From Streptomyces sp. HUAS CB01 (GTDB taxonomy: Bacteria; Actinomycetota; Actinomycetes; Streptomycetales; Streptomycetaceae): a stretch of 64,000 nt of DNA. Under the pieces are notes generated by a model. That model had not been told where the DNA came from and made no database searches. It saw only the letters and a program-made list of their open reading frames with translations. Each line of letters begins with the position of its first letter. The stretch's first letter is position 1. The DNA lies in NCBI RefSeq assembly GCF_030406905.1, contig NZ_CP129137.1:2049001-2113000 (forward strand), in the 5' to 3' direction. The position numbers and the translations under genes are program-made. Shown piece by piece: positions 1 to 64,000 of the stretch.

Positions 1-1830
1 GTAGTCGGCGAGGATCCGGTCGAGGACCGGGTACAGGATGCGGCCCTCGGCCAGGTTGGACTGGTGGACGTAGTGCGGGCGCGGGTCGTTGGCCACGACG
101 TGGCCGAGGGCGATCCTGGCCTCCTGCGGGACGATGTACGTCCCGTAGCCGGTGGCCACGTCCAGCGGCTCGTCCAGGCAGGTGGAGGCCGGATTGGTCT
201 CGCAGATGCCGCTGCCCCCGTCGGCCCGGGAGGTGTAGATCCAGTTGTACTCGTCGGCCATCTCGGCCGCCGTGCCCACGTTGTAGTACACGTTCATCGG
301 GTGGCGGGGCACGGTGACCGCGCTGCCGACGGGACGCTGCTGCGGCTCGCGGGAGTTGTCGCTCGCGATCCACTTCACGCCGTTGTCGGCGAGCGCGGGC
401 GCCAGGTTGGGGTTGTCCACCGGCTGCTGCGGAAGCGTCTTCAGCCCCGAGTGCTCCCCGGTGACGAGCTCCGTGCGATCGACCTGGATGCCCTTGTTCA
501 CCGCCCAGTTGTGGTTGTCGCGGATCTGCGCGGAGATCTCGGCGCGGCTCATCCAGCGGGTGTTGCCCGCCGCGTCCTTCGAGCACTGCCAGGGGACGAC
601 GGAGACGTCCTGGACGCAGCCGAGGAACGGGTGGGTGTAGGTGTGGTTGACCCAGCGGTACTGGGCCCGGTCGGCGAGGAGTTGCGCGGTGAGCGCGTCC
701 GTGCCGCCGTTCCCGGCCTTCCACTCCTCGCCCGCGCCCGCGTTGTAGACCATGTCGAGGGTGAAGCCGCTGGTGCGCTGCCACTGGGCGGCGTACTGCG
801 CGTCGGCGGCGGTCATCCGGATGTCCGGAGCCTGCTCGCCCGCTCCCCCGGCGCAGTCGATGTCGCCGGGCGTGCAGTTGCGCTCGGTGTCCCAGCGGGC
901 GTCGGGGGCGAAGACGTCGTCGACGTGGACCGAGAAGTAGTTGCGGCTCTGCCCGAGGTGGACGCCCTGGGTGAGCCATTCGACGATGCCGCGCGCCAGC
1001 AGCCGGAACTGCCGCTGGTGCTGGTTGTACGCGAAGGTGACGACGAGCTCGCGGCGCCCGTCCTGGGCGTACTCCCCGAGGAGGCTGGCGCGGCCCTCGC
1101 CGCCCGGCACGGGGGCGTCGACGTAACTGGTGTAGCCCTCGCGCGGGCGGGCCAGATAGCCGTAGCTCTCGCTGATGTCCGGCGCGTTGTCCTCGAAGGC
1201 CAGGGCGCCGTCGAGGTAGCCGAACGGGCCGGAGCGGCCCGCCGCGGTCACGGCGGCGGCGGTGCCGTCGAGCGTCCCGGACCAGCCGCCCTCGCTGGTG
1301 TAGTCGAGCCCAACCCCCGGGTGCGCCCAGGTGTAGGCGTCGACCTGGCGGACGCCGAACCGCTTCTCGTACGCGACGAGCGCGGCCTGCTCGGCGGCCC
1401 CCGCGGAGTCCGGCCCGAACGGCGCCTCGTTCGGCAGCACCACCCCCTGGTACTTGGCGCGCGGCCGGCCGCTCACGGTGTCGCTGAGGAACGCGGCGTC
1501 GATCTTCGGTCGGCCCGGGTCCCCCAGGTCGAGCACGCTGTACGGGACGCCGGTGCTGCGCAGTTCGGAGGTGACGGCGGCGACCGCCGAGCCTCCGTCG
1601 TCCACGACGAGGACCTTCAGGTCGATCCGCGGCACCGGGTCCGCGGCGGCCGCCGGGGACGCGGGCAGAGCCGCCGCGAACAGCGCCGACGTGGTGAGCG
1701 CGACCGCCACCGCGCCGAGCCTGCCCCCTCGGCCGGGCCCCCGCCCGGCCGCTCCCCCCTCGTGCGCGGCGCGCGCGGATCCGCTCGTCAGTGCACGCCT
1801 GCCGAACCCCGTGGCGAATACGGGTGCCAT
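1..1830 (-). CDS. Secreted polysaccharide-deacetylase-like protein, C-terminus cut by window edge
   Basis: The frame is open for 610 codons from an ATG at 1830 and runs off the left edge. A GGGTGGGGG ribosome binding site precedes the ATG. The N-terminus is a long Arg-rich n-region, a hydrophobic stretch and an Ala-rich cleavage zone (about residues 35-60), so export is likely. Near residue 300 there is HVDDVF and near residue 393 NHTYTHPFLGC. The pair resembles the NodB metal-binding motifs (an Asp-Asp motif followed by H-S/T-x-x-H-P). Fold and order suggest a distant carbohydrate deacetylase of the kind grouped with fungal Agd3 (CE18), probably with an N-terminal carbohydrate-binding region. 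The family assignment is inference. It is transcribed divergently from pepA. Confidence 0.6.
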   Translation of the reverse strand, partial: MAPVFATGFGRRALTSGSARAAHEGGAAGRGPGRGGRLGAVAVALTTSALFAAALPASPAAAADPVPRIDLKVLVVDDGGSAVAAVTSELRSTGVPYSVLDLGDPGRPKIDAAFLSDTVSGRPRAKYQGVVLPNEAPFGPDSAGAAEQAALVAYEKRFGVRQVDAYTWAHPGVGLDYTSEGGWSGTLDGTAAAVTAAGRSGPFGYLDGALAFEDNAPDISESYGYLARPREGYTSYVDAPVPGGEGRASLLGEYAQDGRRELVVTFAYNQHQRQFRLLARGIVEWLTQGVHLGQSRNYFSVHVDDVFAPDARWDTERNCTPGDIDCAGGAGEQAPDIRMTAADAQYAAQWQRTSGFTLDMVYNAGAGEEWKAGNGGTDALTAQLLADRAQYRWVNHTYTHPFLGCVQDVSVVPWQCSKDAAGNTRWMSRAEISAQIRDNHNWAVNKGIQVDRTELVTGEHSGLKTLPQQPVDNPNLAPALADNGVKWIASDNSREPQQRPVGSAVTVPRHPMNVYYNVGTAAEMADEYNWIYTSRADGGSGICETNPASTCLDEPLDVATGYGTYIVPQEARIALGHVVANDPRPHYVHQSNLAEGRILYPVLDRILADY

Positions 1831-2132
1831 GGTGTTTCCCCCACCCCTTGTTCGACCCACCCCGGCGGAGACACCGGGGAGGACATGTGGAAATCATGCA
1901 AAGCAGCCACTTGCTCCCTTGCGTATTCGGGCCGAGTGTGACGTAGGACTCGCTGTCCGGGCGGGGAACCCGTCGGAGACACCACGGATGGGTGAATCCC
2001 CGTCGGCACGAGCGAACATCGCGGGCGCGCGTAGGCTCGTGGCGGCGCTCCGACCCGCCCGACTTACGATGCGCCGGGCGGCCGACCCACCTCTTCGGCC
2101 CAGGAACTCAACGGAAGCGAGATTTCACCACC
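1831..2132. other. Divergent intergenic region, deacetylase / pepA
   Basis: This 300-bp gap holds the promoters of both divergent genes. On the minus strand a CCCCGG/CCGGGG inverted repeat (about 1868-1887) lies in the leader of the deacetylase gene. A relatively AT-rich stretch at about 1885-1930 is the likely core promoter for that side. I found no convincing protein gene. Confidence 0.4.
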
Positions 2133-3641
2133 GTGACTGCTCTCACTCTCAGCACTGCCGGCGCTGCGACGCTGCGCGCCGACGCGGTCGTCGTCGGCGT
2201 CGCCAAGGGCGCCAAGGGCCCGGTCGTCGCGGCCGGCGCCGAGGCCGTGGACGCGGCGTTCGACGGGAAGCTCGCCACCGTCCTCGAGACCCTCGGTGCC
2301 TCCGGTGCCGAGGGCGAGGTGACCAAGCTGCCCGCGCCGTCGGGCCTGAAGGCCCCGGTCGTGATCGCGGTCGGGCTCGGCACCGCCCCTGAGAAGGACG
2401 ACGCGTACCCGGCCGAGTCGCTGCGCCGCGCGGCCGGTTCCGCGGCCCGCGCGCTGGCCGGCTCGAAGAAGGCCGCGTTCGCGCTGCCGGTCGAGGCCGC
2501 CGAGGACGCCCAGGCGATCGCGGAGGGCGCGCTGCTCGGCGCGTACGCCTTCACCGCCTACCAGGACGAGAAGAACGCCAAGAAGCCGCTGGCCGAGGTG
2601 GCCCTGCTGGGCGCCAAGCCGCGCGACAAGGCCTTCAAGGCCGCCGCCGAGCGGGCCGTCGCCGTGGCCGAGGAGATGAACCGCGCCCGCGACCTGATCA
2701 ACACGCCGCCGAACGACCTCTACCCCGAGTCGTTCGCCGCCGTCGCCACCGCCGCCGGCAAGGAGCACGGCCTCAAGGTGCAGGTCTGGGACGAGAAGGC
2801 GCTCGTCAAGGGCGGGTTCGGCGGCATCCTCGGCGTCGGTCAGGGCGCGGCCCACGGCCCGCGCCTGGTGAAGCTGGCGTACACGCACCCGGACGCGGAG
2901 AAGACCCTCGCCCTCGTCGGCAAGGGCATCACCTACGACTCCGGCGGCATCTCGCTGAAGCCGGCCGGCCACAACGAGACGATGAAGTGCGACATGAGCG
3001 GCGCCGCCGCCGTGTTCGCGGCCGTCGTGGCGGCGGCCCGGCTCGGGCTGCGCGTGAACCTCACCGGCTGGCTGGCGCTGGCCGAGAACATGCCGTCGGG
3101 CAACGCCACCCGCCCCGGCGACGTCCTGCGCATGTACAGCGGCAAGACGGTCGAGGTGCTCAACACCGACGCGGAGGGCCGTCTGGTGCTGGCCGACGCG
3201 ATCACCAGGGCCTCGGAGGAGAACCCGGACGCGATCGTGGACGTGGCGACGCTGACCGGCGCGATGGTCCTGGCGCTGGGCAACCGGCGCTTCGGGATCA
3301 TGTCCAACGACGAGGCGTTCCGCACCTCGGTCCACGAGATCGCGGAGGAGGCCGGCGAGGACTCCTGGCCGATGCCGCTGCCCGCGGACCTCCGCAAGGG
3401 CATGGACTCCCCGACCGCCGACATCGCGAACATGGGCGAGCGGATGGGCGGCGGCCTGGTCGCGGGCCTGTTCCTGAAGGAGTTCGTCGGCGAGGGCATC
3501 ACCTGGGCCCACCTGGACATCGCGGGCCCGGCCTTCCACGAGGGCGCGCCCTACGGCTACACCCCCAAGGGCGGCACCGGCTCCGCGGTCCGCACCCTGG
3601 TCAGGCTGGCCGAGCGCACGGCCGACGGCGACCTGGGCTGA
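2133..3641 (+). CDS. pepA: Leucyl aminopeptidase (M17 family)
   Basis: A cytoplasmic di-metal aminopeptidase of 502 residues that removes N-terminal residues from peptides. The M17 signature NTDAEGRLVLAD is at about residue 343, and the metal/active-site segment GKGITYDSGGISLKP is at about residue 262. The GTG at 2133 gives the N-terminus MTALTLSTAG, typical of streptomycete PepA. The frame is open further upstream, but there is no good ribosome binding site there and the extra residues look non-coding. GGAAG lies about 15 nt upstream. A strong hairpin follows the stop codon, so the gene is probably monocistronic. Confidence 0.95.
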   Translation: MTALTLSTAGAATLRADAVVVGVAKGAKGPVVAAGAEAVDAAFDGKLATVLETLGASGAEGEVTKLPAPSGLKAPVVIAVGLGTAPEKDDAYPAESLRRAAGSAARALAGSKKAAFALPVEAAEDAQAIAEGALLGAYAFTAYQDEKNAKKPLAEVALLGAKPRDKAFKAAAERAVAVAEEMNRARDLINTPPNDLYPESFAAVATAAGKEHGLKVQVWDEKALVKGGFGGILGVGQGAAHGPRLVKLAYTHPDAEKTLALVGKGITYDSGGISLKPAGHNETMKCDMSGAAAVFAAVVAAARLGLRVNLTGWLALAENMPSGNATRPGDVLRMYSGKTVEVLNTDAEGRLVLADAITRASEENPDAIVDVATLTGAMVLALGNRRFGIMSNDEAFRTSVHEIAEEAGEDSWPMPLPADLRKGMDSPTADIANMGERMGGGLVAGLFLKEFVGEGITWAHLDIAGPAFHEGAPYGYTPKGGTGSAVRTLVRLAERTADGDLG

Positions 3642-3646
3642 CGCCC

Positions 3647-3686
3647 GCGCGCCGGGTTCCGGGAGCGTTCCCGGAACCCGGCGCGC
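3647..3686 (+). terminator. Strong hairpin terminator after pepA
   Basis: Perfect 18-bp arms (3647-3664 and 3669-3686) flank a 4-nt loop, starting 6 nt after the pepA stop. There is no U-tract, as is usual in Streptomyces. Confidence 0.8.
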
Positions 3687-3995
3687 GCCGGGCCGGCGCC
3701 CCGGGCCCCGGGTCCGCGGGAACGGTCCGCAGGAATATCGGGCGCCGGCTATCCGTTCGCCCTCGACGAAATCCTTGGGGCCGTACATACGGTCAACCGG
3801 CGGGGACGGCCGAACCGCCGTCCCGTATCCCGGCCCCGCGTCCCGCCTTCCGTCGACAAGTGCGAAGATGGGTTCTCGGCAGGACAGGGCCCCCACCACA
3901 GGGCCGAAGACAAGCGGCCGAACACCAGCCGCCGCCCGGTAGTCCCCCGCCCTGGGAGGCACCGGCGCCCGGCGCACATGCATGGAGGACGTGAC
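3687..3995 (+). other. Intergenic region upstream of lpdA
   Basis: About 310 bp that must contain the lpdA promoter. It ends in the ribosome binding site GGAGGA at 3984-3989, seven nucleotides before the GTG. I see no further repeat or small gene. Confidence 0.4.
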
Positions 3996-5384
3996 GTGGC
4001 GAACGACGCCAGCACCGTTTTCGACCTAGTGATCCTCGGCGGTGGCAGCGGTGGTTACGCCGCGGCCCTGCGCGGAGCTCAGCTGGGCCTGGACGTCGCC
4101 CTGATCGAGAAGGACAAGGTCGGCGGCACCTGCCTGCACCGCGGATGCATTCCCACCAAGGCCCTGCTGCACGCCGGCGAGATCGCCGACCAGGCTCGCG
4201 AGAGCGAGCAGTTCGGCGTCAAGGCCACCTTCGAGGGCATCGACGTCCCGGCCGTGCACAAGTACAAGGACGAGGTGATCTCCGGGCTGTACAAGGGCCT
4301 GCAGGGTCTGATCGCCTCCCGCAAGGTCACGTACATCGAGGGTGAGGGCCGACTGTCCTCCCCCACGTCCGTCGACGTCAACGGCCGCCGGGTCGAGGGC
4401 CGCCACGTCCTCCTCGCCACCGGTTCGGTACCGAAGTCGCTGCCCGGTCTGACCATCGACGGCAACCGGATCATCTCCTCCGACCACGCGCTGGTCCTGG
4501 ACCGGGTGCCGCAGTCCGCGATCGTCCTGGGCGGCGGCGTCATCGGTGTCGAGTTCGCCTCGGCCTGGAAGTCCTTCGGCACCGACATCACGATCATCGA
4601 GGCCCTGAAGCACCTCGTCCCGGTCGAGGACGAGAACAGCTCGAAGCTCCTCGAGCGTGCCTTCCGCAAGCGCGGCATCAAGTTCAACCTCGGCACCTTC
4701 TTCGAGAAGGCCGAGTACACCGAGGACGGTGTGCGGGTCACCCTCGCCGACGGCAAGACCTTCGAGGCCGAGGTGCTGCTGGTGGCCGTCGGCCGCGGCC
4801 CGGTCTCGCAGGGCCTGGGCTACGAGGAGCAGGGCGTCGCGATGGACCGCGGCTACGTCCTGGTCGACGAGTACATGCGCACGAACGTGCCGACCATCTC
4901 GGCCGTCGGCGACCTCGTCCCGACCCTCCAGCTCGCGCACGTCGGCTTCGCCGAGGGCATCCTGGTGGCGGAGCGACTGGCCGGTCTGAAGACCGTCCCG
5001 ATCGACTACGACGGCGTGCCGAAGGTGACGTACTGCCACCCCGAGGTCGCCTCCGTGGGCCTGTCCGAGGCCAAGGCCAAGGAGGTCTACGGCGCGGACA
5101 AGGTCGTCGCTCTGAAGTACAACCTGGCGGGCAACGGCAAGAGCAAGATCCTGAAGACCGCGGGCGAGATCAAGCTCGTCCAGGTCAAGGACGGTGCCGT
5201 GGTCGGCGTCCACATGGTCGGTGACCGTATGGGCGAGCAGGTCGGCGAGGCCCAGCTGATCTACAACTGGGAGGCTCTGCCGGCCGAGGTCGCGCAGCTC
5301 ATCCACGCGCACCCGACGCAGAACGAGGCGCTCGGCGAGGCCCACCTGGCCCTCGCGGGCAAGCCCCTCCACTCCCACGACTGA
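3996..5384 (+). CDS. lpdA: Dihydrolipoamide dehydrogenase (E3)
   Basis: An FAD-dependent E3 of 462 residues. It reoxidises the dihydrolipoyl groups of 2-oxoacid dehydrogenase complexes and passes electrons to NAD. The N-terminal dinucleotide fold has GGGSGG. The redox disulfide is C46/C51 in GGTCLHRGCIPTK, and the catalytic His-Glu pair sits in HAHPTQNEALGE near the C-terminus. The GTG at 3996 was chosen over the ATG at 3978 because GGAGGA is seven nucleotides before it. It is followed after 95 bp by the E2 gene. A weak imperfect hairpin between them (about 5421-5450) may tune expression rather than end it. Confidence 0.95.
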   Translation: MANDASTVFDLVILGGGSGGYAAALRGAQLGLDVALIEKDKVGGTCLHRGCIPTKALLHAGEIADQARESEQFGVKATFEGIDVPAVHKYKDEVISGLYKGLQGLIASRKVTYIEGEGRLSSPTSVDVNGRRVEGRHVLLATGSVPKSLPGLTIDGNRIISSDHALVLDRVPQSAIVLGGGVIGVEFASAWKSFGTDITIIEALKHLVPVEDENSSKLLERAFRKRGIKFNLGTFFEKAEYTEDGVRVTLADGKTFEAEVLLVAVGRGPVSQGLGYEEQGVAMDRGYVLVDEYMRTNVPTISAVGDLVPTLQLAHVGFAEGILVAERLAGLKTVPIDYDGVPKVTYCHPEVASVGLSEAKAKEVYGADKVVALKYNLAGNGKSKILKTAGEIKLVQVKDGAVVGVHMVGDRMGEQVGEAQLIYNWEALPAEVAQLIHAHPTQNEALGEAHLALAGKPLHSHD

Positions 5385-5479
5385 GCCACGTCAACGGGCG
5401 CGACGACCACTACCGCACTTCCCCCGCTCGGCGCTTCGCGCGAGCCGGGGAGACCCCACCGTAAGGAGCAACCGAAACC

Positions 5480-7336
5480 ATGCCGGTTTCCGTAACCCTC
5501 CCGGCGCTCGGCGAGAGCGTCACCGAGGGCACCGTCACCCGCTGGCTGAAGGCCGAGGGCGAGCGCGTCGAGGCCGACGAGCCGCTGCTCGAGGTGTCGA
5601 CCGACAAGGTCGACACCGAGATCCCCGCACCGGCCTCCGGTGTCCTGGCGTCCATCAAGGTCGCCGAGGACGAGACCGTCGAGGTCGGCGCCGAGCTGGC
5701 CGTCATCGACGACGGCTCGGGTGCGGCGGCCGCCGCCCCGGCACCCGCCGCCGAGCAGGCCCCGGCCCCCGAGCCGGAGCAGCCCGCCCAGGCCGCCCCC
5801 TCCACCGAGCAGGCCGCCCCCGCACCGGCCCCGACCGCCGAGGCCGCCGCCGGTGGCGGCGGCGCCGAGGGCACCGACGTCGTGCTGCCCGCGCTGGGCG
5901 AGTCGGTCACCGAGGGCACCGTCACCCGCTGGCTGAAGGAGGTCGGCGAGGAGGTCGCGGAGGACGAGCCCCTGCTCGAGGTCTCCACCGACAAGGTCGA
6001 CACCGAGATCCCCGCACCGACCTCCGGTGTGCTGCTGGAGATCGTGGTCGGCGAGGACGAGACCGCCGAGGTCGGCGCGAAGCTCGCCGTCATCGGCGCC
6101 CCGGGCGCCGCTCCGGCCGCCGCCCCGGCTCCGGCGCAGCCCGCTGCCGCCCCGGCCCCCGCGGCTCCGGCGCAACCCGCCGCCCCGGCCCCCGCGCCGG
6201 CGCAGCCCGCTCCCGCCGCTGCCGCCCCGGCCCCCGCGGCTCCGGCGCAACCCGCCGCCCCGGCCCCCGCGCCGGCGCAGCCCGCTCCCGCCGCTGCCGC
6301 TCCGGCCCCCGCGGCTCCGGCGCAGCCCGCCGCCCCGGCCCCGGCTCCCGCAGCTCCGGCGCAGCCCGCCGCCCCGGCCCCGGCTCCCGCCGCCGCGGCC
6401 ACGGACGAGGGCGCCTACGTCACGCCGCTGGTCCGCAAGCTCGCGGCCGAGAGCGGTGTGGACCTGTCCTCGGTCAAGGGCACCGGTGTCGGCGGCCGTA
6501 TCCGCAAGCAGGACGTCGTCGCCGCCGCCGAGGCCGCGAAGGCCGCCGCCGCCGCGCCGGCTCCGGCCGCCGCCGCCCCGGCCGCCAAGAAGGCTCCGGC
6601 GCTCGAGGTGTCCCCGCTGCGCGGCCAGACCGTCAAGATGACCCGCATGCGCAAGGTCATCGGCGACAACATGATGAAGGCGCTCCACGGCCAGGCCCAG
6701 CTGTCCTCGGTCGTCGAGGTCGACGTCACGCGGCTGATGAAGCTGCGCGCCCAGGCCAAGGACGGGTTCGCGGCCCGCGAGGGCGTCAAGCTCTCCCCGA
6801 TGCCGTTCTTCGTCAAGGCCGCGGCCCAGGCGCTGAAGGCCCACCCGGTCATCAACGCCCGGATCAACGAGGACGAGGGCACCATCACCTACTTCGACTC
6901 GGAGAACATCGGCATCGCCGTGGACTCCGAGAAGGGCCTGATGACCCCGGTCATCAAGGGTGCGGGCGACCTCAACCTGGCCGGTATCGCCAAGGCCACC
7001 GCCGATCTGGCGGGCAAGGTCCGAGGCAACAAGATCACGCCGGACGAGCTGGCCGGTGCGACCTTCACGATCAGCAACACCGGTTCGCGCGGTGCGCTGT
7101 TCGACACGATCATCGTGCCGCCGAACCAGGTCGCGATCCTGGGCATCGGCGCCACGGTGAAGCGTCCGGCCGTCATCGAGACCGCCGAGGGCACCGTCAT
7201 CGGCGTCCGCGACATGACGTACCTGACGCTCTCCTACGACCACCGTCTGGTGGACGGCGCCGACGCCGCCCGCTACCTGACGGCGGTCAAGGCGATCCTG
7301 GAGGCCGGTGAGTTCGAGGTCGAGCTCGGCCTCTGA
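5480..7336 (+). CDS. sucB: Dihydrolipoamide acyltransferase (E2), two lipoyl domains
   Basis: The E2 core of a 2-oxoacid dehydrogenase complex, 618 residues. Two lipoyl domains each carry [14 protein letters not shown], with acceptor lysines near 43 and 172. An Ala/Pro linker of more than 100 residues follows, then an E3-binding domain (about 313-350) and a catalytic domain ending with SYDHRLVDG (His near 588). In actinobacteria the gene usually annotated sucB serves the shared pyruvate/2-oxoglutarate dehydrogenase assembly, so acyl specificity cannot be read from the name. The setting between lpdA and aceE fits an acetyltransferase role. AAGGAG lies upstream of the ATG. The linker DNA contains 75-bp near-identical tandem units from about 6164. 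Confidence 0.93.
6164..6313 (+). repeat. 75-bp tandem repeat inside the E2 linker
   Basis: Two nearly identical 75-bp units (6164-6238 and 6239-6313), followed by a degenerate third, encode the Ala-Pro linker. The repeat is in frame, so unit gain or loss would only change linker length. Confidence 0.8.
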
Positions 7337-7363
7337 GCGCGTCGGCTGTAACCAGCCTCACCA

Positions 7364-7405
7364 GCGGCGGCCCCGCCCGGGAGTACTTCCGGACGGGGCC
7401 GCCGC
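7364..7405 (+). terminator. Hairpin terminator after the E2 gene
   Basis: A 12-bp GC-rich stem (7364-7375 with 7394-7405) encloses a further small CCGG/CCGG stem. It begins 28 bp after the E2 stop and separates the lpd-E2 unit from the repeat element and gntR. Confidence 0.75.
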
Positions 7406-7413
7406 CGTATTGT

Positions 7414-7593
7414 CTAGGGCGTGTGGCGAAAGTCCCTCCTGGCCCGCGACGCCTGGCACGCACGCTCGCTGCGTTGTCGGAGTCATCCGAGTACGTCCCG
7501 TACGAGGATGGTCCTCCGCCTCGCGATCGCGCACCGGACGCCGCAGGCCCCGCCCAGCGGGCGGACGGAGCTGCTTCCGCCGCACGCCCCAGG
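7414..7593 (+). repeat. Terminal-inverted-repeat element, copy A (about 180 bp)
   Basis: The left end reads CTAGGGCGTGTGGCGAAAG. The right end, read on the other strand, is CCTGGGGCGTGCGGCGGAAG. A second copy at 32098-32279 lies in inverted orientation and matches along its whole length, including the internal blocks GCACGCTCGCTGCG-type and GTCGGAGTCATCC. No open frame in it looks like a transposase. The element fills the gap between the E2 terminator and the gntR ribosome binding site, so any gntR promoter must lie in or next to it. It looks like a MITE-type or REP-type element. Confidence 0.75.
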
Positions 7594-7620
7594 GGTCTTC
7601 TCTTCGTGAAGGAGCGGTTC

Positions 7621-8244
7621 ATGACCATGCCCGTCGTCCACTCGCTGCGCGATCAGATCCGCGAGCACATCGTGGAGGGCATCGTCAGCGGCCGCTGGAA
7701 GCCGGGCGAGCGGATCGTGGAGCGCCGTATCGCCACCGAGCTGGCCGTGAGCCAGACGCCGGTACGGGAGGCCCTGCGCGAGCTGGAGTCCCTGCGGCTG
7801 ATCGAGTCGGCGCCCAACAAGGGCGTACGGGTGCGCAACCTCACCGCGGCCGACCTCGAGGAGAGCTACCCGGTCCGGGCCGGCCTGGAGCAGATCGCCG
7901 CCGAGCTGGCCGCGGAACGGCTCGCCGACGACTGCTCGGCGCTGGAACCGCACGTCGCGGCCCTGTACGAGGCGGACCGCGCCGCGGACGGGACGGCGCA
8001 GGTGCGGCACACGGTGGCGTTCCACCGGGAACTGGTGAAGGCGGCGGGCAACGGGGTGCTGCTGCACACGTGGGAGGGCCTGGGGATCGAGGTCTTCACC
8101 GCGCTGTCCATCCGGTGGCTGGGGACGAAGCAGAAGTCGTACGCGGAGGAGCACGAGGAGCTGGTGGAGGCGTTCCGCCGGCGCGATCCGCAGATCGGCG
8201 CGCTCGTGAAGGCCCACGTCCTGGGCTGCGCGCCCCGCGCGTAG
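7621..8244 (+). CDS. GntR-family transcriptional regulator (FCD type)
   Basis: 207 residues. An N-terminal winged helix (about 5-70, with VSQTPVREALREL as recognition region) is followed by an all-helical ligand-binding domain of the FCD type. The ATG at 7621 has GAAGGAG eight nucleotides upstream; the longer frame to 7423 would run through the repeat element and is rejected. Lying between the E2 and E1 genes, it probably controls pyruvate dehydrogenase in response to a small carboxylic acid, and a palindrome in the aceE promoter is a candidate operator. The C-terminal tail (LGCAPRA) is short for the family. Confidence 0.85.
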   Translation: MTMPVVHSLRDQIREHIVEGIVSGRWKPGERIVERRIATELAVSQTPVREALRELESLRLIESAPNKGVRVRNLTAADLEESYPVRAGLEQIAAELAAERLADDCSALEPHVAALYEADRAADGTAQVRHTVAFHRELVKAAGNGVLLHTWEGLGIEVFTALSIRWLGTKQKSYAEEHEELVEAFRRRDPQIGALVKAHVLGCAPRA

Positions 8245-8771
8245 CGCCGGACCCGCGCGCGGCGCTCGGTGCCACCGCGTTCCCGCGCGCGGCGCCGCGT
8301 CCGGCGCTGCGCTCGCGGTGAGCAGCCCTCCCCTGCGGAACCGCCCGCATACGCAGTGCGCGCGCCGCGGGACCACGGCGGGCTGCCCCCTTCCCAACGG
8401 AACCGTCCGTGCCACGCACGGGCACGGCCCCCGGGCGCCCTGCGGGCAAGGACCGCCGGGGCGCTCGTCGCCGGAGCCCCACGCCCGGCGCACCCACGCC
8501 CGGCGCACCCCTGCCGCGCCGCTCCCGCAGGGCGACGCACACGGAGAACGGGCCGCGCACGTGCCGTACAAAGCCGCCGCACACCGGCACCCGGTGCCCC
8601 ATTTCGCGGCACCCTGTGCCGACTTTCTCGATCCGAAGAAGTTTTTCGCTCAACGCTTTGATCGATCATCGATCGGCGGCTTACAGTTCACCACGGACTC
8701 ACCAGTCCGCCCGGCCCCGTCCTGCCAGACAGGCCCCTCTCCACCCCTCCTCCTCTCCGGAAGGCGGTGTC
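8245..8771 (+). other. Long intergenic region upstream of aceE
   Basis: 527 bp with no supportable gene; the long frames here are GC-skew shadows. The last 130 bp drop in GC content and carry the palindromic promoter region annotated separately. The ribosome binding site GGAAGG lies just before the aceE ATG. Confidence 0.5.
8657..8687 (+). promoter_or_regulatory. Candidate aceE promoter with GATC-rich palindrome
   Basis: GATCGAT-C-ATCGATC (8660-8674) is a perfect inverted repeat, and TGATCGATCA lies within it. It overlaps a plausible -35 (TTGATC, 8658-8663) with an 18-nt spacer to a -10-like TACAGT (8682-8687). The position over the -35, with a GntR regulator as neighbour, suggests a repressor site. 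Binding is inference. Confidence 0.45.
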
Positions 8772-11456
8772 ATGACCGACCCCGTAGCCATGCTTCCGAG
8801 CGAGCTCGACCAGCTCCCGGACCGTGACACCGAGGAGACCGCCGAATGGGCGGCCTCCCTCGACGCCGTCACCAAGGCCGCCGGCCCCCACCGCGCCGCG
8901 TACCTGATGCGCCGCACCCTCCAGCACGCCGAGGGCGTCGAGGGGCTCGACCTGCCCAAGCTTCTGGAGACGGACTACGTCAACACCATCCCCACCGCCG
9001 CCGAGCCCGTCCCGGCCGGTGACGAGGAGATGGAGCGCCGGATCACCGCGTGGAACCGGTGGAACGCCGCCGCGATGGTGACCCGCGGCGCCAAGCACGG
9101 CGTCGGCGGCCACATCGCCACCTTCGCCTCCGCGGCCTGGCTCTACGAGACCGGCTTCAACCACTTCTTCCGCGGGAAGGAGGCGGACGGCTCCGGCGAC
9201 CAGCTCTACATCCAGGGCCACGCCTCCCCCGGCATCTACGCCCGCGCCTTCCTCGACGGACGCCTCACCGAGGCGCACCTCGACAACTTCCGCCAGGAGG
9301 CGGGGGGCAACGGCCTGCCGTCCTACCCGCACCCGCGCCGGCTGCCCTGGCTGTGGGAGTTCCCGACGGTCTCCATGGGCCTCGGCCCGCTGTCGGCGAT
9401 CTACCAGGCGCGCTTCAACCGCTATCTGACCAACCGCGGCATCAAGGACGTCTCCGCGTCGCACGTCTGGGCGTTCCTCGGCGACGGCGAGATGGACGAG
9501 CCCGAGTCGACGGCGGCGCTCGCGCTGGCCAGCCGCGAGGGTCTGGACAACCTGACCTTCGTGATCAACTGCAACCTGCAGCGCCTCGACGGCCCGGTCC
9601 GCGCCAACTTCAAGATCGTGCAGGAGCTGGAGGCCCAGTTCCGCGGCGCCGGCTGGAACGTCGTGAAGACGCTCTGGGGCAACGCCTGGGACGAGCTGTT
9701 CCAGCTCGACACCACGGGGGCCCTGGTCCGCCGGCTGCGCGAGGTCCCGGACGCGCAGGTCCAGACGTACCAGACCCGTGACGCCGCCTACATCCGCGAG
9801 GACTTCTTCGGCAAGGACCCCGCACTCGTCGAGATGGCGAGGCTGCTCAGCGACGACAAGATCCTCGAGTGCTTCCACCTCTCGCGCGGTGGCCACGAGC
9901 CGCGCAAGGTGTACGCCGCGTACAAGGCCGCGCTGGAGCACAAGGGCTCCCCGACGGTGATCCTGGCCCAGACGGTCAAGGGCTACACCCTCGGCGAGGG
10001 CTTCGCCTCCAAGAACGCCAACCACCAGATGAAGAAGCTGTCGGCGGACGAGTTCAGGGCGATGCGGGACCTCCTCGACCTGCCGATCAAGGACAGCGAC
10101 TTCGCGGACGGCCAGGTGCCCTACGGCCACCCCGGTGCGGACTCCCCCGAGGTCCGCTACCTCCAGGAGCGCCGCGCGGCCCTCGGCGGTCCGGCCCCGG
10201 CCCGCCGCGTCCACCCGGTCGCCCCGCTGCCCGCGCCCGCCGAGAAGTCCTTCGCCGCGTTCGACAAGGGCTCCGGCAACCAGTCAGTGGCGACGACGAT
10301 GGCCTTCGTCCGCCTGGTCAAGGACCTGATCCGCGACAAGGAGACCGGCAGGCGCTGGGTCCCGATCGTCCCGGACGAGGCCCGTACCTTCGGCATGGAG
10401 TCGCTGTTCCCGTCCCTCGGCATCTACTCGCCGAAGGGGCAGACGTACGAGCCGGTCGACCGCGACCAGCTGATGTACTACCGCGAGGCGAAGAACGGCC
10501 AGATCCTCAACGAGGGCATCACCGAGGCCGGCTCCATGGCGGACTTCATCGCCGCGTCGTCGTCGTACTCGACGCACGGCGAGACGATGATCCCCTTCTA
10601 CATCTTCTACTCGATGTTCGGCTGGCAGCGGACCGCCGACCAGATGTGGCAGCTCGCCGACCAGCTCGGCAAGGGCTTCCTCGTCGGCGCCACGGCCGGC
10701 CGTACGACCCTGACGGGCGAGGGCCTGCAGCACGCGGACGGCCACTCGCCGATGATCGCGGCGACGAACCCGGCGGCGCTCACGTACGACCCGGCGTTCG
10801 CCTACGAGGTCGCGGCCATCGTCAAGGACGGTCTGCGCCGGATGTTCGGCGAGGCACGCCCGGACGAGGACCCGGACGTCTTCTACTACCTGACGGTCTA
10901 CAACGAGCCGATGCCGCAGCCCGCGAAGCCGGAGGGCGTCGACGAGGGCATCGTCCGGGGCCTGTACCGCTTCAAGGAGGGCGAGGGCGCCGCGGACGAC
11001 CCGCGCATCCAGCTGCTCGCCTCGGGCACGGCGATCCACTGGGCGCTGGAGGCGCAGCGTCTGCTGGCCGCCGAGTGGGGCGTCACGGCGGACGTCTGGT
11101 CGGCGACGTCCTGGACCGAGCTGCGGCGCGACGCGCTGGAGGCGGACGAGGCGCTGCTGCGCGGCGAGTCCCGTGTCCCGTACGTGCGCCAGGCGCTGGA
11201 CGGCGCCGAGGGGCCGGTCCTCGCGGTGAGCGACTACATGCGGCAGGTGCCGGACCAGATCGCCCAGTGGGTGGAGCAGGACTGGTCGTCGCTGGGAGCG
11301 GACGGCTTCGGTCTGTCGGACACCCGTGAGGCGGCGCGACGCCACTTCGGTGTCGACGCGCAGTCGATCGTGGTCGCGGCGCTGGCCCAGCTCGCGCGGC
11401 GCGGCGAGGTCCCCGCGTCCGCGGTGAAGGAAGCCCGCGAGCGCTACGGCTTCTGA
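8772..11456 (+). CDS. aceE: Pyruvate dehydrogenase E1 component, homodimeric AceE type
   Basis: Thiamine-diphosphate-dependent decarboxylase of 894 residues, the length usual for homodimeric AceE. The TPP/Mg motif [10 protein letters not shown] is at about residue 237, followed by [10 protein letters not shown]. The C-terminal transketolase-like domains are complete. The ATG at 8772 has GGAAGG upstream. It decarboxylates pyruvate and acetylates the lipoyl groups of the neighbouring E2. The gene has its own long promoter region and is followed by a hairpin, so it is probably a separate transcript from lpd-E2. Confidence 0.95.
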
Positions 11457-11467
11457 GCCCTGGGTTC

Positions 11468-11501
11468 ACGCCCCCGCCGCCCCCTCGGGCAGCGGGGGCG
11501 T
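11468..11501 (+). terminator. Hairpin terminator after aceE, in a 327-bp gap
   Basis: Perfect 10-bp arms ACGCCCCCGC (11468-11477) and GCGGGGGCGT (11492-11501). The rest of the gap to 11783 shows a 16-bp direct repeat, CCCGGACACCGCCCTG, near 11537 and 11586, and no gene. Confidence 0.7.
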
Positions 11502-11783
11502 CCGCGTTCCGCCCTGCCGGGCCGGACACGGGCCTGCCCGGACACCGCCCTGCGCGGCGCGCCACGCTGCCCACCCCGAATCCTTCCCGGACACCGCCCT
11601 GGGCGCCCCGGCACGGCCTCCCGTCGCCACCGCCCCGCTGGGCGCTTCCGCACGGCGGGCCCGCCCTGGACACTCCCCGGCGCTCCCCGCCACGAGCCCG
11701 CCCCCCACCCCACCCAGCGCGGCCCCGGTGCGGACCCGCCACCGGCCGCGGGCCGCTCCGCTCACCCCGCACGAGCCGCGACA

Positions 11784-12779
11784 ATGGCCCTCATGCGCGC
11801 TGCCCGGCTCATCAAGATGGTTCTGCTGCTCCAGTCCCGGCCCTCCATGACCGCCGCCGAGCTGGCCCAGGAGCTGGAGGTCTCCGAGCGGACCGTCACC
11901 CGGGACGCGCTCGCACTGTCGGAGGCCGGGGTCCCGGTCTACGCGGACCGCGGGAGGGCAGGCGGGTACCGGCTCGTCGGCGGGTACCGGACGCGGCTGA
12001 CCGGGCTCGCCCGGAGCGAGGCGGAGGCGCTGTTCCTGTCCGGAGTGCCCGGGGCGCTGCGCGAGATGGGGCTGGAGGACGCCGCCTCCGCCGCGCGGCT
12101 CAAGGTCTCCGCCGCGCTGCTCCCGTCGCTGCGGGACGCGTCGCGCTCGGCGGCGCAGCGGTTCCATCTGGACGCGCCCGGCTGGTACCAGGAGCCGGAG
12201 ACCCCGGACCTGCTGCCGGTGGTCGCCGAGGCCGTGTGGGACGACCGCGTGGTGGCCGCCCGCTACCGCGACGCCGAGCGGCGGCTGGAGCCGTACGGCC
12301 TCGTGCTGAAGGCCGGGATCTGGTACCTGTGTGCCCTCGCCGACGGCACGTCGTTCCGCGTGTACCGCATCGACCGGTTCGCGGCCGTCTCCCTGACGGC
12401 CGAGCGCTTCGAGCGGGACGCGTCCTTCGACCTGCCGGCCTTCTGGGAGGAGCGGGCCGCGCAGTTCGCCCGCTCCATCCTGCGGGCCGAGGTGGTGCTG
12501 CGGCTGTCCCCGGAGGCGGCCCGCCGGCTGCCGTACGTCACGGACCGGGCCGCGGCCGAGGAGGCGCTGAACGCTTCGGGCCCGCCGGACGACCGGGGGT
12601 GGCGCACCATCACGCTGCCGGTGGAGTCCGAGGAGGTGGCGTTCAGTCAGCTCCTGTCGCTCGGAGCGGAGTCGGAGGTGCTGCGGCCGGAGGGCCTCCG
12701 CGAGAGGTTCGCGGAGGCCGCGGCCCGGATGCACGCCCTCTACGGAGGAGCGCCCGGAGGGACCGCCCCTCAGCGGTAG
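11784..12779 (+). CDS. HTH/WYL-domain transcriptional regulator (YafY/DeoR-like)
   Basis: 331 residues. An N-terminal helix-turn-helix (TAAELAQELEVSERTVTRD, about 23-41) is followed by a WYL domain whose diagnostic triplet is present in PYGLVLKAGIWYLCA near residue 178. A C-terminal WCX-like part follows. WYL proteins usually bind nucleic acid or nucleotide ligands and control local genes; the target here is unknown. The start is either the ATG at 11784 or the in-frame ATG at 11793, as neither has a strong ribosome binding site. The 3' end overlaps the convergent SDR gene by 10 bp. Confidence 0.85.
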   Translation: MALMRAARLIKMVLLLQSRPSMTAAELAQELEVSERTVTRDALALSEAGVPVYADRGRAGGYRLVGGYRTRLTGLARSEAEALFLSGVPGALREMGLEDAASAARLKVSAALLPSLRDASRSAAQRFHLDAPGWYQEPETPDLLPVVAEAVWDDRVVAARYRDAERRLEPYGLVLKAGIWYLCALADGTSFRVYRIDRFAAVSLTAERFERDASFDLPAFWEERAAQFARSILRAEVVLRLSPEAARRLPYVTDRAAAEEALNASGPPDDRGWRTITLPVESEEVAFSQLLSLGAESEVLRPEGLRERFAEAAARMHALYGGAPGGTAPQR

Positions 12780-13690
12780 TCCTCGGCCGACCCCTCCTTT
12801 CCCCCGTACACGACGTCCTCGAAGTACGCCCAGGCGTCCGGCCGGCTCCCGTCGGTGTCCGTGAAGCCGTACTCCTTCGCCAGTTGCCCGCTGGAGAGCG
12901 ACCGCCCGTTCCAGCGCGCCCGGTCAGGGTCGGCGGCGAGGGCGGCGACCGCGCGGCCGACGTACACCGGCGACTCGGCGACGGCGAAGTGGGGCTGGTC
13001 GGCGACCGCGTCCCGCCAGTTGTCCTCACGGACCCCGAAGGCCTCCAGCATCTGCTCCGAGCGCAGGTAGCCCGGGGTCACGCACACCGCCGTGCAGCCG
13101 GTGTCCTCGAGGTCGTGGCCGAGGGTGAACGCCATCCGGATCGGGGCGTTCTTGGCGAGGTCGTAGAAGAAGTTCTCGCGGAAGCGGCGGTTGGTCTCCG
13201 CCGTGCCGTCGGTGACCTCGACGACCAGCCCGCCCGGCCGGCGCGTGAGCAGGGGCAGCGCACAGCTGCTGGTGATGATGTGGCTGCGGACGCCCAGTTC
13301 CAGCATGCGCAGTCCGCGGTCGAGGTCGGTGTCCCACATCTTGGTGTCCCAGACGACGAGGTGCTCGCCGCCCCACACGTCGTTGACGAGGACGTCCAGC
13401 CGGCCGTGGTCCTCGTCGATGCGGGCGACGAGCGCGCGGACCGCGGCGGTGTCGAGGTGGTCGGTGGGGACCGCGACGCCCCGGCCGCCCGCCGCGGTGA
13501 CCAGTTCGGCCGTCTCCTCGATGGTCTCGCTCGCGCGGCCGACCTCGCTCACGCGCTCCCTCGTGGTGCGTCCGGTCACGTAGACCGTGGCGCCCGCCGC
13601 ACCCAGTTGTACGGCGATGGCCCGGCCGGCGCCGCGCGTCGCGCCCGCGACGAGCGCGATCTTCCCCTGCAGTGCTCTTTCGGTCGTCAT
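12770..13690 (-). CDS. Short-chain dehydrogenase/reductase
   Basis: 306 residues. The N-terminal Rossmann motif is the SDR type GATRGAGRAIAVQ (about 16-28). The usual NNAG region reads VLVNDVWGG. The catalytic Tyr-x-x-x-Lys is FFYDLAKNA near residue 170. A long insertion and a C-terminal extension make it larger than a classical SDR. Substrate is unknown. The ATG at 13690 starts MTTERALQGK; longer frames lack support. It converges with the WYL regulator and overlaps it by 10 bp. Confidence 0.85.
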   Translation of the reverse strand: MTTERALQGKIALVAGATRGAGRAIAVQLGAAGATVYVTGRTTRERVSEVGRASETIEETAELVTAAGGRGVAVPTDHLDTAAVRALVARIDEDHGRLDVLVNDVWGGEHLVVWDTKMWDTDLDRGLRMLELGVRSHIITSSCALPLLTRRPGGLVVEVTDGTAETNRRFRENFFYDLAKNAPIRMAFTLGHDLEDTGCTAVCVTPGYLRSEQMLEAFGVREDNWRDAVADQPHFAVAESPVYVGRAVAALAADPDRARWNGRSLSSGQLAKEYGFTDTDGSRPDAWAYFEDVVYGGKEGSAEDYR

Positions 13691-13964
13691 GGTGCGACGC
13701 TCGCACGGAAATCCGACACCCTCTGTCCGCATTTCCCGGCAGTCCTGCACGGCAGGCGAACCCGGCCGGCCGCCGCGGCCGCCGGACCGGGCCACCCGTT
13801 CGGCTACCCGTCCCGGCCGACGGTCCAGGTCAACCGTCCGGGCCGCGGATCCCGGTCGCCGTCCGGGGCGCCCACCCCGCCGCCCCCACGGCCCCTTCCC
13901 CGAAGGGAGTATTTCGGCCGCTCCACGTGCGCGGCCTCCCGCGAGCCCCGATGCTTGTCCCGTG

Positions 13965-14483
13965 ATGGACGAGACGGAGTTCTGGGAGATCATCGACAGC
14001 ACGCGCGAGGCCGCCGAGGGTGACCCCGAGGAGCACGCCGACCTGCTCGTCGAACGGCTGCTGCAAATCGACCCCGACTCCGTCCTGGACTTCGCGCGGC
14101 ACTTCGAGGCCCGCTACAACCGCGCATACCGCTGGGATCTGTGGGGCGCGGCCACCGTGCTGCTCGGCGGGGCGAGCGACGACGCGTTCGACTACTTCCG
14201 CTGCTGGCTGATCGGCCAGGGCCGGGAGGTCTTCGAGGGCGCGGTGCACGATCCGGACTCCCTCGCGGAGCTCCTCGACGACTTCGACGAGGAGATCGAC
14301 GGCGACGGCGAGGAGCTGGGTTACGCGGCCGACGAGGCGTACGAGCAGCTCACCGGAACGGCCGCACCCGATCTGGGGATCACGGCGCAGGCCGCGGAGC
14401 CGGAGGGCACACCGTTCGACCTCGAGAACGACCGCGTGCTCGCGGAACGGTTCCCGGCGCTGTGGGAGCGCTTCGGTTCGTAG
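13965..14483 (+). CDS. DUF4240-domain protein
   Basis: A 172-residue acidic cytoplasmic protein. It starts MDETEFWEIIDSTR, the typical DUF4240 opening, and continues with a conserved Trp- and Tyr-rich middle (YRWDLWGAA, FDYFRCWLIGQGRE). The function of the family is not known to me. An in-frame GTG lies one codon before the ATG and could be the true start. It is followed 137 bp later by a TetR gene on the same strand. Confidence 0.8.
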   Translation: MDETEFWEIIDSTREAAEGDPEEHADLLVERLLQIDPDSVLDFARHFEARYNRAYRWDLWGAATVLLGGASDDAFDYFRCWLIGQGREVFEGAVHDPDSLAELLDDFDEEIDGDGEELGYAADEAYEQLTGTAAPDLGITAQAAEPEGTPFDLENDRVLAERFPALWERFGS

Positions 14484-14569
14484 GCCGTCCCGTGCCCCGG
14501 CCCGGAACCGCCCGGGTGCGCGCCCTCGGACGGGGTACCGGCGGTGCACGGACGGGTGAGCCGCCCGGC

Positions 14570-14586
14570 CCTGACGTACGGTCAGG
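14570..14586 (+). promoter_or_regulatory. Palindrome upstream of the TetR gene
   Basis: CCTGAC-GTACG-GTCAGG is a perfect 6-bp inverted repeat with a 5-nt centre. It lies 35 bp before the GTG of the TetR-family gene. The size and position suit an autoregulatory TetR operator. An almost identical palindrome occurs at 26679-26693. Confidence 0.45.
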
Positions 14587-14620
14587 CCCGTGGCCCGTCG
14601 GCGGGCGTACGCTTCGTCCG

Positions 14621-15301
14621 GTGAACACCACGCCGCCGTCACCGCGTCGGCCGCTGACCGAGCGCCGCAAGGCCGCGACCCGGTTCGAGATCGCCCGCGC
14701 CGCCGCGGAACTGTTCACCGAGCGCGGCCCGGACGCCACATCGGCCGAGGAGATCGCAGACCGTGCCGGAGTGGCCCTGCGGACCTTCTACCGGTACTTC
14801 CGCAACAAACAGGACGCCGTCGGTCCGTTGCTGGCCGTGGGCGCCGAACGCTGGCGGGTGCTGCTCGCGGCCGCCGTTCCGGGCACCCCGCTGCCCGAGG
14901 CGCTGGAGCGCACGCTCACCGAGGCGCTCGCGGTGCCGGAGGACGGAACGGCCGAGGGCCTGCGCCGTACGAGGGCGCTGCTGCGCGCGGCCGTACGGGA
15001 TCCGGCGCTGCGAGCGGTCTGGTACCGGGTGAACCAGGAGGCGGAGGAGCGGCTGGTCCCGGTGCTCGCGAGGCTGGCCGGGCCGGACGCCGATCCTCTG
15101 GAACTGCGGCTCGTCGCGGCGGTGGCCGTGGACGCCCTGCGGATCGGGCTGGAGGTCTGGGCCGAGTCGCACGGGCCGGACGGACAGCCCGGGGCCCCGG
15201 GCGACGGCGCGGGGTCACCGGCGGGGCCGGCGCTGCGGTGCCTGCGGGAAGTGTCGAGCGGGCTGCGCCCGTTGGCGCCCGCGGCACGGGCCGTCAGGTG
15301 A
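14621..15301 (+). CDS. TetR-family transcriptional regulator
   Basis: 226 residues. The N-terminal helix-turn-helix is TSAEEIADRAGVALRTFYRY (about 40-59), a typical TetR recognition region, and the C-terminal domain is Leu/Ala-rich. The start is the GTG at 14621, placed 35 bp after a perfect palindrome. It converges with the GNAT gene and overlaps its end by 8 bp. The regulated genes are unknown; the palindrome suggests self-regulation. Confidence 0.85.
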   Translation: MNTTPPSPRRPLTERRKAATRFEIARAAAELFTERGPDATSAEEIADRAGVALRTFYRYFRNKQDAVGPLLAVGAERWRVLLAAAVPGTPLPEALERTLTEALAVPEDGTAEGLRRTRALLRAAVRDPALRAVWYRVNQEAEERLVPVLARLAGPDADPLELRLVAAVAVDALRIGLEVWAESHGPDGQPGAPGDGAGSPAGPALRCLREVSSGLRPLAPAARAVR

Positions 15302-15818
15302 GCGGACGCCCCATGAGCACGTCGTCGACGTACCGGCCGGCCAGGAAGAACTCACCGGGCAGGACACCCTCGACGGTGTAGCCCTCGGACTCGTAGAGCC
15401 GGCGAGCCGGGGTGTTGTGCCCGAGCACCCGCAGGGTGACACGGACCGCTCCCTGCCGGCGTGCCTCGTCACCGGCGGCGCGCAGCAGTGCCCGCGCGAC
15501 CCCCTGTCCGCGCGCCCAGTCGGCCACCGCGAGGCCCTGGATCTGGCGGACGTGCTGGTTGCAGGAGAGCGGCGTGGGGGCGCAGAGCCGGATGTACCCG
15601 GCGATTCTTCCGTCACCGACCGCGCCCTCGGTCACGGGCTCGGCGACCAGGTGCTGCTCGGGCGGGTGGTTCTCGTCGAAGAACGGCCGGTACGGCGGCA
15701 CGGGGCGCGGCTGCACCGCGTGCAGCGTCGACCAGGTGGCGCGGTCGAGCGCGGCGAGGGCGTCGTCGTCGGATCTCTGGGCCGGACGTATGACGAAGGG
15801 CGTACCGGGTTCGGACAT
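15294..15818 (-). CDS. GNAT-family N-acetyltransferase
   Basis: 174 residues with the GNAT fold. Acetyl-CoA-binding motif A reads GLAVADWARGQGVARALL (about 95-112, with the R-G-Q-G-V-A loop), followed by a C-terminal NTPARRLYESEGY block typical of motif B. The acceptor is unknown. The ATG at 15818 (MSEPGTPF) is preferred; an upstream in-frame ATG would overlap the start of the divergent epimerase. Convergent overlap with the TetR gene. Confidence 0.85.
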   Translation of the reverse strand: MSEPGTPFVIRPAQRSDDDALAALDRATWSTLHAVQPRPVPPYRPFFDENHPPEQHLVAEPVTEGAVGDGRIAGYIRLCAPTPLSCNQHVRQIQGLAVADWARGQGVARALLRAAGDEARRQGAVRVTLRVLGHNTPARRLYESEGYTVEGVLPGEFFLAGRYVDDVLMGRPLT

Positions 15819-15852
15819 GGCGGCAACTGTGTCATGGGGCAGGATGTGACGC

Positions 15853-16755
15853 ATGCGTATTGCTGTGACGGGCGCGGGCGGTCTGATCGGTTCGGCACTG
15901 GTGCGTTCCCTGCGGGCCGACGACGCAGGTGGCGGGCACGAGGTGGTGCGGCTCGTCAGGCGGGCGCCACGGGCCGCGGACGAGGTCCGGTGGGACCCCG
16001 CCCGGCAGTACGTCGACGCGGCGGGGCTCATCGGCTGCGAGGCGGTCGTCCACCTCGCTGGCGCCGGGGTGGGCGATCGGCGCTGGAGCGAGGCGTACAA
16101 GAAGGAGATCCGGGACAGCCGGGTGCTCGGCACGGCGGCTCTCGCGGAGGCGCTGGCGTCGCTGGAGGAGCCGCCGCGGGTGCTGGTGTGCGGCTCGGCG
16201 ATCGGCTACTACGGCGACACGGGCGACCGCGCGGTCGACGAGGGCTCGCCTCCCGGCACGGGCTTCCTCCCCCGCGTCTGCGAGGAGTGGGAGGCGGCCG
16301 CGGCGCCGGCCGAGGAGGCGGGCGTGCGGGTGGCGTTCGCCCGCACGGGGCTGGTGGTGGCGCAGGAGGGCGGCGCGTGGGGCCGGCTCTTCCCGCTGTT
16401 CCGGGCGGGTCTGGGCGGACGACTGGGCAGCGGACGACAGTTCTGGAGCTTCATCTCCCTCCAGGACGAGATCGCGGCGCTGCGCCACATCATCGACACG
16501 GACACCCTGTCGGGCCCGGTCAATCTGACGGCCCCCGAGCCGGTCACCAATCGTGAGGTCACCGCGGCGATGGGCCGGGTCCTCCACCGTCCCACCCTGT
16601 TCACGGTGCCGCCGGTCGCCCTGCGGGTCTACCTCGGCGAGTTCGCGGAGGACGTCCTCGGCAGCCAGCGGGTGGTGCCGAGGAAACTCCTCGACTCCGG
16701 CTTCGTCTTCTCCCATCCGTCCGTCGACGAGGCGATCCGCGCGGCGCTCGGCTGA
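15853..16755 (+). CDS. TIGR01777-family NAD(P)-binding epimerase-like protein
   Basis: A 300-residue extended SDR of the YfcH/SulA-like group. It begins with MRIAVTGAGGLIGSALV (nucleotide-binding GxxGxxG) and has the family block GSAIGYYGDTGD near residue 118. The C-terminal DUF1731-like segment is LGSQRVVPRKLL. Family members are conserved but their substrate is unclear; some affect cell division. The ATG at 15853 is 34 bp from the divergent GNAT start. Confidence 0.88.
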   Translation: MRIAVTGAGGLIGSALVRSLRADDAGGGHEVVRLVRRAPRAADEVRWDPARQYVDAAGLIGCEAVVHLAGAGVGDRRWSEAYKKEIRDSRVLGTAALAEALASLEEPPRVLVCGSAIGYYGDTGDRAVDEGSPPGTGFLPRVCEEWEAAAAPAEEAGVRVAFARTGLVVAQEGGAWGRLFPLFRAGLGGRLGSGRQFWSFISLQDEIAALRHIIDTDTLSGPVNLTAPEPVTNREVTAAMGRVLHRPTLFTVPPVALRVYLGEFAEDVLGSQRVVPRKLLDSGFVFSHPSVDEAIRAALG

Positions 16756-17482
16756 CGCGCCCCGGCCGGGGGGACGCCGCCCCGCGCACGCGCCGCCAGG
16801 GGGCGTCTCGCGGGCAGGTACGCCGTGGGGCGGGCCGGACTGCTCCGGTCGCCGGAGGCCACCGGGCGCGGCCCGGCGGCACCCCGCCGCCGCGCTGCCG
16901 CCGCACCCCGGATCCGGCGACCGGAGCAGTCCGGCGGAAGGCCACCGGCCCTCCGGACGGTTCGCCGCAAGCCCGAAGCCGCCCGGCAGGCCGCCCCCGA
17001 AGGCCCGAACCGGCCGACGCGAAGAACCGGACACCCGACGTGGAGCCCGCCGACACACGGGACGACCGCACACCGACGCGGAGCCCGCCGACGTTCCGGC
17101 CGAACGGGACGCCACCCGTCGGACTCGTGGACAAGCCCCGGGCCGGACAGGACGCCACCGCCACCACAGCGGGGAAACCGCACCCGGTCCACGCGCCCGA
17201 CCACCCCGACCCCGCGACACCCCGACCACCGGACGGCACGCCACCGGCTTCGCGCCCGGCGCTTCCGTGCGCGGACGGCAGCGCGCCTCGCGCGCCCCGG
17301 CGTGTGCGCCGGTTCCACCAGACGGTCGCACGGCCGTGCGACCCCGTGCCCCCGGGCGCCCGCCGCGCGCGCGTGGTTTCCCGCGGCCGGGTTTCTACCC
17401 TCGTTCCGAACTTCGGCATTCCGTCAGCCGGTTGGGGGCATGAGCACCCCACCACAGCCGCGCCGACCTCGGGGAGGGGCAC
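16756..17482. other. 727-bp gene-free region
   Basis: No open frame here has convincing protein character; the long Pro/Arg/Thr-rich frames are compositional shadows. It holds the large inverted repeat annotated at 16834-16935. There are two diverged copies of a GGAGCCCGCCGAC block near 17042 and 17081. The promoter of the downstream oxidoreductase lies in the lower-GC stretch around 17390-17450. Confidence 0.5.
16834..16935. repeat. 23-bp perfect inverted repeat with 56-nt loop
   Basis: The arms 16834-16856 and 16913-16935 are exact reverse complements (GCCGGACTGCTCCGG and onward). The loop is itself rich in CCG/CGG runs. It lies 79 bp after the stop of the TIGR01777 gene. It is larger than a usual terminator and could be a decayed element end pair or an RNA structure. 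Confidence 0.7.
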
Positions 17483-18817
17483 GTGCTCAGCAGCGCACGC
17501 CACGCGGACGTCGTCATCGTCGGAGCCGGGATCGCCGGGCTCGCGGCGGCTCATCGGTTGACCAGTGCGGGAGTCACGGTCGTCGTACTGGAGGCCGGAC
17601 CGGGGGTGGGGGGCCGGACGGCCACCGGCGAACTGGACGGATTCCGGCTCGACCGGACGGTCCAGTTGCTCAACACCTCGTACCCGGAACTCCTCCGCAC
17701 CCCCGCTCTGGCCGGCCTTCCGCTGAGCCGGTTCTCGCCCGGTGTGCTCGTGCACAGCGAGGGCCGGCACCACCGCGCCGGAGAAGTCCCCGGCTCACGA
17801 GGAGCCGGGGGCACGCGGCGCGCGAGGGGCGCATTGACTGCGGCGCGCGCCCTGGCAAGCGCCCCTCGTACCCCTCTCGGCGGTGCCTTCGACCAGGCCC
17901 GGCTCGCGGCGGCCCTCGGACGGCTCGCCGCCACCCCGCCCCGGCGTCTGCTGGCCCGTCCTGAACTGCCCACGCACGAGGCGCTGTTCCGCCGCGGTCT
18001 GCCCCCGCGCACCGTCCACACCTTCCTCCGGCCGCTGCTCACCGCCCTGCTGAACGATGCCGAGTTGGTCGCCTCCAGCCGCTGCGCCGACCTCGTGCTG
18101 CGTGGTTTCGCCCGCGGCCGGCTCTGTGTGCCGACGGGCGGCGCCGACAGGCTGCCCCGGCTGCTCGCGGAGGCGCTGCCGCCGGGCACCGTGGTCACCG
18201 GCGCCCGGGTGACCGAAGCGTCCATCTCCTCGGTCACCACCGAGGAGCACGGCACGTTCACGTGCCGGTCCCTGCTGGTGGCGACGGGAGCCAGGGCCGC
18301 GGCGGAGCTGCTCCCGGGCCTTCGGGTCCCGGACTTCCTCCCCCTGACCGTCCTTCACCACACCGCCCCGGCGCCGCCGCTGGCCGAACCCGCCCTGGTG
18401 CTGGACGCGGACGGCTCCGGACCGGTCGCGCACACGGCCGTCATGAGCGAGGTCGACCCCTCCCGTGCGCCCGAGGGGCGGGTGCTCGTCACCTCCGCCG
18501 TGCCGGGCCCTGCGCCCACCGGGCTCGACGAACGGGTGCGGGCCCATCTCGCCGCGCTGTACGGGACGTCCACCGCCGACTGGGAGCTGCTGGCCCTGCA
18601 CCACGACCCGGAGGCCGTCCCCGCGATGCCCGCCCCCCACGATCCGCGCCGGCCGGTGCGGCTGCTCTGCGGGCTCTACGTCTGCGGCGGCCACCGGGAC
18701 ACGAGCACCGTGCAGGGCGCGCTGTACTCGGGGCGCCGCGCGGCGCACGCGGTGCTGCGCGACTTCGGTATCCGCCCCGAGCACGCGCCCGCGCTGCTCC
18801 GTACCGCCGCGGCCTGA
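17483..18817 (+). CDS. FAD-dependent oxidoreductase (amine oxidase/protoporphyrinogen-oxidase-like)
   Basis: 444 residues. It starts with an FAD-binding dinucleotide fold, DVVIVGAGIAGLAAAHRL (about 9-26), then LEAGPGVGGRT, the second conserved piece of the GR2/amine-oxidase family. Near the C-terminus YVCGGHRDTSTVQGAL resembles the FAD-contact motif of this family. Substrate is unknown. GGGAGGGG lies about 8 nt before the GTG at 17483. It stands alone, bounded by a 727-bp gap upstream and a palindromic terminator downstream. Confidence 0.85.
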   Translation: MLSSARHADVVIVGAGIAGLAAAHRLTSAGVTVVVLEAGPGVGGRTATGELDGFRLDRTVQLLNTSYPELLRTPALAGLPLSRFSPGVLVHSEGRHHRAGEVPGSRGAGGTRRARGALTAARALASAPRTPLGGAFDQARLAAALGRLAATPPRRLLARPELPTHEALFRRGLPPRTVHTFLRPLLTALLNDAELVASSRCADLVLRGFARGRLCVPTGGADRLPRLLAEALPPGTVVTGARVTEASISSVTTEEHGTFTCRSLLVATGARAAAELLPGLRVPDFLPLTVLHHTAPAPPLAEPALVLDADGSGPVAHTAVMSEVDPSRAPEGRVLVTSAVPGPAPTGLDERVRAHLAALYGTSTADWELLALHHDPEAVPAMPAPHDPRRPVRLLCGLYVCGGHRDTSTVQGALYSGRRAAHAVLRDFGIRPEHAPALLRTAAA

Positions 18818-18843
18818 CCGCCGGCAGTCCGGCGCCGAGGAGC

Positions 18844-18875
18844 CACGGGTCCCCGCCGGCCGGCGGGGACCCGTG
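18844..18875. terminator. Bidirectional palindromic terminator
   Basis: A 32-nt perfect palindrome (CACGGGTCCCCGCCGG and its complement) lies between two convergent genes ending at 18817 and 18999. Confidence 0.8.
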
Positions 18876-18892
18876 CGGCCGGTCGCGACGGT

Positions 18893-18985
18893 CCGGTACC
18901 GCCCGGGGCGGTCGGGGCCTGTCCGGTACCGCCCGGGGCGGGTCGGTACTGCCCGGAGCGGGTCGTGGCCTGTCCGGGGTGGGTC
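18893..18985. repeat. Degenerate tandem repeat between convergent genes
   Basis: CGGTACCGCCCGGGGCGG recurs with small changes at intervals of 20-31 bp, at least three times. It is non-coding spacer downstream of both neighbours. Confidence 0.55.
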
Positions 18986-18998
18986 GGCGATCAGCAGG

Positions 18999-20450
18999 TC
19001 AGCCGAGTGCCGCGACGCGGTCCCGGTAGGTGCGGACCGCCGCCGCGTCGCGGTAGGGCTCCAGGCGCCGCTCGAAGTCGCGCACGTACTCGATGGCCCG
19101 TGCCGACCTCATCTCCGAGGCCTGCTGCGCCGCCTCCACCCCCAGGGCGCACGCCTGGTCCAGCTCCCCCAGGCCGAGCCTGGAGGTGGCCAGGACGACG
19201 CGGCAGAAGAGCCGGCTGCGGGCGAACCCGGGGGCGCGCAGCTGGAGGGAGCGCTCGGCGTGCTGCACGGCCGCCCGGTACTGCTGCAGGTCGCGGTGGC
19301 AGTGCCCGAACTCGTCGGCCAGCTGCGCCTCGTCGAAGAACCGTGCCCAGTGCGGCACGTCGTCCCCCGGCCGCGCGGTGTCCAGCGTGCGCTCGGCCCG
19401 GACGAGCGAGGCCGTGCAGGAGCGGACCTCCCCGAGCACTCCGTGGCCGCGGGCCTCGACCGCGTGCAGCAGGGCCTGGACGGCGGGCGGGGCGGAGGAG
19501 CCGACGCCCTGCTGGGCGACCCGGGTGAGCTGGACGGCCTCCCGTCCGTGGCCGAGGTAGACGGCCTGCCGGGCCATCGTGACCAGCACGTACGCCCCGT
19601 AGGCCCGGTCGCCCGCCGCCTGGGCCAGCCGCAGCGACTGGACGAAGTACCGCTGGGCGAGGCCGTGGGCGGCGATGTCGAACGACGTCCAGCCCGCGAG
19701 GCGGGTGAGATCGGCGACGGCCCCGAACAACCGGCGTCCGGTGCTCTCCCCGTACGTGCCGCGCAGCATCGGCTCGGCCTCGTGCTCCAGGTAGCGGACG
19801 AGTGCTTGGCGGGCGTGACCGCCTCCGTAGGCGTGGTCGAGGGTCCGGAAGAGCTCGCCCACCGAGCGCAGGGCCGCGATGTCGCCGGGGCTCACGCGCT
19901 GTCCCGGCCCCCGGTCGGTGCCGCGCTGCCGCGGGACGGAGGCCCTGCCGCCCTGCCCGGGCACCCTGGCCTGGGCGCCGCTCTGGGCGGGCTCCCCGCG
20001 GCCCACGCGCTCGTCGGCGCGGCCGATCAGCCAGTCGCGGCTCGGGACGACGAGACCGGCCGGTGTGAACGCGATCTTGCGCAGTTCGGCGTGGCTGCCC
20101 GAGTCCTTGCGCCAGAGCCCGCTGACGATGTCCACGGCCTCCTCGGGGGTGGCGGCGAACTCCAGCCCCGCGTACACCGGCGCACACGCGTCCAGGCCCA
20201 GGTCCTGGGCGGACAGCCGCCGGCCGAGCCGCCGGGTGAAGACCTCGGCGATCAGGGCGGGCGTGGTGCCGCGCGGCTGCTGCCCGCGCAGCCAGCGGGT
20301 CACGGACGTCTTGTCGTACCGCAGGTCGAGGCCGTGCTCCAGGCCGAGCTGGTCCACCCGGCGGGCCAGCCCCGCGTTGGAGAAGCCGGCTTCGGCGATG
20401 AGTGCGGCGAGCTGGCGGTTCGGGGTGCGCTGCGGGGGTCGGTCCGTCAT
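18999..20450 (-). CDS. HTH regulator with C-terminal TPR-like repeats (NsdA-like group)
   Basis: 483 residues. The N-terminus holds a Cro/XRE-like DNA-binding region (NAGLARRVDQLG followed by DKTSVTRWLRG, about 25-56). The long helical C-terminal two thirds have tetratricopeptide-like repeats, for example LRLAQAAGDRAYGAYV and HAERSLQLRAPG. This layout is common among streptomycete developmental and antibiotic regulators such as NsdA. The ATG at 20450 has CAGGAG about 13 nt upstream. A linker with Gly/Arg/Gln (about 150-180) separates the parts. Target genes cannot be read from the sequence. Confidence 0.8.
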   Translation of the reverse strand: MTDRPPQRTPNRQLAALIAEAGFSNAGLARRVDQLGLEHGLDLRYDKTSVTRWLRGQQPRGTTPALIAEVFTRRLGRRLSAQDLGLDACAPVYAGLEFAATPEEAVDIVSGLWRKDSGSHAELRKIAFTPAGLVVPSRDWLIGRADERVGRGEPAQSGAQARVPGQGGRASVPRQRGTDRGPGQRVSPGDIAALRSVGELFRTLDHAYGGGHARQALVRYLEHEAEPMLRGTYGESTGRRLFGAVADLTRLAGWTSFDIAAHGLAQRYFVQSLRLAQAAGDRAYGAYVLVTMARQAVYLGHGREAVQLTRVAQQGVGSSAPPAVQALLHAVEARGHGVLGEVRSCTASLVRAERTLDTARPGDDVPHWARFFDEAQLADEFGHCHRDLQQYRAAVQHAERSLQLRAPGFARSRLFCRVVLATSRLGLGELDQACALGVEAAQQASEMRSARAIEYVRDFERRLEPYRDAAAVRTYRDRVAALG

Positions 20451-20497
20451 CAGCTGTGCGGTCTCCTGCCTTCCGGGCCCGGGTGCGGCCCTCGCAG

Positions 20498-20550
20498 CCT
20501 GGGGGTTCCCCCAGGCAGCTCTGGGGGGAGTAGCTCTGGGGGAGGAACGG
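20498..20550. repeat. Short hairpin plus duplicated AGCTCTGGGGG in the regulator leader
   Basis: CCTGGGGG-TT-CCCCCAGG (20498-20515) is followed by two copies of AGCTCTGGGGG. This looks like the small G-run/C-run dispersed repeats common between streptomycete genes. It lies in the presumed 5' leader of the minus-strand regulator. Confidence 0.5.
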
Positions 20551-20706
20551 CGCGAATTTAGCGGCCCATACCGGCGCAACCGCCGCCTTCGTCCCGCATT
20601 CATCCGATCGTGTGAGGATTGAGGGCAGCGCTGACGGGTGCGACACGAGTCGTAGAGTGGCCGGAGCGTGATGAGTGCACCGTGAACGCTTTAGGGAGGC
20701 ACAACG

Positions 20707-21546
20707 GTGAGCGAGCTGCGATTTGTCCATCTGGGCTTCGGCGACGACGCCGTCGAGTACCAGGCTGCCTGGGACGAGCAGCGCCGTGTGCACGCGGCCC
20801 GGTTCGCCGGCGAGATCCCCGACACCTGTCTGCTGCTGGAGCACCCTCCGGTCTACACGGCCGGACGGCGTACGGAGGACAGCGAGCGGCCGCTGGACGG
20901 CACCCCCGTCGTCGACGTCGACCGCGGCGGGAAGATCACCTGGCACGGTCCCGGTCAGCTGGTCGGCTATCCGATCATGCAGCTGCCCCGGCCCGTGGAC
21001 GTGGTCGCCCACGTGCGGCGCCTGGAGGAGGCGCTGATCCGGACCTGCGCGGACTTCGGCGTGGAGACCACCCGGGTCGAGGGCCGCAGCGGCGTCTGGG
21101 TGCTCGGCGACCCGGTGGACCAGCGCCCGTCGACGGGCGGGCTGTCGCTGGACTTCGACCCCCGGCTGCACGACGAGGAGTTCGACCCGCGACTCAGCGG
21201 CCCGGAGTACGCCCCGTCCAACGCCGGCCAGCGCCGTGAGGACCGCAAGCTCGCCGCCATCGGCATCCGCGTCGCCAAGGGCGTGACGATGCACGGCTTC
21301 GCCCTCAACGTGAACCCGGACAACACCTGGTTCGACCGGATCGTGCCCTGCGGCATCCGGGACGCGGGCGTGGCCTCGCTCGCGAACGAGCTGGGCCGTG
21401 ACGTGACGATCGCCGAGGTCCTGCCGGTCGTCGAGAAGCACCTCCGCGAGGTGCTGGAGAACGCCGACCTGCGGCCCCGGGCCGTGGAGGGCGCCACCGG
21501 GCCGGAGGCCGCCGGCCGGGCGCCCGAGCCCGCCCCGGCGGGCTGA
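20707..21546 (+). CDS. lipB: Octanoyltransferase (lipoate biosynthesis)
   Basis: 279 residues. LipB moves the octanoyl chain from acyl-carrier protein to lipoyl-domain lysines. The signature [18 protein letters not shown] is at about residues 76-93. The catalytic Lys is in [12 protein letters not shown] and the catalytic Cys in IVPCGI. The GTG at 20707 has GGGAGG nine nucleotides upstream. The C-terminal tail is longer and Ala/Pro-rich compared with the enterobacterial enzyme. lipA follows on the same strand, and the products serve the two-lipoyl E2 encoded at 5.5 kb. Confidence 0.95.
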
Positions 21547-21648
21547 GGAATGCCCGCCCCTGGCCAGAGGTTGGCCACGGGTGAGGGCATCACATTCAAC
21601 GGGCGTACCCTGGGGTCCGCCGAGGAATCGAAGTGTAGGGAGCCGGTC

Positions 21649-22638
21649 GTGTCCGCTGTAGCACCCGACGGACGCAAGATGCTGCGCCTGGAGGTCCGGA
21701 ACAGCCAGACCCCCATCGAGCGCAAGCCCGAGTGGATCAAGACCCGGGCGAAAATGGGTCCCGAGTACAACCAGCTGCAGAAGCTCGTCAAGAGCGAGGG
21801 TCTGCACACGGTGTGCCAGGAGGCCGGCTGCCCGAACATCTTCGAGTGCTGGGAGGACCGCGAGGCCACCTTCCTCATCGGCGGTGACCAGTGCACCCGG
21901 CGCTGCGACTTCTGCCAGATCGACACGGGCAAGCCGCAGGCGCTCGACCGTGACGAGCCGCGCCGCGTCGGCGAGTCGGTCGTCACGATGGACCTGAACT
22001 ACGCCACGATCACCGGCGTCGCCCGCGACGACCTGGAGGACGGCGGCGCCTGGCTGTACGCGGAGACCGTGCGCCAGATCCACGCGCAGACGGCGGGACG
22101 CGAGGCCGGCCGCACCAAGGTCGAGCTGCTGATCCCCGACTTCAACGCCGAGCCGGACCAGCTGGCCGAGGTCTTCTCCTCCCGCCCCGAGGTGCTGGCG
22201 CACAACGTCGAGACGGTGCCGCGCATCTTCAAGCGCATCCGTCCCGGCTTCCGCTACGAGCGCTCGCTGAAGGTGATCACGGAGGCCCGCGCGGCCGGCC
22301 TGGTCACCAAGTCGAACCTGATCCTCGGCATGGGCGAGACCCGCGAGGAGGTCAGCGAGGCGCTGCAGCACCTGCACGACGCGGGCTGCGAGCTGATCAC
22401 CATCACCCAGTACCTGCGGCCGTCCGTCCGGCACCACCCCGTCGAGCGCTGGGTGAAGCCGCAGGAGTTCGTGGAGCTCAAGGAGGAGGCCGACGAGATC
22501 GGCTTCTCCGGTGTGATGTCGGGTCCGCTGGTGCGTTCCTCGTACCGGGCCGGGCGGCTCTACCAGCAGGCCATGGACCAGCGCCGGTCCGCCGCCGCGC
22601 AGCAGGACGGGGACGTCCCGGCGGCCCACGCGGTGTGA
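21649..22638 (+). CDS. lipA: Lipoyl synthase (radical SAM)
   Basis: 329 residues. LipA inserts two sulfurs into octanoyl groups. Both iron-sulfur binding sets are present: [12 protein letters not shown] for the auxiliary cluster and CTRRCDFC for the radical-SAM cluster. The GTG at 21649 ([12 protein letters not shown]) gives the usual N-terminus; the frame is open to 21550 but without a better start. It lies about 100 bp after lipB and probably shares its transcript. A hairpin follows. Confidence 0.95.
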
Positions 22639-22685
22639 ATTCACGCACAAGAACTTACCGGCCAGTAATGGCCGAGACGATGCGG

Positions 22686-22721
22686 CCCGTACGCTCCCCG
22701 CAGGTCGGGGGCGCGTACGGG
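22686..22721 (+). terminator. Hairpin terminator after lipA
   Basis: CCCGTACGC (22686-22694) pairs with GCGTACGGG (22713-22721), with additional CCCC/GGGG pairing inside. Confidence 0.7.
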
Positions 22722-22765
22722 TCGCGTCATGCATCCGGCGGTGCGCGGAAAGGTTTCATCAGTGT

Positions 22766-22797
22766 TTGACCGGCGAGTCACGCCCTGGTAACACCAG
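22766..22797 (+). promoter_or_regulatory. Candidate promoter of the 67-residue gene
   Basis: TTGACC (22766-22771), a 17-nt spacer, then TAACAC (22889-equivalent position 22789-22794). CTGGT-AAC-ACCAG (22785-22797) is an inverted repeat overlapping the -10 and could be an operator. Confidence 0.4.
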
Positions 22798-22872
22798 TCA
22801 GTGACTCTGACTTCACGCACAGCACGCACACTCCCACCGCTCACCACCCCGCCCCCGAGGGAGACCTCCGCC

Positions 22873-23076
22873 ATGCAGGCCGCGACTTCCGTACGCGCCA
22901 ACGCCTTCCCGACCCTCACCCAGGCCCTCCTCGCCGTCGAGTCCGTCATCCTGGGCGGCGGCCAGCGCACCGCCCGCCGAAACGCCTGGACCGCGGTCCT
23001 CGAGGACCGGCGCCGCGCCAAGGACCGGGTCGAGGCGCAGCACGTCCTGGAGGCCGTGGCGACTCGCTCCTCCTGA
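22873..23076 (+). CDS. Small conserved hypothetical protein (67 aa)
   Basis: A 67-residue basic helical protein that starts at the ATG at 22873 (MQAATSVRANAF) and ends LEAVATRSS. A GAGGGAGA ribosome binding site lies about 9 nt upstream. I do not recognise a family; from memory a similar small ORF follows lipA in other streptomycetes. No signal peptide or membrane segment is visible. The longer frame from 22801 is less likely. Confidence 0.65.
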   Translation: MQAATSVRANAFPTLTQALLAVESVILGGGQRTARRNAWTAVLEDRRRAKDRVEAQHVLEAVATRSS

Positions 23077-23095
23077 GGCACGTAAACTTCAGGAC

Positions 23096-23794
23096 ATGGC
23101 GAGGAAGGATCAGGCAGAGAACTCTGCGAACCCCGGGCGACTGAAGCAGATCGCCCTTACCTACAAGATGACCCGACGGGTCGACTCCAAGGTCGGTCTT
23201 GTCGTCGCGGGTGTGGGAATCGTCACCTTCGGTGTCTTCCTCGCGATCGGTTTCCTGATCGACCACCCGATCTATCTGGGCATCCTGGGCTTCCTGCTGG
23301 CCTTCCTCGCGATGGCGATCGTCTTCGGACGCCGCGCCGAGCGTGCCGCCTTCGGGCAGATGGAAGGACAGCCGGGAGCGGCGGCAGCCGTGCTGCAGAA
23401 CGTGGGCCGAGGCTGGACCACGACCCCTGCGGTCGCGATGAACCGCAACCAGGACGTCGTCCACCGGGCCGTCGGCCGCGCCGGCATCGTGCTGGTGGCC
23501 GAGGGGAACCCGAACCGGGTCAAGACCCTGCTGGCGGCCGAGAAGAAGCGGATGGCCCGGGTCGCCGTGGACGCCCCGGTGCACGACATCATCGTCGGCA
23601 ACGACGAGGGCCAGGTGCCGCTGAAGAAGCTGCGCACCACGATGACGAAACTGCCCCGTGTACTGACCGGCCCGCAGGTGACGCAGACGAACGACCGTCT
23701 GCGCGCGATGGGCGACCTGATGAGCAACATGCCGCTGCCGAAGGGCCCGATGCCGAAGGGCATGCGGATGCCGCGAGGCGGAAAGATGCGCTGA
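23096..23794 (+). CDS. DUF4191 membrane protein
   Basis: 232 residues. After a charged N-terminus there are two adjacent membrane segments (about 36-58 and 61-80, such as VGLVVAGVGIVTFGVFLAIG). A cytosolic basic domain follows, ending in a Met/Pro/Gly/Lys-rich tail (PKGPMPKGMRMPRGG). DUF4191 proteins are actinobacterial and usually sit beside lipA, as here; their role is unknown. The ATG at 23096 is 19 bp after the preceding small gene, so the two may be co-transcribed. Confidence 0.85.
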   Translation: MARKDQAENSANPGRLKQIALTYKMTRRVDSKVGLVVAGVGIVTFGVFLAIGFLIDHPIYLGILGFLLAFLAMAIVFGRRAERAAFGQMEGQPGAAAAVLQNVGRGWTTTPAVAMNRNQDVVHRAVGRAGIVLVAEGNPNRVKTLLAAEKKRMARVAVDAPVHDIIVGNDEGQVPLKKLRTTMTKLPRVLTGPQVTQTNDRLRAMGDLMSNMPLPKGPMPKGMRMPRGGKMR

Positions 23795-23847
23795 CGTCGT
23801 CCGTCCCGGCTGTCGCCGCGGACGCGTACGACTGCACGGACACGGAC

Positions 23848-23884
23848 GAAGAGGGCGCCCCGGTCGGACCGGGGCGCCCTCTTC
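23848..23884. terminator. Strong hairpin terminator after the DUF4191 gene
   Basis: 18-bp arms (23848-23865 and 23867-23884) fold about a minimal loop. It lies 54 bp after the stop and ends 10 bp before the first CRISPR-like repeat. Confidence 0.8.
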
Positions 23885-23894
23885 GCATGCGCGT

Positions 23895-24044
23895 GCGGCC
23901 TCCACGCGTGCGCGGGCTCGTCATCGGGTCGGCGAGCGGCTGCAGCAGCGGCACCGCGGCCTCCACGCGTGCGCGGGCTCGTCGGGCAGCACGACGTCCT
24001 CACCGGCATGTTGGGCGCGGCCTCCACGCGTGCGCGGGCTCGTC
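23895..24044 (-). CRISPR. Orphan three-repeat CRISPR-like array, type I-E geometry
   Basis: Three identical 28-nt repeats lie at 23895-23922, 23956-23983 and 24017-24044. They are separated by two unrelated 33-nt spacers (23923-23955 and 23984-24016), so the period is exactly 61 bp. On the minus strand the repeat contains GAGCCCGCGCACGCGTGGAG. This closely resembles the CCCGCGCACGCGGGGA core of actinobacterial type I-E repeats, so the minus orientation is proposed. No cas gene occurs in the window. CGCATGCGCGTGCGG occurs directly at both flanks (23884-23898 and 24043-24057). A fourth repeat is not found on either side. Confidence 0.75.
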
Positions 24045-24365
24045 GCATGCGCGTGCGGGTCGCGGACGCGAGCGGTGCGCGACTGCGGCAGGGCCGGGGC
24101 GGTACGGCGCGAGGTGCGTACTCCGCCGCGGGACGCACAGGACCGGGCGACGGTACGGGGAGCGCCCGGAGGGCGGCGTACGGGGCACCCGCCCGTGGGC
24201 ACGCCGCGGTACGGAAGAGCCCGGGCGGCGGGCCGCACGGCACCGGGTCCGTCGCCACGGGGACGTCCCCGCGGACCGCCGCACCGGGCGTCCGCCCTCC
24301 GTCCTCCGCCTGCCGTCCGCCGGTCGCGGGCTTTCGCGCGGGCGGCGCAACGCGCGGGAGACGCG
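24045..24365. other. Gene-free stretch between the array and the RDD gene
   Basis: About 320 bp of GC-rich DNA with no supportable gene. If the array is read on the minus strand, its leader would lie here, but I see no AT-rich leader. Confidence 0.4.
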
Positions 24366-24833
24366 TCAGATGCGTACCTGGACCGCGCGGGCGAGCCGGT
24401 CGTGGAGGCCGCGGCCGTCGCGGTCCCAGACGAGTGCCGGGACGGCCAGGCAGAGCAGCACGCTGCGGACGAGGACCCAGCCCACGCCGAGCCGTCCGCC
24501 GTTCTCGCTGACGACCCGCAGCCCGAGGAGCCGCTTGCCGGGAGTGCTGCCGACGGTACCGATCGTCAGCACGCCGAGCACGAAGAACACCAGCAGCGCC
24601 GGATTGCCCGTGGCGGACCAGTCGCGTCCGGTGATGAGGCCGTATGCGATGAGCACGCACAGGCCCCAGTCGATGAAGAGCGCGCCGAAGCGCCGCCCGA
24701 GCGGGGCGACGGATCCCGGCCCCTGTTCCGGCAGCCCGAGCCGTTCGCCCCGGTAGCCGAAGTCGGCGCCCATGTCCTCGGCCGCCGCGCGGGGCCCGGA
24801 CAGCCACGATCCGATTGCTTGCCTGTTGTCCAC
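24366..24833 (-). CDS. RDD-family membrane protein
   Basis: 155 residues. The RDD domain has the family motifs [10 protein letters not shown] (first membrane segment, with Arg and Asp), a second hydrophobic segment [20 protein letters not shown], and [11 protein letters not shown] third hydrophobic segment lies near the C-terminus. Function is unknown; RDD proteins are small integral membrane proteins, some acting in ion or solute transport. The GTG at 24833 gives [10 protein letters not shown]. It is divergent from glnA, as is common in Streptomyces. Confidence 0.88.
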
Positions 24834-25134
24834 CCGACCACGGTACTGGGCACGCTGTCGATCACCGCCTGCCGGGTGCCCCGAAGGCCGTGGCCGCGCG
24901 GGTTTCCCGGCCTCCGGCCACCCCCCGGAAGGGCCCGGAGGAGGGCGGCCGGGAGGCCCGGCGAGGCGTGTCGCCGCACGGCGCTCCGGCCGCCCGGTTA
25001 ACTTCCGCGAAACAAATGAGTCATGCTGGAGAAATCCCGGCTGCCTAGGGTCGTGTCCTGCGTGTGCCACCGCACTGGCCGCACGACCGAGTCACAACCC
25101 CGCCCCTCCCCGGGTCGGGAGTAGGAGGAGTTGG
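24834..25134 (+). other. RDD gene / glnA divergent regulatory region
   Basis: A 301-bp gap containing the GlnR-type site at 24998-25035 and the glnA ribosome binding site GGAGGAG (about 25124-25130). No gene is visible. Confidence 0.5.
24998..25035 (+). promoter_or_regulatory. GlnR-type binding site, four half-sites
   Basis: TTAAC-n6-GAAAC-n6-GTCAT-n6-GAAAT with exact 6-nt spacing (24998, 25009, 25020, 25031). This matches the known GlnR a1-b1-a2-b2 layout (gTnAc-n6-GaAAc). It lies 100 bp before glnA and implies nitrogen control. Confidence 0.85.
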
Positions 25135-26544
25135 ATGTTCCAGAACGCCGACGACGCCAAGAAGTACATCGCGGACAACGACGTGAAGATGATCGACGTC
25201 CGGTTCTGCGACCTTCCCGGCGTGATGCAGCACTTCACGATTCCGGCCACGGCGTTCGACCCGTCCGAGGAGCTCGCCTTCGACGGCTCGTCGATCCGCG
25301 GCTTCCAGGCCATCCACGAGTCGGACATGGCGCTGCGCGCGGACCTCTCCACGGCGCGTCTGGACCCGTTCCGCCGTGACAAGACCCTCAACATCAACTT
25401 CTTCATCCACGACCCGATCACGGGCGAGCAGTACAGCCGCGACCCGCGGAACATCGCCAAGAAGGCCGAGGCCTACCTCGCCTCCACCGGCATCGCGGAC
25501 ACCGCGTACTTCGGCCCCGAGGCCGAGTTCTACGTCTTCGACTCGGTGCGCTTCGCCACCTCGGCGAACGAGGGCTTCTACCACATCGACTCCGAGGCGG
25601 GCGCCTGGAACACCGGCGCCATCGAGGACAACCGCGGCTACAAGGTCCGCTACAAGGGCGGCTACTTCCCGGCCCCGCCGGTCGACCACTTCGCCGACCT
25701 GCGCGCCGAGATCTCCCTCGAGCTGGAGAACGTCGGCCTGCAGGTCGAGCGCCAGCACCACGAGGTCGGCACCGCAGGTCAGGCCGAGATCAACTACAAG
25801 TTCAACACGCTGCTCGCCGCGGCCGACGACCTGATGCTCTTCAAGTACATCGTGAAGAACGTCGCCTGGCGCAACGGCAAGACCGCGACCTTCATGCCCA
25901 AGCCGATCTTCGGTGACAACGGCTCCGGCATGCACGTCCACCAGTCCCTGTGGCAGGGCGGCTCCCCGCTCTTCTACGACGAGCAGGGCTACGCGGGCCT
26001 CTCGGACACCGCCCGCTACTACATCGGCGGCATCCTGAAGCACGCCCCGTCGCTGCTGGCCTTCACCAACCCGACGGTGAACTCGTACCACCGCCTGGTG
26101 CCGGGCTTCGAGGCGCCGGTGAACCTGGTGTACTCGCAGCGCAACCGCTCGGCCGCGATGCGTATCCCGATCACGGGCTCGAACCCGAAGGCCAAGCGCG
26201 TCGAGTTCCGCGCCCCGGACCCGTCGTCCAACCCGTACCTGGCGTTCTCGGCGCTGCTGCTCGCGGGCCTCGACGGCGTCAAGAACAAGATCGAGCCGGC
26301 CGAGCCGATCGACAAGGACCTCTACGAGCTCGCCCCCGAGGAGCACGCGGGCGTCCCGCAGGTCCCGACCTCGCTCCCGGCGGTCCTCGACGCCCTCGAG
26401 GCGGACAACGAGTACCTCCAGGCCGGCGGTGTCTTCACTGCCGACCTGATCGAGACGTGGATCGACTACAAGCGGACGAACGAGATCGCCCCGATCCAGC
26501 TGCGCCCGCACCCGCACGAGTTCGAGCTCTACTTCGACATCTAG
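25135..26544 (+). CDS. glnA: Glutamine synthetase type I
   Basis: 469 residues of the dodecameric GSI. It condenses glutamate and ammonia with ATP. The N-terminal beta-grasp domain has DGSSIRGF. The ATP and metal regions are [20 protein letters not shown] and [10 protein letters not shown]. The adenylylation tyrosine is in [10 protein letters not shown], so post-translational control by an adenylyltransferase is expected. The ATG at 25135 has GGAGGAG upstream. Transcription is probably activated through the four-part GlnR site. Confidence 0.97.
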
Positions 26545-26678
26545 AGCGCAGGGCGGGCCCAGCTGGGCCTGAGGTCCGAGGACATGCTGTGACCTGCGGG
26601 AGCGCGGATCGACGGTTTCCGCCGTCGGGCTGCTTTCCAGGGTCCTGTGCACCGGGTGCGCACCACTCGCACAGGCCC

Positions 26679-26693
26679 CTGACGTACCGTCAG
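26679..26693. promoter_or_regulatory. CTGACG-TAC-CGTCAG palindrome
   Basis: A perfect 6-bp inverted repeat, differing at one base from the palindrome before the TetR gene at 14571-14585. No gene start is close downstream, so its role is unclear; it may be a second site for the same regulator. Confidence 0.35.
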
Positions 26694-26702
26694 ATGTGCA
26701 GC

Positions 26703-26737
26703 AAGGCCGCCGTCTCCGAAGAGGAGGCGGCGGCCTT
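26703..26737. terminator. Long hairpin terminator
   Basis: 15-bp arms (26703-26717 and 26723-26737) with one mismatch and a 5-nt loop. Probably terminates glnA readthrough. Confidence 0.7.
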
Positions 26738-26953
26738 CGTCGCGATGGCTCAGCAGGCGCCGCCCCGTGGGGCACCGTCGTTCGCAGGCGCGGGCATTGC
26801 GCGATCCGGCTCCGTCAACGACGGGGCGCCATCGGCCGGTGGCGGGCTGCGCGCCCCCGCCGCCTGCCCGATGCGGTGGCGCCCTCAGCAGTGGTGCGGG
26901 GTGTCCGCGCCGCGGTCCGTTCGTTGCCCTGCCGTCGCGCCGAAGGTGCGCAA

Positions 26954-26981
26954 CGGCCCCGGTGTGGACACACCGGGGCCG
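26954..26981. terminator. Second hairpin, 13-bp perfect arms
   Basis: CGGCCCCGGTGTG (26954-26966) and CACACCGGGGCCG (26969-26981) flank GA. It faces the minus-strand gene ending at 27107 and is its likely terminator. Confidence 0.7.
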
Positions 26982-27106
26982 CCCTTCCGGGTCGGTGGCA
27001 CGTGAGAGTGCACCGGCCCACTGACCATGCTATGCCTGTGCCGCATTTCCGGCACAAGGGATTCCCGGGTGATGGATCCGCGGTCGGAGAGCACTTCAGC
27101 GCCCTG

Positions 27107-27379
27107 TCAGCCGCGTTCCTCCTCTTCTGTTTCCATGAGCCGGATTCCCTGATGCGTCAGGGTGACCATGGCAGGTGTGTTTCCCCGTGCCCAGTCGACC
27201 GTGACGAGTCCCTCGCCCGCCAGGTACGCACACGCCGCGGCCAGGTCCTGCTCAGGCATTCGGAGGTCGTCGCGCAGCTTCACCCCGGTGACGCCGAGAA
27301 GGCGATTGCCTTCCACGGCCTCGTACAGGGTCTTCATGATCGCTTCGCGGTAGTTCTTCCGCTCGTGGAGTGTTGCCAT
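27107..27379 (-). CDS. Small winged-helix-like protein (90 aa)
   Basis: 90 residues, starting MATLHERKNYRE at the ATG at 27379. The middle (VTGVKLRDDLRMPEQDLAAACAYLAGEGLV) reads like helices of a small winged helix, followed by a possible wing (WARGNTPAMVTLTHQG). It may bind DNA or act as an adaptor. I do not know its targets. It is on the same strand as the following two small genes, 221 bp away. Confidence 0.65.
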   Translation of the reverse strand: MATLHERKNYREAIMKTLYEAVEGNRLLGVTGVKLRDDLRMPEQDLAAACAYLAGEGLVTVDWARGNTPAMVTLTHQGIRLMETEEEERG

Positions 27380-27600
27380 GGTGTGCCGCCCGCTCGTGCC
27401 GGGCCCGGACGAGGGTTGTCGCCCCAGGTCCCGTGTGCGGTCCTGCCCGGAGGACCGACTGGTTGCCGGCCAGGGCCGTGGCCGCCCTGCCGTGTGCGCG
27501 TGGTGTCCACGGTGACCTCGTTCATCGGGATGACGTGCAGGTGGGCGAGGCGGGCCTTGTCCCGCCACACCCACCACCCCCGTCAGGAGGAGGTCATGCG

Positions 27601-27810
27601 TCACCCACGGCCCGTCGCTCGCGGTGGCGGGCGCTCCCGCGTGCCCTGCCGGCGGTCGGCCTTCCGGCTGCGTCGGCCGAATCCCGGCAGGGTGTCGCTG
27701 TAGTGGAATGCCGCGATCCGCTCGTCGTGCCGGCCATTGAGCCGATGGATCAGCAGCGCTCCCACGATGATCATGGCGATGATCACGGACACCGTGATGG
27801 CGATCTCCAT
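27601..27810 (-). CDS. Small single-span membrane protein (69 aa)
   Basis: Starts at the ATG at 27810 with MEIAITVSVIIAMIIVGALL, one membrane segment at the extreme N-terminus, then a basic cytoplasmic tail (RRSRKADRR). TGAGG lies shortly before the ATG. It begins 4 bp after the stop of the DUF5994 paralogue, so the two are almost certainly co-transcribed. I recognise no family. Confidence 0.6.
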   Translation of the reverse strand: MEIAITVSVIIAMIIVGALLIHRLNGRHDERIAAFHYSDTLPGFGRRSRKADRRQGTRERPPPRATGRG

Positions 27811-27814
27811 GACC

Positions 27815-28132
27815 TCACATCCCTCCGACGCAGCTCATGCAGCCGGGCGGCTCCGGGTCCCCGGCCGCCGCTGTGGCGTGCCCGCCCTCGGTCTCCCGCT
27901 CCCCTTCCCGGCCGAGCGGCTCCTGCGCTTCACGGGAGGTGTCCTCGTTCGCCATCCACCGTTCGTCCAGCACGTGGACGAGGGCGGGGAGTTCACGGAG
28001 AAGATCGCGGGAGCGGGGCCACCATGCGCCGTCCGGGAAACCCGGGGCGGATCCCGCCGGGGTCGTGGACAGGCGGGCCGGTGGCGAGGTCAAGCGCTCA
28101 CTGGTCGGAATACGGTCGATGGTCGCGGTCAT
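27815..28132 (-). CDS. Truncated DUF5994 paralogue (105 aa)
   Basis: It starts MTATIDRIPTSERL at the ATG at 28132. The N-terminal half carries the DUF5994 hallmarks (TPAGSAPGFPDGAWWPRSRD, then LRELPALVHVLDERW). After DERW the sequence departs from the family and ends in a Glu/Arg/Gly-rich tail with CMSC. The intact paralogue at 28423 has about 70 more conserved residues, so this copy looks C-terminally replaced or truncated. It is divergent from that copy and is followed by the membrane protein at 27810. Confidence 0.7.
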   Translation of the reverse strand: MTATIDRIPTSERLTSPPARLSTTPAGSAPGFPDGAWWPRSRDLLRELPALVHVLDERWMANEDTSREAQEPLGREGERETEGGHATAAAGDPEPPGCMSCVGGM

Positions 28133-28422
28133 GGCGCGGACCTGTCCCCGGGGCTCGTCCACGACGTCCCGGTGTGGTGACTCGCCGAGAACGAAACCGG
28201 CATGGGAGCCGGTATGCGAAGTACTCCCGGTGCCTTCACTGTACTCCGGGCACGGTCGGTGAGGCCGAACGCGACCAGCCACTTCATCGGGCCTCCGGGT
28301 CCTGGCACGCGGCGCGCGGGTGAGCCTGGGCGAGCGCTCACGGAGTACCGTGAAATCGGACCCGACGCCTTCCGGTCGATCAGCGGAACGCTTGCCGAAC
28401 CCTGCAGACGGGTGAGCACACC
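28133..28422. promoter_or_regulatory. Divergent promoter region between DUF5994 paralogues
   Basis: About 290 bp. The heptamer GTACTCC occurs near 28217 (AGTACTCCCGG) and 28240 (TGTACTCCGGG), and once inverted (GGAGTACCG, near 28340). These are candidate shared operator half-sites. No gene is visible. Confidence 0.35.
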
Positions 28423-28917
28423 ATGTCCGACGCCGACACCCCGCGTGAAGCGAAGCTTCTGCCGGACGCGATCCACAAGGTCGTGAAGCCTGGAACCGCC
28501 CTGCTGCGGCTGGAGACGACCCATGCCCGTCAGGGGATTCTCGACGGTGCGTGGTGGCCGCGTTCCCGCGACATCGGCGCCGAGCTGCCGAGCCTCGTCG
28601 TCGCGCTGACCGAGCACCTCGGACCCGTCGACCGCGTCGGCCTGGACTCCAGTGCCTGGGAAGACCTGCCGACACGGCTGGTCATCGACGACCGCGTCGT
28701 GCACATCGACTCCTTCCCGGTCGGTGACGACACCGTCCTGATCACCCGAGGTGATCGAGACCACTTTTCCCTGCTGGTGATCCCGCCGGACACGGCTCCC
28801 GACGCCGCGCGCGCAGCGATGGCTCGGGCCGTCAGCGCCGACAGCGCCACGGCCGAGCAGATCCTGATCGACACCGGCACCGGCCGGACACGCCCGATCG
28901 CCACGGAAGACCCGTAG
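28423..28917 (+). CDS. DUF5994 family protein, full length
   Basis: 164 residues starting MSDADTPREAKLL at the ATG at 28423. It contains the family segment RQGILDGAWWPRSRDIGAEL (about 38-57), DRVGLDSSAWEDLP, and a C-terminal LVIPPDTAPDAARAAM block. DUF5994 is an actinobacterial family without an assigned role that I know; several members cluster with regulators and stress genes. It is transcribed divergently from a shortened paralogue, which points to local duplication. Confidence 0.8.
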   Translation: MSDADTPREAKLLPDAIHKVVKPGTALLRLETTHARQGILDGAWWPRSRDIGAELPSLVVALTEHLGPVDRVGLDSSAWEDLPTRLVIDDRVVHIDSFPVGDDTVLITRGDRDHFSLLVIPPDTAPDAARAAMARAVSADSATAEQILIDTGTGRTRPIATEDP

Positions 28918-29136
28918 ACGGGCCGGGAGCCCCGCATGCACCTCGGCCGCTGCGCGGGGGAAACGCGGTGCGGTGACCGGAAACCGGCGTTCCACGACAG
29001 TGGCGCGACTTCACGCAAGGACCGTCCCCGGTGCCTCACGGTCCCGTATGCAGCACCCCGAGCGCTGCTCCGGGCCGGGAGGGGATCCGCGCCGGGCGCG
29101 CGCGCACGCCGGGCGTCGGTACGAGCCCGGGACGCG

Positions 29137-29171
29137 GAGGGGCCGTCCCGCACACGGCGGGCCGGCCCCTC
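29137..29171 (-). terminator. Hairpin terminator of the acyltransferase operon
   Basis: GAGGGGCCG/CGGCCCCTC outer stem and CCCGC/GCGGG inner stem, with one mismatch and a 5-nt loop. It begins 14 bp downstream of the acyltransferase stop on the minus strand. Confidence 0.7.
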
Positions 29172-29184
29172 CCCGGCGCGGGAC

Positions 29185-31044
29185 TCAGCCGGATGCCTGC
29201 GACCCTCCGGACCGCAGCACAGCGCGGAGTTCCGCGACCGCCTCGCGCAGGCGGTCCGCGAAGGCGTGCATCCGGTCCGCGACCGGCAGGGGCGTGCTGA
29301 GGTAGAGGTTGAAGCGCTCGGGGAGCAGCACGTAGGCCACGCCGATGCAGCGGCTGCTGGTGGAGCCGAAGCCGAAGAACTGGATGTTCCGGGAGGGCGC
29401 GGAACTGGTGCTGAGGTAGTCGTCGCGCATCTTCAGCCAGCCGGGGGTCCGGTACAGCGCGGGCTGTTCGGTGACACCGAGTTCCGGGCCGCGGCGGCGC
29501 TGGATGAGTTCCAGTTCCCACAGGTGCTGTTCGGGCACCTGTCCGGCCTGCGAGGCCTTCGCTCGGGCCACATGGGCCTCGGCGGCGGCCCGGAAGGCGG
29601 CGAGGCGGGCGGCCGGGGACGCGGCGGGGTCCTCCATCGCCCTGACGAACTCCCCCATCTCCGGGGTGACGACGCGCATGGCCTCGGTGCGGCCGTTGCG
29701 GTACTGCCGGGTGGCGATCGACTCGTACGTGGCCCCCAGGAGCCCCTTGGCTCGCTGGTGGGCGAGCTGGTACGCGCACTGGACGAACGCGTCCGGCGAC
29801 ATGCCGAGGGACTTGGCCGTGGTGCTGCCGAAGTCCGGGAACGTCACGGTGGTGGTCGCGGTGGCGTCGCCGTACGCGGCGAAGGACTCGGCGGCGGCGC
29901 GCACCTTCTCCCTGAGCGGCGCGTCCAGCGCGAAGACGACCGGCTCCAGCGCGGGCAGGCCCTGTGAGCGGGCCCCCGAACGGCGGGAGTGCTCCTCGGC
30001 GGTGGCGCTCAGGAGGAAGTCGGTGAAGCCGAGGATGGTGGTCCCGTCGAGTTCGCAGTGCTCGACGTTGATGCCCGCGCGCCCGTCCGCGAAGACGACG
30101 AAGGACACGGCCTTGTCGAACCAGCGGTTCCCGCGGTCGCCGTGGAGCAGTTCGTCGCAGGCCTCCTGGACCCCGGCGGGCGCGAAGTCCTCCAGGCAGA
30201 CGCAGAACAGCGCGGTCTCGACGACGTCCAGCGACTCTGCGTTGCGGGGGTCGGCGAGCAGCAGGTCCTCGCGGGCGGCCGCCCACTCCGCACGGGCCAT
30301 GGTGGTGAGGTGGCCCACCGAGGTGTCCGGTGCGGCGGGTTCGGCACCGGCCTTCATGACCTCGCGCAGTCCGGCCTCCAGGTCCTCCAGGCCGTACGGG
30401 ACGCCGTCCGCGCCGAGCACGTCCAGCCGGAACATGCCGCCGCGGAAGAACACCACGATGTGCCGCGCGCCGGACGGGCCGGGCCAGTCGTCGCTGTACG
30501 GGGCACGGACGGTGTCCTGCCGCGCGCCGGGGATCCGGGTGGTGGAGTAGAGGAACCTGTTCTGCACCATCGACTGGGGCACTCCGCGCTGCACGACGGG
30601 CGGGAGCTGCTCCCGGTCGAGCAGGCCCTTGTGGTGCAGCGCCCCCGCGATCAGCCCGGCGGCGCGCTCGCACTGCCCCTCGTCGCCGTCCCGGAACAGG
30701 AAGAAGAAGTTGGCGTTGAGCGCGATGCGGTCCCGCCGCCCCAGGTAGCGGTACGGCCAGAACGTGTCCAGCCAGCTGTGCACGCCCTCGGTGGCGTCGT
30801 ACTCCTCCAGTGCCGCGTGCAGGGTGCGGCCGGGGCCGCCGGGCCGGAGGAAGGCGGCGGCCTCCGCCTCGGTCGCCGCGAGTTCGTCCGCGGTCAGCAG
30901 CGGTGCGCACCAGGCGAGGAACCTCTCGCAGCTCGCCTCGATCGTGGGCAGCGGTACGCGCGGCAGGCTCTCCTCGTGGGCGAAGGTGGAGGGTGCCGTG
31001 CCGGGCGCCGGGGCCTCCGGCGCGGACGTCTGACGGTTGTTCAC
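29185..31044 (-). CDS. Carnitine/choline O-acyltransferase homologue
   Basis: 619 residues, near the length of animal carnitine acetyltransferase, a family rare in bacteria. Family landmarks are in order: LPRVPLPTIEASCERFLAWC (about 27-46), a SWLDTFW region (90-96), MSPDAFVQCAYQLAHQR (CoA side), and GNRWFDKAVSFVV followed by GINVEHCELDG with catalytic His329. The residues that contact carnitine in animal enzymes have counterparts: Tyr440 in ATYES, Thr453 in NGRTE, and the Ser-Thr-Ser at 545-547. It should transfer acyl groups between CoA and a trimethylammonium alcohol. The GTG at 31044 overlaps the stop of the methyltransferase by one base (TAGTG), so translation is coupled. Confidence 0.85.
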   Translation of the reverse strand: MNNRQTSAPEAPAPGTAPSTFAHEESLPRVPLPTIEASCERFLAWCAPLLTADELAATEAEAAAFLRPGGPGRTLHAALEEYDATEGVHSWLDTFWPYRYLGRRDRIALNANFFFLFRDGDEGQCERAAGLIAGALHHKGLLDREQLPPVVQRGVPQSMVQNRFLYSTTRIPGARQDTVRAPYSDDWPGPSGARHIVVFFRGGMFRLDVLGADGVPYGLEDLEAGLREVMKAGAEPAAPDTSVGHLTTMARAEWAAAREDLLLADPRNAESLDVVETALFCVCLEDFAPAGVQEACDELLHGDRGNRWFDKAVSFVVFADGRAGINVEHCELDGTTILGFTDFLLSATAEEHSRRSGARSQGLPALEPVVFALDAPLREKVRAAAESFAAYGDATATTTVTFPDFGSTTAKSLGMSPDAFVQCAYQLAHQRAKGLLGATYESIATRQYRNGRTEAMRVVTPEMGEFVRAMEDPAASPAARLAAFRAAAEAHVARAKASQAGQVPEQHLWELELIQRRRGPELGVTEQPALYRTPGWLKMRDDYLSTSSAPSRNIQFFGFGSTSSRCIGVAYVLLPERFNLYLSTPLPVADRMHAFADRLREAVAELRAVLRSGGSQASG

Positions 31045-31886
31045 TACTGGTCTCGTTTCGGGTCGTCGGTACCTGGGGTGTCGTACGGCCGGGAAATGTA
31101 GAGCTGTGCGTGGAGCCAGCCTTCCGCCTCGAAGCCCCGCGCATCCACGCCGGCGGCCGCCATGCCGTCGAGGACGAGCGCCTGCTCCTCGGGGGAGGCG
31201 AACCGCCGCTGCCGGAAGACCTCGTCGACGCGGACGGTGCGGTATCCCAGCCCGGCCAGGGCCTGTTCGACCGGGTCGAAGGGGAACATCCGCAGCACGA
31301 AGTGCGCCATCCAGGGCAGGCGCCCGCCCTGGGCCCGGACGACGCGCGTGAGGGTCCGCTCGGTGACGTAGCCGAGGCAGCCCGTCGAGATCACCAGGTC
31401 CGTGCCGGCGAGCTGGGCGCGCTGGCGGGGCGTGGGGTCGTGGTTCTCCAGGTCGGCGTGGACCGCGTCGTCGAGGAAGCCCGATTCGAGGGCGTAGGCG
31501 AGCGCGCTGCCCGCGGCGTCCAGGCCCACGAAGCGGAGGGGCTGCGTCGGGCGGCGGGAGCGGGCCAGTTCCCGGTCGCGGGCCAGCAGGGCCGCGCGGC
31601 TCGCGTCGCCGGCCCGGGCGACGCCGTAGCGCTCGTACAACTCGTCCATGGTGGCGTCGTACTTCACCAGGGCGGCGTTGATGCCGTAGGAGCAGCCGAT
31701 GTCCAGCACCTGCGGCACGGTGACCTGGCGGGACTCGCGGTACTCCTGGATCAGCTTGGCGAACCAGGGTTTGGCCTGCTGGGGAACGCAGTAGCCGAGG
31801 GGCCGGAGCACGGTGAAGTACGTGCGCGGGTCCGGCTGGGTGTAGATGTGGTCCAGGGAGACTTTTCCGGTGGCGTCGAATCGCAC
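31044..31886 (-). CDS. Class I SAM-dependent methyltransferase
   Basis: 280 residues. SAM-binding motif I is VLDIGCSYGINAALV (about 59-73). Motif II is RFVGLDAAG (about 115-123), and a motif IV-like stretch is DLVISTGCLGYV. The GTG at 31886 is preceded at ideal distance by GGAGGAG; the open frame continues upstream through the repeat element but has no family features there. It is translationally coupled to the carnitine-acyltransferase homologue and lies downstream of a PhyH-type oxygenase. N-, O- or C-methylation cannot be told from the motifs; N-methylation of an amino compound would fit the partner. Confidence 0.85.
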   Translation of the reverse strand: MRFDATGKVSLDHIYTQPDPRTYFTVLRPLGYCVPQQAKPWFAKLIQEYRESRQVTVPQVLDIGCSYGINAALVKYDATMDELYERYGVARAGDASRAALLARDRELARSRRPTQPLRFVGLDAAGSALAYALESGFLDDAVHADLENHDPTPRQRAQLAGTDLVISTGCLGYVTERTLTRVVRAQGGRLPWMAHFVLRMFPFDPVEQALAGLGYRTVRVDEVFRQRRFASPEEQALVLDGMAAAGVDARGFEAEGWLHAQLYISRPYDTPGTDDPKRDQ

Positions 31887-32097
31887 GGGGTTCTGCTCCT
31901 CCGTGGGTCGCTGTGTGGGAAACGCCTGCGGGGCGGCGGCGGACACGCGGCCGGGCGCGGTGGCCCGGCGGTGGTGGGAGAGGGACGGGTGTGCCGGCGG
32001 GCCGTGGACGCGCGGGAGCGGTGCGCCGGTGGCCGGCGCGGTGGCCCCGGGGGCTCCGGGCCGTGGCCCGGTTCCGGCCGGTCGCTGGGGCGGTGGC

Positions 32098-32279
32098 CCA
32101 GGGACGTGTGGCGAAAGCAGCTCCGTCCGCCCGCAGGGCGGGGCCTGCGGCGTCCGGTGCGTGCGATCGCGCGGCGGAGCATCATCCTCGTACCGGACGT
32201 ACCTGGATGACTCCGACGACGCAGCGAGCGGGCGTGCCGCGCGTCGCGGGCCGGGAGGGACTCTCGCCACCCGCCCTAG
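32098..32279 (-). repeat. Terminal-inverted-repeat element, copy B (182 bp)
   Basis: Read on the minus strand it starts CTAGGGCGGGTGGCG at 32279 and ends CTTTCGCCACACGTCCCTGG at 32098, matching copy A (7414-7593) along its length. It lies between the PhyH and methyltransferase genes of one operon. Its CTAG end supplies the TAG stop codon of the PhyH gene (32278-32276). As at copy A, the CTAG end points to the upstream gene and the other end to the downstream gene. Confidence 0.75.
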
Positions 32280-33145
32280 TCCAGCAGCCGGTCGCCGCGC
32301 ACGGCCCTGCCCTCGGCCTCCAGGTGCTCGGGAAGTACCCGCCCGAACAGCTGCCGGGTGCGGGCGACGCTCCCGATGACGCCGGGGCGCTCGCTGTAGG
32401 CGAAGATGGCGGAGTGACGGGCGGTCGCACCCCGCACGGGGCTCACCCGGTGCAGTGAGTAGCGGCCCTTGAAGAGCTGCAGATCGCCGGGCCGCAGGGG
32501 CAGATGCCGGACCAGCCGGTCACCGCGGCCGTCGAGGACGTCCCGTACGGCGGTGAAGTTCTCGTCCTGTGCGGACCTGATGTTGGGGCAGTACTCGAAG
32601 ACGCCGCCGTCCTCCGCCTCCCGGGTGAGCATGCTGACGGTGAACTCGTTGGTGTCGAAGTGCCAGGGGTGCTCCATGCCGGGCGAGACCACGTTGAGGA
32701 CCAGTCCGGAGAGCGGGTCGGCCAGTTCGTACAGCCGGGGCAGTCCGAAGCAGCGGGCGACGAGGTCCCGGAACGCGGCGTCGGAGTAGAGCCTGCCGAT
32801 CAGGGAGTCGTCGGGAATGCGGTCCCGGGCGACGAACGCGTTGCCGCGCTGGAAGGTCCTCCGCCCGGGGTGGTCCTCCGGCAGGTCCGCGTCGACGGCG
32901 ATGTTGTAGACGTTCACCGTCTCGAGGTCGTGGTGGGCGCGGGGGGCGAGGGACGAGCCCTCCTCGCGCAGGACGTCCTGGAGGGTGGGGCGGATGAAGT
33001 CGGGCAGTACGGTGCAGCCGAGGTCGGCCAGCTCGCGCCGGGCCCGGGCGATCACCGCCTGCCCCTCGGCGCCGTCGAGTTCCGACAGCGGGTACCGGTT
33101 CGTGTCGACCACCTGGTCAAGCGGCATGGCTTCCAGCGTGCTCAT
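32276..33145 (-). CDS. PhyH-type Fe(II)/2-oxoglutarate-dependent oxygenase
   Basis: 289 residues. The iron triad is His162/Asp164 in HPWHFDTNEF and His232 in YSLHRVSPV. Arg243 is placed to bind the 2-oxoglutarate carboxylate. The flanking pattern (NVVSPGMEHPWH, LRPGDLQLFKGRYSLH) is that of the phytanoyl-CoA-dioxygenase superfamily. It would hydroxylate, or otherwise oxidise, a small substrate. The ATG at 33145 has GAGAGGA upstream, and it is the first gene of the oxygenase-methyltransferase-acyltransferase operon. The stop codon lies in the end of repeat copy B, so the original C-terminus may have been altered. Confidence 0.85.
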   Translation of the reverse strand: MSTLEAMPLDQVVDTNRYPLSELDGAEGQAVIARARRELADLGCTVLPDFIRPTLQDVLREEGSSLAPRAHHDLETVNVYNIAVDADLPEDHPGRRTFQRGNAFVARDRIPDDSLIGRLYSDAAFRDLVARCFGLPRLYELADPLSGLVLNVVSPGMEHPWHFDTNEFTVSMLTREAEDGGVFEYCPNIRSAQDENFTAVRDVLDGRGDRLVRHLPLRPGDLQLFKGRYSLHRVSPVRGATARHSAIFAYSERPGVIGSVARTRQLFGRVLPEHLEAEGRAVRGDRLLD

Positions 33146-33180
33146 TCGATCCTCTCGGCATGCGGGCCGACGGGCGGCCC

Positions 33181-33207
33181 CAACTCAACTGAGGAACAGC
33201 AGAGTTG
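33181..33207 (-). promoter_or_regulatory. Inverted repeat before the oxygenase operon
   Basis: CAACTC (33181-33186) and GAGTTG (33202-33207), with a 15-nt spacer in a locally AT-richer stretch about 40-60 bp upstream of the first gene. A candidate operator, by position only. Confidence 0.35.
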
Positions 33208-33492
33208 AACTTCCCACAGCCCCGGCCGCTTGTCTGTGACACGCCACACGAGCGTGGCGGACGTGCGCCGTACCGGGCCGTGCGGCGGACGGGCCGAGCA
33301 CCGCGCGGCCCCCGGGCAGGTGTGCCCGGGGGCCGCCGAAGGTGCGTCCGGCCGTCAGGCGTCGCCCTCCGCTTTCGCGGGTGTCGGTTACGAGCCACTG
33401 ACGACGGGCGGCCTGTGCCGGTCACGCCCGTGCCGGTTTCGCCGGTCCGGTTTCGCCGGTGCCGGTTACGTCGGTGCCGGTGACGCGGGCCC
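33208..33492. other. Remainder of the gap: hairpin and degenerate tandem repeat
   Basis: A 14-bp perfect hairpin (33305-33318 with 33323-33336) is the probable terminator of the minus-strand gene ending at 33493. Between about 33420 and 33486 the motif TGCCGGT(T/G)(T/A)CG recurs four or more times at 15-18 bp spacing. No gene. Confidence 0.5.
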
Positions 33493-33840
33493 TCAGTCCG
33501 CGTCGTGGATCAGTGAACGCACCATGCGGCACGTCGTGTCGGACGGCGGATGGATGCCGATCCGCTCGGCCGTGGTGCGTATCCGCCGGTTGCTCGCGTT
33601 CGCCGGGTGGTAGACGCCCGTGTCGAGCAGGGCGATGGCCAGGCGCATGGCCTTGAGCCTGCGGTTGTGCGACTCGTACCACTCACGCGGGAGTCCCGCG
33701 GGCAGTGGCCGCTTCGCCGGACCGGACAGCGCCGGCCGGCCCGCCGGACGCCTCACCCTCTTCGCCACCCCTGTACTCGCCCCCGTCCTCGTGCCCTGCT
33801 CCGTCCTCGTCCCCGTCGTCGTGATTGCGGCAACGCCCAT
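33493..33840 (-). CDS. Conserved hypothetical protein (115 aa)
   Basis: It starts at the ATG at 33840 with the strong ribosome binding site CAGGAGG at ideal distance. The N-terminal third is Thr/Gly/Arg-rich. The C-terminal 65 residues look conserved and helical (WYESHNRRLKAMRLAIALLD, then TAERIGIHPPS, ending MVRSLIHDAD). From memory, similar short proteins occur widely in Streptomyces, with no assigned function. Its promoter carries a 12-bp palindrome. Confidence 0.7.
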   Translation of the reverse strand: MGVAAITTTGTRTEQGTRTGASTGVAKRVRRPAGRPALSGPAKRPLPAGLPREWYESHNRRLKAMRLAIALLDTGVYHPANASNRRIRTTAERIGIHPPSDTTCRMVRSLIHDAD

Positions 33841-33873
33841 CGGCGACCTCCTGGCGCGGTGGTTGGTCCCTCA

Positions 33874-33893
33874 CGAACTAGTTCGATTTTATC
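33874..33893 (-). promoter_or_regulatory. Promoter with CGAACTAGTTCG palindrome
   Basis: On the minus strand TAAAAT (33893-33888 region) resembles a -10 box. It is followed at once by the perfect palindrome CGAACTAGTTCG (33874-33885), about 35 bp before the 115-residue gene. The half-sites are too close together for a LexA box. Confidence 0.4.
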
Positions 33894-33969
33894 GCCCCCC
33901 ACTGACAATCGCCCCTGGCCAAAGGGTGTTCAGGGTGTTCGAGTGGCGCACGGGGAGTACGGTGTCGGA

Positions 33970-34329
33970 ATGGAGATCTGGATCAACCCGGCGTGCTCGA
34001 AGTGCCGCAGCGCGCTGCATCTGCTCGACGAGGAGGGCGCGTCGTACACGGTGCGCCGCTACCTCGAGGACGTCCCGTCGGAGAAGGAGATCCGCGAGGT
34101 CCTGGAACGGCTCGGGCTGGAGCCGTGGGACATCACCCGGACCCAGGAGGCCGCCGCCAGGGAGCTCGGCCTGAAGGACTGGCCGCGGGACGCGGATTCC
34201 CGGACCCGGTGGATCGCGGCGCTGTCGGAGCACCCGAAGCTGATCCAGCGTCCGATCATCACGGCGGACGACGGCACGGCGGTGGTGGCGCGCACCGACG
34301 AGGCGGTACGGGACGCGCTCGGCCGCTGA
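33970..34329 (+). CDS. ArsC/Spx-family thioredoxin-fold protein
   Basis: 119 residues with MEIWINPACSKCRSALHLL at the N-terminus. The Cys-x-x-Cys (9 and 12) matches the ArsC/YffB/Spx fold. ELGLKDWPRDADSRTRWIAA and HPKLIQRPII (with the conserved Arg-Pro) follow. Members reduce arsenate or act as redox or regulatory proteins; no arsenic genes are nearby, so arsenate reduction is unproven. The ATG at 33970 is used. Confidence 0.82.
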   Translation: MEIWINPACSKCRSALHLLDEEGASYTVRRYLEDVPSEKEIREVLERLGLEPWDITRTQEAAARELGLKDWPRDADSRTRWIAALSEHPKLIQRPIITADDGTAVVARTDEAVRDALGR

Positions 34330-34576
34330 GGACGCCGGAGCCCGGAACCCGACAGCGGGGAGGCGCGGAGGCACGGCGGGCGACCGCGCCCCCGAAGGCC
34401 AAGTAGGCGCGCACCGACCGACCTTGAAGGTGCAGGTCCCCGCCCACCTGCGAAAACTTAAGCCTCAGTTAAGGAAGTCACCGCTGGGACATTGAGCACG
34501 CCCCTCGGGCTACTCGTACGTAACGGCACACGGAACCCATCCGGCCGCCGTTCGGAGCCGGGGACAGGAGCCTTAC

Positions 34577-35554
34577 GTGTCGCGCAAGAAGACCCTCAGC
34601 GGCAAGAAGAAGATCGCGCTCATGATCGGTGCCGCAGCACTGGTCGGCGGTACCGCGATTGTCATGACCGGGACAAGCAATGCCTCGGCAGCCTGTGACG
34701 GATTCGCCCAGGCGGTACGCAACAACGAGAACTTCATCGCCGGTCAACGGGCCAATCCCGATGCCCAGTCGGAAGCACGGATCGCCAACCGCGAGGCGGT
34801 GATCAGGCAGATCAACCTCCAGCAGGAAGCCGCGGGCTGTGCGCAGGGCTCCGGCGGAGGAGACCAGGCGGCGGCCCAGCCCCCGGCCGGTGAGGGCCAG
34901 GCGGCCGGCGGTGCGGGTGCGGGCGGGGACGCGGGCGCGACCGGCGAGGTCGTCTGCGCCGGACAGAACCTCACCTTCTCCAACGACGGCGGCGCACCGG
35001 CGGCCTCCAGCGGCCAGTTCCCGATCGGCACCCAGCTGAAGGTCACCAACCTGGCCAACGACAAGACCACCACCGTCGAGGTCACCTCGACCTCCGGCAG
35101 CTGCGCCCTGCTGAACGCCGCGGCCTTCGAGCAGGTACGCGAGGCGGGCAAGAACGTGATCCGCCAGGTCCGCATCGAGCGCCTCGGCGGGGGTGCGGGC
35201 GGCGGCGAGGCCGCCGAGCCCCCGGCCGCCGAGCAGCCGCCGGCGGACGACGCCGGAGACCAGGCCGGTGACGGTGGCGGCGGCGCGGATCAGGGCGGCG
35301 CCACCGGTGAGGTCGTCTGCGCCGGATCGACGGTGACACTCTCCGGCGAGGGCGGCGCCCCGGCGGCCTCCAGCGGCCAGTTCCCGGTCGGAACCCAGCT
35401 GAAGGTGACGAACCTCGACAACAACAAGTCGACGACCGTCGAGGTGACGTCGACGTCCGGCAGTTGCGCACTGCTCAACAACGCCGCGTTCGAGCAGGTC
35501 CGGGAGCCCGGCAAGTTCCTGATCCGCAACGCGCGCATCGAGCGCGTCGGCTGA
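34577..35554 (+). CDS. Secreted protein with duplicated RlpA-like barrel domain
   Basis: 325 residues. A signal peptide (KKKIALMIGAAALVGGTAIV, cleaved near ASA-A at about 37) is followed by a short helical region and two near-identical domains of about 85 residues (from ATGEVVCAG at about 120 and 240). Each has PIGTQLKVTNLAND- or PVGTQLKVTNLDNN-like strands and ends SGSCALLNAAAFEQVRE. The pattern resembles double-psi beta-barrels of the RlpA type, which act on or bind cell wall. The usual DLS is replaced by ALL/LLN, so a lytic activity is doubtful. Gly/Ala/Glu-rich linkers join the parts. The GTG at 34577 has AGGAG upstream. Confidence 0.7.
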   Translation: MSRKKTLSGKKKIALMIGAAALVGGTAIVMTGTSNASAACDGFAQAVRNNENFIAGQRANPDAQSEARIANREAVIRQINLQQEAAGCAQGSGGGDQAAAQPPAGEGQAAGGAGAGGDAGATGEVVCAGQNLTFSNDGGAPAASSGQFPIGTQLKVTNLANDKTTTVEVTSTSGSCALLNAAAFEQVREAGKNVIRQVRIERLGGGAGGGEAAEPPAAEQPPADDAGDQAGDGGGGADQGGATGEVVCAGSTVTLSGEGGAPAASSGQFPVGTQLKVTNLDNNKSTTVEVTSTSGSCALLNNAAFEQVREPGKFLIRNARIERVG

Positions 35555-35565
35555 CGCGTCCCCCT

Positions 35566-35608
35566 GCTCCCCGGGCGCCTGCGAACACCCTGCGGGCACC
35601 CGGGGAGC
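35566..35608 (+). terminator. Hairpin terminator after the barrel-domain gene
   Basis: GCTCCCCGGG (35566-35575) pairs with CCCGGGGAGC (35599-35608), with partial pairing in the 23-nt interior. The rest of the gap to 35882 holds no recognisable gene. Confidence 0.65.
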
Positions 35609-35882
35609 GTCCCTGTGTCCTTGCCTGGGCCGGGCGAGACCCGGTACCGGTGCAACGACCGGAACGCGCACGGCACGTGGGCCGCACCGCTCCCCGGCCG
35701 GAGGGTGCGGCCCAACGCGGCACCGATCGCTGATCCGCCTTCCCCGGAAGGGGATCCGCATGTGATGACCGGCGCCCTCTCCAGCAGACCACCGTGCATG
35801 CAATTGGCATGCCCGCGTCGGTATCCGCGCACGTCTTTCGCCGTTTCCTCCTGGGCTGATCCCTTTTCTCGATCAGACAGGC

Positions 35883-36877
35883 ATGAGACGTGCGAAGAGT
35901 ACTGCCCGGACGGCGGCGCGCCGGACGCGCCGGTCCGGCGAAGACCATGGCGTCGGGCGTCGTCCTGGCGACCACGGTCGCGGTCCGCCGCGTGGGCGAT
36001 CGCCGACGGGGCGAAGCTGCCGCGCGGCCGGGGCCCGATGTACGCGCAGCAGTCCGTCCAGGTGGCGAAAGCGTCGTACGCGGCCACTCAGGCCGCCGCC
36101 AGGGCGGCGCTGACGGCGTCCAACGCGGCCAAGGCGACCGTCGCCGACAGCAGCGCGCTCTACGCCCTGAGCAAGACCCAGGCGCACGCCCCCAACACCG
36201 AGTTCCGCAAGGCCGCCGCGCTGGAGGCCGCCGCTCAGGCGAAGGCCGCCGCCACGGCCGCCGACGCCCAGGCGAGGGAAGCCGCCGCCAACGCCACCAA
36301 GGCGAAGGGCGCCCAGACGACCGCCGAGGCGGCGGAACGGGCCGCCAAGGCCGGCGCCGCCGAGGCGAAGCGGCAGCGTGGCATCGCCGAGGCGGAGAAG
36401 GCCAACACCGCCCGTGAGCACGCTCGTGCCACCGCTCAGCTGCAGAAGGCCGCCACGGCGGCGCAGCGCGCCCGGACGGAGCGCGACGCGGCCGGGTGCG
36501 CCCGCGGTTCCGCCGAGGTGGCGGGCGCCACCGCCGCCGAGAAGCGCGAGGCCGCCGAGGCAGCCGAGGCCCGGGCCGCGCTCGCTCGATCCAACGCCGA
36601 GACCGCCGAGCGGAACAAGGACGCGAAGGCCTCCCGCGCCGCGGCCCTGGAAGCCGCCGCCGCAGCGGCCGAGGGCACCAGCAGCGCCGGGGAGGCACGG
36701 CGGGCGGCGACCGCCGCCCGCGCCGCCGCCAACGAGGCCACGGGCGCCGCGAGCCGAGCCCGGACGGCCGCCAACGAGGCATCCACCGCCACGGTGAACG
36801 CCCGTGGCAACCTCCGTACCATCAGGGAGAACATTCGAGTCGCCATGGAAAGGTTCAAGGCCAATGGCGGATGCTGA
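35883..36877 (+). pseudogene. Ala-rich coiled-coil protein gene with frame-broken N-terminus
   Basis: From the ATG at 36038 to 36877 there is an uninterrupted Ala/Lys/Glu-rich helical protein (about 280 residues) with heptad-like repeats. A sensible export signal is present just upstream but spread over three frames. MRRAKSTARTAARRTRR starts at 35883 in one frame, KTMASGVVLATTVAV continues in the next, and AAWAIADGAKLPRGRG joins the coiled-coil frame. Two single-base shifts would restore one secreted or membrane-anchored protein. Either the gene is inactivated, the sequence has errors, or a later start makes a cytosolic protein. The stop overlaps the next gene. Confidence 0.55.
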
Positions 36878-37355
36878 GCCGTCCCCCGAGCTGCGGGACG
36901 CCCTGCGGCGACTGGAGGAGCACCTCGGGAGGTCCCTGCCCAACGCCTCCGAAGGGCACGCCCGTTGGGCGCTGTACCGGGCCGCGCTCACCTCCGACGG
37001 GGCCCGGCCGGCCCTGCTGGCCGCCGTCACCGCCGAATCGGACGACGCGCTCGCCTCGGGCGTCGTGGGCGAGGTCCTGGAACGGCTGCCCCGCGCCGAG
37101 CGGGACACATGGGTCCGGGTGCTCGCACCCGCGGTCCGCGCGTTCAGCGAGCGCCGGGCGCAGGAACTGGGGACGCTGGAGGACCTCCGGACCGGGGTGA
37201 TCGCCCCGGACCGCGTCCCCCGGCTGGTCGACGACTGGAGCGACTGGCTTCAGCTCCGGGCCGCGACCGAGGCCGACGCCACGGTCCGGCGCGCCCTGGC
37301 CGCCTCGGGCCGCACCAAGCGCATCCGCCGCACGGCCGCCCAGTCCCTCGGCTGA
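36864..37355 (+). CDS. Hypothetical helical protein coupled to the coiled-coil gene
   Basis: 163 residues starting MADAEPSPELRDALRRLEEH. The ATG at 36864 lies 14 bases inside the end of the coiled-coil gene, so translation is probably coupled. It is all-helical in appearance, and the C-terminus (ATVRRALAASGRTKRIRRTA) resembles one turn of a HEAT-like repeat. I do not recognise a family. A partner role for the Ala-rich protein is inference from the overlap. Confidence 0.65.
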   Translation: MADAEPSPELRDALRRLEEHLGRSLPNASEGHARWALYRAALTSDGARPALLAAVTAESDDALASGVVGEVLERLPRAERDTWVRVLAPAVRAFSERRAQELGTLEDLRTGVIAPDRVPRLVDDWSDWLQLRAATEADATVRRALAASGRTKRIRRTAAQSLG

Positions 37356-37363
37356 CCCCGGCC

Positions 37364-37406
37364 GCCGGTGGGCCGCGCCTCCCCCGTGGGGGTGCGGCCC
37401 ACCGGC
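37364..37406. terminator. Bidirectional hairpin terminator
   Basis: 13-bp perfect arms (37364-37376 and 37394-37406) enclose a second CCCCC/GGGGG stem. It lies 9 bp after the stop of the helical protein gene. Confidence 0.75.
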
Positions 37407-37589
37407 ATACGTGACCGTAAGAAGACCTGTTCCAGCGGGAACCCCCGTGGTGATCGCCGGTCGGGGAGTGCCCCGTCCTTCGTCAGGCGAGGCGTGGGGG
37501 TCCCTGCTCGTGGATCCGCGCCGCTGGAGGCGTCCCCTCCGGCGGTCCGCGCGTGCGGTGGGCGCGATGGCCGGGCGGACGGCCCGATG

Positions 37590-38501
37590 TCAGCCGCCGT
37601 CCCCCTCGGGCCGCGCCTCCCCCAGCCGTTGCTCCGCCTGCGCCAGGATCTCCGTGATCCGCAGGCCCAGACGTACGTCGCAGGCGTGCGGATCCCCCGT
37701 ACGGGCCGACTCCAGCAGGGCGTCGACCGCCGCGCGGAACGAGCCGACCGCGTCGCTCCACGCGGGCATGGTGACGCGTCCCCGCGCCCCGTACAGGTCG
37801 ATGCTCGCTCCCGCCGCCTCGGGAGGTGCGCTCAGGCCCACGGTGGCGGTGCTCGACGCCCCGGACGCGTGCCGGAACGCGAGATGGACCGTGTCGGCCG
37901 GACCGCGCAGCGCCGTCAGCTCCGTCACATCGCCGAGCACCGGCAGCAGCACGGACAGCACATGGGGGCCGACGTCCCACAGCCCGCCCTTGTCACGCCG
38001 CCAGGGCGAGACGGCGTACGCGCTCGCCGAGCCGTGGCCGAAGAGCGAGCCGAGCCAGTGCGCGCGGCCCGTCAACCAGCCGTCCGCTGTGGTCTGTTCG
38101 GCGATCCACGGGGCCGTGTCCGCCGCGAACCGCAGGGTGCAGAACACGACGGACGCGACACCCGACGCCTCCGCGGCCGCCACGACCTCACGGGCCCCGG
38201 GCACCGTCGTCGCCACCGGCTTGTCCAGGAGCAGATGCCGTCCGGCGGCCGCCGCGCGGGCCGCCAGCGGGGCCTGGACGTCGGGCGGCAGGGCGAACGC
38301 GACGGCGTCGCTCGCCTCGATGAGGGCGTCCACGTCGTCGTACGCCCTGACGCCGTGCGCCGACGCGATCGCGGCGGCGGCCTCGGGGCGCCGCCCCCAC
38401 ACGCCGCTGAGCACGGCCCCCGGGTGCGTGGCGAGAGCCGGTGCCTGGGTGCGCTCCGCCCAGGGGCCCGTTCCGATCAGTCCGATGCGCGGCTTCGTCA
38501 T
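37590..38501 (-). CDS. Gfo/Idh/MocA-family oxidoreductase
   Basis: 303 residues. The N-terminal NAD(P) Rossmann domain starts RIGLIGTGPWAERTQAPAL. The family EKP motif is DKP in LLLDKPVATT (about 91-100). The C-terminal alpha/beta domain has the helix HVLSVLLPVLGDV, including the expected His. Family members oxidise or reduce sugars and inositols; the substrate here is unknown. The ATG at 38501 (MTKPRIGLIG) is clear. The gene is isolated between two terminator or promoter regions. Confidence 0.87.
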   Translation of the reverse strand: MTKPRIGLIGTGPWAERTQAPALATHPGAVLSGVWGRRPEAAAAIASAHGVRAYDDVDALIEASDAVAFALPPDVQAPLAARAAAAGRHLLLDKPVATTVPGAREVVAAAEASGVASVVFCTLRFAADTAPWIAEQTTADGWLTGRAHWLGSLFGHGSASAYAVSPWRRDKGGLWDVGPHVLSVLLPVLGDVTELTALRGPADTVHLAFRHASGASSTATVGLSAPPEAAGASIDLYGARGRVTMPAWSDAVGSFRAAVDALLESARTGDPHACDVRLGLRITEILAQAEQRLGEARPEGDGG

Positions 38502-39004
38502 GCGGCCAGTCTGCACCGCGGGTGGCACCACCGGCGGTGCGGCCGCGGGGCAGCCGGGCTCGGACGACCCCGCCGCCGCGCCGCGCGGACGACCCGGGCG
38601 GCCCGGCTCGGACGAGCCCGGGGACGGACCTGCTCGGACGACGGATACGGTCCCGCTCCGCTGCGGACGACGCGCCCCCTTCCGCCCCGGCCGCCCGGCG
38701 CGTCGGACGTCCCGTGGGCCCACTGGGCGTATACGACGCGTGCGGCACCGCGGCGGGGTGGGCCGCGCAGCTCTTCTCGTGCGTCCCGCGCCGTGCCGTA
38801 CCCACCCGGCGCCCCGCTCCCGTGCTCGCGGCTGCCCCCGCGTCGGGCCGTGCGGCAGCGGAGCGGCGGAATCGGGACACGCGGCGGCCCCGGGACCGCC
38901 TCGGTTCGCCGAGTAACACGGGGTTCACAATCGAGCAATGGACGGGAAATCCGGGGTTGCGAAGCTGCGCCCATACCCGCTGCACCCGCAAAGGATGAGG
39001 GCCC
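38502..39004 (+). other. Intergenic region upstream of glnII
   Basis: 503 bp with no convincing gene. The distal 90 bp carry the GlnR-type site and the ribosome binding site AAAGGATGAGGG before the glnII GTG. Confidence 0.5.
38913..38950 (+). promoter_or_regulatory. GlnR-type binding site before glnII
   Basis: GTAAC-n6-TTCAC-n6-GCAAT-n6-GAAAT at 38913, 38924, 38935 and 38946. The spacing is exactly as at glnA. The two outer half-sites fit the GlnR consensus well and the two inner ones are degenerate. Confidence 0.75.
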
Positions 39005-40036
39005 GTGACCATCAAGGCTGAGTACATCTGGATCGACGGCACCGAGCCGACCGCGAAGCTCCGCTCGAAGACGAAGATTCTGACGGGTTCCGCCGCAGAC
39101 GTCTCCGAGCTCCCCATCTGGGGCTTCGACGGGTCCAGCACCAACCAGGCCGAGGGTCACGCGTCCGACTGCGTGCTGAAGCCGGTCTTCGTGTGTCCCG
39201 ACCCGATCCGGGGCGGCGACAACGTGCTGGTGCTGTGCGAGGTCCTCAACACCGACATGACCCCGCACCCGTCCAACACGCGGGCCCAGCTGGTCGAGGT
39301 GGCGGAGAAGTTCGCCGCCCAGGAGCCGATCTTCGGCATCGAGCAGGAGTACACCTTCTTCGACGGCGAGCGGCCGCTCGGCTTCCCCGTCGGCGGCTTC
39401 CCGGCCCCGCAGGGCGGCTACTACTGCGGTGTCGGCTCCGACGAGATCCACGGCCGTGACGTCGTCGAGGCGCACCTGGAGAACTGTCTGCAGGCGGGGC
39501 TCGGCATCTCCGGCATCAACGCCGAGGTCATGCCCGGCCAGTGGGAGTTCCAGGTCGGCCCGCTCGCGCCGCTGGAGGTCGCGGACCAGCTGTGGATCGC
39601 CCGCTGGCTGCTGTACCGCACCGCCGAGGACTTCGACGTCTCCGCGACGCTCGACCCGAAGCCGGTGAAGGGCGACTGGAACGGCGCGGGCGCGCACACC
39701 AACTTCTCCACGAAGGCGATGCGCGAGGGCTACGACGCCATCATCACCGCGTGCGAGTCGCTGGGCGAGGGTTCCAAGCCGCTGGACCACGTCAAGAACT
39801 ACGGCGCCGGCATCGACGACCGCCTGACCGGTCTGCACGAGACGGCCCCCTGGAACGAGTACAGCTACGGCGTCTCCGACCGCGGTGCCTCGGTGCGCAT
39901 CCCGTGGCAGGTCGAGAAGGACGGCAAGGGCTACATCGAGGACCGCCGTCCGAACGCGAACGTCGACCCGTACGTGGTGACCCGCCTGCTGGTGGACACG
40001 TGCTGCTCCGCACTGGAGAAGGCCGGCCAGGTCTGA
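39005..40036 (+). CDS. glnII: Glutamine synthetase type II (eukaryote-like)
   Basis: 343 residues, the length of the GSII enzymes found in streptomycetes, rhizobia and eukaryotes. Motifs: PIWGFDGSSTNQAEG in the N-terminal domain, EQEYTFFDG at the ATP/metal site, GINAEVMPGQWEFQVGP, and the substrate loop NGAGAHTNFST. There is no adenylylation tyrosine loop, so control is transcriptional, through the GlnR site 55-90 bp upstream. The GTG at 39005 follows GGATGAGG. Confidence 0.97.
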   Translation: MTIKAEYIWIDGTEPTAKLRSKTKILTGSAADVSELPIWGFDGSSTNQAEGHASDCVLKPVFVCPDPIRGGDNVLVLCEVLNTDMTPHPSNTRAQLVEVAEKFAAQEPIFGIEQEYTFFDGERPLGFPVGGFPAPQGGYYCGVGSDEIHGRDVVEAHLENCLQAGLGISGINAEVMPGQWEFQVGPLAPLEVADQLWIARWLLYRTAEDFDVSATLDPKPVKGDWNGAGAHTNFSTKAMREGYDAIITACESLGEGSKPLDHVKNYGAGIDDRLTGLHETAPWNEYSYGVSDRGASVRIPWQVEKDGKGYIEDRRPNANVDPYVVTRLLVDTCCSALEKAGQV

Positions 40037-40053
40037 TCCCGCAGCCGCTTCGG

Positions 40054-40089
40054 AAGGGGTGCCCGCCGGTCAACCGGCGGGCGCCCCTT
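40054..40089 (+). terminator. Strong hairpin terminator after glnII
   Basis: 16-bp arms (40054-40069 and 40074-40089) with one G-T pair and a TCAA loop. Confidence 0.8.
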
Positions 40090-40273
40090 CCGCGTTGCCG
40101 CGTCCCTTCCCCGTGCCGGTGGTCGCCCTTCCGCGACGCCGGCCGGACGGCCCTCCGCGGCACCGGCAGCACTCGGCGGCGTGGCGGCGGCACCGGCCGA
40201 AAGGCGGCGGGGGTGGTGTCCGTCTCGTGAGAGGGGTCTGCTGCCGTGCCCTGTCGTCTGCTTGAATAGGGGA

Positions 40274-40393
40274 ATGGCCAGCCTTCGGAGCAATGTGACG
40301 GGTCGCAGCGACCTCGAGCCGTTCTGGCCTTCCCGCCAGCACCACGACTTCGACCGTGTGTGTTGCCGCGCGAGGAACGCGTCGGCCCTCTAA
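40274..40393 (+). CDS. 39-residue ORF with Cys-Cys, possible leader peptide
   Basis: The ORF MASLRSNVTGRSDLEPFWPS to RNASAL has unusually balanced composition for this genome, including His-His, Trp and two adjacent Cys (VCCRAR). AGGGGA lies directly before the ATG. From memory a near-identical small ORF follows glnII in other streptomycetes. The Cys-Cys near the end resembles actinobacterial short cysteine-rich upstream ORFs that sense cysteine supply. A downstream winged-helix gene begins 176 bp later. Either a small protein or a leader peptide is possible. Confidence 0.55.
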   Translation: MASLRSNVTGRSDLEPFWPSRQHHDFDRVCCRARNASAL

Positions 40394-40569
40394 AGCCCTT
40401 CCGGAAGTCCGGGTCCCTGTCCGGAGCCCGGCCGGTCCCCGGTGATCCGCCGGGTGGACCGGACTCTTCCGGGGCCTTCGGCCGACGCGCACGACGTACG
40501 CACGTCCGTCCGTTCCGCCGCCGGGCCGTACCGGCTCGGCGACTCCTCGCGTGAAAGAGCTGACCTCTC

Positions 40570-41193
40570 ATGGCGAACTCCCGTTCCCACTCCGCCGCGA
40601 CCGTCCCCGGTCCCGCCGCCACCGTGCAGAACCGTCACCGGCTCCGGGCCGTCGACCCGGACGAGGTGGTGCACGTGGCGGACTTCCTCCCGCCGGGTGC
40701 CACCTGGCTGCCGGCACCCCAGCACACCGTCCCCGCGCTCCCGGGCCGGCCCCCGATGGTCGGCTACCTCGTGCTCGTGCCCGCCGACCAGCAGCCGCCG
40801 CTCCTGGCGTCCGCCGCGCCGGTCGCGGCCCCCGCGCCGGGGCCGGTTCCCGCCTCCTCCGTCACGGAGCAGTGGGCGGACCGGAACCGACCGGACGCGG
40901 ACGACGGTCCGGCGGGCCCCGTCCGTGTCGACACCGCACGGCGCTCGGCGGCCGTCGGCGGACGGGAGCTGGACCTCACGTACCTGGAGTTCGAGTTGCT
41001 GGCGCATCTGGTCGCGCACCCGCACCGGGTGCACACCCGCGACCAGTTGGTGACCACGGTGTGGGGCTACGGCCACGTGGGCGACGGCCGCACCGTCGAC
41101 GTCCATGTGGCGCGGCTGCGCCGCAAGCTGGGCGCCGAGCACCGCCACACGATCCGGACCGTGCGGCGGGTCGGCTACACGTACGCGCCCTGA
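40570..41193 (+). CDS. Winged-helix DNA-binding protein (OmpR/PhoB C-terminal type)
   Basis: 207 residues. The first 130 residues are Pro/Ala-rich without a recognisable receiver domain. The C-terminal 80 residues form a complete PhoB-type winged helix (LDLTYLEFELLAHLVAHP, then DGRTVDVHVARLRRKLG, then VGYTYAP). So this is a response-regulator-like output domain with no phosphoacceptor. The ATG at 40570 is used. The target is unknown. It may be co-transcribed with the 39-residue ORF upstream. Confidence 0.82.
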   Translation: MANSRSHSAATVPGPAATVQNRHRLRAVDPDEVVHVADFLPPGATWLPAPQHTVPALPGRPPMVGYLVLVPADQQPPLLASAAPVAAPAPGPVPASSVTEQWADRNRPDADDGPAGPVRVDTARRSAAVGGRELDLTYLEFELLAHLVAHPHRVHTRDQLVTTVWGYGHVGDGRTVDVHVARLRRKLGAEHRHTIRTVRRVGYTYAP

Positions 41194-41262
41194 CGGGGGC
41201 GCGGGGCCCGGACCGGCCCGGGGACGCGGAAGCGCCGCGCTCCCCGGACCGGCGTCGCCTCG

Positions 41263-42738
41263 TCAGGCGGCCGTGGACCGGCTCCGGGCCCGGGCCACCA
41301 GGCCCAGGGCGATGTCGACGGCGAGGAAGACCAGCAGGCTGACGCCGAGCATCGGCACGAACCAGCCCACCAGGACGGTCACCGCCGCGAGCGGCGTCAT
41401 CGCGGTCACCGGGACCCTGCGCCAGGCCCCCCGCGGCACGGGGCGCCCGAAACGGAGGGACCGGCCGGAGGACGCTCCGGCGTCGTCCCCGGCGGAGGAC
41501 TGCCGGTCCCTGGTCGGGCGGCGCTGCCACCACATGCGGTAGCCCCAGACGATCAGCATGATCAGCGCGACCATGAGGGCCGCCAGGACGAGCTGGTTGG
41601 CCAGGCCGAACAGCACGCCCATGTGGGCGTCGATGCCGAACCGGGTCAGCTTGGCGAGCAACGGGTAGTCGGCGAACCGGAGCTCGTCCACGATCCGCGC
41701 GTCGGCGGGGTCGATCGCCACGGAGTCCAGATGGACCGGGAAGAGCGTGTCGGTCTCCTTGACGACGTAACCGCTGCCCTCGGCGGGGAGGATCACCGAG
41801 ATCCGGCCCTCGACACCGACGCCCGCGGCGGCGGCGACCGCGTTGTCGATGCCGATGTCCGCGCCCTGGTGGGCACCGCCGTGGCCGCCGTCGCCGTGGC
41901 CCTCGTGCCCGCCGCCGCCCGCGGCCGCGCCGTCGAGGGTCGCGGAGACCACCGGGGTCGCGCCACCGAGCTGGTCCTGCACCGCGCCGATGTTCTCACC
42001 CGCGTACTTGGACCAGGTCAGACCCGTGGCGGAGAGCAGCACCAGACCGGCCACCGCCCACAGACCGACGGAGCCGTGCCAGGAAAGGGTGCGGCGGCGC
42101 CCCTTGGCTCCGCGTTCGGGCACGAGCAGGGCACGCTTCGACGCCCGCTTGCGGCCGATCCACAGCAGCAGCCCGCCGAGGGCGACCACCCACAGCCAGC
42201 TGGCCGCGAGTTCGCTGTAGTTGCGGCCGAGGTCGCCGAGGTGCAGATCACGGTGCAGCTCGTCGATCCAGGTGCGCAGCGGGAGGGCGCCCGAGCTGCC
42301 GTAGCTGGGCAGTTCACCGCGTATCTCGGCGGTGTACGGGTCGACGAAGACGGCGAGCGACGTGCCCTCCTCGACCTCGGGGCTGGTCATCAGTACGCGG
42401 GTGGTCGCCCCGTCCTCGGCGGAGGGCCAGACCGCGGTGACGGTGCCTTCCGGGTGTGCCTTGCGGGCGGCGGCGACCTGGGAGTCGAGGGGGACCTTCC
42501 GTTCGCCGACGTCGGTCGTCAGCTCGTGGCTGTAGACGAGCTTCTCGGCCGGGAAGGAGAGGGCGTAGAGCAGTCCGCTGCCGGCGGCGACCAGCAGCAG
42601 CGGGGCGATGAGGATGCCCGCGTAGAAGTGGAGGCGCAGGACGAGGGGACGCAGGGCGCTCCAGGTGGAGCGGGTCTCCGTCGTGGCGGGCGCCTCGGGC
42701 GTGTCGGTACTGCCCCGTACGGGGTCGTCAATGGCCAT
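41263..42738 (-). CDS. PepSY-associated membrane protein with His-rich loop
   Basis: About 490 residues. Four or more membrane segments are visible, beginning LRLHFYAGILIAPLLLVA and including WLWVVALGGLLLWIG and LGVLFGLANQLVLAALM; conserved His residues lie at helix ends (LHFYAG, HRDLHLG, WHGSVGLW, DAHMGV). This is the PepSY_TM layout linked to iron or heme reduction and uptake. An extracytoplasmic loop is very His/Gly-rich (GGHEGHGDGGHGGAHQ), suggesting metal binding. The start is the ATG at 42738, because AGGA is at good distance; an ATG at 42765 is the alternative. It is downstream of the membrane gene at 43506 and probably in its operon. Confidence 0.82.
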   Translation of the reverse strand: MAIDDPVRGSTDTPEAPATTETRSTWSALRPLVLRLHFYAGILIAPLLLVAAGSGLLYALSFPAEKLVYSHELTTDVGERKVPLDSQVAAARKAHPEGTVTAVWPSAEDGATTRVLMTSPEVEEGTSLAVFVDPYTAEIRGELPSYGSSGALPLRTWIDELHRDLHLGDLGRNYSELAASWLWVVALGGLLLWIGRKRASKRALLVPERGAKGRRRTLSWHGSVGLWAVAGLVLLSATGLTWSKYAGENIGAVQDQLGGATPVVSATLDGAAAGGGGHEGHGDGGHGGAHQGADIGIDNAVAAAAGVGVEGRISVILPAEGSGYVVKETDTLFPVHLDSVAIDPADARIVDELRFADYPLLAKLTRFGIDAHMGVLFGLANQLVLAALMVALIMLIVWGYRMWWQRRPTRDRQSSAGDDAGASSGRSLRFGRPVPRGAWRRVPVTAMTPLAAVTVLVGWFVPMLGVSLLVFLAVDIALGLVARARSRSTAA

Positions 42739-42786
42739 GGTGGTCCTAGGAGTCGGCGTCGACATGGGGATTGCGGCCCCCGGGTG

Positions 42787-43506
42787 TCAGACGAGTGCTC
42801 CAGGGACCGTGGCGCGGGTGGTCGGGCCGCCGGGCGGGCCGCGCCGGGAGAGGCTGTGCGTGAGGACGACGCCGTGGAGACGGCGGGTGCGGTGGCCGGG
42901 CCGCGCGGGCCTGGGCGGTTCGGGGACGCGTACGACGGCGAGAAGCAGCCGCAGCGGCGCGAACGGGGCGGCGCAGACCGTGCCGACGGTCCGCGCCAGC
43001 CGGAAGAAGGCCGCCTCGCCGCGGGCGAGCCACAGGGCGCACACGGCGGCGGCGAGGACGTGCGCGGCGAGCATGCCGACGGGTCCGGTGGTGAGCTGCG
43101 TCAGCTGGGCGGCGACGTCGGCGAGGGGGTCGGCGGGCGTCCCGGCGGGGTGCGCGGACGCCGCGCTGGCCCCGTCGGCGGAGACCGCCGCCGCGGTCGT
43201 CCCGCTGCCCGCGCCCATGTGGTGGTGCGTCGGGGGGCCGCCCGTGCGGTGGGGTTCGGAGCGGGCGAAGAGGAGATGGAGGGCGCCCTGCACACCGAGC
43301 AGGGCCGCCCCGATGGGGAGGGCGCGTCGGCGCCGGGTGCCCGCGAGCCAGCCGCCGGCCGCGGTGAGCGCGAGCGCGCCCAGCACGGCGGCGGGCGGAA
43401 GATCATGCCCGGACGTGAACGAATGCCCCACCGCGGCCAAAGTCACGCACACTGCCGCGAATAGTGCGGCTCGGAGGGCGCGCATCGGCGACCGGGCATC
43501 CGTCAT
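42787..43506 (-). CDS. Integral membrane protein with HHH motif
   Basis: 239 residues starting MTDARSPMRALRAALFAAV at 43506. Four or five hydrophobic segments are visible: two or three in the first 90 residues and another around MLAAHVLAAAVCALWLA. A periplasmic-type loop contains THHHMGAGSG. The C-terminus is Arg/Pro-rich. It lies less than 50 bp upstream of the PepSY gene on the same strand, so the two probably form one metal-related membrane unit. No enzyme family is recognised. Confidence 0.7.
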   Translation of the reverse strand: MTDARSPMRALRAALFAAVCVTLAAVGHSFTSGHDLPPAAVLGALALTAAGGWLAGTRRRRALPIGAALLGVQGALHLLFARSEPHRTGGPPTHHHMGAGSGTTAAAVSADGASAASAHPAGTPADPLADVAAQLTQLTTGPVGMLAAHVLAAAVCALWLARGEAAFFRLARTVGTVCAAPFAPLRLLLAVVRVPEPPRPARPGHRTRRLHGVVLTHSLSRRGPPGGPTTRATVPGALV

Positions 43507-43620
43507 GGCTCGCACATGGTGCCATCCCGTGGCGCCTCTCCGGCAGACGGGGGCGCGGCCGGATTCTCCCCGCAGCGGAATTCCGCACGTCGGAGCGGGT
43601 GGGCGGGCACGCTGGGCACC

Positions 43621-44613
43621 ATGAGGCTTCTGGTGCTGGGTGGTACGGAGTTCGTGGGGCGGGCCGTGGTGGAGGCGGCGCTCGACCGCGCGTGGGAGGT
43701 GACGGTGTTCCACCGCGGCCGGCACCCGGCCCCGACGGGCGTGCGGGTGCTGCACGGCGACCGGCTCGCGCCGGACGGGCTCGGCGCGCTCGCGGAGGGC
43801 GAGTGGGACGTCGTCGTCGACACCTGGTCGGCGGCCCCGTCCGCGGTCCTCGCCCCGGCGCGACTGCTCGCGGACCGGGCCGGGCACTTCGTCTACGTGT
43901 CCAGCCGCTCGGTCTACGCGTGGCCGCCGGCCGCGGGGCTCGGCGAGGACGGGCCGCTGGTGGCGGGCGCCGCGGCGGACGCGGGGGCGACCGACTACGC
44001 CCGCGACAAACGGGGCGGCGAACTGGCCGCCACGGGGGCCTTCGGCGCGGACCGGTCGCTGCTGGTGCGCGCGGGCCTGATCCTCGGGCCGTGGGAGAAC
44101 GTGGGCCGGCTGCCGTGGTGGCTGAACCGGGTGGCGCGCGGTGGTCCGGTGCCCGCGCCCGGACCGCGCGACCTGCCGGTGCAGTTCATCGACGTACGCG
44201 ATCTCGCGCGGTGGACCCTCGACGCGGCGGAGAAGCGGCTCACCGGCCCCTTCGACGTGGTGTCGCCGACCGGCCACGCCACGATGGGCGGGCTGCTGGA
44301 GGCCTGCGTCCGGACGACCGGTTCCGGTGCGGAGCTGCGCTGGCTCGACGCGGGGACGATCGCCGCGGCCGGGGTTGAGCCCTGGACGGATCTGCCGGTG
44401 TGGCTGCCGCGAGGAGAGGCGTACGACGCGATGCACGGCGCCGACGTCTCCAGGGCCCTGGCGGCCGGGCTGCACTGCCGGCCGGCCGAGGAGACGGTCG
44501 CCGACACCTGGGCCTGGCTCCGTGAGCGGGGCGGAAGCGCCCCCCAGCGCCCGGACCGCGCACCGGTCGGCCTGTCCCCGGACCAGGAGTCGGCGCTGCT
44601 CGGCGGCTCCTGA
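43621..44613 (+). CDS. NAD-dependent epimerase/dehydratase-like protein
   Basis: 330 residues. It starts [19 protein letters not shown], an extended-SDR nucleotide-binding motif of the GGTxFxG type. [10 protein letters not shown] and the catalytic [10 protein letters not shown] (Tyr-x-x-x-Lys) follow. The substrate-binding C-terminal part is intact. The family acts on nucleotide sugars or similar; the substrate is unknown. The ATG at 43621 is 115 bp from the divergent membrane gene. A double terminator follows. Confidence 0.87.
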
Positions 44614-44630
44614 GCAGCCGGGGCGGCGCG

Positions 44631-44671
44631 CCGCAGCCCCCGCGCGCCGAGGCGTCGCGCGGGGGCTGCGG
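44631..44671 (+). terminator. Hairpin terminator after the epimerase gene
   Basis: Perfect 16-bp arms (44631-44646 and 44656-44671) with a 9-nt loop. Confidence 0.8.
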
Positions 44672-44686
44672 GGCCTTCCGCGGACG

Positions 44687-44735
44687 ACGGGCGTGCCCGC
44701 GAGGTTTCGGCAACCGCCTTCGTGGGCACGCCCGT
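44687..44735. terminator. Second, looser hairpin
   Basis: ACGGGCGTGCCC (44687-44698) pairs with GGGCACGCCCGT (44724-44735), with a partly paired 25-nt interior. It lies just before the AT-richer promoter region of the DUF1996 gene (about 44750-44790). Confidence 0.6.
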
Positions 44736-44857
44736 TGGCACCCGGTGAGATCCGTTTTGCGAATGGAGTTTTCTACGAAATCCGGTCCCGCCTGAACGTG
44801 GCGCCGCGCGACTCCGTATGGAACGGCGCGCTGCTCCCACCCCGGGATTGGAGTTCC

Positions 44858-46390
44858 ATGGCACGCACAACACGCAAACGCTCAACGCTGGCAAACCGGG
44901 CGATCGCCGCCTCGGCTGCCCTGATTCTGGGCGGGGGTGGGCTGATCGCGGTCAACGTCTACGCATCTGCGGGTGAGGGCAGCGGTCAGAGCCCCAACGG
45001 GACCCAGGCCGCCGGCCAGTCGGTGTCCACGATCGACTGCCCGGACGTCGGAAACGAACTGGGAGAGGTGCCGCAGCAGGAGCGCGGCAACGTCGACCGC
45101 GAACTCGCGACGCTGGACACCCAGATCACCACGGCGTACCAGCGGTTCGCCGACCTCAAGCAGCGGATCGAGAGCGACCGCCGGTACGGGCAGCAGCAGA
45201 TCCTCACGCCGCTGAAGAACGAGCGGACGGTGATCCTCCAGCGGATCGCCGCGCTCATCGAGCGCGGCAACGCCCCCAGGCCGCAGAACCTCGAGTCCAT
45301 GGCGCCGTGCACCCTGCGGGCCGACGACAACGACGGTCAGGACCAGGGCAACGACCAGGGTCAGAACGGCGGTCAGGAGCAGGACGGCGGCGACCAGGGC
45401 GACGGTCAGGACCAGGGCCAGGAGAACGGCGGCCAGGGCCAGGACGGCGGCGACCAGGACGACGGCAACGGCGGTCAGGCCGGCAACGGCCCGGAGCAGT
45501 CCGACTTCGTCGACATCCAGTCCGTCCAGCCGAACGTCAGCAAGCCCCGCAACCGGAGCGGCGCCTCCCGGGGCACGTTCACGACCAGCTGCGGTGTGAA
45601 CGAGAACGGCAAGTTCAACCCGGACAACGTCATCGTCGCGCCCGGTGTCGCCAACGGCGCCCACCACATGCACGACTACGTGGGCAACCAGGCCAACGAC
45701 GCCTTCGCCAGCGACGACGACCTCGCCAACGGCCAGACGACCTGTGCGAACCAGGGCGACAAGTCGACGTACTACTGGCCGGTGCTGCGGCTGCAGAACG
45801 GGCAGCAGGAGAACGACGCCAACGCGGACGGCGGCGGCAAGGACCAGAACGTCGGCGAGATCCAGACGCCGTCGCAGGTCACGCTGAACTTCGTCGGCAA
45901 CCCGCGGTCCAAGGTGACGGCGATGCCGCGGTTCCTGCGGATCATCACCGGCGACGCCAAGGCGTTCGTCAACGGTGACGCCAACGCGAACGCGTCGTGG
46001 AGCTGCACCGGCTTCGAGGACCGTCAGCTGAAGGACAAGTACCCGATCTGCCCCGAGGGCAGCCAGGTCGTGCGGACGTTCAAGTTCCAGAGCTGCTGGG
46101 ACGGCCAGAACACCGACAGCGCCAACCACCGCACCCACGTCGCCTTCGCGCAGGCCAACGGCGCCTGCCCCAACGGCTTCCGCGCCATCCCGCAGCTCGT
46201 GCAGCGCATCGTCTACGACGTGCCGCCGCCGGTCTTCGACGGGGCCAACCCGAGCGTCTTCGCGGTCGACTCCTTCCCGGAGCAGCTGCACAAGCCCGTC
46301 ACCGACCACGGCGACTTCATCAACGTCTTCGACCAGAGGCTGATGAACAAGGTGGTCAACTGCATCAACACCGGACGCAAGTGCCGCTGA
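44858..46390 (+). CDS. DUF1996 secreted protein
   Basis: 510 residues. It has a basic N-terminus ([15 protein letters not shown]), a hydrophobic signal or anchor ([17 protein letters not shown]), a helical region with possible coiled coil (about 75-135), then a Gln/Gly/Asp-rich low-complexity linker (about 150-220). The DUF1996 domain follows ([55 protein letters not shown]). DUF1996 proteins are extracellular in fungi and actinobacteria; function is not established. Even Cys content suggests disulfides. The ATG at 44858 is used. The gene stands alone between hairpins. Confidence 0.85.
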
Positions 46391-46403
46391 CGCTCTCCGA
46401 GCC

Positions 46404-46449
46404 GGCGCCGATCCCCGGGCTCCCCGCCTGAGTCCCGGGGTTCGGCGCC
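46404..46449. terminator. Bidirectional hairpin between convergent genes
   Basis: GGCGCCGA-T-CCCCGGG (46404-46419) pairs with CCCGGGG-T-TCGGCGCC (46434-46449), with one mismatch. Confidence 0.75.
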
Positions 46450-46496
46450 ACCTTCCGCCGAACCCCTCCCTCCCCCCCCGATCCTGCGCGGCCTGC

Positions 46497-46967
46497 TCAG
46501 TGATGGCCGGAGTGCTCGTCCTCGTTCCCCCCACTGCCGGCACTGCTCCCCGAGTGCCCGCCATGCGAGGCACCGCTCTCCACGGTCCCACCGAGCCGGC
46601 CGCGCAGTGCTGTCACGACCTTCTCGTCGCCCACGGCGACCCACTTCCTGCCGACGAGGTACGAGCCGCCGTAGTCGTTGGCCTCGTTGATCCACTCGCG
46701 CTGGCCGCGGTCGGTGGCGAAGGTGGCGAGGACGTACTTGCCGTCCTTCGTCGCGCAGTTCGCCTGCCGCAGCTCCTTCGCGTCCGTCTGGATGTTCGGC
46801 TTGCACTCGGCCTGCTTCGCCAGCTGCTCGAGGCTCCCCGTCGCCGTCTTCGGCACGTCGGCGGCCTCGTCCGCGTCCCCGCCGCAGGCGGTGAGGGCCA
46901 TGGCGGCCGTCAGTGCCAGCGCGGCCAGGGCCTTCGGGGTGGTGCTTCGAGCTCGTTGCGTACTCAT
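46497..46967 (-). CDS. Small lipoprotein with His-rich tail
   Basis: 156 residues. The signal ends in the lipobox LTACGG (Cys near 28), so it is lipid-anchored outside the membrane. The mature domain has two Cys (ECKPN and ANCATKDG) likely to pair, and strands such as GKYVLATF. The C-terminus is Gly/Ser/His-rich (HGGHSG, EDEHSGHH) and could bind metal. The ATG at 46967 is used. I know no function. It is divergent from the phosphatase gene. Confidence 0.75.
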   Translation of the reverse strand: MSTQRARSTTPKALAALALTAAMALTACGGDADEAADVPKTATGSLEQLAKQAECKPNIQTDAKELRQANCATKDGKYVLATFATDRGQREWINEANDYGGSYLVGRKWVAVGDEKVVTALRGRLGGTVESGASHGGHSGSSAGSGGNEDEHSGHH

Positions 46968-47067
46968 CGGGCCATCGTGCCCGGTCGGCGCCCCGGTGTG
47001 CAGAGGAACGGGGAGTAACGTGCCGCACGTCGCACCAGCCCCACGTGCACCATGGAGAGCCGCCGCC

Positions 47068-47880
47068 ATGCCCGCGATCCCCGCCACCACCGTCGCCAAT
47101 CTGCGCGACCTCGGCCCGACCCCGCTCGCGGACGGACGCGTCGTACGCCCCGGGCTGCTGCTGCGGTCCGGGCAGCTCGACCGGATGGACGCCACGGCGG
47201 ACCCGGCGGTCGCGGCCCTGGGCATCACGACCGTGTTCGACTTCCGGACGGAAGGGGAGCGCCGCGCGCGGCCCGACCGTCTTCCGCCGGGCACCCGGGT
47301 GCTGGCGGCCGATGTGCTGGCGGACTTCCTGGCGTCCGGAACGGTGCCCGGGGCCGCACGGCTGAGGGAGGTGCTCGGCGATCCGGCGGCGGCCGAACGG
47401 GAGCTGGGTGGGGGCCGGGCGCACGCGCTGTTCGCCGACACCTACCGCGCGTTCGTCTCCACGGAGTCCGCCCGGCGCGGCTACGGGGCGTTCCTGCAGG
47501 CCCTGGCCGAGCCGGACGCCGGGACCGTGCTGTTCCACTGCACGGCGGGCAAGGACCGCACCGGCTGGGCCGCGGCCGTCGTGCTGGGCCTGCTCGGGGC
47601 GGACGAGGACACCGTCGAGGCGGAGTACCTGTCCGTGAACCCGGCGGTGCGCCAGGCTTTCGCACCGCTCGTGGAGGGTTTCACCGCCCAGGGCGGCGAC
47701 CCGGAGATCGCGCTCACCCTCGTCGGGGTGACACCGGACTACCTGGCCGCGGCCCGGTCCGAGATGACCAGGCACTACGGCTCGCTGGAGCGGTACGTGA
47801 GGGACGGGCTCGGAGTGGGCGACGCGACGGTGGCACGCATCCGCGCCCGTCTCACCGGTCCGGCCGACAAAGACTGGTGA
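47068..47880 (+). CDS. Tyrosine-protein phosphatase (DSP-like)
   Basis: 270 residues. The active site is HCTAGKDRTG (Cys-x5-Arg, about 158-167). The N-terminal NLRDLGPTPLADGRVVRPGL is characteristic of the PtpB/SIW14-like bacterial tyrosine phosphatases. A conserved YLSVNPAVR-type segment and a C-terminal helical domain follow. It probably dephosphorylates phosphotyrosine or phosphoinositide-like substrates. The ATG at 47068 has GGAGAG upstream; longer frames are shadows. The next gene begins 30 bp after the stop. Confidence 0.87.
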   Translation: MPAIPATTVANLRDLGPTPLADGRVVRPGLLLRSGQLDRMDATADPAVAALGITTVFDFRTEGERRARPDRLPPGTRVLAADVLADFLASGTVPGAARLREVLGDPAAAERELGGGRAHALFADTYRAFVSTESARRGYGAFLQALAEPDAGTVLFHCTAGKDRTGWAAAVVLGLLGADEDTVEAEYLSVNPAVRQAFAPLVEGFTAQGGDPEIALTLVGVTPDYLAAARSEMTRHYGSLERYVRDGLGVGDATVARIRARLTGPADKDW

Positions 47881-47910
47881 CTATCGCAGTATTCGCTCGT
47901 TCTGCTGAAG

Positions 47911-49857
47911 GTGAGCACCCAGGAACTCGCCCCCGCCGCCGTCGACGTGGAGCAGGCCGAGGCCGCGCTCGTGGAGCACTATCCGCGTCTGGTGCGGATC
48001 GCCTACCTCGTCCTGCCGCCCTCCCTCGGCCGCAACCGCCGTGTGCTGACGGCCCACTGGATCGTGCAGCGCTCCCTGCCGCGCGGCCGCGCCGCCCGGC
48101 TTCCCGAGGCCGGTGAGGCACGGGTCCCGGCCCCGCGCGGAACGGCCGCGCCGGGGTACGCGTACGTTCGCGGTCGGGTGCTGCGGCAGGCGCTGGACGC
48201 GGGTCTTCCGCTGCGGCGGCGGGCCTGGCCGAAGCGTGTGCAGTTCCCTCCGCTGCTGCCCCAGGTGTGGGGGCTGCGGCTGTTCCCCCGCTCCGGCGGC
48301 GCGGACGAACTCGCCCTGGACCAGCGGCTGTCCGCGCTGTCCGGGGCAGCCCGTGCCGCGTACGTGCTGCGCGCCCTGGAGGGGATGCCGGACGCCGCGG
48401 TACGGCAGGTCCTGACCGGCGCCGGGGTCGCGGACCCGCACGCGGCGCTCGCGGCGGCGGACGGGCTCCGCACCCCGATGGGCAGGAGCGCGGTCGCGCT
48501 GCTCGGCTCCCCGGAGTTCGACCCCTGCTCCCTGCAGGCCCGGCCGACGGATCTGATGCGCCGCCGCCGGCACGCCAAGGCGGCGCTCGCGGCGGCCGCC
48601 GCCGTACTGGTGTCCGGCACTCTGCTGGGCCTGCCCGGGCAGGGCTGGGCGCCGGCGGAGGCGGCCGCCCCGCTCTACGCGCGCCACCCGGCGTCCGAGG
48701 CGGCTCTGGACCCGGCGCGGCTGCAGCGGATCGCCCCGCTGGCCTGGCGGAGTTCCAGCCGCACCGACTTCTCCGTGTGGCCCGCCCGCGGTGCGCTGAC
48801 CGGGGACCACGCGCTGCTGCGCCGGGCGCTGGCCGTCTGGGCGCGGCCCGGTGCGACGGTGCAGGTGTCCGCCACGCCCGGCACCCCGCCGGGGCCGCCG
48901 ATGGGCGCTCCGCAGCTGCTGTTCGCCGGCGAGGTGGGCCGGGCCCGTGTGGTGCTGTTCCACGACGGGCTGCGCGTCGTGCGGTACGCGGAGCCGGACG
49001 AGGGCACGACCGGCGGCCCGGCGCTGGACCTCGCGCGGACCGACTCGGCCGACGCGGCCACCGCGGGGGCGCTGCTCGTCGGCCGCGGTCGCGGGGAGGT
49101 CCGCTATCTGACGGCCCCCTGGGTGCACGCGGCCTCGGCGCGGGACCTGCTCGGCCCGGACGCGGGGGCGCGGGCGCTGCGGCGGGACGCGCACGGGGTG
49201 ACGGAGGCGCTGCCGAGCCCGGCCGAGGCCTCCGAGTGCCGGTCGTGGCATGCGCTGGAGCTGGCCGGGGGTGGCGCACGACGACTGGTCACGGATCTCG
49301 GCGAGATCGTCCCGGCCCGGCTGACCTGGGGCCCGCCGCTGTCCGCCGGGGACGTCCCGGACGCACCGGAGGAGGCCCGTACCGCCTGGGCGCGCACCGC
49401 CTGTCTGCTGCCGACGATGCGCTCGAACGGGGTGCGGGAGGTCAACGCGTGGCGGTACACGCGCCAGTTGCTGCCCGAGGGCAACGGCAGGGCCGCGTGG
49501 CTGTGCACCCGCGCCGAGACCTGGCGCGGCACGGGCGGCCGGGTGCTCGCCCAGTTCCAGCCGCCGTCGTCGGGCCCGGCGGCCGGGTCGCCGGGCGTGG
49601 TGGTGGCCCGTTCCGAGGTGTCGCCCGCGTGCGGACCGCGGGATCCGCGGGTACTGGCGGGCGTGTTGTGGAAGTCCCGCACGGGGCAGTGGTACGTGCT
49701 GGCGGCGGGCAGTGAGGACGTCACCTCCGTGCGCGCCTCCGGCGGGGTCACGGGCGGCGCGGAAGGCAACCACCTCGTCGTGCCGGCGCGCCAGGGGGTG
49801 CGGGTGGAGCTCGACGGACGTCTCACGGACGGCACCCGGGTCCCCGCCCTGCGCTGA
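47911..49857 (+). CDS. Predicted membrane protein with degenerate sigma-like N-terminus
   Basis: 648 residues. The first 190 residues look like a degenerate ECF sigma factor: AEAALVEHYPRLVRIAYLVL resembles region 2, and LSALSGAARAAYVLRALEGM resembles the region 4 lead-in. One membrane segment follows at about 222-243 (AALAAAAAVLVSGTLLGL). The remaining 400 residues would be extracytoplasmic, with scattered Trp and Cys (DPCSLQ, ECRSWHALEL, TACLLP, WLCTRAE). The GTG at 47911 is used, with a weak ribosome binding site. It is probably co-transcribed with the phosphatase. Function is unknown, and the sigma resemblance is inference. Confidence 0.7.
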   Translation: MSTQELAPAAVDVEQAEAALVEHYPRLVRIAYLVLPPSLGRNRRVLTAHWIVQRSLPRGRAARLPEAGEARVPAPRGTAAPGYAYVRGRVLRQALDAGLPLRRRAWPKRVQFPPLLPQVWGLRLFPRSGGADELALDQRLSALSGAARAAYVLRALEGMPDAAVRQVLTGAGVADPHAALAAADGLRTPMGRSAVALLGSPEFDPCSLQARPTDLMRRRRHAKAALAAAAAVLVSGTLLGLPGQGWAPAEAAAPLYARHPASEAALDPARLQRIAPLAWRSSSRTDFSVWPARGALTGDHALLRRALAVWARPGATVQVSATPGTPPGPPMGAPQLLFAGEVGRARVVLFHDGLRVVRYAEPDEGTTGGPALDLARTDSADAATAGALLVGRGRGEVRYLTAPWVHAASARDLLGPDAGARALRRDAHGVTEALPSPAEASECRSWHALELAGGGARRLVTDLGEIVPARLTWGPPLSAGDVPDAPEEARTAWARTACLLPTMRSNGVREVNAWRYTRQLLPEGNGRAAWLCTRAETWRGTGGRVLAQFQPPSSGPAAGSPGVVVARSEVSPACGPRDPRVLAGVLWKSRTGQWYVLAAGSEDVTSVRASGGVTGGAEGNHLVVPARQGVRVELDGRLTDGTRVPALR

Positions 49858-50000
49858 GCGGTGCCGGGGACGCACCCTGTCGCTCGCGCTTCCGCGGCCT
49901 CCGGGGTCTGTCCCGACCCGGCCCGGCGGGGGGTCCTTCCGGGCCGATTCCTTGCCGCACAACCCTGTTGCGGCGGCGTACCCGTCAGTACATTGACAAC

Positions 50001-50906
50001 ATGTCTAATACGCAGCCGGTCACGGTGGCGTCGGAACACACGGCGCTCAAAGCCCGCAAGGTCGCCTTCGCCTGGGAGGACACGCCCCTCCACTGGGTCC
50101 CTGGCGACCCCTTCACCACCCACACCATCAATGTGCTGCACCTGCTGCTCCCCGCCGGCGAACGCTGGTTCGTGCACGTCTACAAGCAGGTGCTGCCGCA
50201 CATCCGCGACGACAGGCTGCGCGAGGACGTCATCGGCTTCATCGGCCAGGAGGCGGTGCACTCCCAGGCCCATGACGACGTACTGCCGCACCTCAGGGCG
50301 CTCGGACTCGACCCGACCCCGTACACCGCCCAGGTCGACTGGTTCTTCGAGAAGCTGCTCGGCGACCGGACGCTGCCGCCGGGGAAGGCGCGCAGCTGGT
50401 GGCTGAAGGAACGGGTCGCACTGATCGCCGCGATCGAGCACTACACGGCGTTCCTCGGCGACTGGGTGCTCGGGGCCGAGGAGCTCGACCGGCGCGGCGC
50501 CGACCCGGTGATGCTCGATCTGCTGCGCTGGCACGGCGCGGAGGAGGTCGAGCACCGCTCGGTGGCCTTCGACCTCTTCATGCACGTCGACGGCAGCTAC
50601 CGCCGCCGGGTGCGGACCTGGGCCGCGGCCTTCTCCGCCCTCGTCTTCCTCTGGCAACGCGGCATCCGCTTCTTCATGGAGAACGACCCCGCACTGCTCG
50701 ACCGCAGGGCGAGCTTCCGCGACTTCTACGACGGCGGCAGGCGGGGCGTCCTGCCCTCCACCCCCGCGATGCTGCGCTCGATCCCGCGCTACCTCAGCCG
50801 TACGTACCACCCGAGCCAGGAGGGCAGCACCGCGCAGGCGCTCGCCTACCTCGCCTCCTCCCCCGGCGCCAACGGCCTGCCCCACGGCCCGGACGGGGGC
50901 CGCTGA
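50001..50906 (+). CDS. Ferritin-like di-iron protein (PF10118, formerly 'metal-dependent hydrolase')
   Basis: 301 residues. Candidate di-iron ligands follow a ferritin-like pattern: Glu54, Glu84-x-x-His87 in GQEAVHSQAH, Glu146 in AAIEHYTAF, and Glu182-x-x-His185 in EEVEHRS. Long helices fit. The family is often called a metal-dependent hydrolase, but the motif and the adjacent reductase suggest an oxygenase or desaturase-type reaction. The ATG at 50001 lacks a ribosome binding site and a TACATT -10-like box ends 8 nt before it, so the message may be leaderless. The reductase gene begins 1 nt after the stop. Confidence 0.8.
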   Translation: MSNTQPVTVASEHTALKARKVAFAWEDTPLHWVPGDPFTTHTINVLHLLLPAGERWFVHVYKQVLPHIRDDRLREDVIGFIGQEAVHSQAHDDVLPHLRALGLDPTPYTAQVDWFFEKLLGDRTLPPGKARSWWLKERVALIAAIEHYTAFLGDWVLGAEELDRRGADPVMLDLLRWHGAEEVEHRSVAFDLFMHVDGSYRRRVRTWAAAFSALVFLWQRGIRFFMENDPALLDRRASFRDFYDGGRRGVLPSTPAMLRSIPRYLSRTYHPSQEGSTAQALAYLASSPGANGLPHGPDGGR

Positions 50907-50907
50907 C

Positions 50908-51975
50908 GTGCCCCGTCCGCTGACCGTGGCCCTCGTCGCCGGCGGCGCCCTGCTCGCCCGGCGGGCCCTGCGGCGCCGCATCGGGGCCTCCCCGCTGTGG
51001 CCGATGCCCGCGCTGGAGGAGCCGATCTCGGGCCGGCGCCGCGAGGCCCGCCGGTCCGCCTCGTACCGCGTGCTGGTCACCGAACGCACCGAGCCCGCCG
51101 AGGGCGTGGTCCGGCTCCGTCTGGAGGGAGCGGATCTGCCGCCCTGGGAGCCGGGGGCGCACATCGACGTCGTCCTGCCCTCCGGCGCCGTACGGCAGTA
51201 CTCGCTGTGCGGGGACCCGGGCGACGGCGGCGCGTACACCATCGCCACCAGGGTGCTGGAGGACGGCCGCGGTGGTTCACGCGAGGTGCGTGAACAGCTG
51301 CACGAGGGAACGGAGATCGAGATCCGGGGCCCGCGCAACCGCTTCCCGCTGGTCGACGCGCCCTCGTACGTCTTCGTCGCAGGAGGCATCGGCATCACGC
51401 CCGTCCTGCCGATGGTGCGGGCCGCGGAGCGTGCGGGCGCCCACTGGCGGCTGCTGTACTGCGGGCGCAGCCGGGCCTCGATGCCGTTCCTCGACGAGCT
51501 GGAGAGGACGGCGGGCGGGGCCGGCGGACGGGTGACGGTCGTCGCCGAGGACGAGTCGGGGCGGCCCGGACTGGCGTTCCTCGACGGACTGCCGGCGGAG
51601 ACGGCCGTGTACTGCTGTGGACCCGAGAGTCTGATGGACGCGGTCGCCGGTGCGCTGGGCGAGGGCCGCGAGCCGCATCTGGAGCGGTTCACCGCCCCGG
51701 CGGCGGTGCCCGGCGGGGCGTTCGCGCTGGAACTGCGCCGCTCCGGCCGGGTGCTGACCGTCCCGGCCGACCGCTCGGTGCTCGCCGTCGTACGGGACGA
51801 ACTGCCGAACGTCTCCTACTCCTGTACGCAGGGGTTCTGCGGCACCTGCCGACAACGGGTCGTCGAGGGCGAGGTCGACCACCGCGACGAGCTGCTCACG
51901 GACGCCGAGCGCGAGGACTCGATGCTGATCTGCGTCTCGCGCTGCCGCGGCGACCGGCTCGTCCTTGACCTGTAG
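50908..51975 (+). CDS. Phthalate-dioxygenase-reductase-type flavoprotein with 2Fe-2S domain
   Basis: 355 residues. An N-terminal hydrophobic segment (TVALVAGGALLARRAL) is followed by a flavin domain with RQYSLCGDP. The NAD(P) domain has GGIGITPVLPM and YCCGPESLMDAV. The C-terminal plant-type [2Fe-2S] domain is SCTQGFCGTCRQRVVEG with the fourth Cys in MLICVSRC. The order flavin-NAD-FeS is that of the VanB/PDR family. It is the obvious electron donor for the adjacent di-iron protein, with which it is coupled (1-nt gap). The GTG at 50908 is used. Confidence 0.9.
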   Translation: MPRPLTVALVAGGALLARRALRRRIGASPLWPMPALEEPISGRRREARRSASYRVLVTERTEPAEGVVRLRLEGADLPPWEPGAHIDVVLPSGAVRQYSLCGDPGDGGAYTIATRVLEDGRGGSREVREQLHEGTEIEIRGPRNRFPLVDAPSYVFVAGGIGITPVLPMVRAAERAGAHWRLLYCGRSRASMPFLDELERTAGGAGGRVTVVAEDESGRPGLAFLDGLPAETAVYCCGPESLMDAVAGALGEGREPHLERFTAPAAVPGGAFALELRRSGRVLTVPADRSVLAVVRDELPNVSYSCTQGFCGTCRQRVVEGEVDHRDELLTDAEREDSMLICVSRCRGDRLVLDL

Positions 51976-51993
51976 CGGGCCTCGCCGAACCGC

Positions 51994-52494
51994 TCAGGGC
52001 AGCAGCAGCCAGTCCGCCGCCAGGGCCGCCGCCAGGCCCGCGCCCAGCAGATACGTCCCCAGCCGGGTGCGGCCGTGGCGGCTCAGCTCGATGACGATCC
52101 CGCACAGGATCATGGCCAGTCCGTACACCCCGACCACGAGGACCGACGTGCGGCTGGCCAGCCGTACCGCCAGGACCGCGCCCAGCGCCACGAGCACGAC
52201 GGACGCCGCGGCGATCCGGAGCGTCCGGGCCTGGCGAGGGGTCATGCCCTCCGGCTCCGGTGCGTCCGGGTCCGCGTCCGCGTCCCCGGGCGCACCCGCA
52301 GGTGCCGACGCGTCCACGGGCGCACCCGCGGGTGCCGACGCGTCCACGGGCGCAACCGCAGGTGCCGACACGTCCACGGGCGCAACCGCGGGCGCCGACA
52401 CGTCCACGGGCGCAACCGCGGGCGCCGACGCGTCCACGGGCGCAACCGCAGGTGCCGGCGCGTCGGCAGGTGTCTCCTGGTCAGAAGCGGTCAT
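51994..52494 (-). CDS. Membrane protein with tandem-repeat Ala/Pro/Val N-terminus
   Basis: 166 residues starting MTASDQETPADA at 52494. The N-terminal half consists of about six 10-residue repeats of the type APVDASAPAV or APVDVSAPAV. The C-terminal half has three membrane segments (LRIAAASVVLVALGAVLAV, VLVVGVYGLAMILCGIVI, LGTYLLGAGLAAALAADW) and resembles DUF3017. The repeat part is probably cytoplasmic and disordered. Function is unknown. It is convergent with the reductase gene and divergent from the TetR gene. Confidence 0.72.
   Translation of the reverse strand: MTASDQETPADAPAPAVAPVDASAPAVAPVDVSAPAVAPVDVSAPAVAPVDASAPAGAPVDASAPAGAPGDADADPDAPEPEGMTPRQARTLRIAAASVVLVALGAVLAVRLASRTSVLVVGVYGLAMILCGIVIELSRHGRTRLGTYLLGAGLAAALAADWLLLP
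52291..52470. repeat. 30-bp coding tandem repeat, six units
   Basis: Six consecutive 30-bp units (core GCCGACGCGTCCACGGGCGC) encode the decapeptide repeats of the membrane protein. The units differ at a few positions. Being a multiple of three, copy-number change keeps the frame. Confidence 0.85.
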
Positions 52495-52557
52495 GTTCCC
52501 GGAGCGTACCCGCCGAGCGGCGGCCGGCGTCCGACGCCCGGCCGTTAGGCTGTTCGC

Positions 52558-53295
52558 ATGACGACCGGGGTTCGCCGCAGGATGGGCGTCGAAGAGCGCA
52601 GGCAGCAGCTGATCGGGGTGGCGCTGGAACTGTTCAGCCACCGCTCCCCCGACGAGGTGTCGATCGACGAGATCGCCGCCGCCGCGGGTATCTCGCGCCC
52701 GCTCGTCTACCACTACTTCCCCGGCAAGCAGAGTCTGTACGAGGCGGCGTTGCGGCGGGCGGCGGAAGACCTCGCGAACCGCTTCACGGAGCGGCACGAG
52801 GGCCCGCTCGGCGGACGGCTGCTGAGGGTGATGCGCCGGTTCTTCGACTTCGTCGACGAGCACGGGCCGGGCTTCTCGGCGCTGATGCGGGGCGGTCCCG
52901 CGGCCGGCATCGGCACCACCAGCGCGGTGATCGACGGGGTCCGTCAGGCGGCCTACGAGCAGATCATGGCCCACCTCGGCGTCACGGACCCGGCGCCGCG
53001 GCTGCGGCTGGTGGTCCGGTCCTGGGTGTCCCTGGCCGAGTCCACGGCGCTGATCTGGCTGGACGGGCGGGACGTGCCGCGCGCGGAGCTGGAGCTCCAA
53101 CTGGTCCACGACTTCGCGGCGCTGGTGGCGGTGCCCGCGGCGTACGACCCGGACATGGCGGCCGTGCTGATGCGCATCATGCGGGACGAGCCGGCCGACG
53201 GCCCCTTCGGGGAGCTCGTCGGCCGGCTCGTGGACCTCGTGCCGCGGGCGCCGTCGCCGGCGCCCGCGACCCGGGTTCCGCAGCAGCGCGCCTGA
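52558..53295 (+). CDS. TetR-family transcriptional regulator
   Basis: 245 residues. The helix-turn-helix is SIDEIAAAAGISRPLVYHYF (about 40-59), directly followed by PGKQSLYEAAL. The C-terminal ligand domain is long and complete. The ATG at 52558 is used. It is divergent from the repeat-containing membrane protein (63-bp gap), which is its most likely target, and it lies near the di-iron/reductase pair. The ligand is unknown. Confidence 0.87.
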   Translation: MTTGVRRRMGVEERRQQLIGVALELFSHRSPDEVSIDEIAAAAGISRPLVYHYFPGKQSLYEAALRRAAEDLANRFTERHEGPLGGRLLRVMRRFFDFVDEHGPGFSALMRGGPAAGIGTTSAVIDGVRQAAYEQIMAHLGVTDPAPRLRLVVRSWVSLAESTALIWLDGRDVPRAELELQLVHDFAALVAVPAAYDPDMAAVLMRIMRDEPADGPFGELVGRLVDLVPRAPSPAPATRVPQQRA

Positions 53296-53325
53296 GCCCG
53301 GAGGGCCCCGGCGCGCCGCCGTGCG

Positions 53326-56300
53326 TCAGCCGCGGGCGAAGACGGCGACCGTGCGTCCCGGTACCGCGAAGGTGCCGGTGGCGCCGTCGTACGACGCCGA
53401 CTTGACCACCGCGTCGGCGCCTCCGGCCTGGACCGGGTGCAGCCCGTAGGACGTGCCCGCGAGGGCGCCGATCCGCTGGGTCTGCCGGTCCGGCGTGGCG
53501 TTGAAGACCACGACCAGGTCGCCGAGGCGCATGGTGATCACGCCCGGGGTCTCGTCCTTCCCCGACAGCGGGAAGGACAGGGCCGACTGCACCTCCTCGG
53601 CCGAGCCGAGTCCGAACGCGTCCTCCGTCGTGCGGATCCTCAGCAGATCGCGGTAGGCGGCGGAGGTGCCGGTGATCTCCGCGCAGCCGGGCTTCAGCGT
53701 GGGCGCGGTCAGCAGCGGCTTGGCGTACGGCCACTTGGCCTTGTTGTCGGCCGCCGGCGGCAGGCCGCGGCCGAAGCCGTTGCCGTCGCGGCAGTCCCAG
53801 TGGACGGGGTTGAACCAGTCGCCGCTGTCGTAGGAGTTGCGGTCCAGCGACTTCGACCGGAGGAGGTCGGTGCCGGCCTGGGACAGCGCGGGCCCCTGCG
53901 AGAGCGCGGCCGTCGCCATGGCGAGGACCTGCATCCGGGCGCGGCCGGACGCGGAGACGGACGGCGGCAGCTTGAAGGCCAGTGCGTCGTAGAGCGTCTC
54001 GTTGTCGTGTGCGTCCGCGTAGGCCAGGGCGTCACCGGGCACGGCCGAGTAGCCCGCCGGTGAGCCGTTGTAGTCGACCTCGGAGCCCTTGACCGTACGG
54101 CCCCGGGTGTCGGTGAAGGTGTACGACGCCAGGTTCCCGGACAGCCCGACCTTGATCAGGTCCTGGTAGTGCAGCAGCCGCGCCCTCTGCTCGGCCGGGG
54201 TGCCGTTGGCCCCGGAGGCGTTGGGCTCCGTGAACAGACCGGAGGCGAAGCCCTGGACGCCCGGGTCCTCGTCGAACGGGCCGCCGCCGCGGACGGCGTC
54301 CCGTGCCCGGTCGGAGAAGGTGGCGATCCCCGTGCCGGCCATGTTCTTCTGGGTGGCCTGGACGAAGCGGACGTCGTCCGCGATCTCGCCGAAGTTCCAG
54401 CCCTCCCCGTAAAGGATGATCTTCTTCCCGTCAACGCCGTCCTTCTCGACGGTGAGCGAGTCGAGGGCCTTGCGGACGGCGAGCATGTTCGCCTTCGGGT
54501 GGTGGCCCATCAGGTCGAACCGGAAGCCGTCGACCTTGTAGTCCTTCGCCCAGGTGACGACCGAGTCCACGACGAGCTTGCCCATCATGGTGTTCTCGGG
54601 CGCGGTGTTGGCGCAGCAGGTGGACGTGGCCACGGATCCGTCGTCGAGGAGCCGCTGGTAGTAGCCGGGGACGATCCGGTCCAGCACGGACTTCTCCGAC
54701 TGGCCGCTCGCGACGGTGTGGTTGTAGACGACGTCCATGACGGTGCGCAGTCCGGCGCCGTTGAGCCCCTGCACCATCCGCCGGAACTCGACCGTGCGGC
54801 GCGTGCCCTCGGGGTCGGAGGCGTAGGAGCCCTCGGGGACGGTGTAGTGCAGCGGGTCGTAGCCCCAGTTGTAGGCGTCCTTCGCGGCCGCCTTCGCGAC
54901 GCAGGCCTGCTGCTCCTCGGAGTCCGGCGCGTACACCTTCAGATCGCAGTCCGGCACCGCCTGGTCCGACTTCCTCTCCGGGATGGTCCCGATGTCGAAG
55001 GCGGGCAGCAGATGGACGTAGGAGGTGCCGCTCCTCGCGAGCGACGCCAGGTGCTTCATCCCGGCCGAGTCGCGCTCGGTGAAGGCCAGATAGCCGCCCT
55101 TGTGCTTGGCGGTGCGGTCGGCGACCGAGAAGTCGCGGACGTGCAGCTCCTGGATCTGGGCGTCCTTCAGCGGCGCGGCGGCGGGCTTGCGCAGTGTGGA
55201 CCAGCCCTCGGGCGCGAGCTTCGGGTCGGCGAGGTCGACGACGAGGCTGCGGGCGGAGTCGGTGGTGAGGGCGGTGGAGTACGGGTCGGTGACCTTGTTG
55301 GTGACCAGCTTCCGCACGCTGGGCGCCCAGACGGTCACGGCGTACCGGTAGGGCTTGCCCCGCCAGCTCGCCGGGCCGGTGACCGACCAGACGCCGGAGG
55401 CGTCGTCGCGGCGCATCGGGACGGTCTTCCCGTCGAGTTCGAGGGCGACCTTGCGCGCGGTGGGCGCCCACACGGACAGCGTCGGGCTGCCCTTGCGGAA
55501 CACCGGGCCGAGCGCGGCCTTCTGCGCCCTGCCCGCGTAGAGGTCGTCGAGCACGCCCGGGATCTGCACGCCGGTGGCGGCGAGCAGGGCGCCCGCCGCG
55601 TTGCGCTGGGTGGCGATCAGCTGGCCGCGCAGGGCCTCCTCGACGCGGTCGCGGTCGCGCGGGTCGACGGTGAAGGCGGGGAAGTCCTTCAGGTGCGGGA
55701 ACTTCGCCTTCTGGGCGTCGGTCAGCGTCGACGGGGCGAGGCGCAGCCACTGCCCCTCGTCGGAGAGCGCACCGTCGACCACGTCGATGCCGCCGCCGGG
55801 TGCGTACACGAGCTGCTGGCTGGTGGCGTCGGTCGCCTTCACCTTCCAGACGACGGTGTCGCGGTCGATGAACTGCGCCTCGGCCTTCGACAGGTCCGGG
55901 GCGGGCACGCCGCCGCTCATGGGGAGCAGGTACTCCGGCTGCCCGGCGAGCATCCACACCTCGCGGCCGTGGCCGCCGAAGGACAGCGACTGGTCGGTCG
56001 GCAGGTCCTTCTGGTCGCCCTTGTGGACGATGTAGCTGAGCGAGTCGGCGCCGTCGGCGAGCGGGACCTCGAAGGTGACGCCGTACGCGTCCTTCCGCAC
56101 CGGCATCAGCGGCTTCGACCAGTCGGTGGGCTCGGCGGCGCCGGTCCAGGTGTGCAGGCCCCAGCCGTCGTAGTCACCGTCGGGCCGGTGGTAGTGGAGC
56201 ACGGCCTTCTTCGTGTCCTGCGGCGGGCGGGCGCCGTCGGGAGCGGTGTCGGACTGGCCGTCCTGGCCCTGCGTGATCCAGACCTCGCCGGTGCGGCCGA

Positions 56301-58653
56301 GGTCGATGCTGCGCTGCGGCCCGTCGGCCGTGCCGCCCTTCTCGACGGTGTACGAGAGGGTGGAGGCGCCCTCGGGGACCTTGACCCAGGCGAAGGCGCC
56401 CCAGGCGTCGCGGCCGGTGAACGCGGCCGTGGTCCCGGCGGCCTTCAGCTGCGCTCCGTCGTAGTCCCCGTCGGCGCGCCTGTAGTGGACGACCGCGTGG
56501 GTGCGTTCCACGGCCGTGGGCCTCTCCGGCGGCGGGACCTGGCCGGCCGTGGTGGCGGCGAGGGCGCTCGCGGTGCGGCCGAGGCTGTCGACGACGACCG
56601 CCTTGTAGCGCAGGGGCGTTCCGGCGGGTGCCGTGATGTGCTGGGTGACCTTGTACGGGGCGTGGTCGGCGGTGCCGAGGGTGCGCCAGGCGCCGTTGCC
56701 CACCTGCGCCGCGAACACGACCCGGTTGAGCCGGCCGCCCTCGGGGTCGGCGGAGATCTCCACGGTGCCGGTGGCCCCGGCGGCCGGCGCCTTCAGGGTG
56801 AGGGACGGCTTCGCTGCGGGAGGCGCGAGGGGCCCGGTCGCGCGCAGCACTAGGGACGACAGCGCGGGCACGGTGACGGTGACCCGGCCGCCCGTGGCGC
56901 GGACGGCGCCGGAACCGCCGTACAGGACACGGAAGTCCGCCGAGTCCACGGGCAGGGTCACGGTCTTCGCGGTCGTGGCGTTGTTGACGGCCACCAGGTA
57001 CTCGACGGCTCCCGTGCGCTTCGTCGCGTCGGTGCGGGAGAAGGCGTACACGGAGTCCCTCGCGTACCGCTCCTGCTGGACACCGTCGCGCAGCGCCGGG
57101 TGCTCACGGGTGAGCTTCGACAGCGCGGCGATCGAGCGGTAGACGGGGTGGGTGGTGTCGTACGCGTCGTCGGCGTGGGTGCGGTCCGTGCCGAGCTGGT
57201 CGTCGTCGAGGTAGTCGGCGGTCTTCGAGGCGAAGAGGGTCTGGCGGGCGTCCTTGTCGCCGCCGGCGCCGGTGAAGCCCTGCTCGTCGCCGTAGTAGAC
57301 GACGGGGTTGCCGCGGCTGAGGAACATCAGCTCGTTGGCGAGGCGGGCCCGCTTCAGCAGTTCGGCGTCCCCGGCTCCGGGGTTGTCCTGCTTCAGGAAG
57401 GTGCCGATGCGGCCCATGTCGTGGTTGCCGAGGAAGGTCACCTGCTCGTAGGCGTTGGCCTTGTCGGTGGTGTACCGGTGGTCGTCGGCGAAGACCTTGG
57501 CGAGCCGCCCGGCGTCGGCGCCCTGCGAGGCGTAGGCGCGGGCCGCGTCCTGGAGGGGGAAGTCGAGGGTGGAGTCCAGCCGGCCCCGGGTGACGTACGG
57601 CGAGGTCACGGCGGTGTCGGCGGAGAACACCTCGCCGAACATGAAGAAGTCCTCACGGCCCTGCCTCGCCGCGTACGCGTCCAGCGCGGTCGCCCACTGG
57701 GTCCAGAAGTCCAGGTCGACGTGCTTGACCGTGTCGATGCGGAAACCGTCGATGTCGAAGTCGCGGACCCACTTCTCGTAGATCCGCTTCATGCCGTCGA
57801 CGACCTCGGGCCGTTCGGTCCACAGGTCGTCCAGCCCGACGAAGTCGCCGTACTCGGCGCTCTCCCCGGCCCAGGTGGAGTCGCCCCGGTTGTGGTACAT
57901 CGTCGGGTCGTTGAGCCACGCCGGGACCTTGGTGACGGCGCCCTCCCCCTTGACCGGGGTGTACGGGAAGGAGTCGGCGTCGACCGCGCCGCGCGGGATC
58001 CCCTCGCGGTCGTCGAAGGGGCGGCCGTCCTTGTCGAGGTACGGGTGGGAGCCCTTGGGGCGGTAGCCGTACGCCTTCTCGGCGTAGTCGACGGTGTCGG
58101 CGGTGTGGTTCGTGATGACGTCGAAGAAGACCTTCATGCCCTTGGCATGGGCCTTGTCGATCAGCCTCTCCAGGTCCCGGTTGGTGCCGAAGTGCGGGTC
58201 GACCTGGGTGAAGTCGGTGATCCAGTAGCCGTGGTAACCGGCCGAGGCGTCCTTGCCGCTGCCCTGGACGGGGCGGTTCTTGAAGATCGGCGCGAGCCAG
58301 ATGGCGGTCGTGCCGAGGCCCTTGATGTAGTCCAGCCGCTGGGTGAGGCCCTTGAGGTCGCCGCCCTGGTAGAAGCCCTTGTCGGTGGGGTCGTAACCGG
58401 TCCGCAGACGCGAACCGGTCAGCCCGCCGCGGTCGTTGGACCGGTCGCCGTTCGCGAACCGGTCCGGCAGCACGAAGTAGAACTGCTCGCGGGTCAGATC
58501 GTGGCGGGCGGGCTGTGCGGCGAGCCGCGCGTCGGAGGGTGGCGCGGGCGGCTTCGCCGCCGCGGCGGGCACGGCGGGCGCGAGCGCGGCGCAGACGGCG
58601 ACGGCCAGGCCGGCCGCCACCGTTCTGCGCCGACCGCGCGAGGGGGGTATCAC
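53326..58653 (-). CDS. Secreted amylopullulanase with two GH13 catalytic domains
   Basis: About 1775 residues. The signal peptide ends near PAAAA (about 35). First, an alpha-amylase-type GH13 barrel: [10 protein letters not shown] (nucleophile Asp, about 304), FMFGEVF (acid Glu, about 340), LGNHD (about 411). Then a beta-domain and two pullulanase-associated CBM41-like modules ([13 protein letters not shown] near 725, [13 protein letters not shown] near 820). A second GH13 domain of pullulanase type has [11 protein letters not shown] (about 1376), YGEGWNF (about 1419) and DAHDNE (about 1551). It should cut alpha-1,4 and alpha-1,6 links of starch and pullulan outside the cell. The GTG at 58653 is chosen because AGGAG is 8 nt upstream; the GTG at 58668 overlaps that site. 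Confidence 0.92.
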
Positions 58654-59030
58654 GAGGGTTCTCCTCACTGGTCTGGACTCGTCGGAACTCGTGTCGGATC
58701 GGAACGCGTCTGAGCCCGTGGACCCGGGCTCGGGCCCGTGGCTCGCGGGGGCTCGTCGCTATGGGCCCGTTGCTCGGGGCCTGTTGCTCGGGGCCTGTTG
58801 CTCGGGGGCTCTTCGGGGCTGGTCGGGACTCTTCGGACCGCTCGGGGACCGGTCGGGATCGGAGAGGCTGTGCGGCAGGCCGTGGAGCTCACCCGCGCCG
58901 CCCGGCGGGCCTGCCCGGCCGCCGGATCCGGGCGGCACGGCCGTGGTGGATGCTCACCCGGCCGCGCCGCCCGGGGCGGGACGGGCGGCGGTGCGGCGGC
59001 CGTCCACCGGCGCCGCGCCGCCCCCCTGGT
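58654..59030. other. Gene-free spacer between the amylase genes
   Basis: About 377 bp containing the promoter of the amylopullulanase gene and the 3' end of the amylase transcript. It is unusually rich in CTCGGG/TCGGG runs, including a 14-bp tandem repeat (58769-58808). Frames through it are shadows. Confidence 0.5.
58769..58808. repeat. 14-bp tandem repeat
   Basis: GTTGCTCGGGGCCT occurs twice exactly (58769-58782 and 58783-58796), with a third partial copy. More diverged GCTCGGGGC pieces lie on both sides. Confidence 0.7.
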
Positions 59031-60719
59031 TCAGGACCTCCAGGTGTCGTTGAGGCTCACCCTGCCGGTGGGCGGGACCGTCGCCGTGCGGTTCGCCCCG
59101 GTCTCCCAGGTGACGTTGCCCGCGCCGTCCTTGCGCAGGTACTTGTACTGGAAGGAGGTCCCGGCGGGGAGGCCGGCGTCGAGCTTCCACACGGGGTAGG
59201 CCGCCGGGTCGAGCTTGAGGGCGCCGCCGGGGTTCCAGTTGCCGAGGGCCGCCTGGTCGCCGGTGACGTAGATGTCCTGGCCGGGCACGGTCGTGGCGTT
59301 GACCGCGAACGAGGCGCCGGAGGCGGACGCCGAGCCGCCGCAGTTCCTGGCCCCGGAGTGCAGGGCGACCGCCGTGTTGGCGCCCAGCGTCCGGGTGAAC
59401 TGGCCCGCGCTGTTCACCGTGACGCCCGTGCCCGACTGGACGTCGCAGTAGTCGCCGGCCGGGAGGGAGGTCTGGAAGGTCCGGGTCAGCGCCGAGGTCT
59501 CGTGGTTGATGGCGACGTACGCCTTGTCGCCCCGGCCGAACGCGATCGCGTCGGCGCCGTTGTCCCACCAGTTCGTGACGCCCTGACCGCGGGCCACGTT
59601 CCGGAAGGCGACCATGGAGGAGATCTCGCGCCAGGCGTGCTGGCACTTCCAGCCGTCGCTGTAGCAGGCGTTCACCGTGCCGCCGTTGGGCGGGCCGGCG
59701 TCCTTGTCGGACCACTCGTAGCCGGAGTGGACGTCCGGCGCGCCGTACGGCCAGGCCAGCATGAAGACGTTCGCCAGGGTGTAGTCGGCGCCGTCCTTGT
59801 AGTTGAGCGTGTCGCCGCCGCGCTCGGTGTCGTGGTTGTCGACGAAGACGGCGGACTTGCCGCTCGTCATGTAGCCCCAGCCCTCGCCGAAGTTCTTGAG
59901 GTACGCCAGGTTCTCGTTCTTGAGGACGCGCTTGAGGTCGCGGGCGTAGCGGAACTCCTGCACATCGCCGTTGCCGAGGTACTCGTCGGGCTGGACGGCC
60001 TCGCCGGCGCCGTGGATGGCCTCCTGCTTCCAGTACACGCCCGGGTTGCTGAGCCTGGCCTTGATCGCGGCCAGGTCGGCGGCCGGCATGTGCTTGGCGG
60101 CGTCGACGCGGAAGCCGTCGACTCCGAGCGACAGCAGGTCGTTCATATAGCCCGCGATCTTGTTGCGGACGTACTCCTCGCCGGTGTCGAGGTCGGCGAG
60201 CCCGACGAGCTCGCAGTTCTGGACGTTGGCGCGGTCCTGGTAGTTGGTGATCTGCGCGGTGCAGTCGTCCATGTCCGGCGCCGAGTACAGGCCGGGATAG
60301 CCGTACTTGGTGTACGACGAGCCGCCCGTGCCCGTGCCGTTCCCGGCCGCCATGTGGTTGATGACGGTGTCGACGACGACCTTGACGCCCGCCGAGTGGC
60401 AGGCGTTGACCATGTTCGTGAAGGCGGCGCGGTCGCCCAGCCGCCCCGCGATCCGGTAGCTGACGGGCTGGTACGACGTCCACCACTGCCCGCCCTGTAT
60501 GTGCTCCTGGGGCGGGGAGACCTGGACGTATCCGTACCCGGCCGGTCCCAGGGTGCCGGTGCACGCCTGGGCGACCGAGTCGAAGCGCCATTCGAAGAGG
60601 ACGGCGGTGACGTCCTTGGTTCCGGGCGGGGCCGCCTGTGCTGCCCCGGGTGGCGCGATCACCGCGGCGGCCGTGCCCGCCACGACGGCGAGCGCGGCAG
60701 CCAGAGATCTGCTGGCCAT
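59031..60719 (-). CDS. aml: Secreted alpha-amylase with C-terminal starch-binding domain
   Basis: 562 residues. The signal peptide [20 protein letters not shown] ends near AQA-A (about 28). The GH13 barrel is of the actinobacterial/animal type: [19 protein letters not shown] (nucleophile near 203), acid Glu near 238, [10 protein letters not shown] (about 293). A CBM20 starch-binding domain forms the last 100 residues ([30 protein letters not shown]). It hydrolyses extracellular starch. The ATG at 60719 has GGAGG upstream. It lies downstream of the LacI gene on the same strand; CTTGC/GCAA-type boxes precede it. Confidence 0.93.
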
Positions 60720-60791
60720 GTGCTTCCTCCTGCGGCTCAGGAAGGGAGGTGGGAGGTTGGTGACGAGGACTCCGGGTGGGGGTTGAATGTT

Positions 60792-60803
60792 CTTGCTGCA
60801 AAA
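60792..60803 (-). promoter_or_regulatory. MalR-type box upstream of the amylase gene
   Basis: CTTGCTGCAAAA resembles the CTTGCNG/CNGCAAG repeats seen at streptomycete amylase and mal promoters, and lies 73 bp before the amylase start. Control by the adjacent LacI-family protein is inferred. Confidence 0.5.
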
Positions 60804-60890
60804 CTGAAAGAGCCCTCTGCGCAGGTGACCGTAGGCCCGAACGGTTGCCCGGTCAACCGTCAGGACACATCCGGGAAACACGAACGCCAT

Positions 60891-60902
60891 CTGCCTGCAA
60901 GG
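60891..60902 (-). promoter_or_regulatory. Second CTGCAAGG-type box
   Basis: CTGCCTGCAAGG lies 45 bp downstream of the LacI stop and about 170 bp upstream of the amylase start. With the box at 60792 it may form a paired operator. Confidence 0.4.
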
Positions 60903-60946
60903 TTTTTCACCCTGCGGACAGATGGCGTGACGGCCGTCCCGGCCGG

Positions 60947-62032
60947 TCAGCTCCGCGCGCGCGCCGTCGAGCCGCGCACCACCAGCTCCGGCTGGAAGAC
61001 GTACTCGGTGCTGGGCACGGGGTTTCCGCGGATCTCCTCCAGCAGCGCGCCGACCGCCGCCGACGCCATGGCCTGGACCGGTTGCCGCACGGTCGTCAGC
61101 GGTGGGTCGGTGAAGGGGATCAGCGGCGAGTCGTCGTACCCGACCACCGACACGTCGCCCGGTACGCCCAGGCCTCGCTCGCGGGCCGCCCGGATCACCC
61201 CGAGCGCCATCATGTCGCTGCCGCAGACGATTCCGGTGCAGCCCGCGTCGATGAGTTCGGCGGCGGCCGCGTGACCGCCCTCCACACTGAACAGGGTGTG
61301 CCGGACGTACCGTTCGGCGTCCGGGCCGGCCGCCGCCAGGAACCCCTCGGTCTTCCGGCGCGACGGCACATAGCGCACCGGCCCGACCGCCAGCCCGATG
61401 CGCTCGTGGCCGAGCTCGGCGAGATGGCGCACGGCCATGCCCGCGGCCATGTGGTCGTCGGGCGAGACGAACGGCGCGGAGACCTGCTCGTTCCAGCCGT
61501 TGATGAGCACGAACGGGACGCGACGCGCGGCCAGTTCGGCGTAGCGGCCCTGGTCGGCGGCCGTGTCGGCGTGGAGTCCCGAGAGGAAGACGATTCCGTC
61601 GACGCCGCTCTCCTCCAGCTGTTCGACGAGTTCGTCCTCGCTGGCCCCGCCGGGCTGCTGGCAGCACAGCACGGGGGTGTAGCCGTGCCCGGCCAACACC
61701 TGCTCGATGACCTGGGCGAACGCCGGGAAGATCGGGTTGGTGAGTTCGGGAACCACCAGCCCGATCAGTCCCGCGCTGCGCCGCCGCAGCCGCACCGGAC
61801 GCTCGTAGCCGAGGATGTCGAGCGCCGCGAGCACCCGGGTGCGGGTCGCCGCCGACACGCCGGGCTTGCCGTTGAGGACACGGCTGACCGTGGCCTCGCT
61901 GACGTCCGCCTGCACGGCGATGTCGGCGAGCCGGGGAGCGGCCGCCCCCGCGCTGCCCCGAGGGCCTCGCGTCCGGATCGTGCCGGGCTCGGCCTGATCC
62001 GGACGCGGGGCCCTCGGCCCGGGGAGCGTCAC
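60947..62032 (-). CDS. malR: LacI-family repressor, MalR/Reg1-like
   Basis: About 361 residues. The N-terminal helix-turn-helix with hinge is [20 protein letters not shown] followed by [11 protein letters not shown] periplasmic-binding-protein-like domain follows ([48 protein letters not shown]). The GTG at 62032 overlaps the upstream stop in a GTGA arrangement, so it is translated in the same operon as the glucosidase. By context it would repress the amylase and maltodextrin genes until maltose or a related sugar binds. Another MalR may lie outside the window, so the symbol is tentative. Confidence 0.85.
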
Positions 62033-63705
62033 ACCGTCCACCACGCCGTGGCGTCCGCGGGCAGGACGGCGAAGCCGTCGTTCACCGCGACCGGCGCACT
62101 GGCCAGCAGGAGCGCGCCGGGTGCGGGGAGGCGGACCGGCGCGCCCGTGGTGTTGGTGGTGCAGACGAACCCCTCGCGGGACAGGGCCAGGACGCCGTCA
62201 GGTGCGTCCAGCCATGTCACCGCCTCACCCGCGCCGAGGCCCGGGTGCTCCCGCCGGGCGGCGAGTGCCGCCCGGTAGAGCTCGAGGGTGGAGCCGGGCA
62301 CCCCGGTCTGCGCCTCCACGCTCAGCTCGGCCCACTCGGCCGGCTGCGGGAGCCAGCTGCCGCCGCTGCCGAAGCCGTACGAGGAGCCCTCGCGGGTCCA
62401 CGGGATCGGCACCCGGCAGCCGTCGCGGAACCCGTCCTGCCCCTCCGCCCGGAAGAACGACGGGTCCTGGCGCACCTCGTCCGGCAGGTCGGTGACGTCC
62501 GGCAGGCCCAGCTCCTCGCCCTGGTAGACGTACGCCGAGCCGGGCAGCGCCAGCATCAGCAGCGTGGCCGCGCGGGCGCGGCGCAGACCGAGCTCGCGGT
62601 CGCCCTGCTCGCGCAGCTGGGTGCCGAGGCCCGGCGGGTTGCCGAAGCGGGTGGCGTGCCGGGTGACGTCGTGGTTGGACAGCACCCAGGTGGTGGGCGC
62701 CCCGACCGGGCGCATCGCGGCGAGCGAGCCGTCGATGACCTCGCGCAGCTCCTTCTCGTCCCAGTTGGTCGTCAGGTACTGGAAGTTGAAGGCCTGGTGC
62801 ATCTCGTCGGGGCGGACGTACAGCGCGGTGCGCTCCACGGTCGGGGTCCACGCCTCGGCGACGAGGACGCGCTCGCCCTCGTACTCGTCGAGGATCCGCC
62901 GCCAGGAGCGGTAGATCTCGTGGACGCCGTCCTGGTCGAAGAACGGCATGACATCGTTTCCGAGCAGCTTCAGCTGGTCCCCGGAGCCGATGTCGGGCAG
63001 ACCGGGCGCCTTGACCAGGCCGTGGGCGACGTCGACGCGGAAGCCGTCGGCGCCCAGGTCCAGCCAGAAGCGGAGGATCGAGCGGAACTCGTCCTGGACG
63101 GCCGGGTGCTCCCAGTTGAAGTCCGGCTGCTCCGGGGCGAACAGGTGCAGGTACCACTCGCCGGGGGTGCCGTCCGGGTTCGCCGTCCGGGTCCAGGCCG
63201 GGCCGCCGAAGATCGACTCCCAGTCGTTGGGCGGCAGTTCGCCGTCCGCGCCCTTGCCGGGCCGGAAGTGGAACCGCTCGCGCAGGCGGGAGCCGGGGCC
63301 CTCGCGCAGCGCCTGCCGGAACCAGTCGTGCTGGTCCGAGCAGTGGTTGGGCACGAGGTCGACGATGATGCGCAGGTCCAGGGCGTGGGCACTGCGGATC
63401 AGGGCGTCGGCGTCGTGGAGCGTGCCGAACATCGGGTCGATGGCACGGTAGTCGGCGACGTCGTAGCCCGCGTCGGCCTGTGGGGAGGCGTAGAACGGGC
63501 TGAGCCAGACCGCGTCGACGCCGAGCTCCTTGAGGTACGGGAGCCGGCTGCGTATCCCGGCGAGATCGCCCATGCCGTCGCCGTTGCCGTCGGCGAAGCT
63601 GCGCGGATAGACCTGGTAGATCACCGCGTCCCGCCACCATGGCGCAGGCTCGGCACGGTGGCCGGACGTCGTCGCGGTGGCGGGGGCAGCGAGGTGCTGG
63701 GTCAT
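62029..63705 (-). CDS. aglA: Alpha-glucosidase, GH13 (oligo-1,6/maltodextrin glucosidase type)
   Basis: 558 residues with no signal peptide, so intracellular. Motifs: [17 protein letters not shown] at the start, [22 protein letters not shown] (nucleophile near 222), VLVAEAWT (acid near 280), [10 protein letters not shown] (about 345). It would split imported maltodextrins to glucose. The ATG at 63705 has AGGGATG upstream. The gene lies 49 bp downstream of the malG-type permease and overlaps the LacI gene by 4 bp, so permease, glucosidase and regulator form one operon. Confidence 0.92.
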
Positions 63706-63754
63706 TTCATCCCTGGGATGGTGGTGGTTGGGGGGAACGTACGGCACGTGCGGG

Positions 63755-64000
63755 TCAGCCCTTGACTGCGCCCGCCGACACGCCCGTGACCAGATGGCGC
63801 TGCGCGAAGAGGAAGACGATCGCGGCCGGGATGGCGATCAGCACGGAGGCCGCGGTCATCGGCCCCCACTGGGCGCCGTACTGGTTGACGAACTTCTGCA
63901 GTCCGCCGGCGAGGGTCAGGTTCTCGTCGCCGACCATGAAGGCCGAGGCGTACGCGACCTCGCCCCACGCGGTGATGAACGAGTAGAAGGCCGTGACCGC
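63755..64000 (-). CDS. malG: ABC sugar permease, MalG type, C-terminal part only
   Basis: The last 81 residues of a permease that begins beyond the right edge. SFITAWGEVAYASAF resembles the region after the EAA loop of MalG-type permeases. The last membrane segment is AASVLIAIPAAIVFLFAQRH, and the tail VTGVSAGAVKG is typical of carbohydrate ABC permeases. The setting before an alpha-glucosidase suggests maltose/maltodextrin uptake. Confidence 0.85.
   Translation of the reverse strand, partial: AVTAFYSFITAWGEVAYASAFMVGDENLTLAGGLQKFVNQYGAQWGPMTAASVLIAIPAAIVFLFAQRHLVTGVSAGAVKG

What the first reader, a model, noticed from the sequence alone, without database searches (positions are those of the whole stretch)
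29185..33145. Operon joining a 2OG oxygenase, a methyltransferase and a carnitine-acyltransferase homologue
Three minus-strand genes form one unit: PhyH-type oxygenase (His162/Asp164/His232/Arg243), class I SAM methyltransferase, and a full-length carnitine acyltransferase homologue. The last has catalytic His329 and counterparts of the carnitine-contact residues (Tyr440, Thr453, STS at 545-547). The last two genes overlap as TAGTG. In carnitine chemistry the same three reaction types occur: N-methylation, 2OG-dependent hydroxylation of gamma-butyrobetaine, and O-acylation from CoA. Carnitine acyltransferases are unusual in bacteria. The operon may make and acylate a carnitine-like betaine, either as a metabolite, a lipid or a natural product. 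The product is inference; the gene identities are not.
Basis: partly seen in the sequence, partly recalled or inferred. Interest (0 to 1): 0.78.

Follow-up and report, generated by a model that had tools for sequence, protein, structure and literature searches.

The report
Carnitine-like three-enzyme operon of actinomycetes
A three-gene unit, whose oxygenase and acyltransferase occur together almost wherever either was found in Streptomyces and Frankia relatives, probably hydroxylates an amino acid, methylates it and attaches a short acyl group, making a small carnitine-like compound that is probably not carnitine.

Summary
Three minus-strand genes, oxygenase (OX), methyltransferase (MT) and carnitine-acyltransferase homologue (CAT), lie at 33145-29185. 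The unit recurs: OX lies just upstream of CAT in 79 of 80 fetched loci, with MT between in 67. In Frankiaceae the same 30 of 35 genomes carry CAT and OX. MT and CAT are fused in frame in one Streptomyces and one Frankiaceae lineage. No neighbour was shared by three or more genera. A palindrome precedes OX in 44 of 47 Streptomyces-type loci.

Best reading: a free amino acid is hydroxylated, N-methylated, then O-acylated with a short acyl group. The linkage is shown; the product is inferred.

The parts
32276..33145 (-). OX: Fe(II)/2-oxoglutarate oxygenase of the BesD/HalD family with an HxD iron triad (H162, D164, H232; 2OG Arg243); predicted free-amino-acid hydroxylase, 289 aa
31044..31886 (-). 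MT: class I SAM-dependent methyltransferase, 280 aa (GTG start), substrate unknown
29185..31044 (-). CAT: carnitine/choline acyltransferase homologue, 619 aa; catalytic His329; Gln506 in place of the carnitine-carboxylate Arg; Phe557 at the acyl-pocket gate; Phe559 at the trimethylammonium site
   Evidence: PF00755 E 4.3e-155; alignments to CrAT, ChAT, COT; residue counts 113 of 113 and 37 of 37
31042..31046 (-). TAGTG stop/start overlap of MT and CAT
   Evidence: sequence; 34 of 67 related junctions overlap by 4 bp (start codons picked mechanically) and two of the 67 loci are in-frame fusions
31887..32275 (-). 389-bp gap between OX and MT; no terminator-like site found in it
33235..33248 (-). 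Palindrome TGTGGCGTGTCACA (consensus TGTGACGTGTCACA, followed by GACAA) about 100 bp upstream of OX: predicted operator
   Evidence: within 2 mismatches in the 300 bp upstream of OX in 44 of 47 Streptomyces-type loci, 0.02 expected by base shuffling; 1 of 33 in other genera; single exact match to TGTGNCGTGTCACA in the whole genome. One such site alone proves little: 1.28 matches with up to 2 mismatches are expected by chance in the window

Best explanation
The operon is a self-contained pathway that makes a short-chain O-acyl ester of a hydroxylated, probably N-methylated amino acid: a carnitine-like (acyl-hydroxy-betaine) metabolite, but not carnitine. OX, a BesD-type hydroxylase, would hydroxylate a free, probably non-cationic amino acid; MT would methylate its nitrogen; CAT would transfer a short acyl group from CoA to the new hydroxyl through His329, holding the methylated nitrogen at Phe559. 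Shown: gene identities, predicted folds, key residues, conserved linkage, fusion, a conserved upstream palindrome. Inferred: substrate, order of steps, N-methylation, acyl length, product.
For: Linkage: OX just upstream of CAT in 79 of 80 loci, MT between in 67; in a Pfam-based Streptomyces sample, OX in 30 of 30 loci (the 30 best-scoring of 34) and MT in 23; all 20 OX-bearing Streptomyces genomes found are CAT-bearing; the same 30 of 35 Frankiaceae genomes hold CAT and OX, on the same contig each time, with MT beside CAT in 30 of 30 such loci read; MT-CAT fusions in L044 and in L058, L176, L186; distances of the three proteins correlate at 0.90-0.92. No neighbour is shared by three or more genera, so the start is probably a primary metabolite. 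Chemistry: OX model closest to BesD, HalA, HalB, HalD and a BesD-homologous hydroxylase, with the Asp ligand kept. CAT keeps His329, the STS motif, Thr453, Tyr440, Phe559 and the CoA-site K411/D418; Phe557 replaces the pocket-limiting Met564, which suggests short acyl groups. Gln506 instead of Arg518 argues for an acceptor without a carboxylate in the carnitine position.
Against: No metabolite or activity is known. The MT fold ties with C-, O- and N-methyltransferases, so N-methylation is a guess from CAT's family. MT is missing from 12 of 79 operons; 11 of these 12 genomes have a ~40% identical MT elsewhere against 7 of 52 MT-bearing ones, but only 3-5 independent tree pairs exist, MT relatives are common anyway (a match in 89 of 295 Streptomyces genomes, 55 of them without CAT), and the paralogues read lack the palindrome. 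Methylation may therefore be dispensable. The counterpart of one CoA-site lysine (Lys419) is not kept. OX is only 18% identical to HalB, so residue-by-residue claims about its pocket are weak. Roles of the CAT residues are recalled from carnitine acetyltransferase work, not tested here.
Confidence: 0.5

Rival explanations
1. True carnitine pathway: an amine such as GABA is trimethylated to gamma-butyrobetaine, hydroxylated to carnitine and acylated to acylcarnitine.
For: Same three reaction types; CAT keeps the His, Thr, Tyr, STS and Phe of carnitine acetyltransferase.
Against: The carboxylate-binding Arg518 is Gln in 113 of 113 and 37 of 37 copies, while divergent bacterial relatives L140 and L142 keep Arg. 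OX falls in the BesD family; no TauD/BBOX-type family reached E 1.
Confidence: 0.08
2. Hydroxy-amino-acid ester: MT methylates oxygen or carbon, for example the carboxylate, so that CAT acylates a neutral hydroxylated amino-acid ester and no betaine is made.
For: MT fold ties with O- and C-methyltransferases; a neutral carboxyl end would fit Gln506; 12 operons have no adjacent MT.
Against: Phe559, the counterpart of the trimethylammonium-site Phe566, is invariant.
Confidence: 0.22
3. Oxidative demethylation: OX oxidises an N-methyl group and releases formaldehyde or an N-hydroxymethyl product, so the operon degrades or remodels a methylated amine.
For: Two distant OX relatives (34% identity) sit directly beside a formaldehyde-activating enzyme gene (L164, L172).
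Against: In the other seven relatives no such gene was seen beside OX, though neighbours of two (L166, L168) were not profile-tested; three have a hydroxyacid or short-chain dehydrogenase gene next to OX (L167, L169, L171). Nothing else is conserved beside the operon across three genera.
Confidence: 0.07
4. CAT as an acyltransferase for a carrier-bound or polyketide-like product, like the carnitine-acyltransferase domains of some fungal polyketide synthases (recalled); OX and MT tailor the same product.
For: One divergent Streptomyces CAT (G476/L140) lies in a cluster with a 1289-aa NRPS-like protein and methyltransferase-like proteins (names read by eye from sequence starts, not profile-tested).
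Against: No neighbour is shared by three or more genera beside the operon; L140 is about 30% identical to CAT and lacks Thr453 and Phe559.
Confidence: 0.06

Closest known systems
BesD / HalA / HalB / HalD and the BesD-homologous lysine hydroxylase (PDB 7jsd, 9oet)
   Different: 15-19% identity in these structural alignments; HxD ligand set of a hydroxylase, not HxG; no counterpart of the acidic residues beside the motif of HalB in the alignment (18% identity, role of those residues recalled); tied to CAT
Carnitine O-acetyltransferase, carnitine octanoyltransferase, choline O-acetyltransferase (PF00755)
   Same: Homology over nearly the full length to CrAT and ChAT (E 4e-63 to 6e-62), catalytic His, STS motif, CoA-site Lys423/Asp430 counterparts
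   Different: Arg518 is Gln506 (choline acetyltransferase has Asn), Met564 is Phe557, the GPVVPDG loop is GSTSSRC; bacterial and operon-encoded
Eukaryotic carnitine biosynthesis (gamma-butyrobetaine and trimethyllysine dioxygenases; recalled) followed by acyl transfer
   Same: The logic: methylation, 2OG hydroxylation, O-acylation
   Different: Unrelated oxygenase family; a free-standing SAM methyltransferase in place of protein lysine methylation (inference); no further enzyme conserved nearby
Small-molecule class I methyltransferases (TylM1, CalS10, PsmD and SeMT C-methyltransferases, bacterial phosphatidylethanolamine N-methyltransferase)
   Different: 14-18% identity; no family model matches; substrate unknown

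Membership tests
BesD/HalD family (PF23169) | Profile match over curated cut-off | tested here: met
   49.8 bits against cut-off 26; 24 of 24 members of A1 match at E 0.01
BesD/HalD family (PF23169) | Fold closest to solved BesD-family enzymes | tested here: met
BesD-type halogenases | HxG in place of the HxD iron-binding carboxylate | tested here: not met
   H162-F-D164; Asp in 110 of 110 copies; the same genome's HalB-like protein has HWG
   No PhyH family up to E 1
Choline/carnitine acyltransferase family (PF00755) | Full-length profile match | tested here: met
   518 bits, positions 1-573 of 574
Choline/carnitine acyltransferase family (PF00755) | Catalytic His with following acidic residue, STS motif, CoA-site Lys423/Asp430 | tested here: met
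   H329, D333, S545/S547, K411, D418 in 113 of 113; one Asn at 545 among 37 more
Carnitine-specific acyltransferases | Arg518 that binds the carnitine carboxylate (role recalled) | tested here: not met
   Gln506 in 113 of 113 and 37 of 37; position fixed by the alignment
Carnitine-specific acyltransferases | Activity with carnitine | not testable with these tools
   needs purified enzyme
Choline-specific acyltransferases | Val and Asn in place of Thr465 and Arg518 (letters seen in ChAT; role recalled) | tested here: not met
   Thr453 and Gln506
Class I SAM methyltransferases | Rossmann-like methyltransferase fold with glycine-rich motif I | tested here: met
   VLDIGCSYG at 60-68
Class I SAM methyltransferases | Match to a Pfam or NCBIfam methyltransferase model over cut-off | tested here: not met
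   best 15 bits against 30; none for the window's protein in NCBIfam
Eukaryote-type carnitine biosynthesis | Gamma-butyrobetaine/trimethyllysine dioxygenase (TauD-like) family oxygenase | tested here: not met
   only PF23169 and PF22814 reach E 1

The most novel reading that the evidence does not exclude
A class of small bacterial acyl-hydroxy-betaines, functional counterparts of acylcarnitine or acetylcholine, made by a three-enzyme route unrelated to the eukaryotic one. It is near-universal in Frankiaceae and patchy in Streptomyces, Actinomadura, Nocardia and other genera, and is controlled by one dedicated operator in Streptomyces.
Probability: 0.25. Interest if true: 0.85.

Novelty: new variant of a known kind. 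Interest (0 to 1): 0.62.

Why it matters
Carnitine acyltransferases are textbook mitochondrial enzymes; here a bacterial branch with an invariantly altered acceptor site is tied to an amino-acid hydroxylase. Because the unit is only three genes and no synthase gene is conserved with it, its product should be reachable by expressing three genes and reading a mass shift. It is present in 30 of 35 genomes of the Frankiaceae, the family of nitrogen-fixing root-nodule symbionts (recalled), so the product may matter for that family. The oxygenases are also labelled 'HalD/BesD family halogenase' in public records, although all 110 copies read have the hydroxylase-type Asp ligand.

Tried and rejected
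Larger gene cluster: flank ORFs of the 80 loci were clustered and those of nine loci printed; every ORF with relatives in three or more genus groups overlaps OX, MT or CAT. A few flank ORFs did have relatives in a second genus (L043:12505-13710, L043:16317-18166, L058:15356-16297), of which the last looks like a generic ABC ATPase by eye. Within Streptomyces many loci share the window's own chromosomal flanks (up to 22 of 80 for ORF 24772-26544). Ten fetched Frankiaceae regions (nine genomes) plus L058 show no neighbour shared between genera but one 27-28% pair; the ORF caller used there missed some true MT genes, so it can miss genes. Mobile origin: no CAT match in 72,556 plasmid or 50,697 phage records. 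OX as halogenase: rejected on the Asp ligand. Replacement of MT by its paralogue: strong raw association (11 of 12 against 7 of 52, Fisher 4.5e-7; genomes of 63 of the 80 loci plus the window, L078 searched but dropped because its contig is cut and no MT was found) but only 3-5 independent pairs, not significant on the tree; no common neighbourhood of the paralogues outside one Streptomyces group was seen and none of 14 had the palindrome. Regulator of the palindrome: it resembles a CRP-type site (a recalled Streptomyces Crp motif matched 37 of 80 upstream regions against 1.4 by shuffling), but the one paper opened gave no motif, so it is left open; the 14-base core was chosen from these same upstream regions. 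Literature: ten searches showed no paper on this operon, judged by listed titles and abstract starts only; several lists were capped (20 of 3,281 papers, 10 of 2,214, 5 of 108, 10 of 21), and most subscription journals are not held. OX and CAT match no NCBIfam model up to E 1.

Caveats: the 80 loci are the best 80 of 268 and were found with peptides of the window's own CAT, so close relatives are over-represented; searches are less biased. All genome tallies include the window's own genome where it was in the sample. Samples overlap: some genomes appear (for example L019 and L112), and at least five loci of the 37 repeat loci of the 113, so copies are not all independent. One search saw only about 1.5 kb on each side. 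Whether all 34 CAT-bearing genomes were in the 199-genome sample is not shown; 20 of them were hit there. That family f90 is Frankiaceae is inferred from a CAT 100% identical over 608 residues to that of 'Candidatus Frankia californiensis' (L185 and L058). Start codons were picked mechanically. My note says 31 f90 loci with MT; the recount gives 30 of 30, and a 31st copy (L216) keeps only an MT remnant.
Full report
WHAT IS THERE. Three genes lie on the minus strand: OX, 33145-32276; MT, 31886-31044; CAT, 31044-29185. The MT stop and CAT start share a base. OX and MT are 389 bp apart, with no terminator-like site found in the gap; in 67 relatives the gap is 4-401 bp.

LINKAGE. A search of genome contigs with CAT gave 268 relatives, of which the best 80 loci were kept. 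OX lies just upstream in 79 of 80; in the last, L078, the contig starts 50 bp before the match. MT lies between in 67, and 12 loci have OX-CAT only. To avoid choosing by similarity, I searched genomes with the Pfam family. PF00755 occurs in 5 of 396 Actinomycetota genomes and 34 of 295 Streptomyces genomes, own genome included. Of the 30 best-scoring Streptomyces loci fetched, 30 have OX and 23 have MT; of the five Actinomycetota hits, three (one the window's own) carry OX and MT and two (one divergent, one weak fragment) show neither within the stretch held. OX itself was found in 20 of 199 Streptomyces genomes, every one CAT-bearing. In the class sample CAT or a divergent relative was found in 31 of 296 genomes and 8 of 114 genera; 22 of the 31 are in family f90 and two are divergent partial matches. 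Family f90 is identified as Frankiaceae through a CAT 100% identical to that of Candidatus Frankia californiensis: 30 of 35 genomes have CAT, the same 30 have OX on the same contig, and the same five lack both. MT is beside CAT in 30 of 30 f90 loci read. One genome, G758, has two CAT copies: OX, an MT remnant and CAT in one place (L216), MT and CAT without OX in the other (L217). MT and CAT overlap by 4 bp in 34 of 67 loci. They form one open frame in S. specialis (L044, 902 codons), in Ca. Frankia californiensis (L058, 904 codons; L185 is the same) and in two more f90 genomes of the same genus code (L176, L186). The pairwise distances of OX, MT and CAT correlate at 0.90-0.92 over 68 rows; a Mantel test of OX against CAT over 80 rows gave 0.89, reached in 0 of 1000 permutations. 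This shows shared descent as a unit and is not by itself proof of function.

BOUNDARIES AND CONTROL. Among the flank ORFs printed for nine loci, none outside OX-MT-CAT has relatives in three or more genera; a few have relatives in two. The window's own flanks are shared by up to 22 of the 80 loci. In Frankiaceae no neighbour is shared between genera apart from one 27-28% pair. A palindrome, TGTGACGTGTCACA, stands within 300 bp upstream of OX in 44 of 47 Streptomyces-type loci within two mismatches (0.02 expected by base shuffling) but in only 1 of 33 other loci. The core was chosen from these regions, so the expectation is somewhat too low; the conservation is not in doubt. In the window it is at 33235-33248, and TGTGNCGTGTCACA occurs once in the whole genome. 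It is best read as a dedicated operator of the Streptomyces operons. It resembles a CRP-type site, but I could not test that.

THE ACYLTRANSFERASE. Alignment to carnitine O-acetyltransferase (1nm8) fixes positions: adding 21 to the chain index reproduces the recalled residues H343, D430, Y452, T465, R518, S552, S554, M564 and F566 (my count). The counterparts are H329, D418, Y440, T453, Gln506, S545, S547, Phe557 and Phe559. All are invariant in 113 copies and, but for one Asn at 545, in 37 more, at least five of which repeat the first set. In CrAT the arginine holds the carnitine carboxylate (recalled); choline acetyltransferase has Asn there. The divergent relatives L140 and L142 keep Arg. 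Phe557, at the position of the residue that limits the acyl pocket in CrAT (recalled), suggests short acyl groups. So this is a clade with catalysis and the trimethylammonium-site Phe kept but the acceptor site changed.

MECHANISM. The simplest pathway is: free amino acid, hydroxylated by OX; nitrogen methylated by MT; new hydroxyl acylated by CAT from a short acyl-CoA. The first and last steps rest on family, fold and residues; N-methylation rests on CAT's family and Phe559 and is the weakest step. A beta-hydroxy alpha-betaine would fit: its hydroxyl and quaternary nitrogen are spaced as in choline and carnitine, while the group facing Gln506 would be a side chain and not a carboxylate. That geometry is a proposal, not a result.

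VERDICT. The enzymes belong to known families; the combination and the altered CAT clade appeared in no title or abstract start listed by ten searches of an open-access library.

Noticed in passing
L151 / G000:C1:4355170-4355847 (the window's own genome): A second PF23169 protein, 341 bits, nearly identical by eye to crystallised HalB (PDB 7u6i), with the halogenase motif HWG. The strain thus has both an HxG relative and the operon's HxD relative.
   Followed up: partly
L164:5541-6956 and L172:2277-3604: Distant OX relatives lie directly beside a formaldehyde-activating enzyme (Fae) gene, which suggests that some PF23169 members are oxidative demethylases.
   Followed up: partly
L140-L141 (G476): A divergent Streptomyces CAT sits in a cluster with a 1289-aa NRPS-like protein, an aminotransferase-like protein and methyltransferase-like proteins, one of them (G476:C1:569584) a relative of the operon's MT (other names by eye).
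   Followed up: partly
L041:9083-9897 (S. clavifer): The operon's MT reads in two pieces in different frames, while OX and CAT read through.
   Followed up: no
G758 (L216, L217; Frankiaceae): Two CAT copies: one with OX and only an MT remnant (matching MT residues 216-270) between, one with MT but no OX.
   Followed up: partly
window 31887-32275: The OX-MT gap is unusually long; its first half shows no match in the near relative L001, and a 56-bp piece matches the OX-MT gap of L018 in inverted orientation.
   Followed up: no
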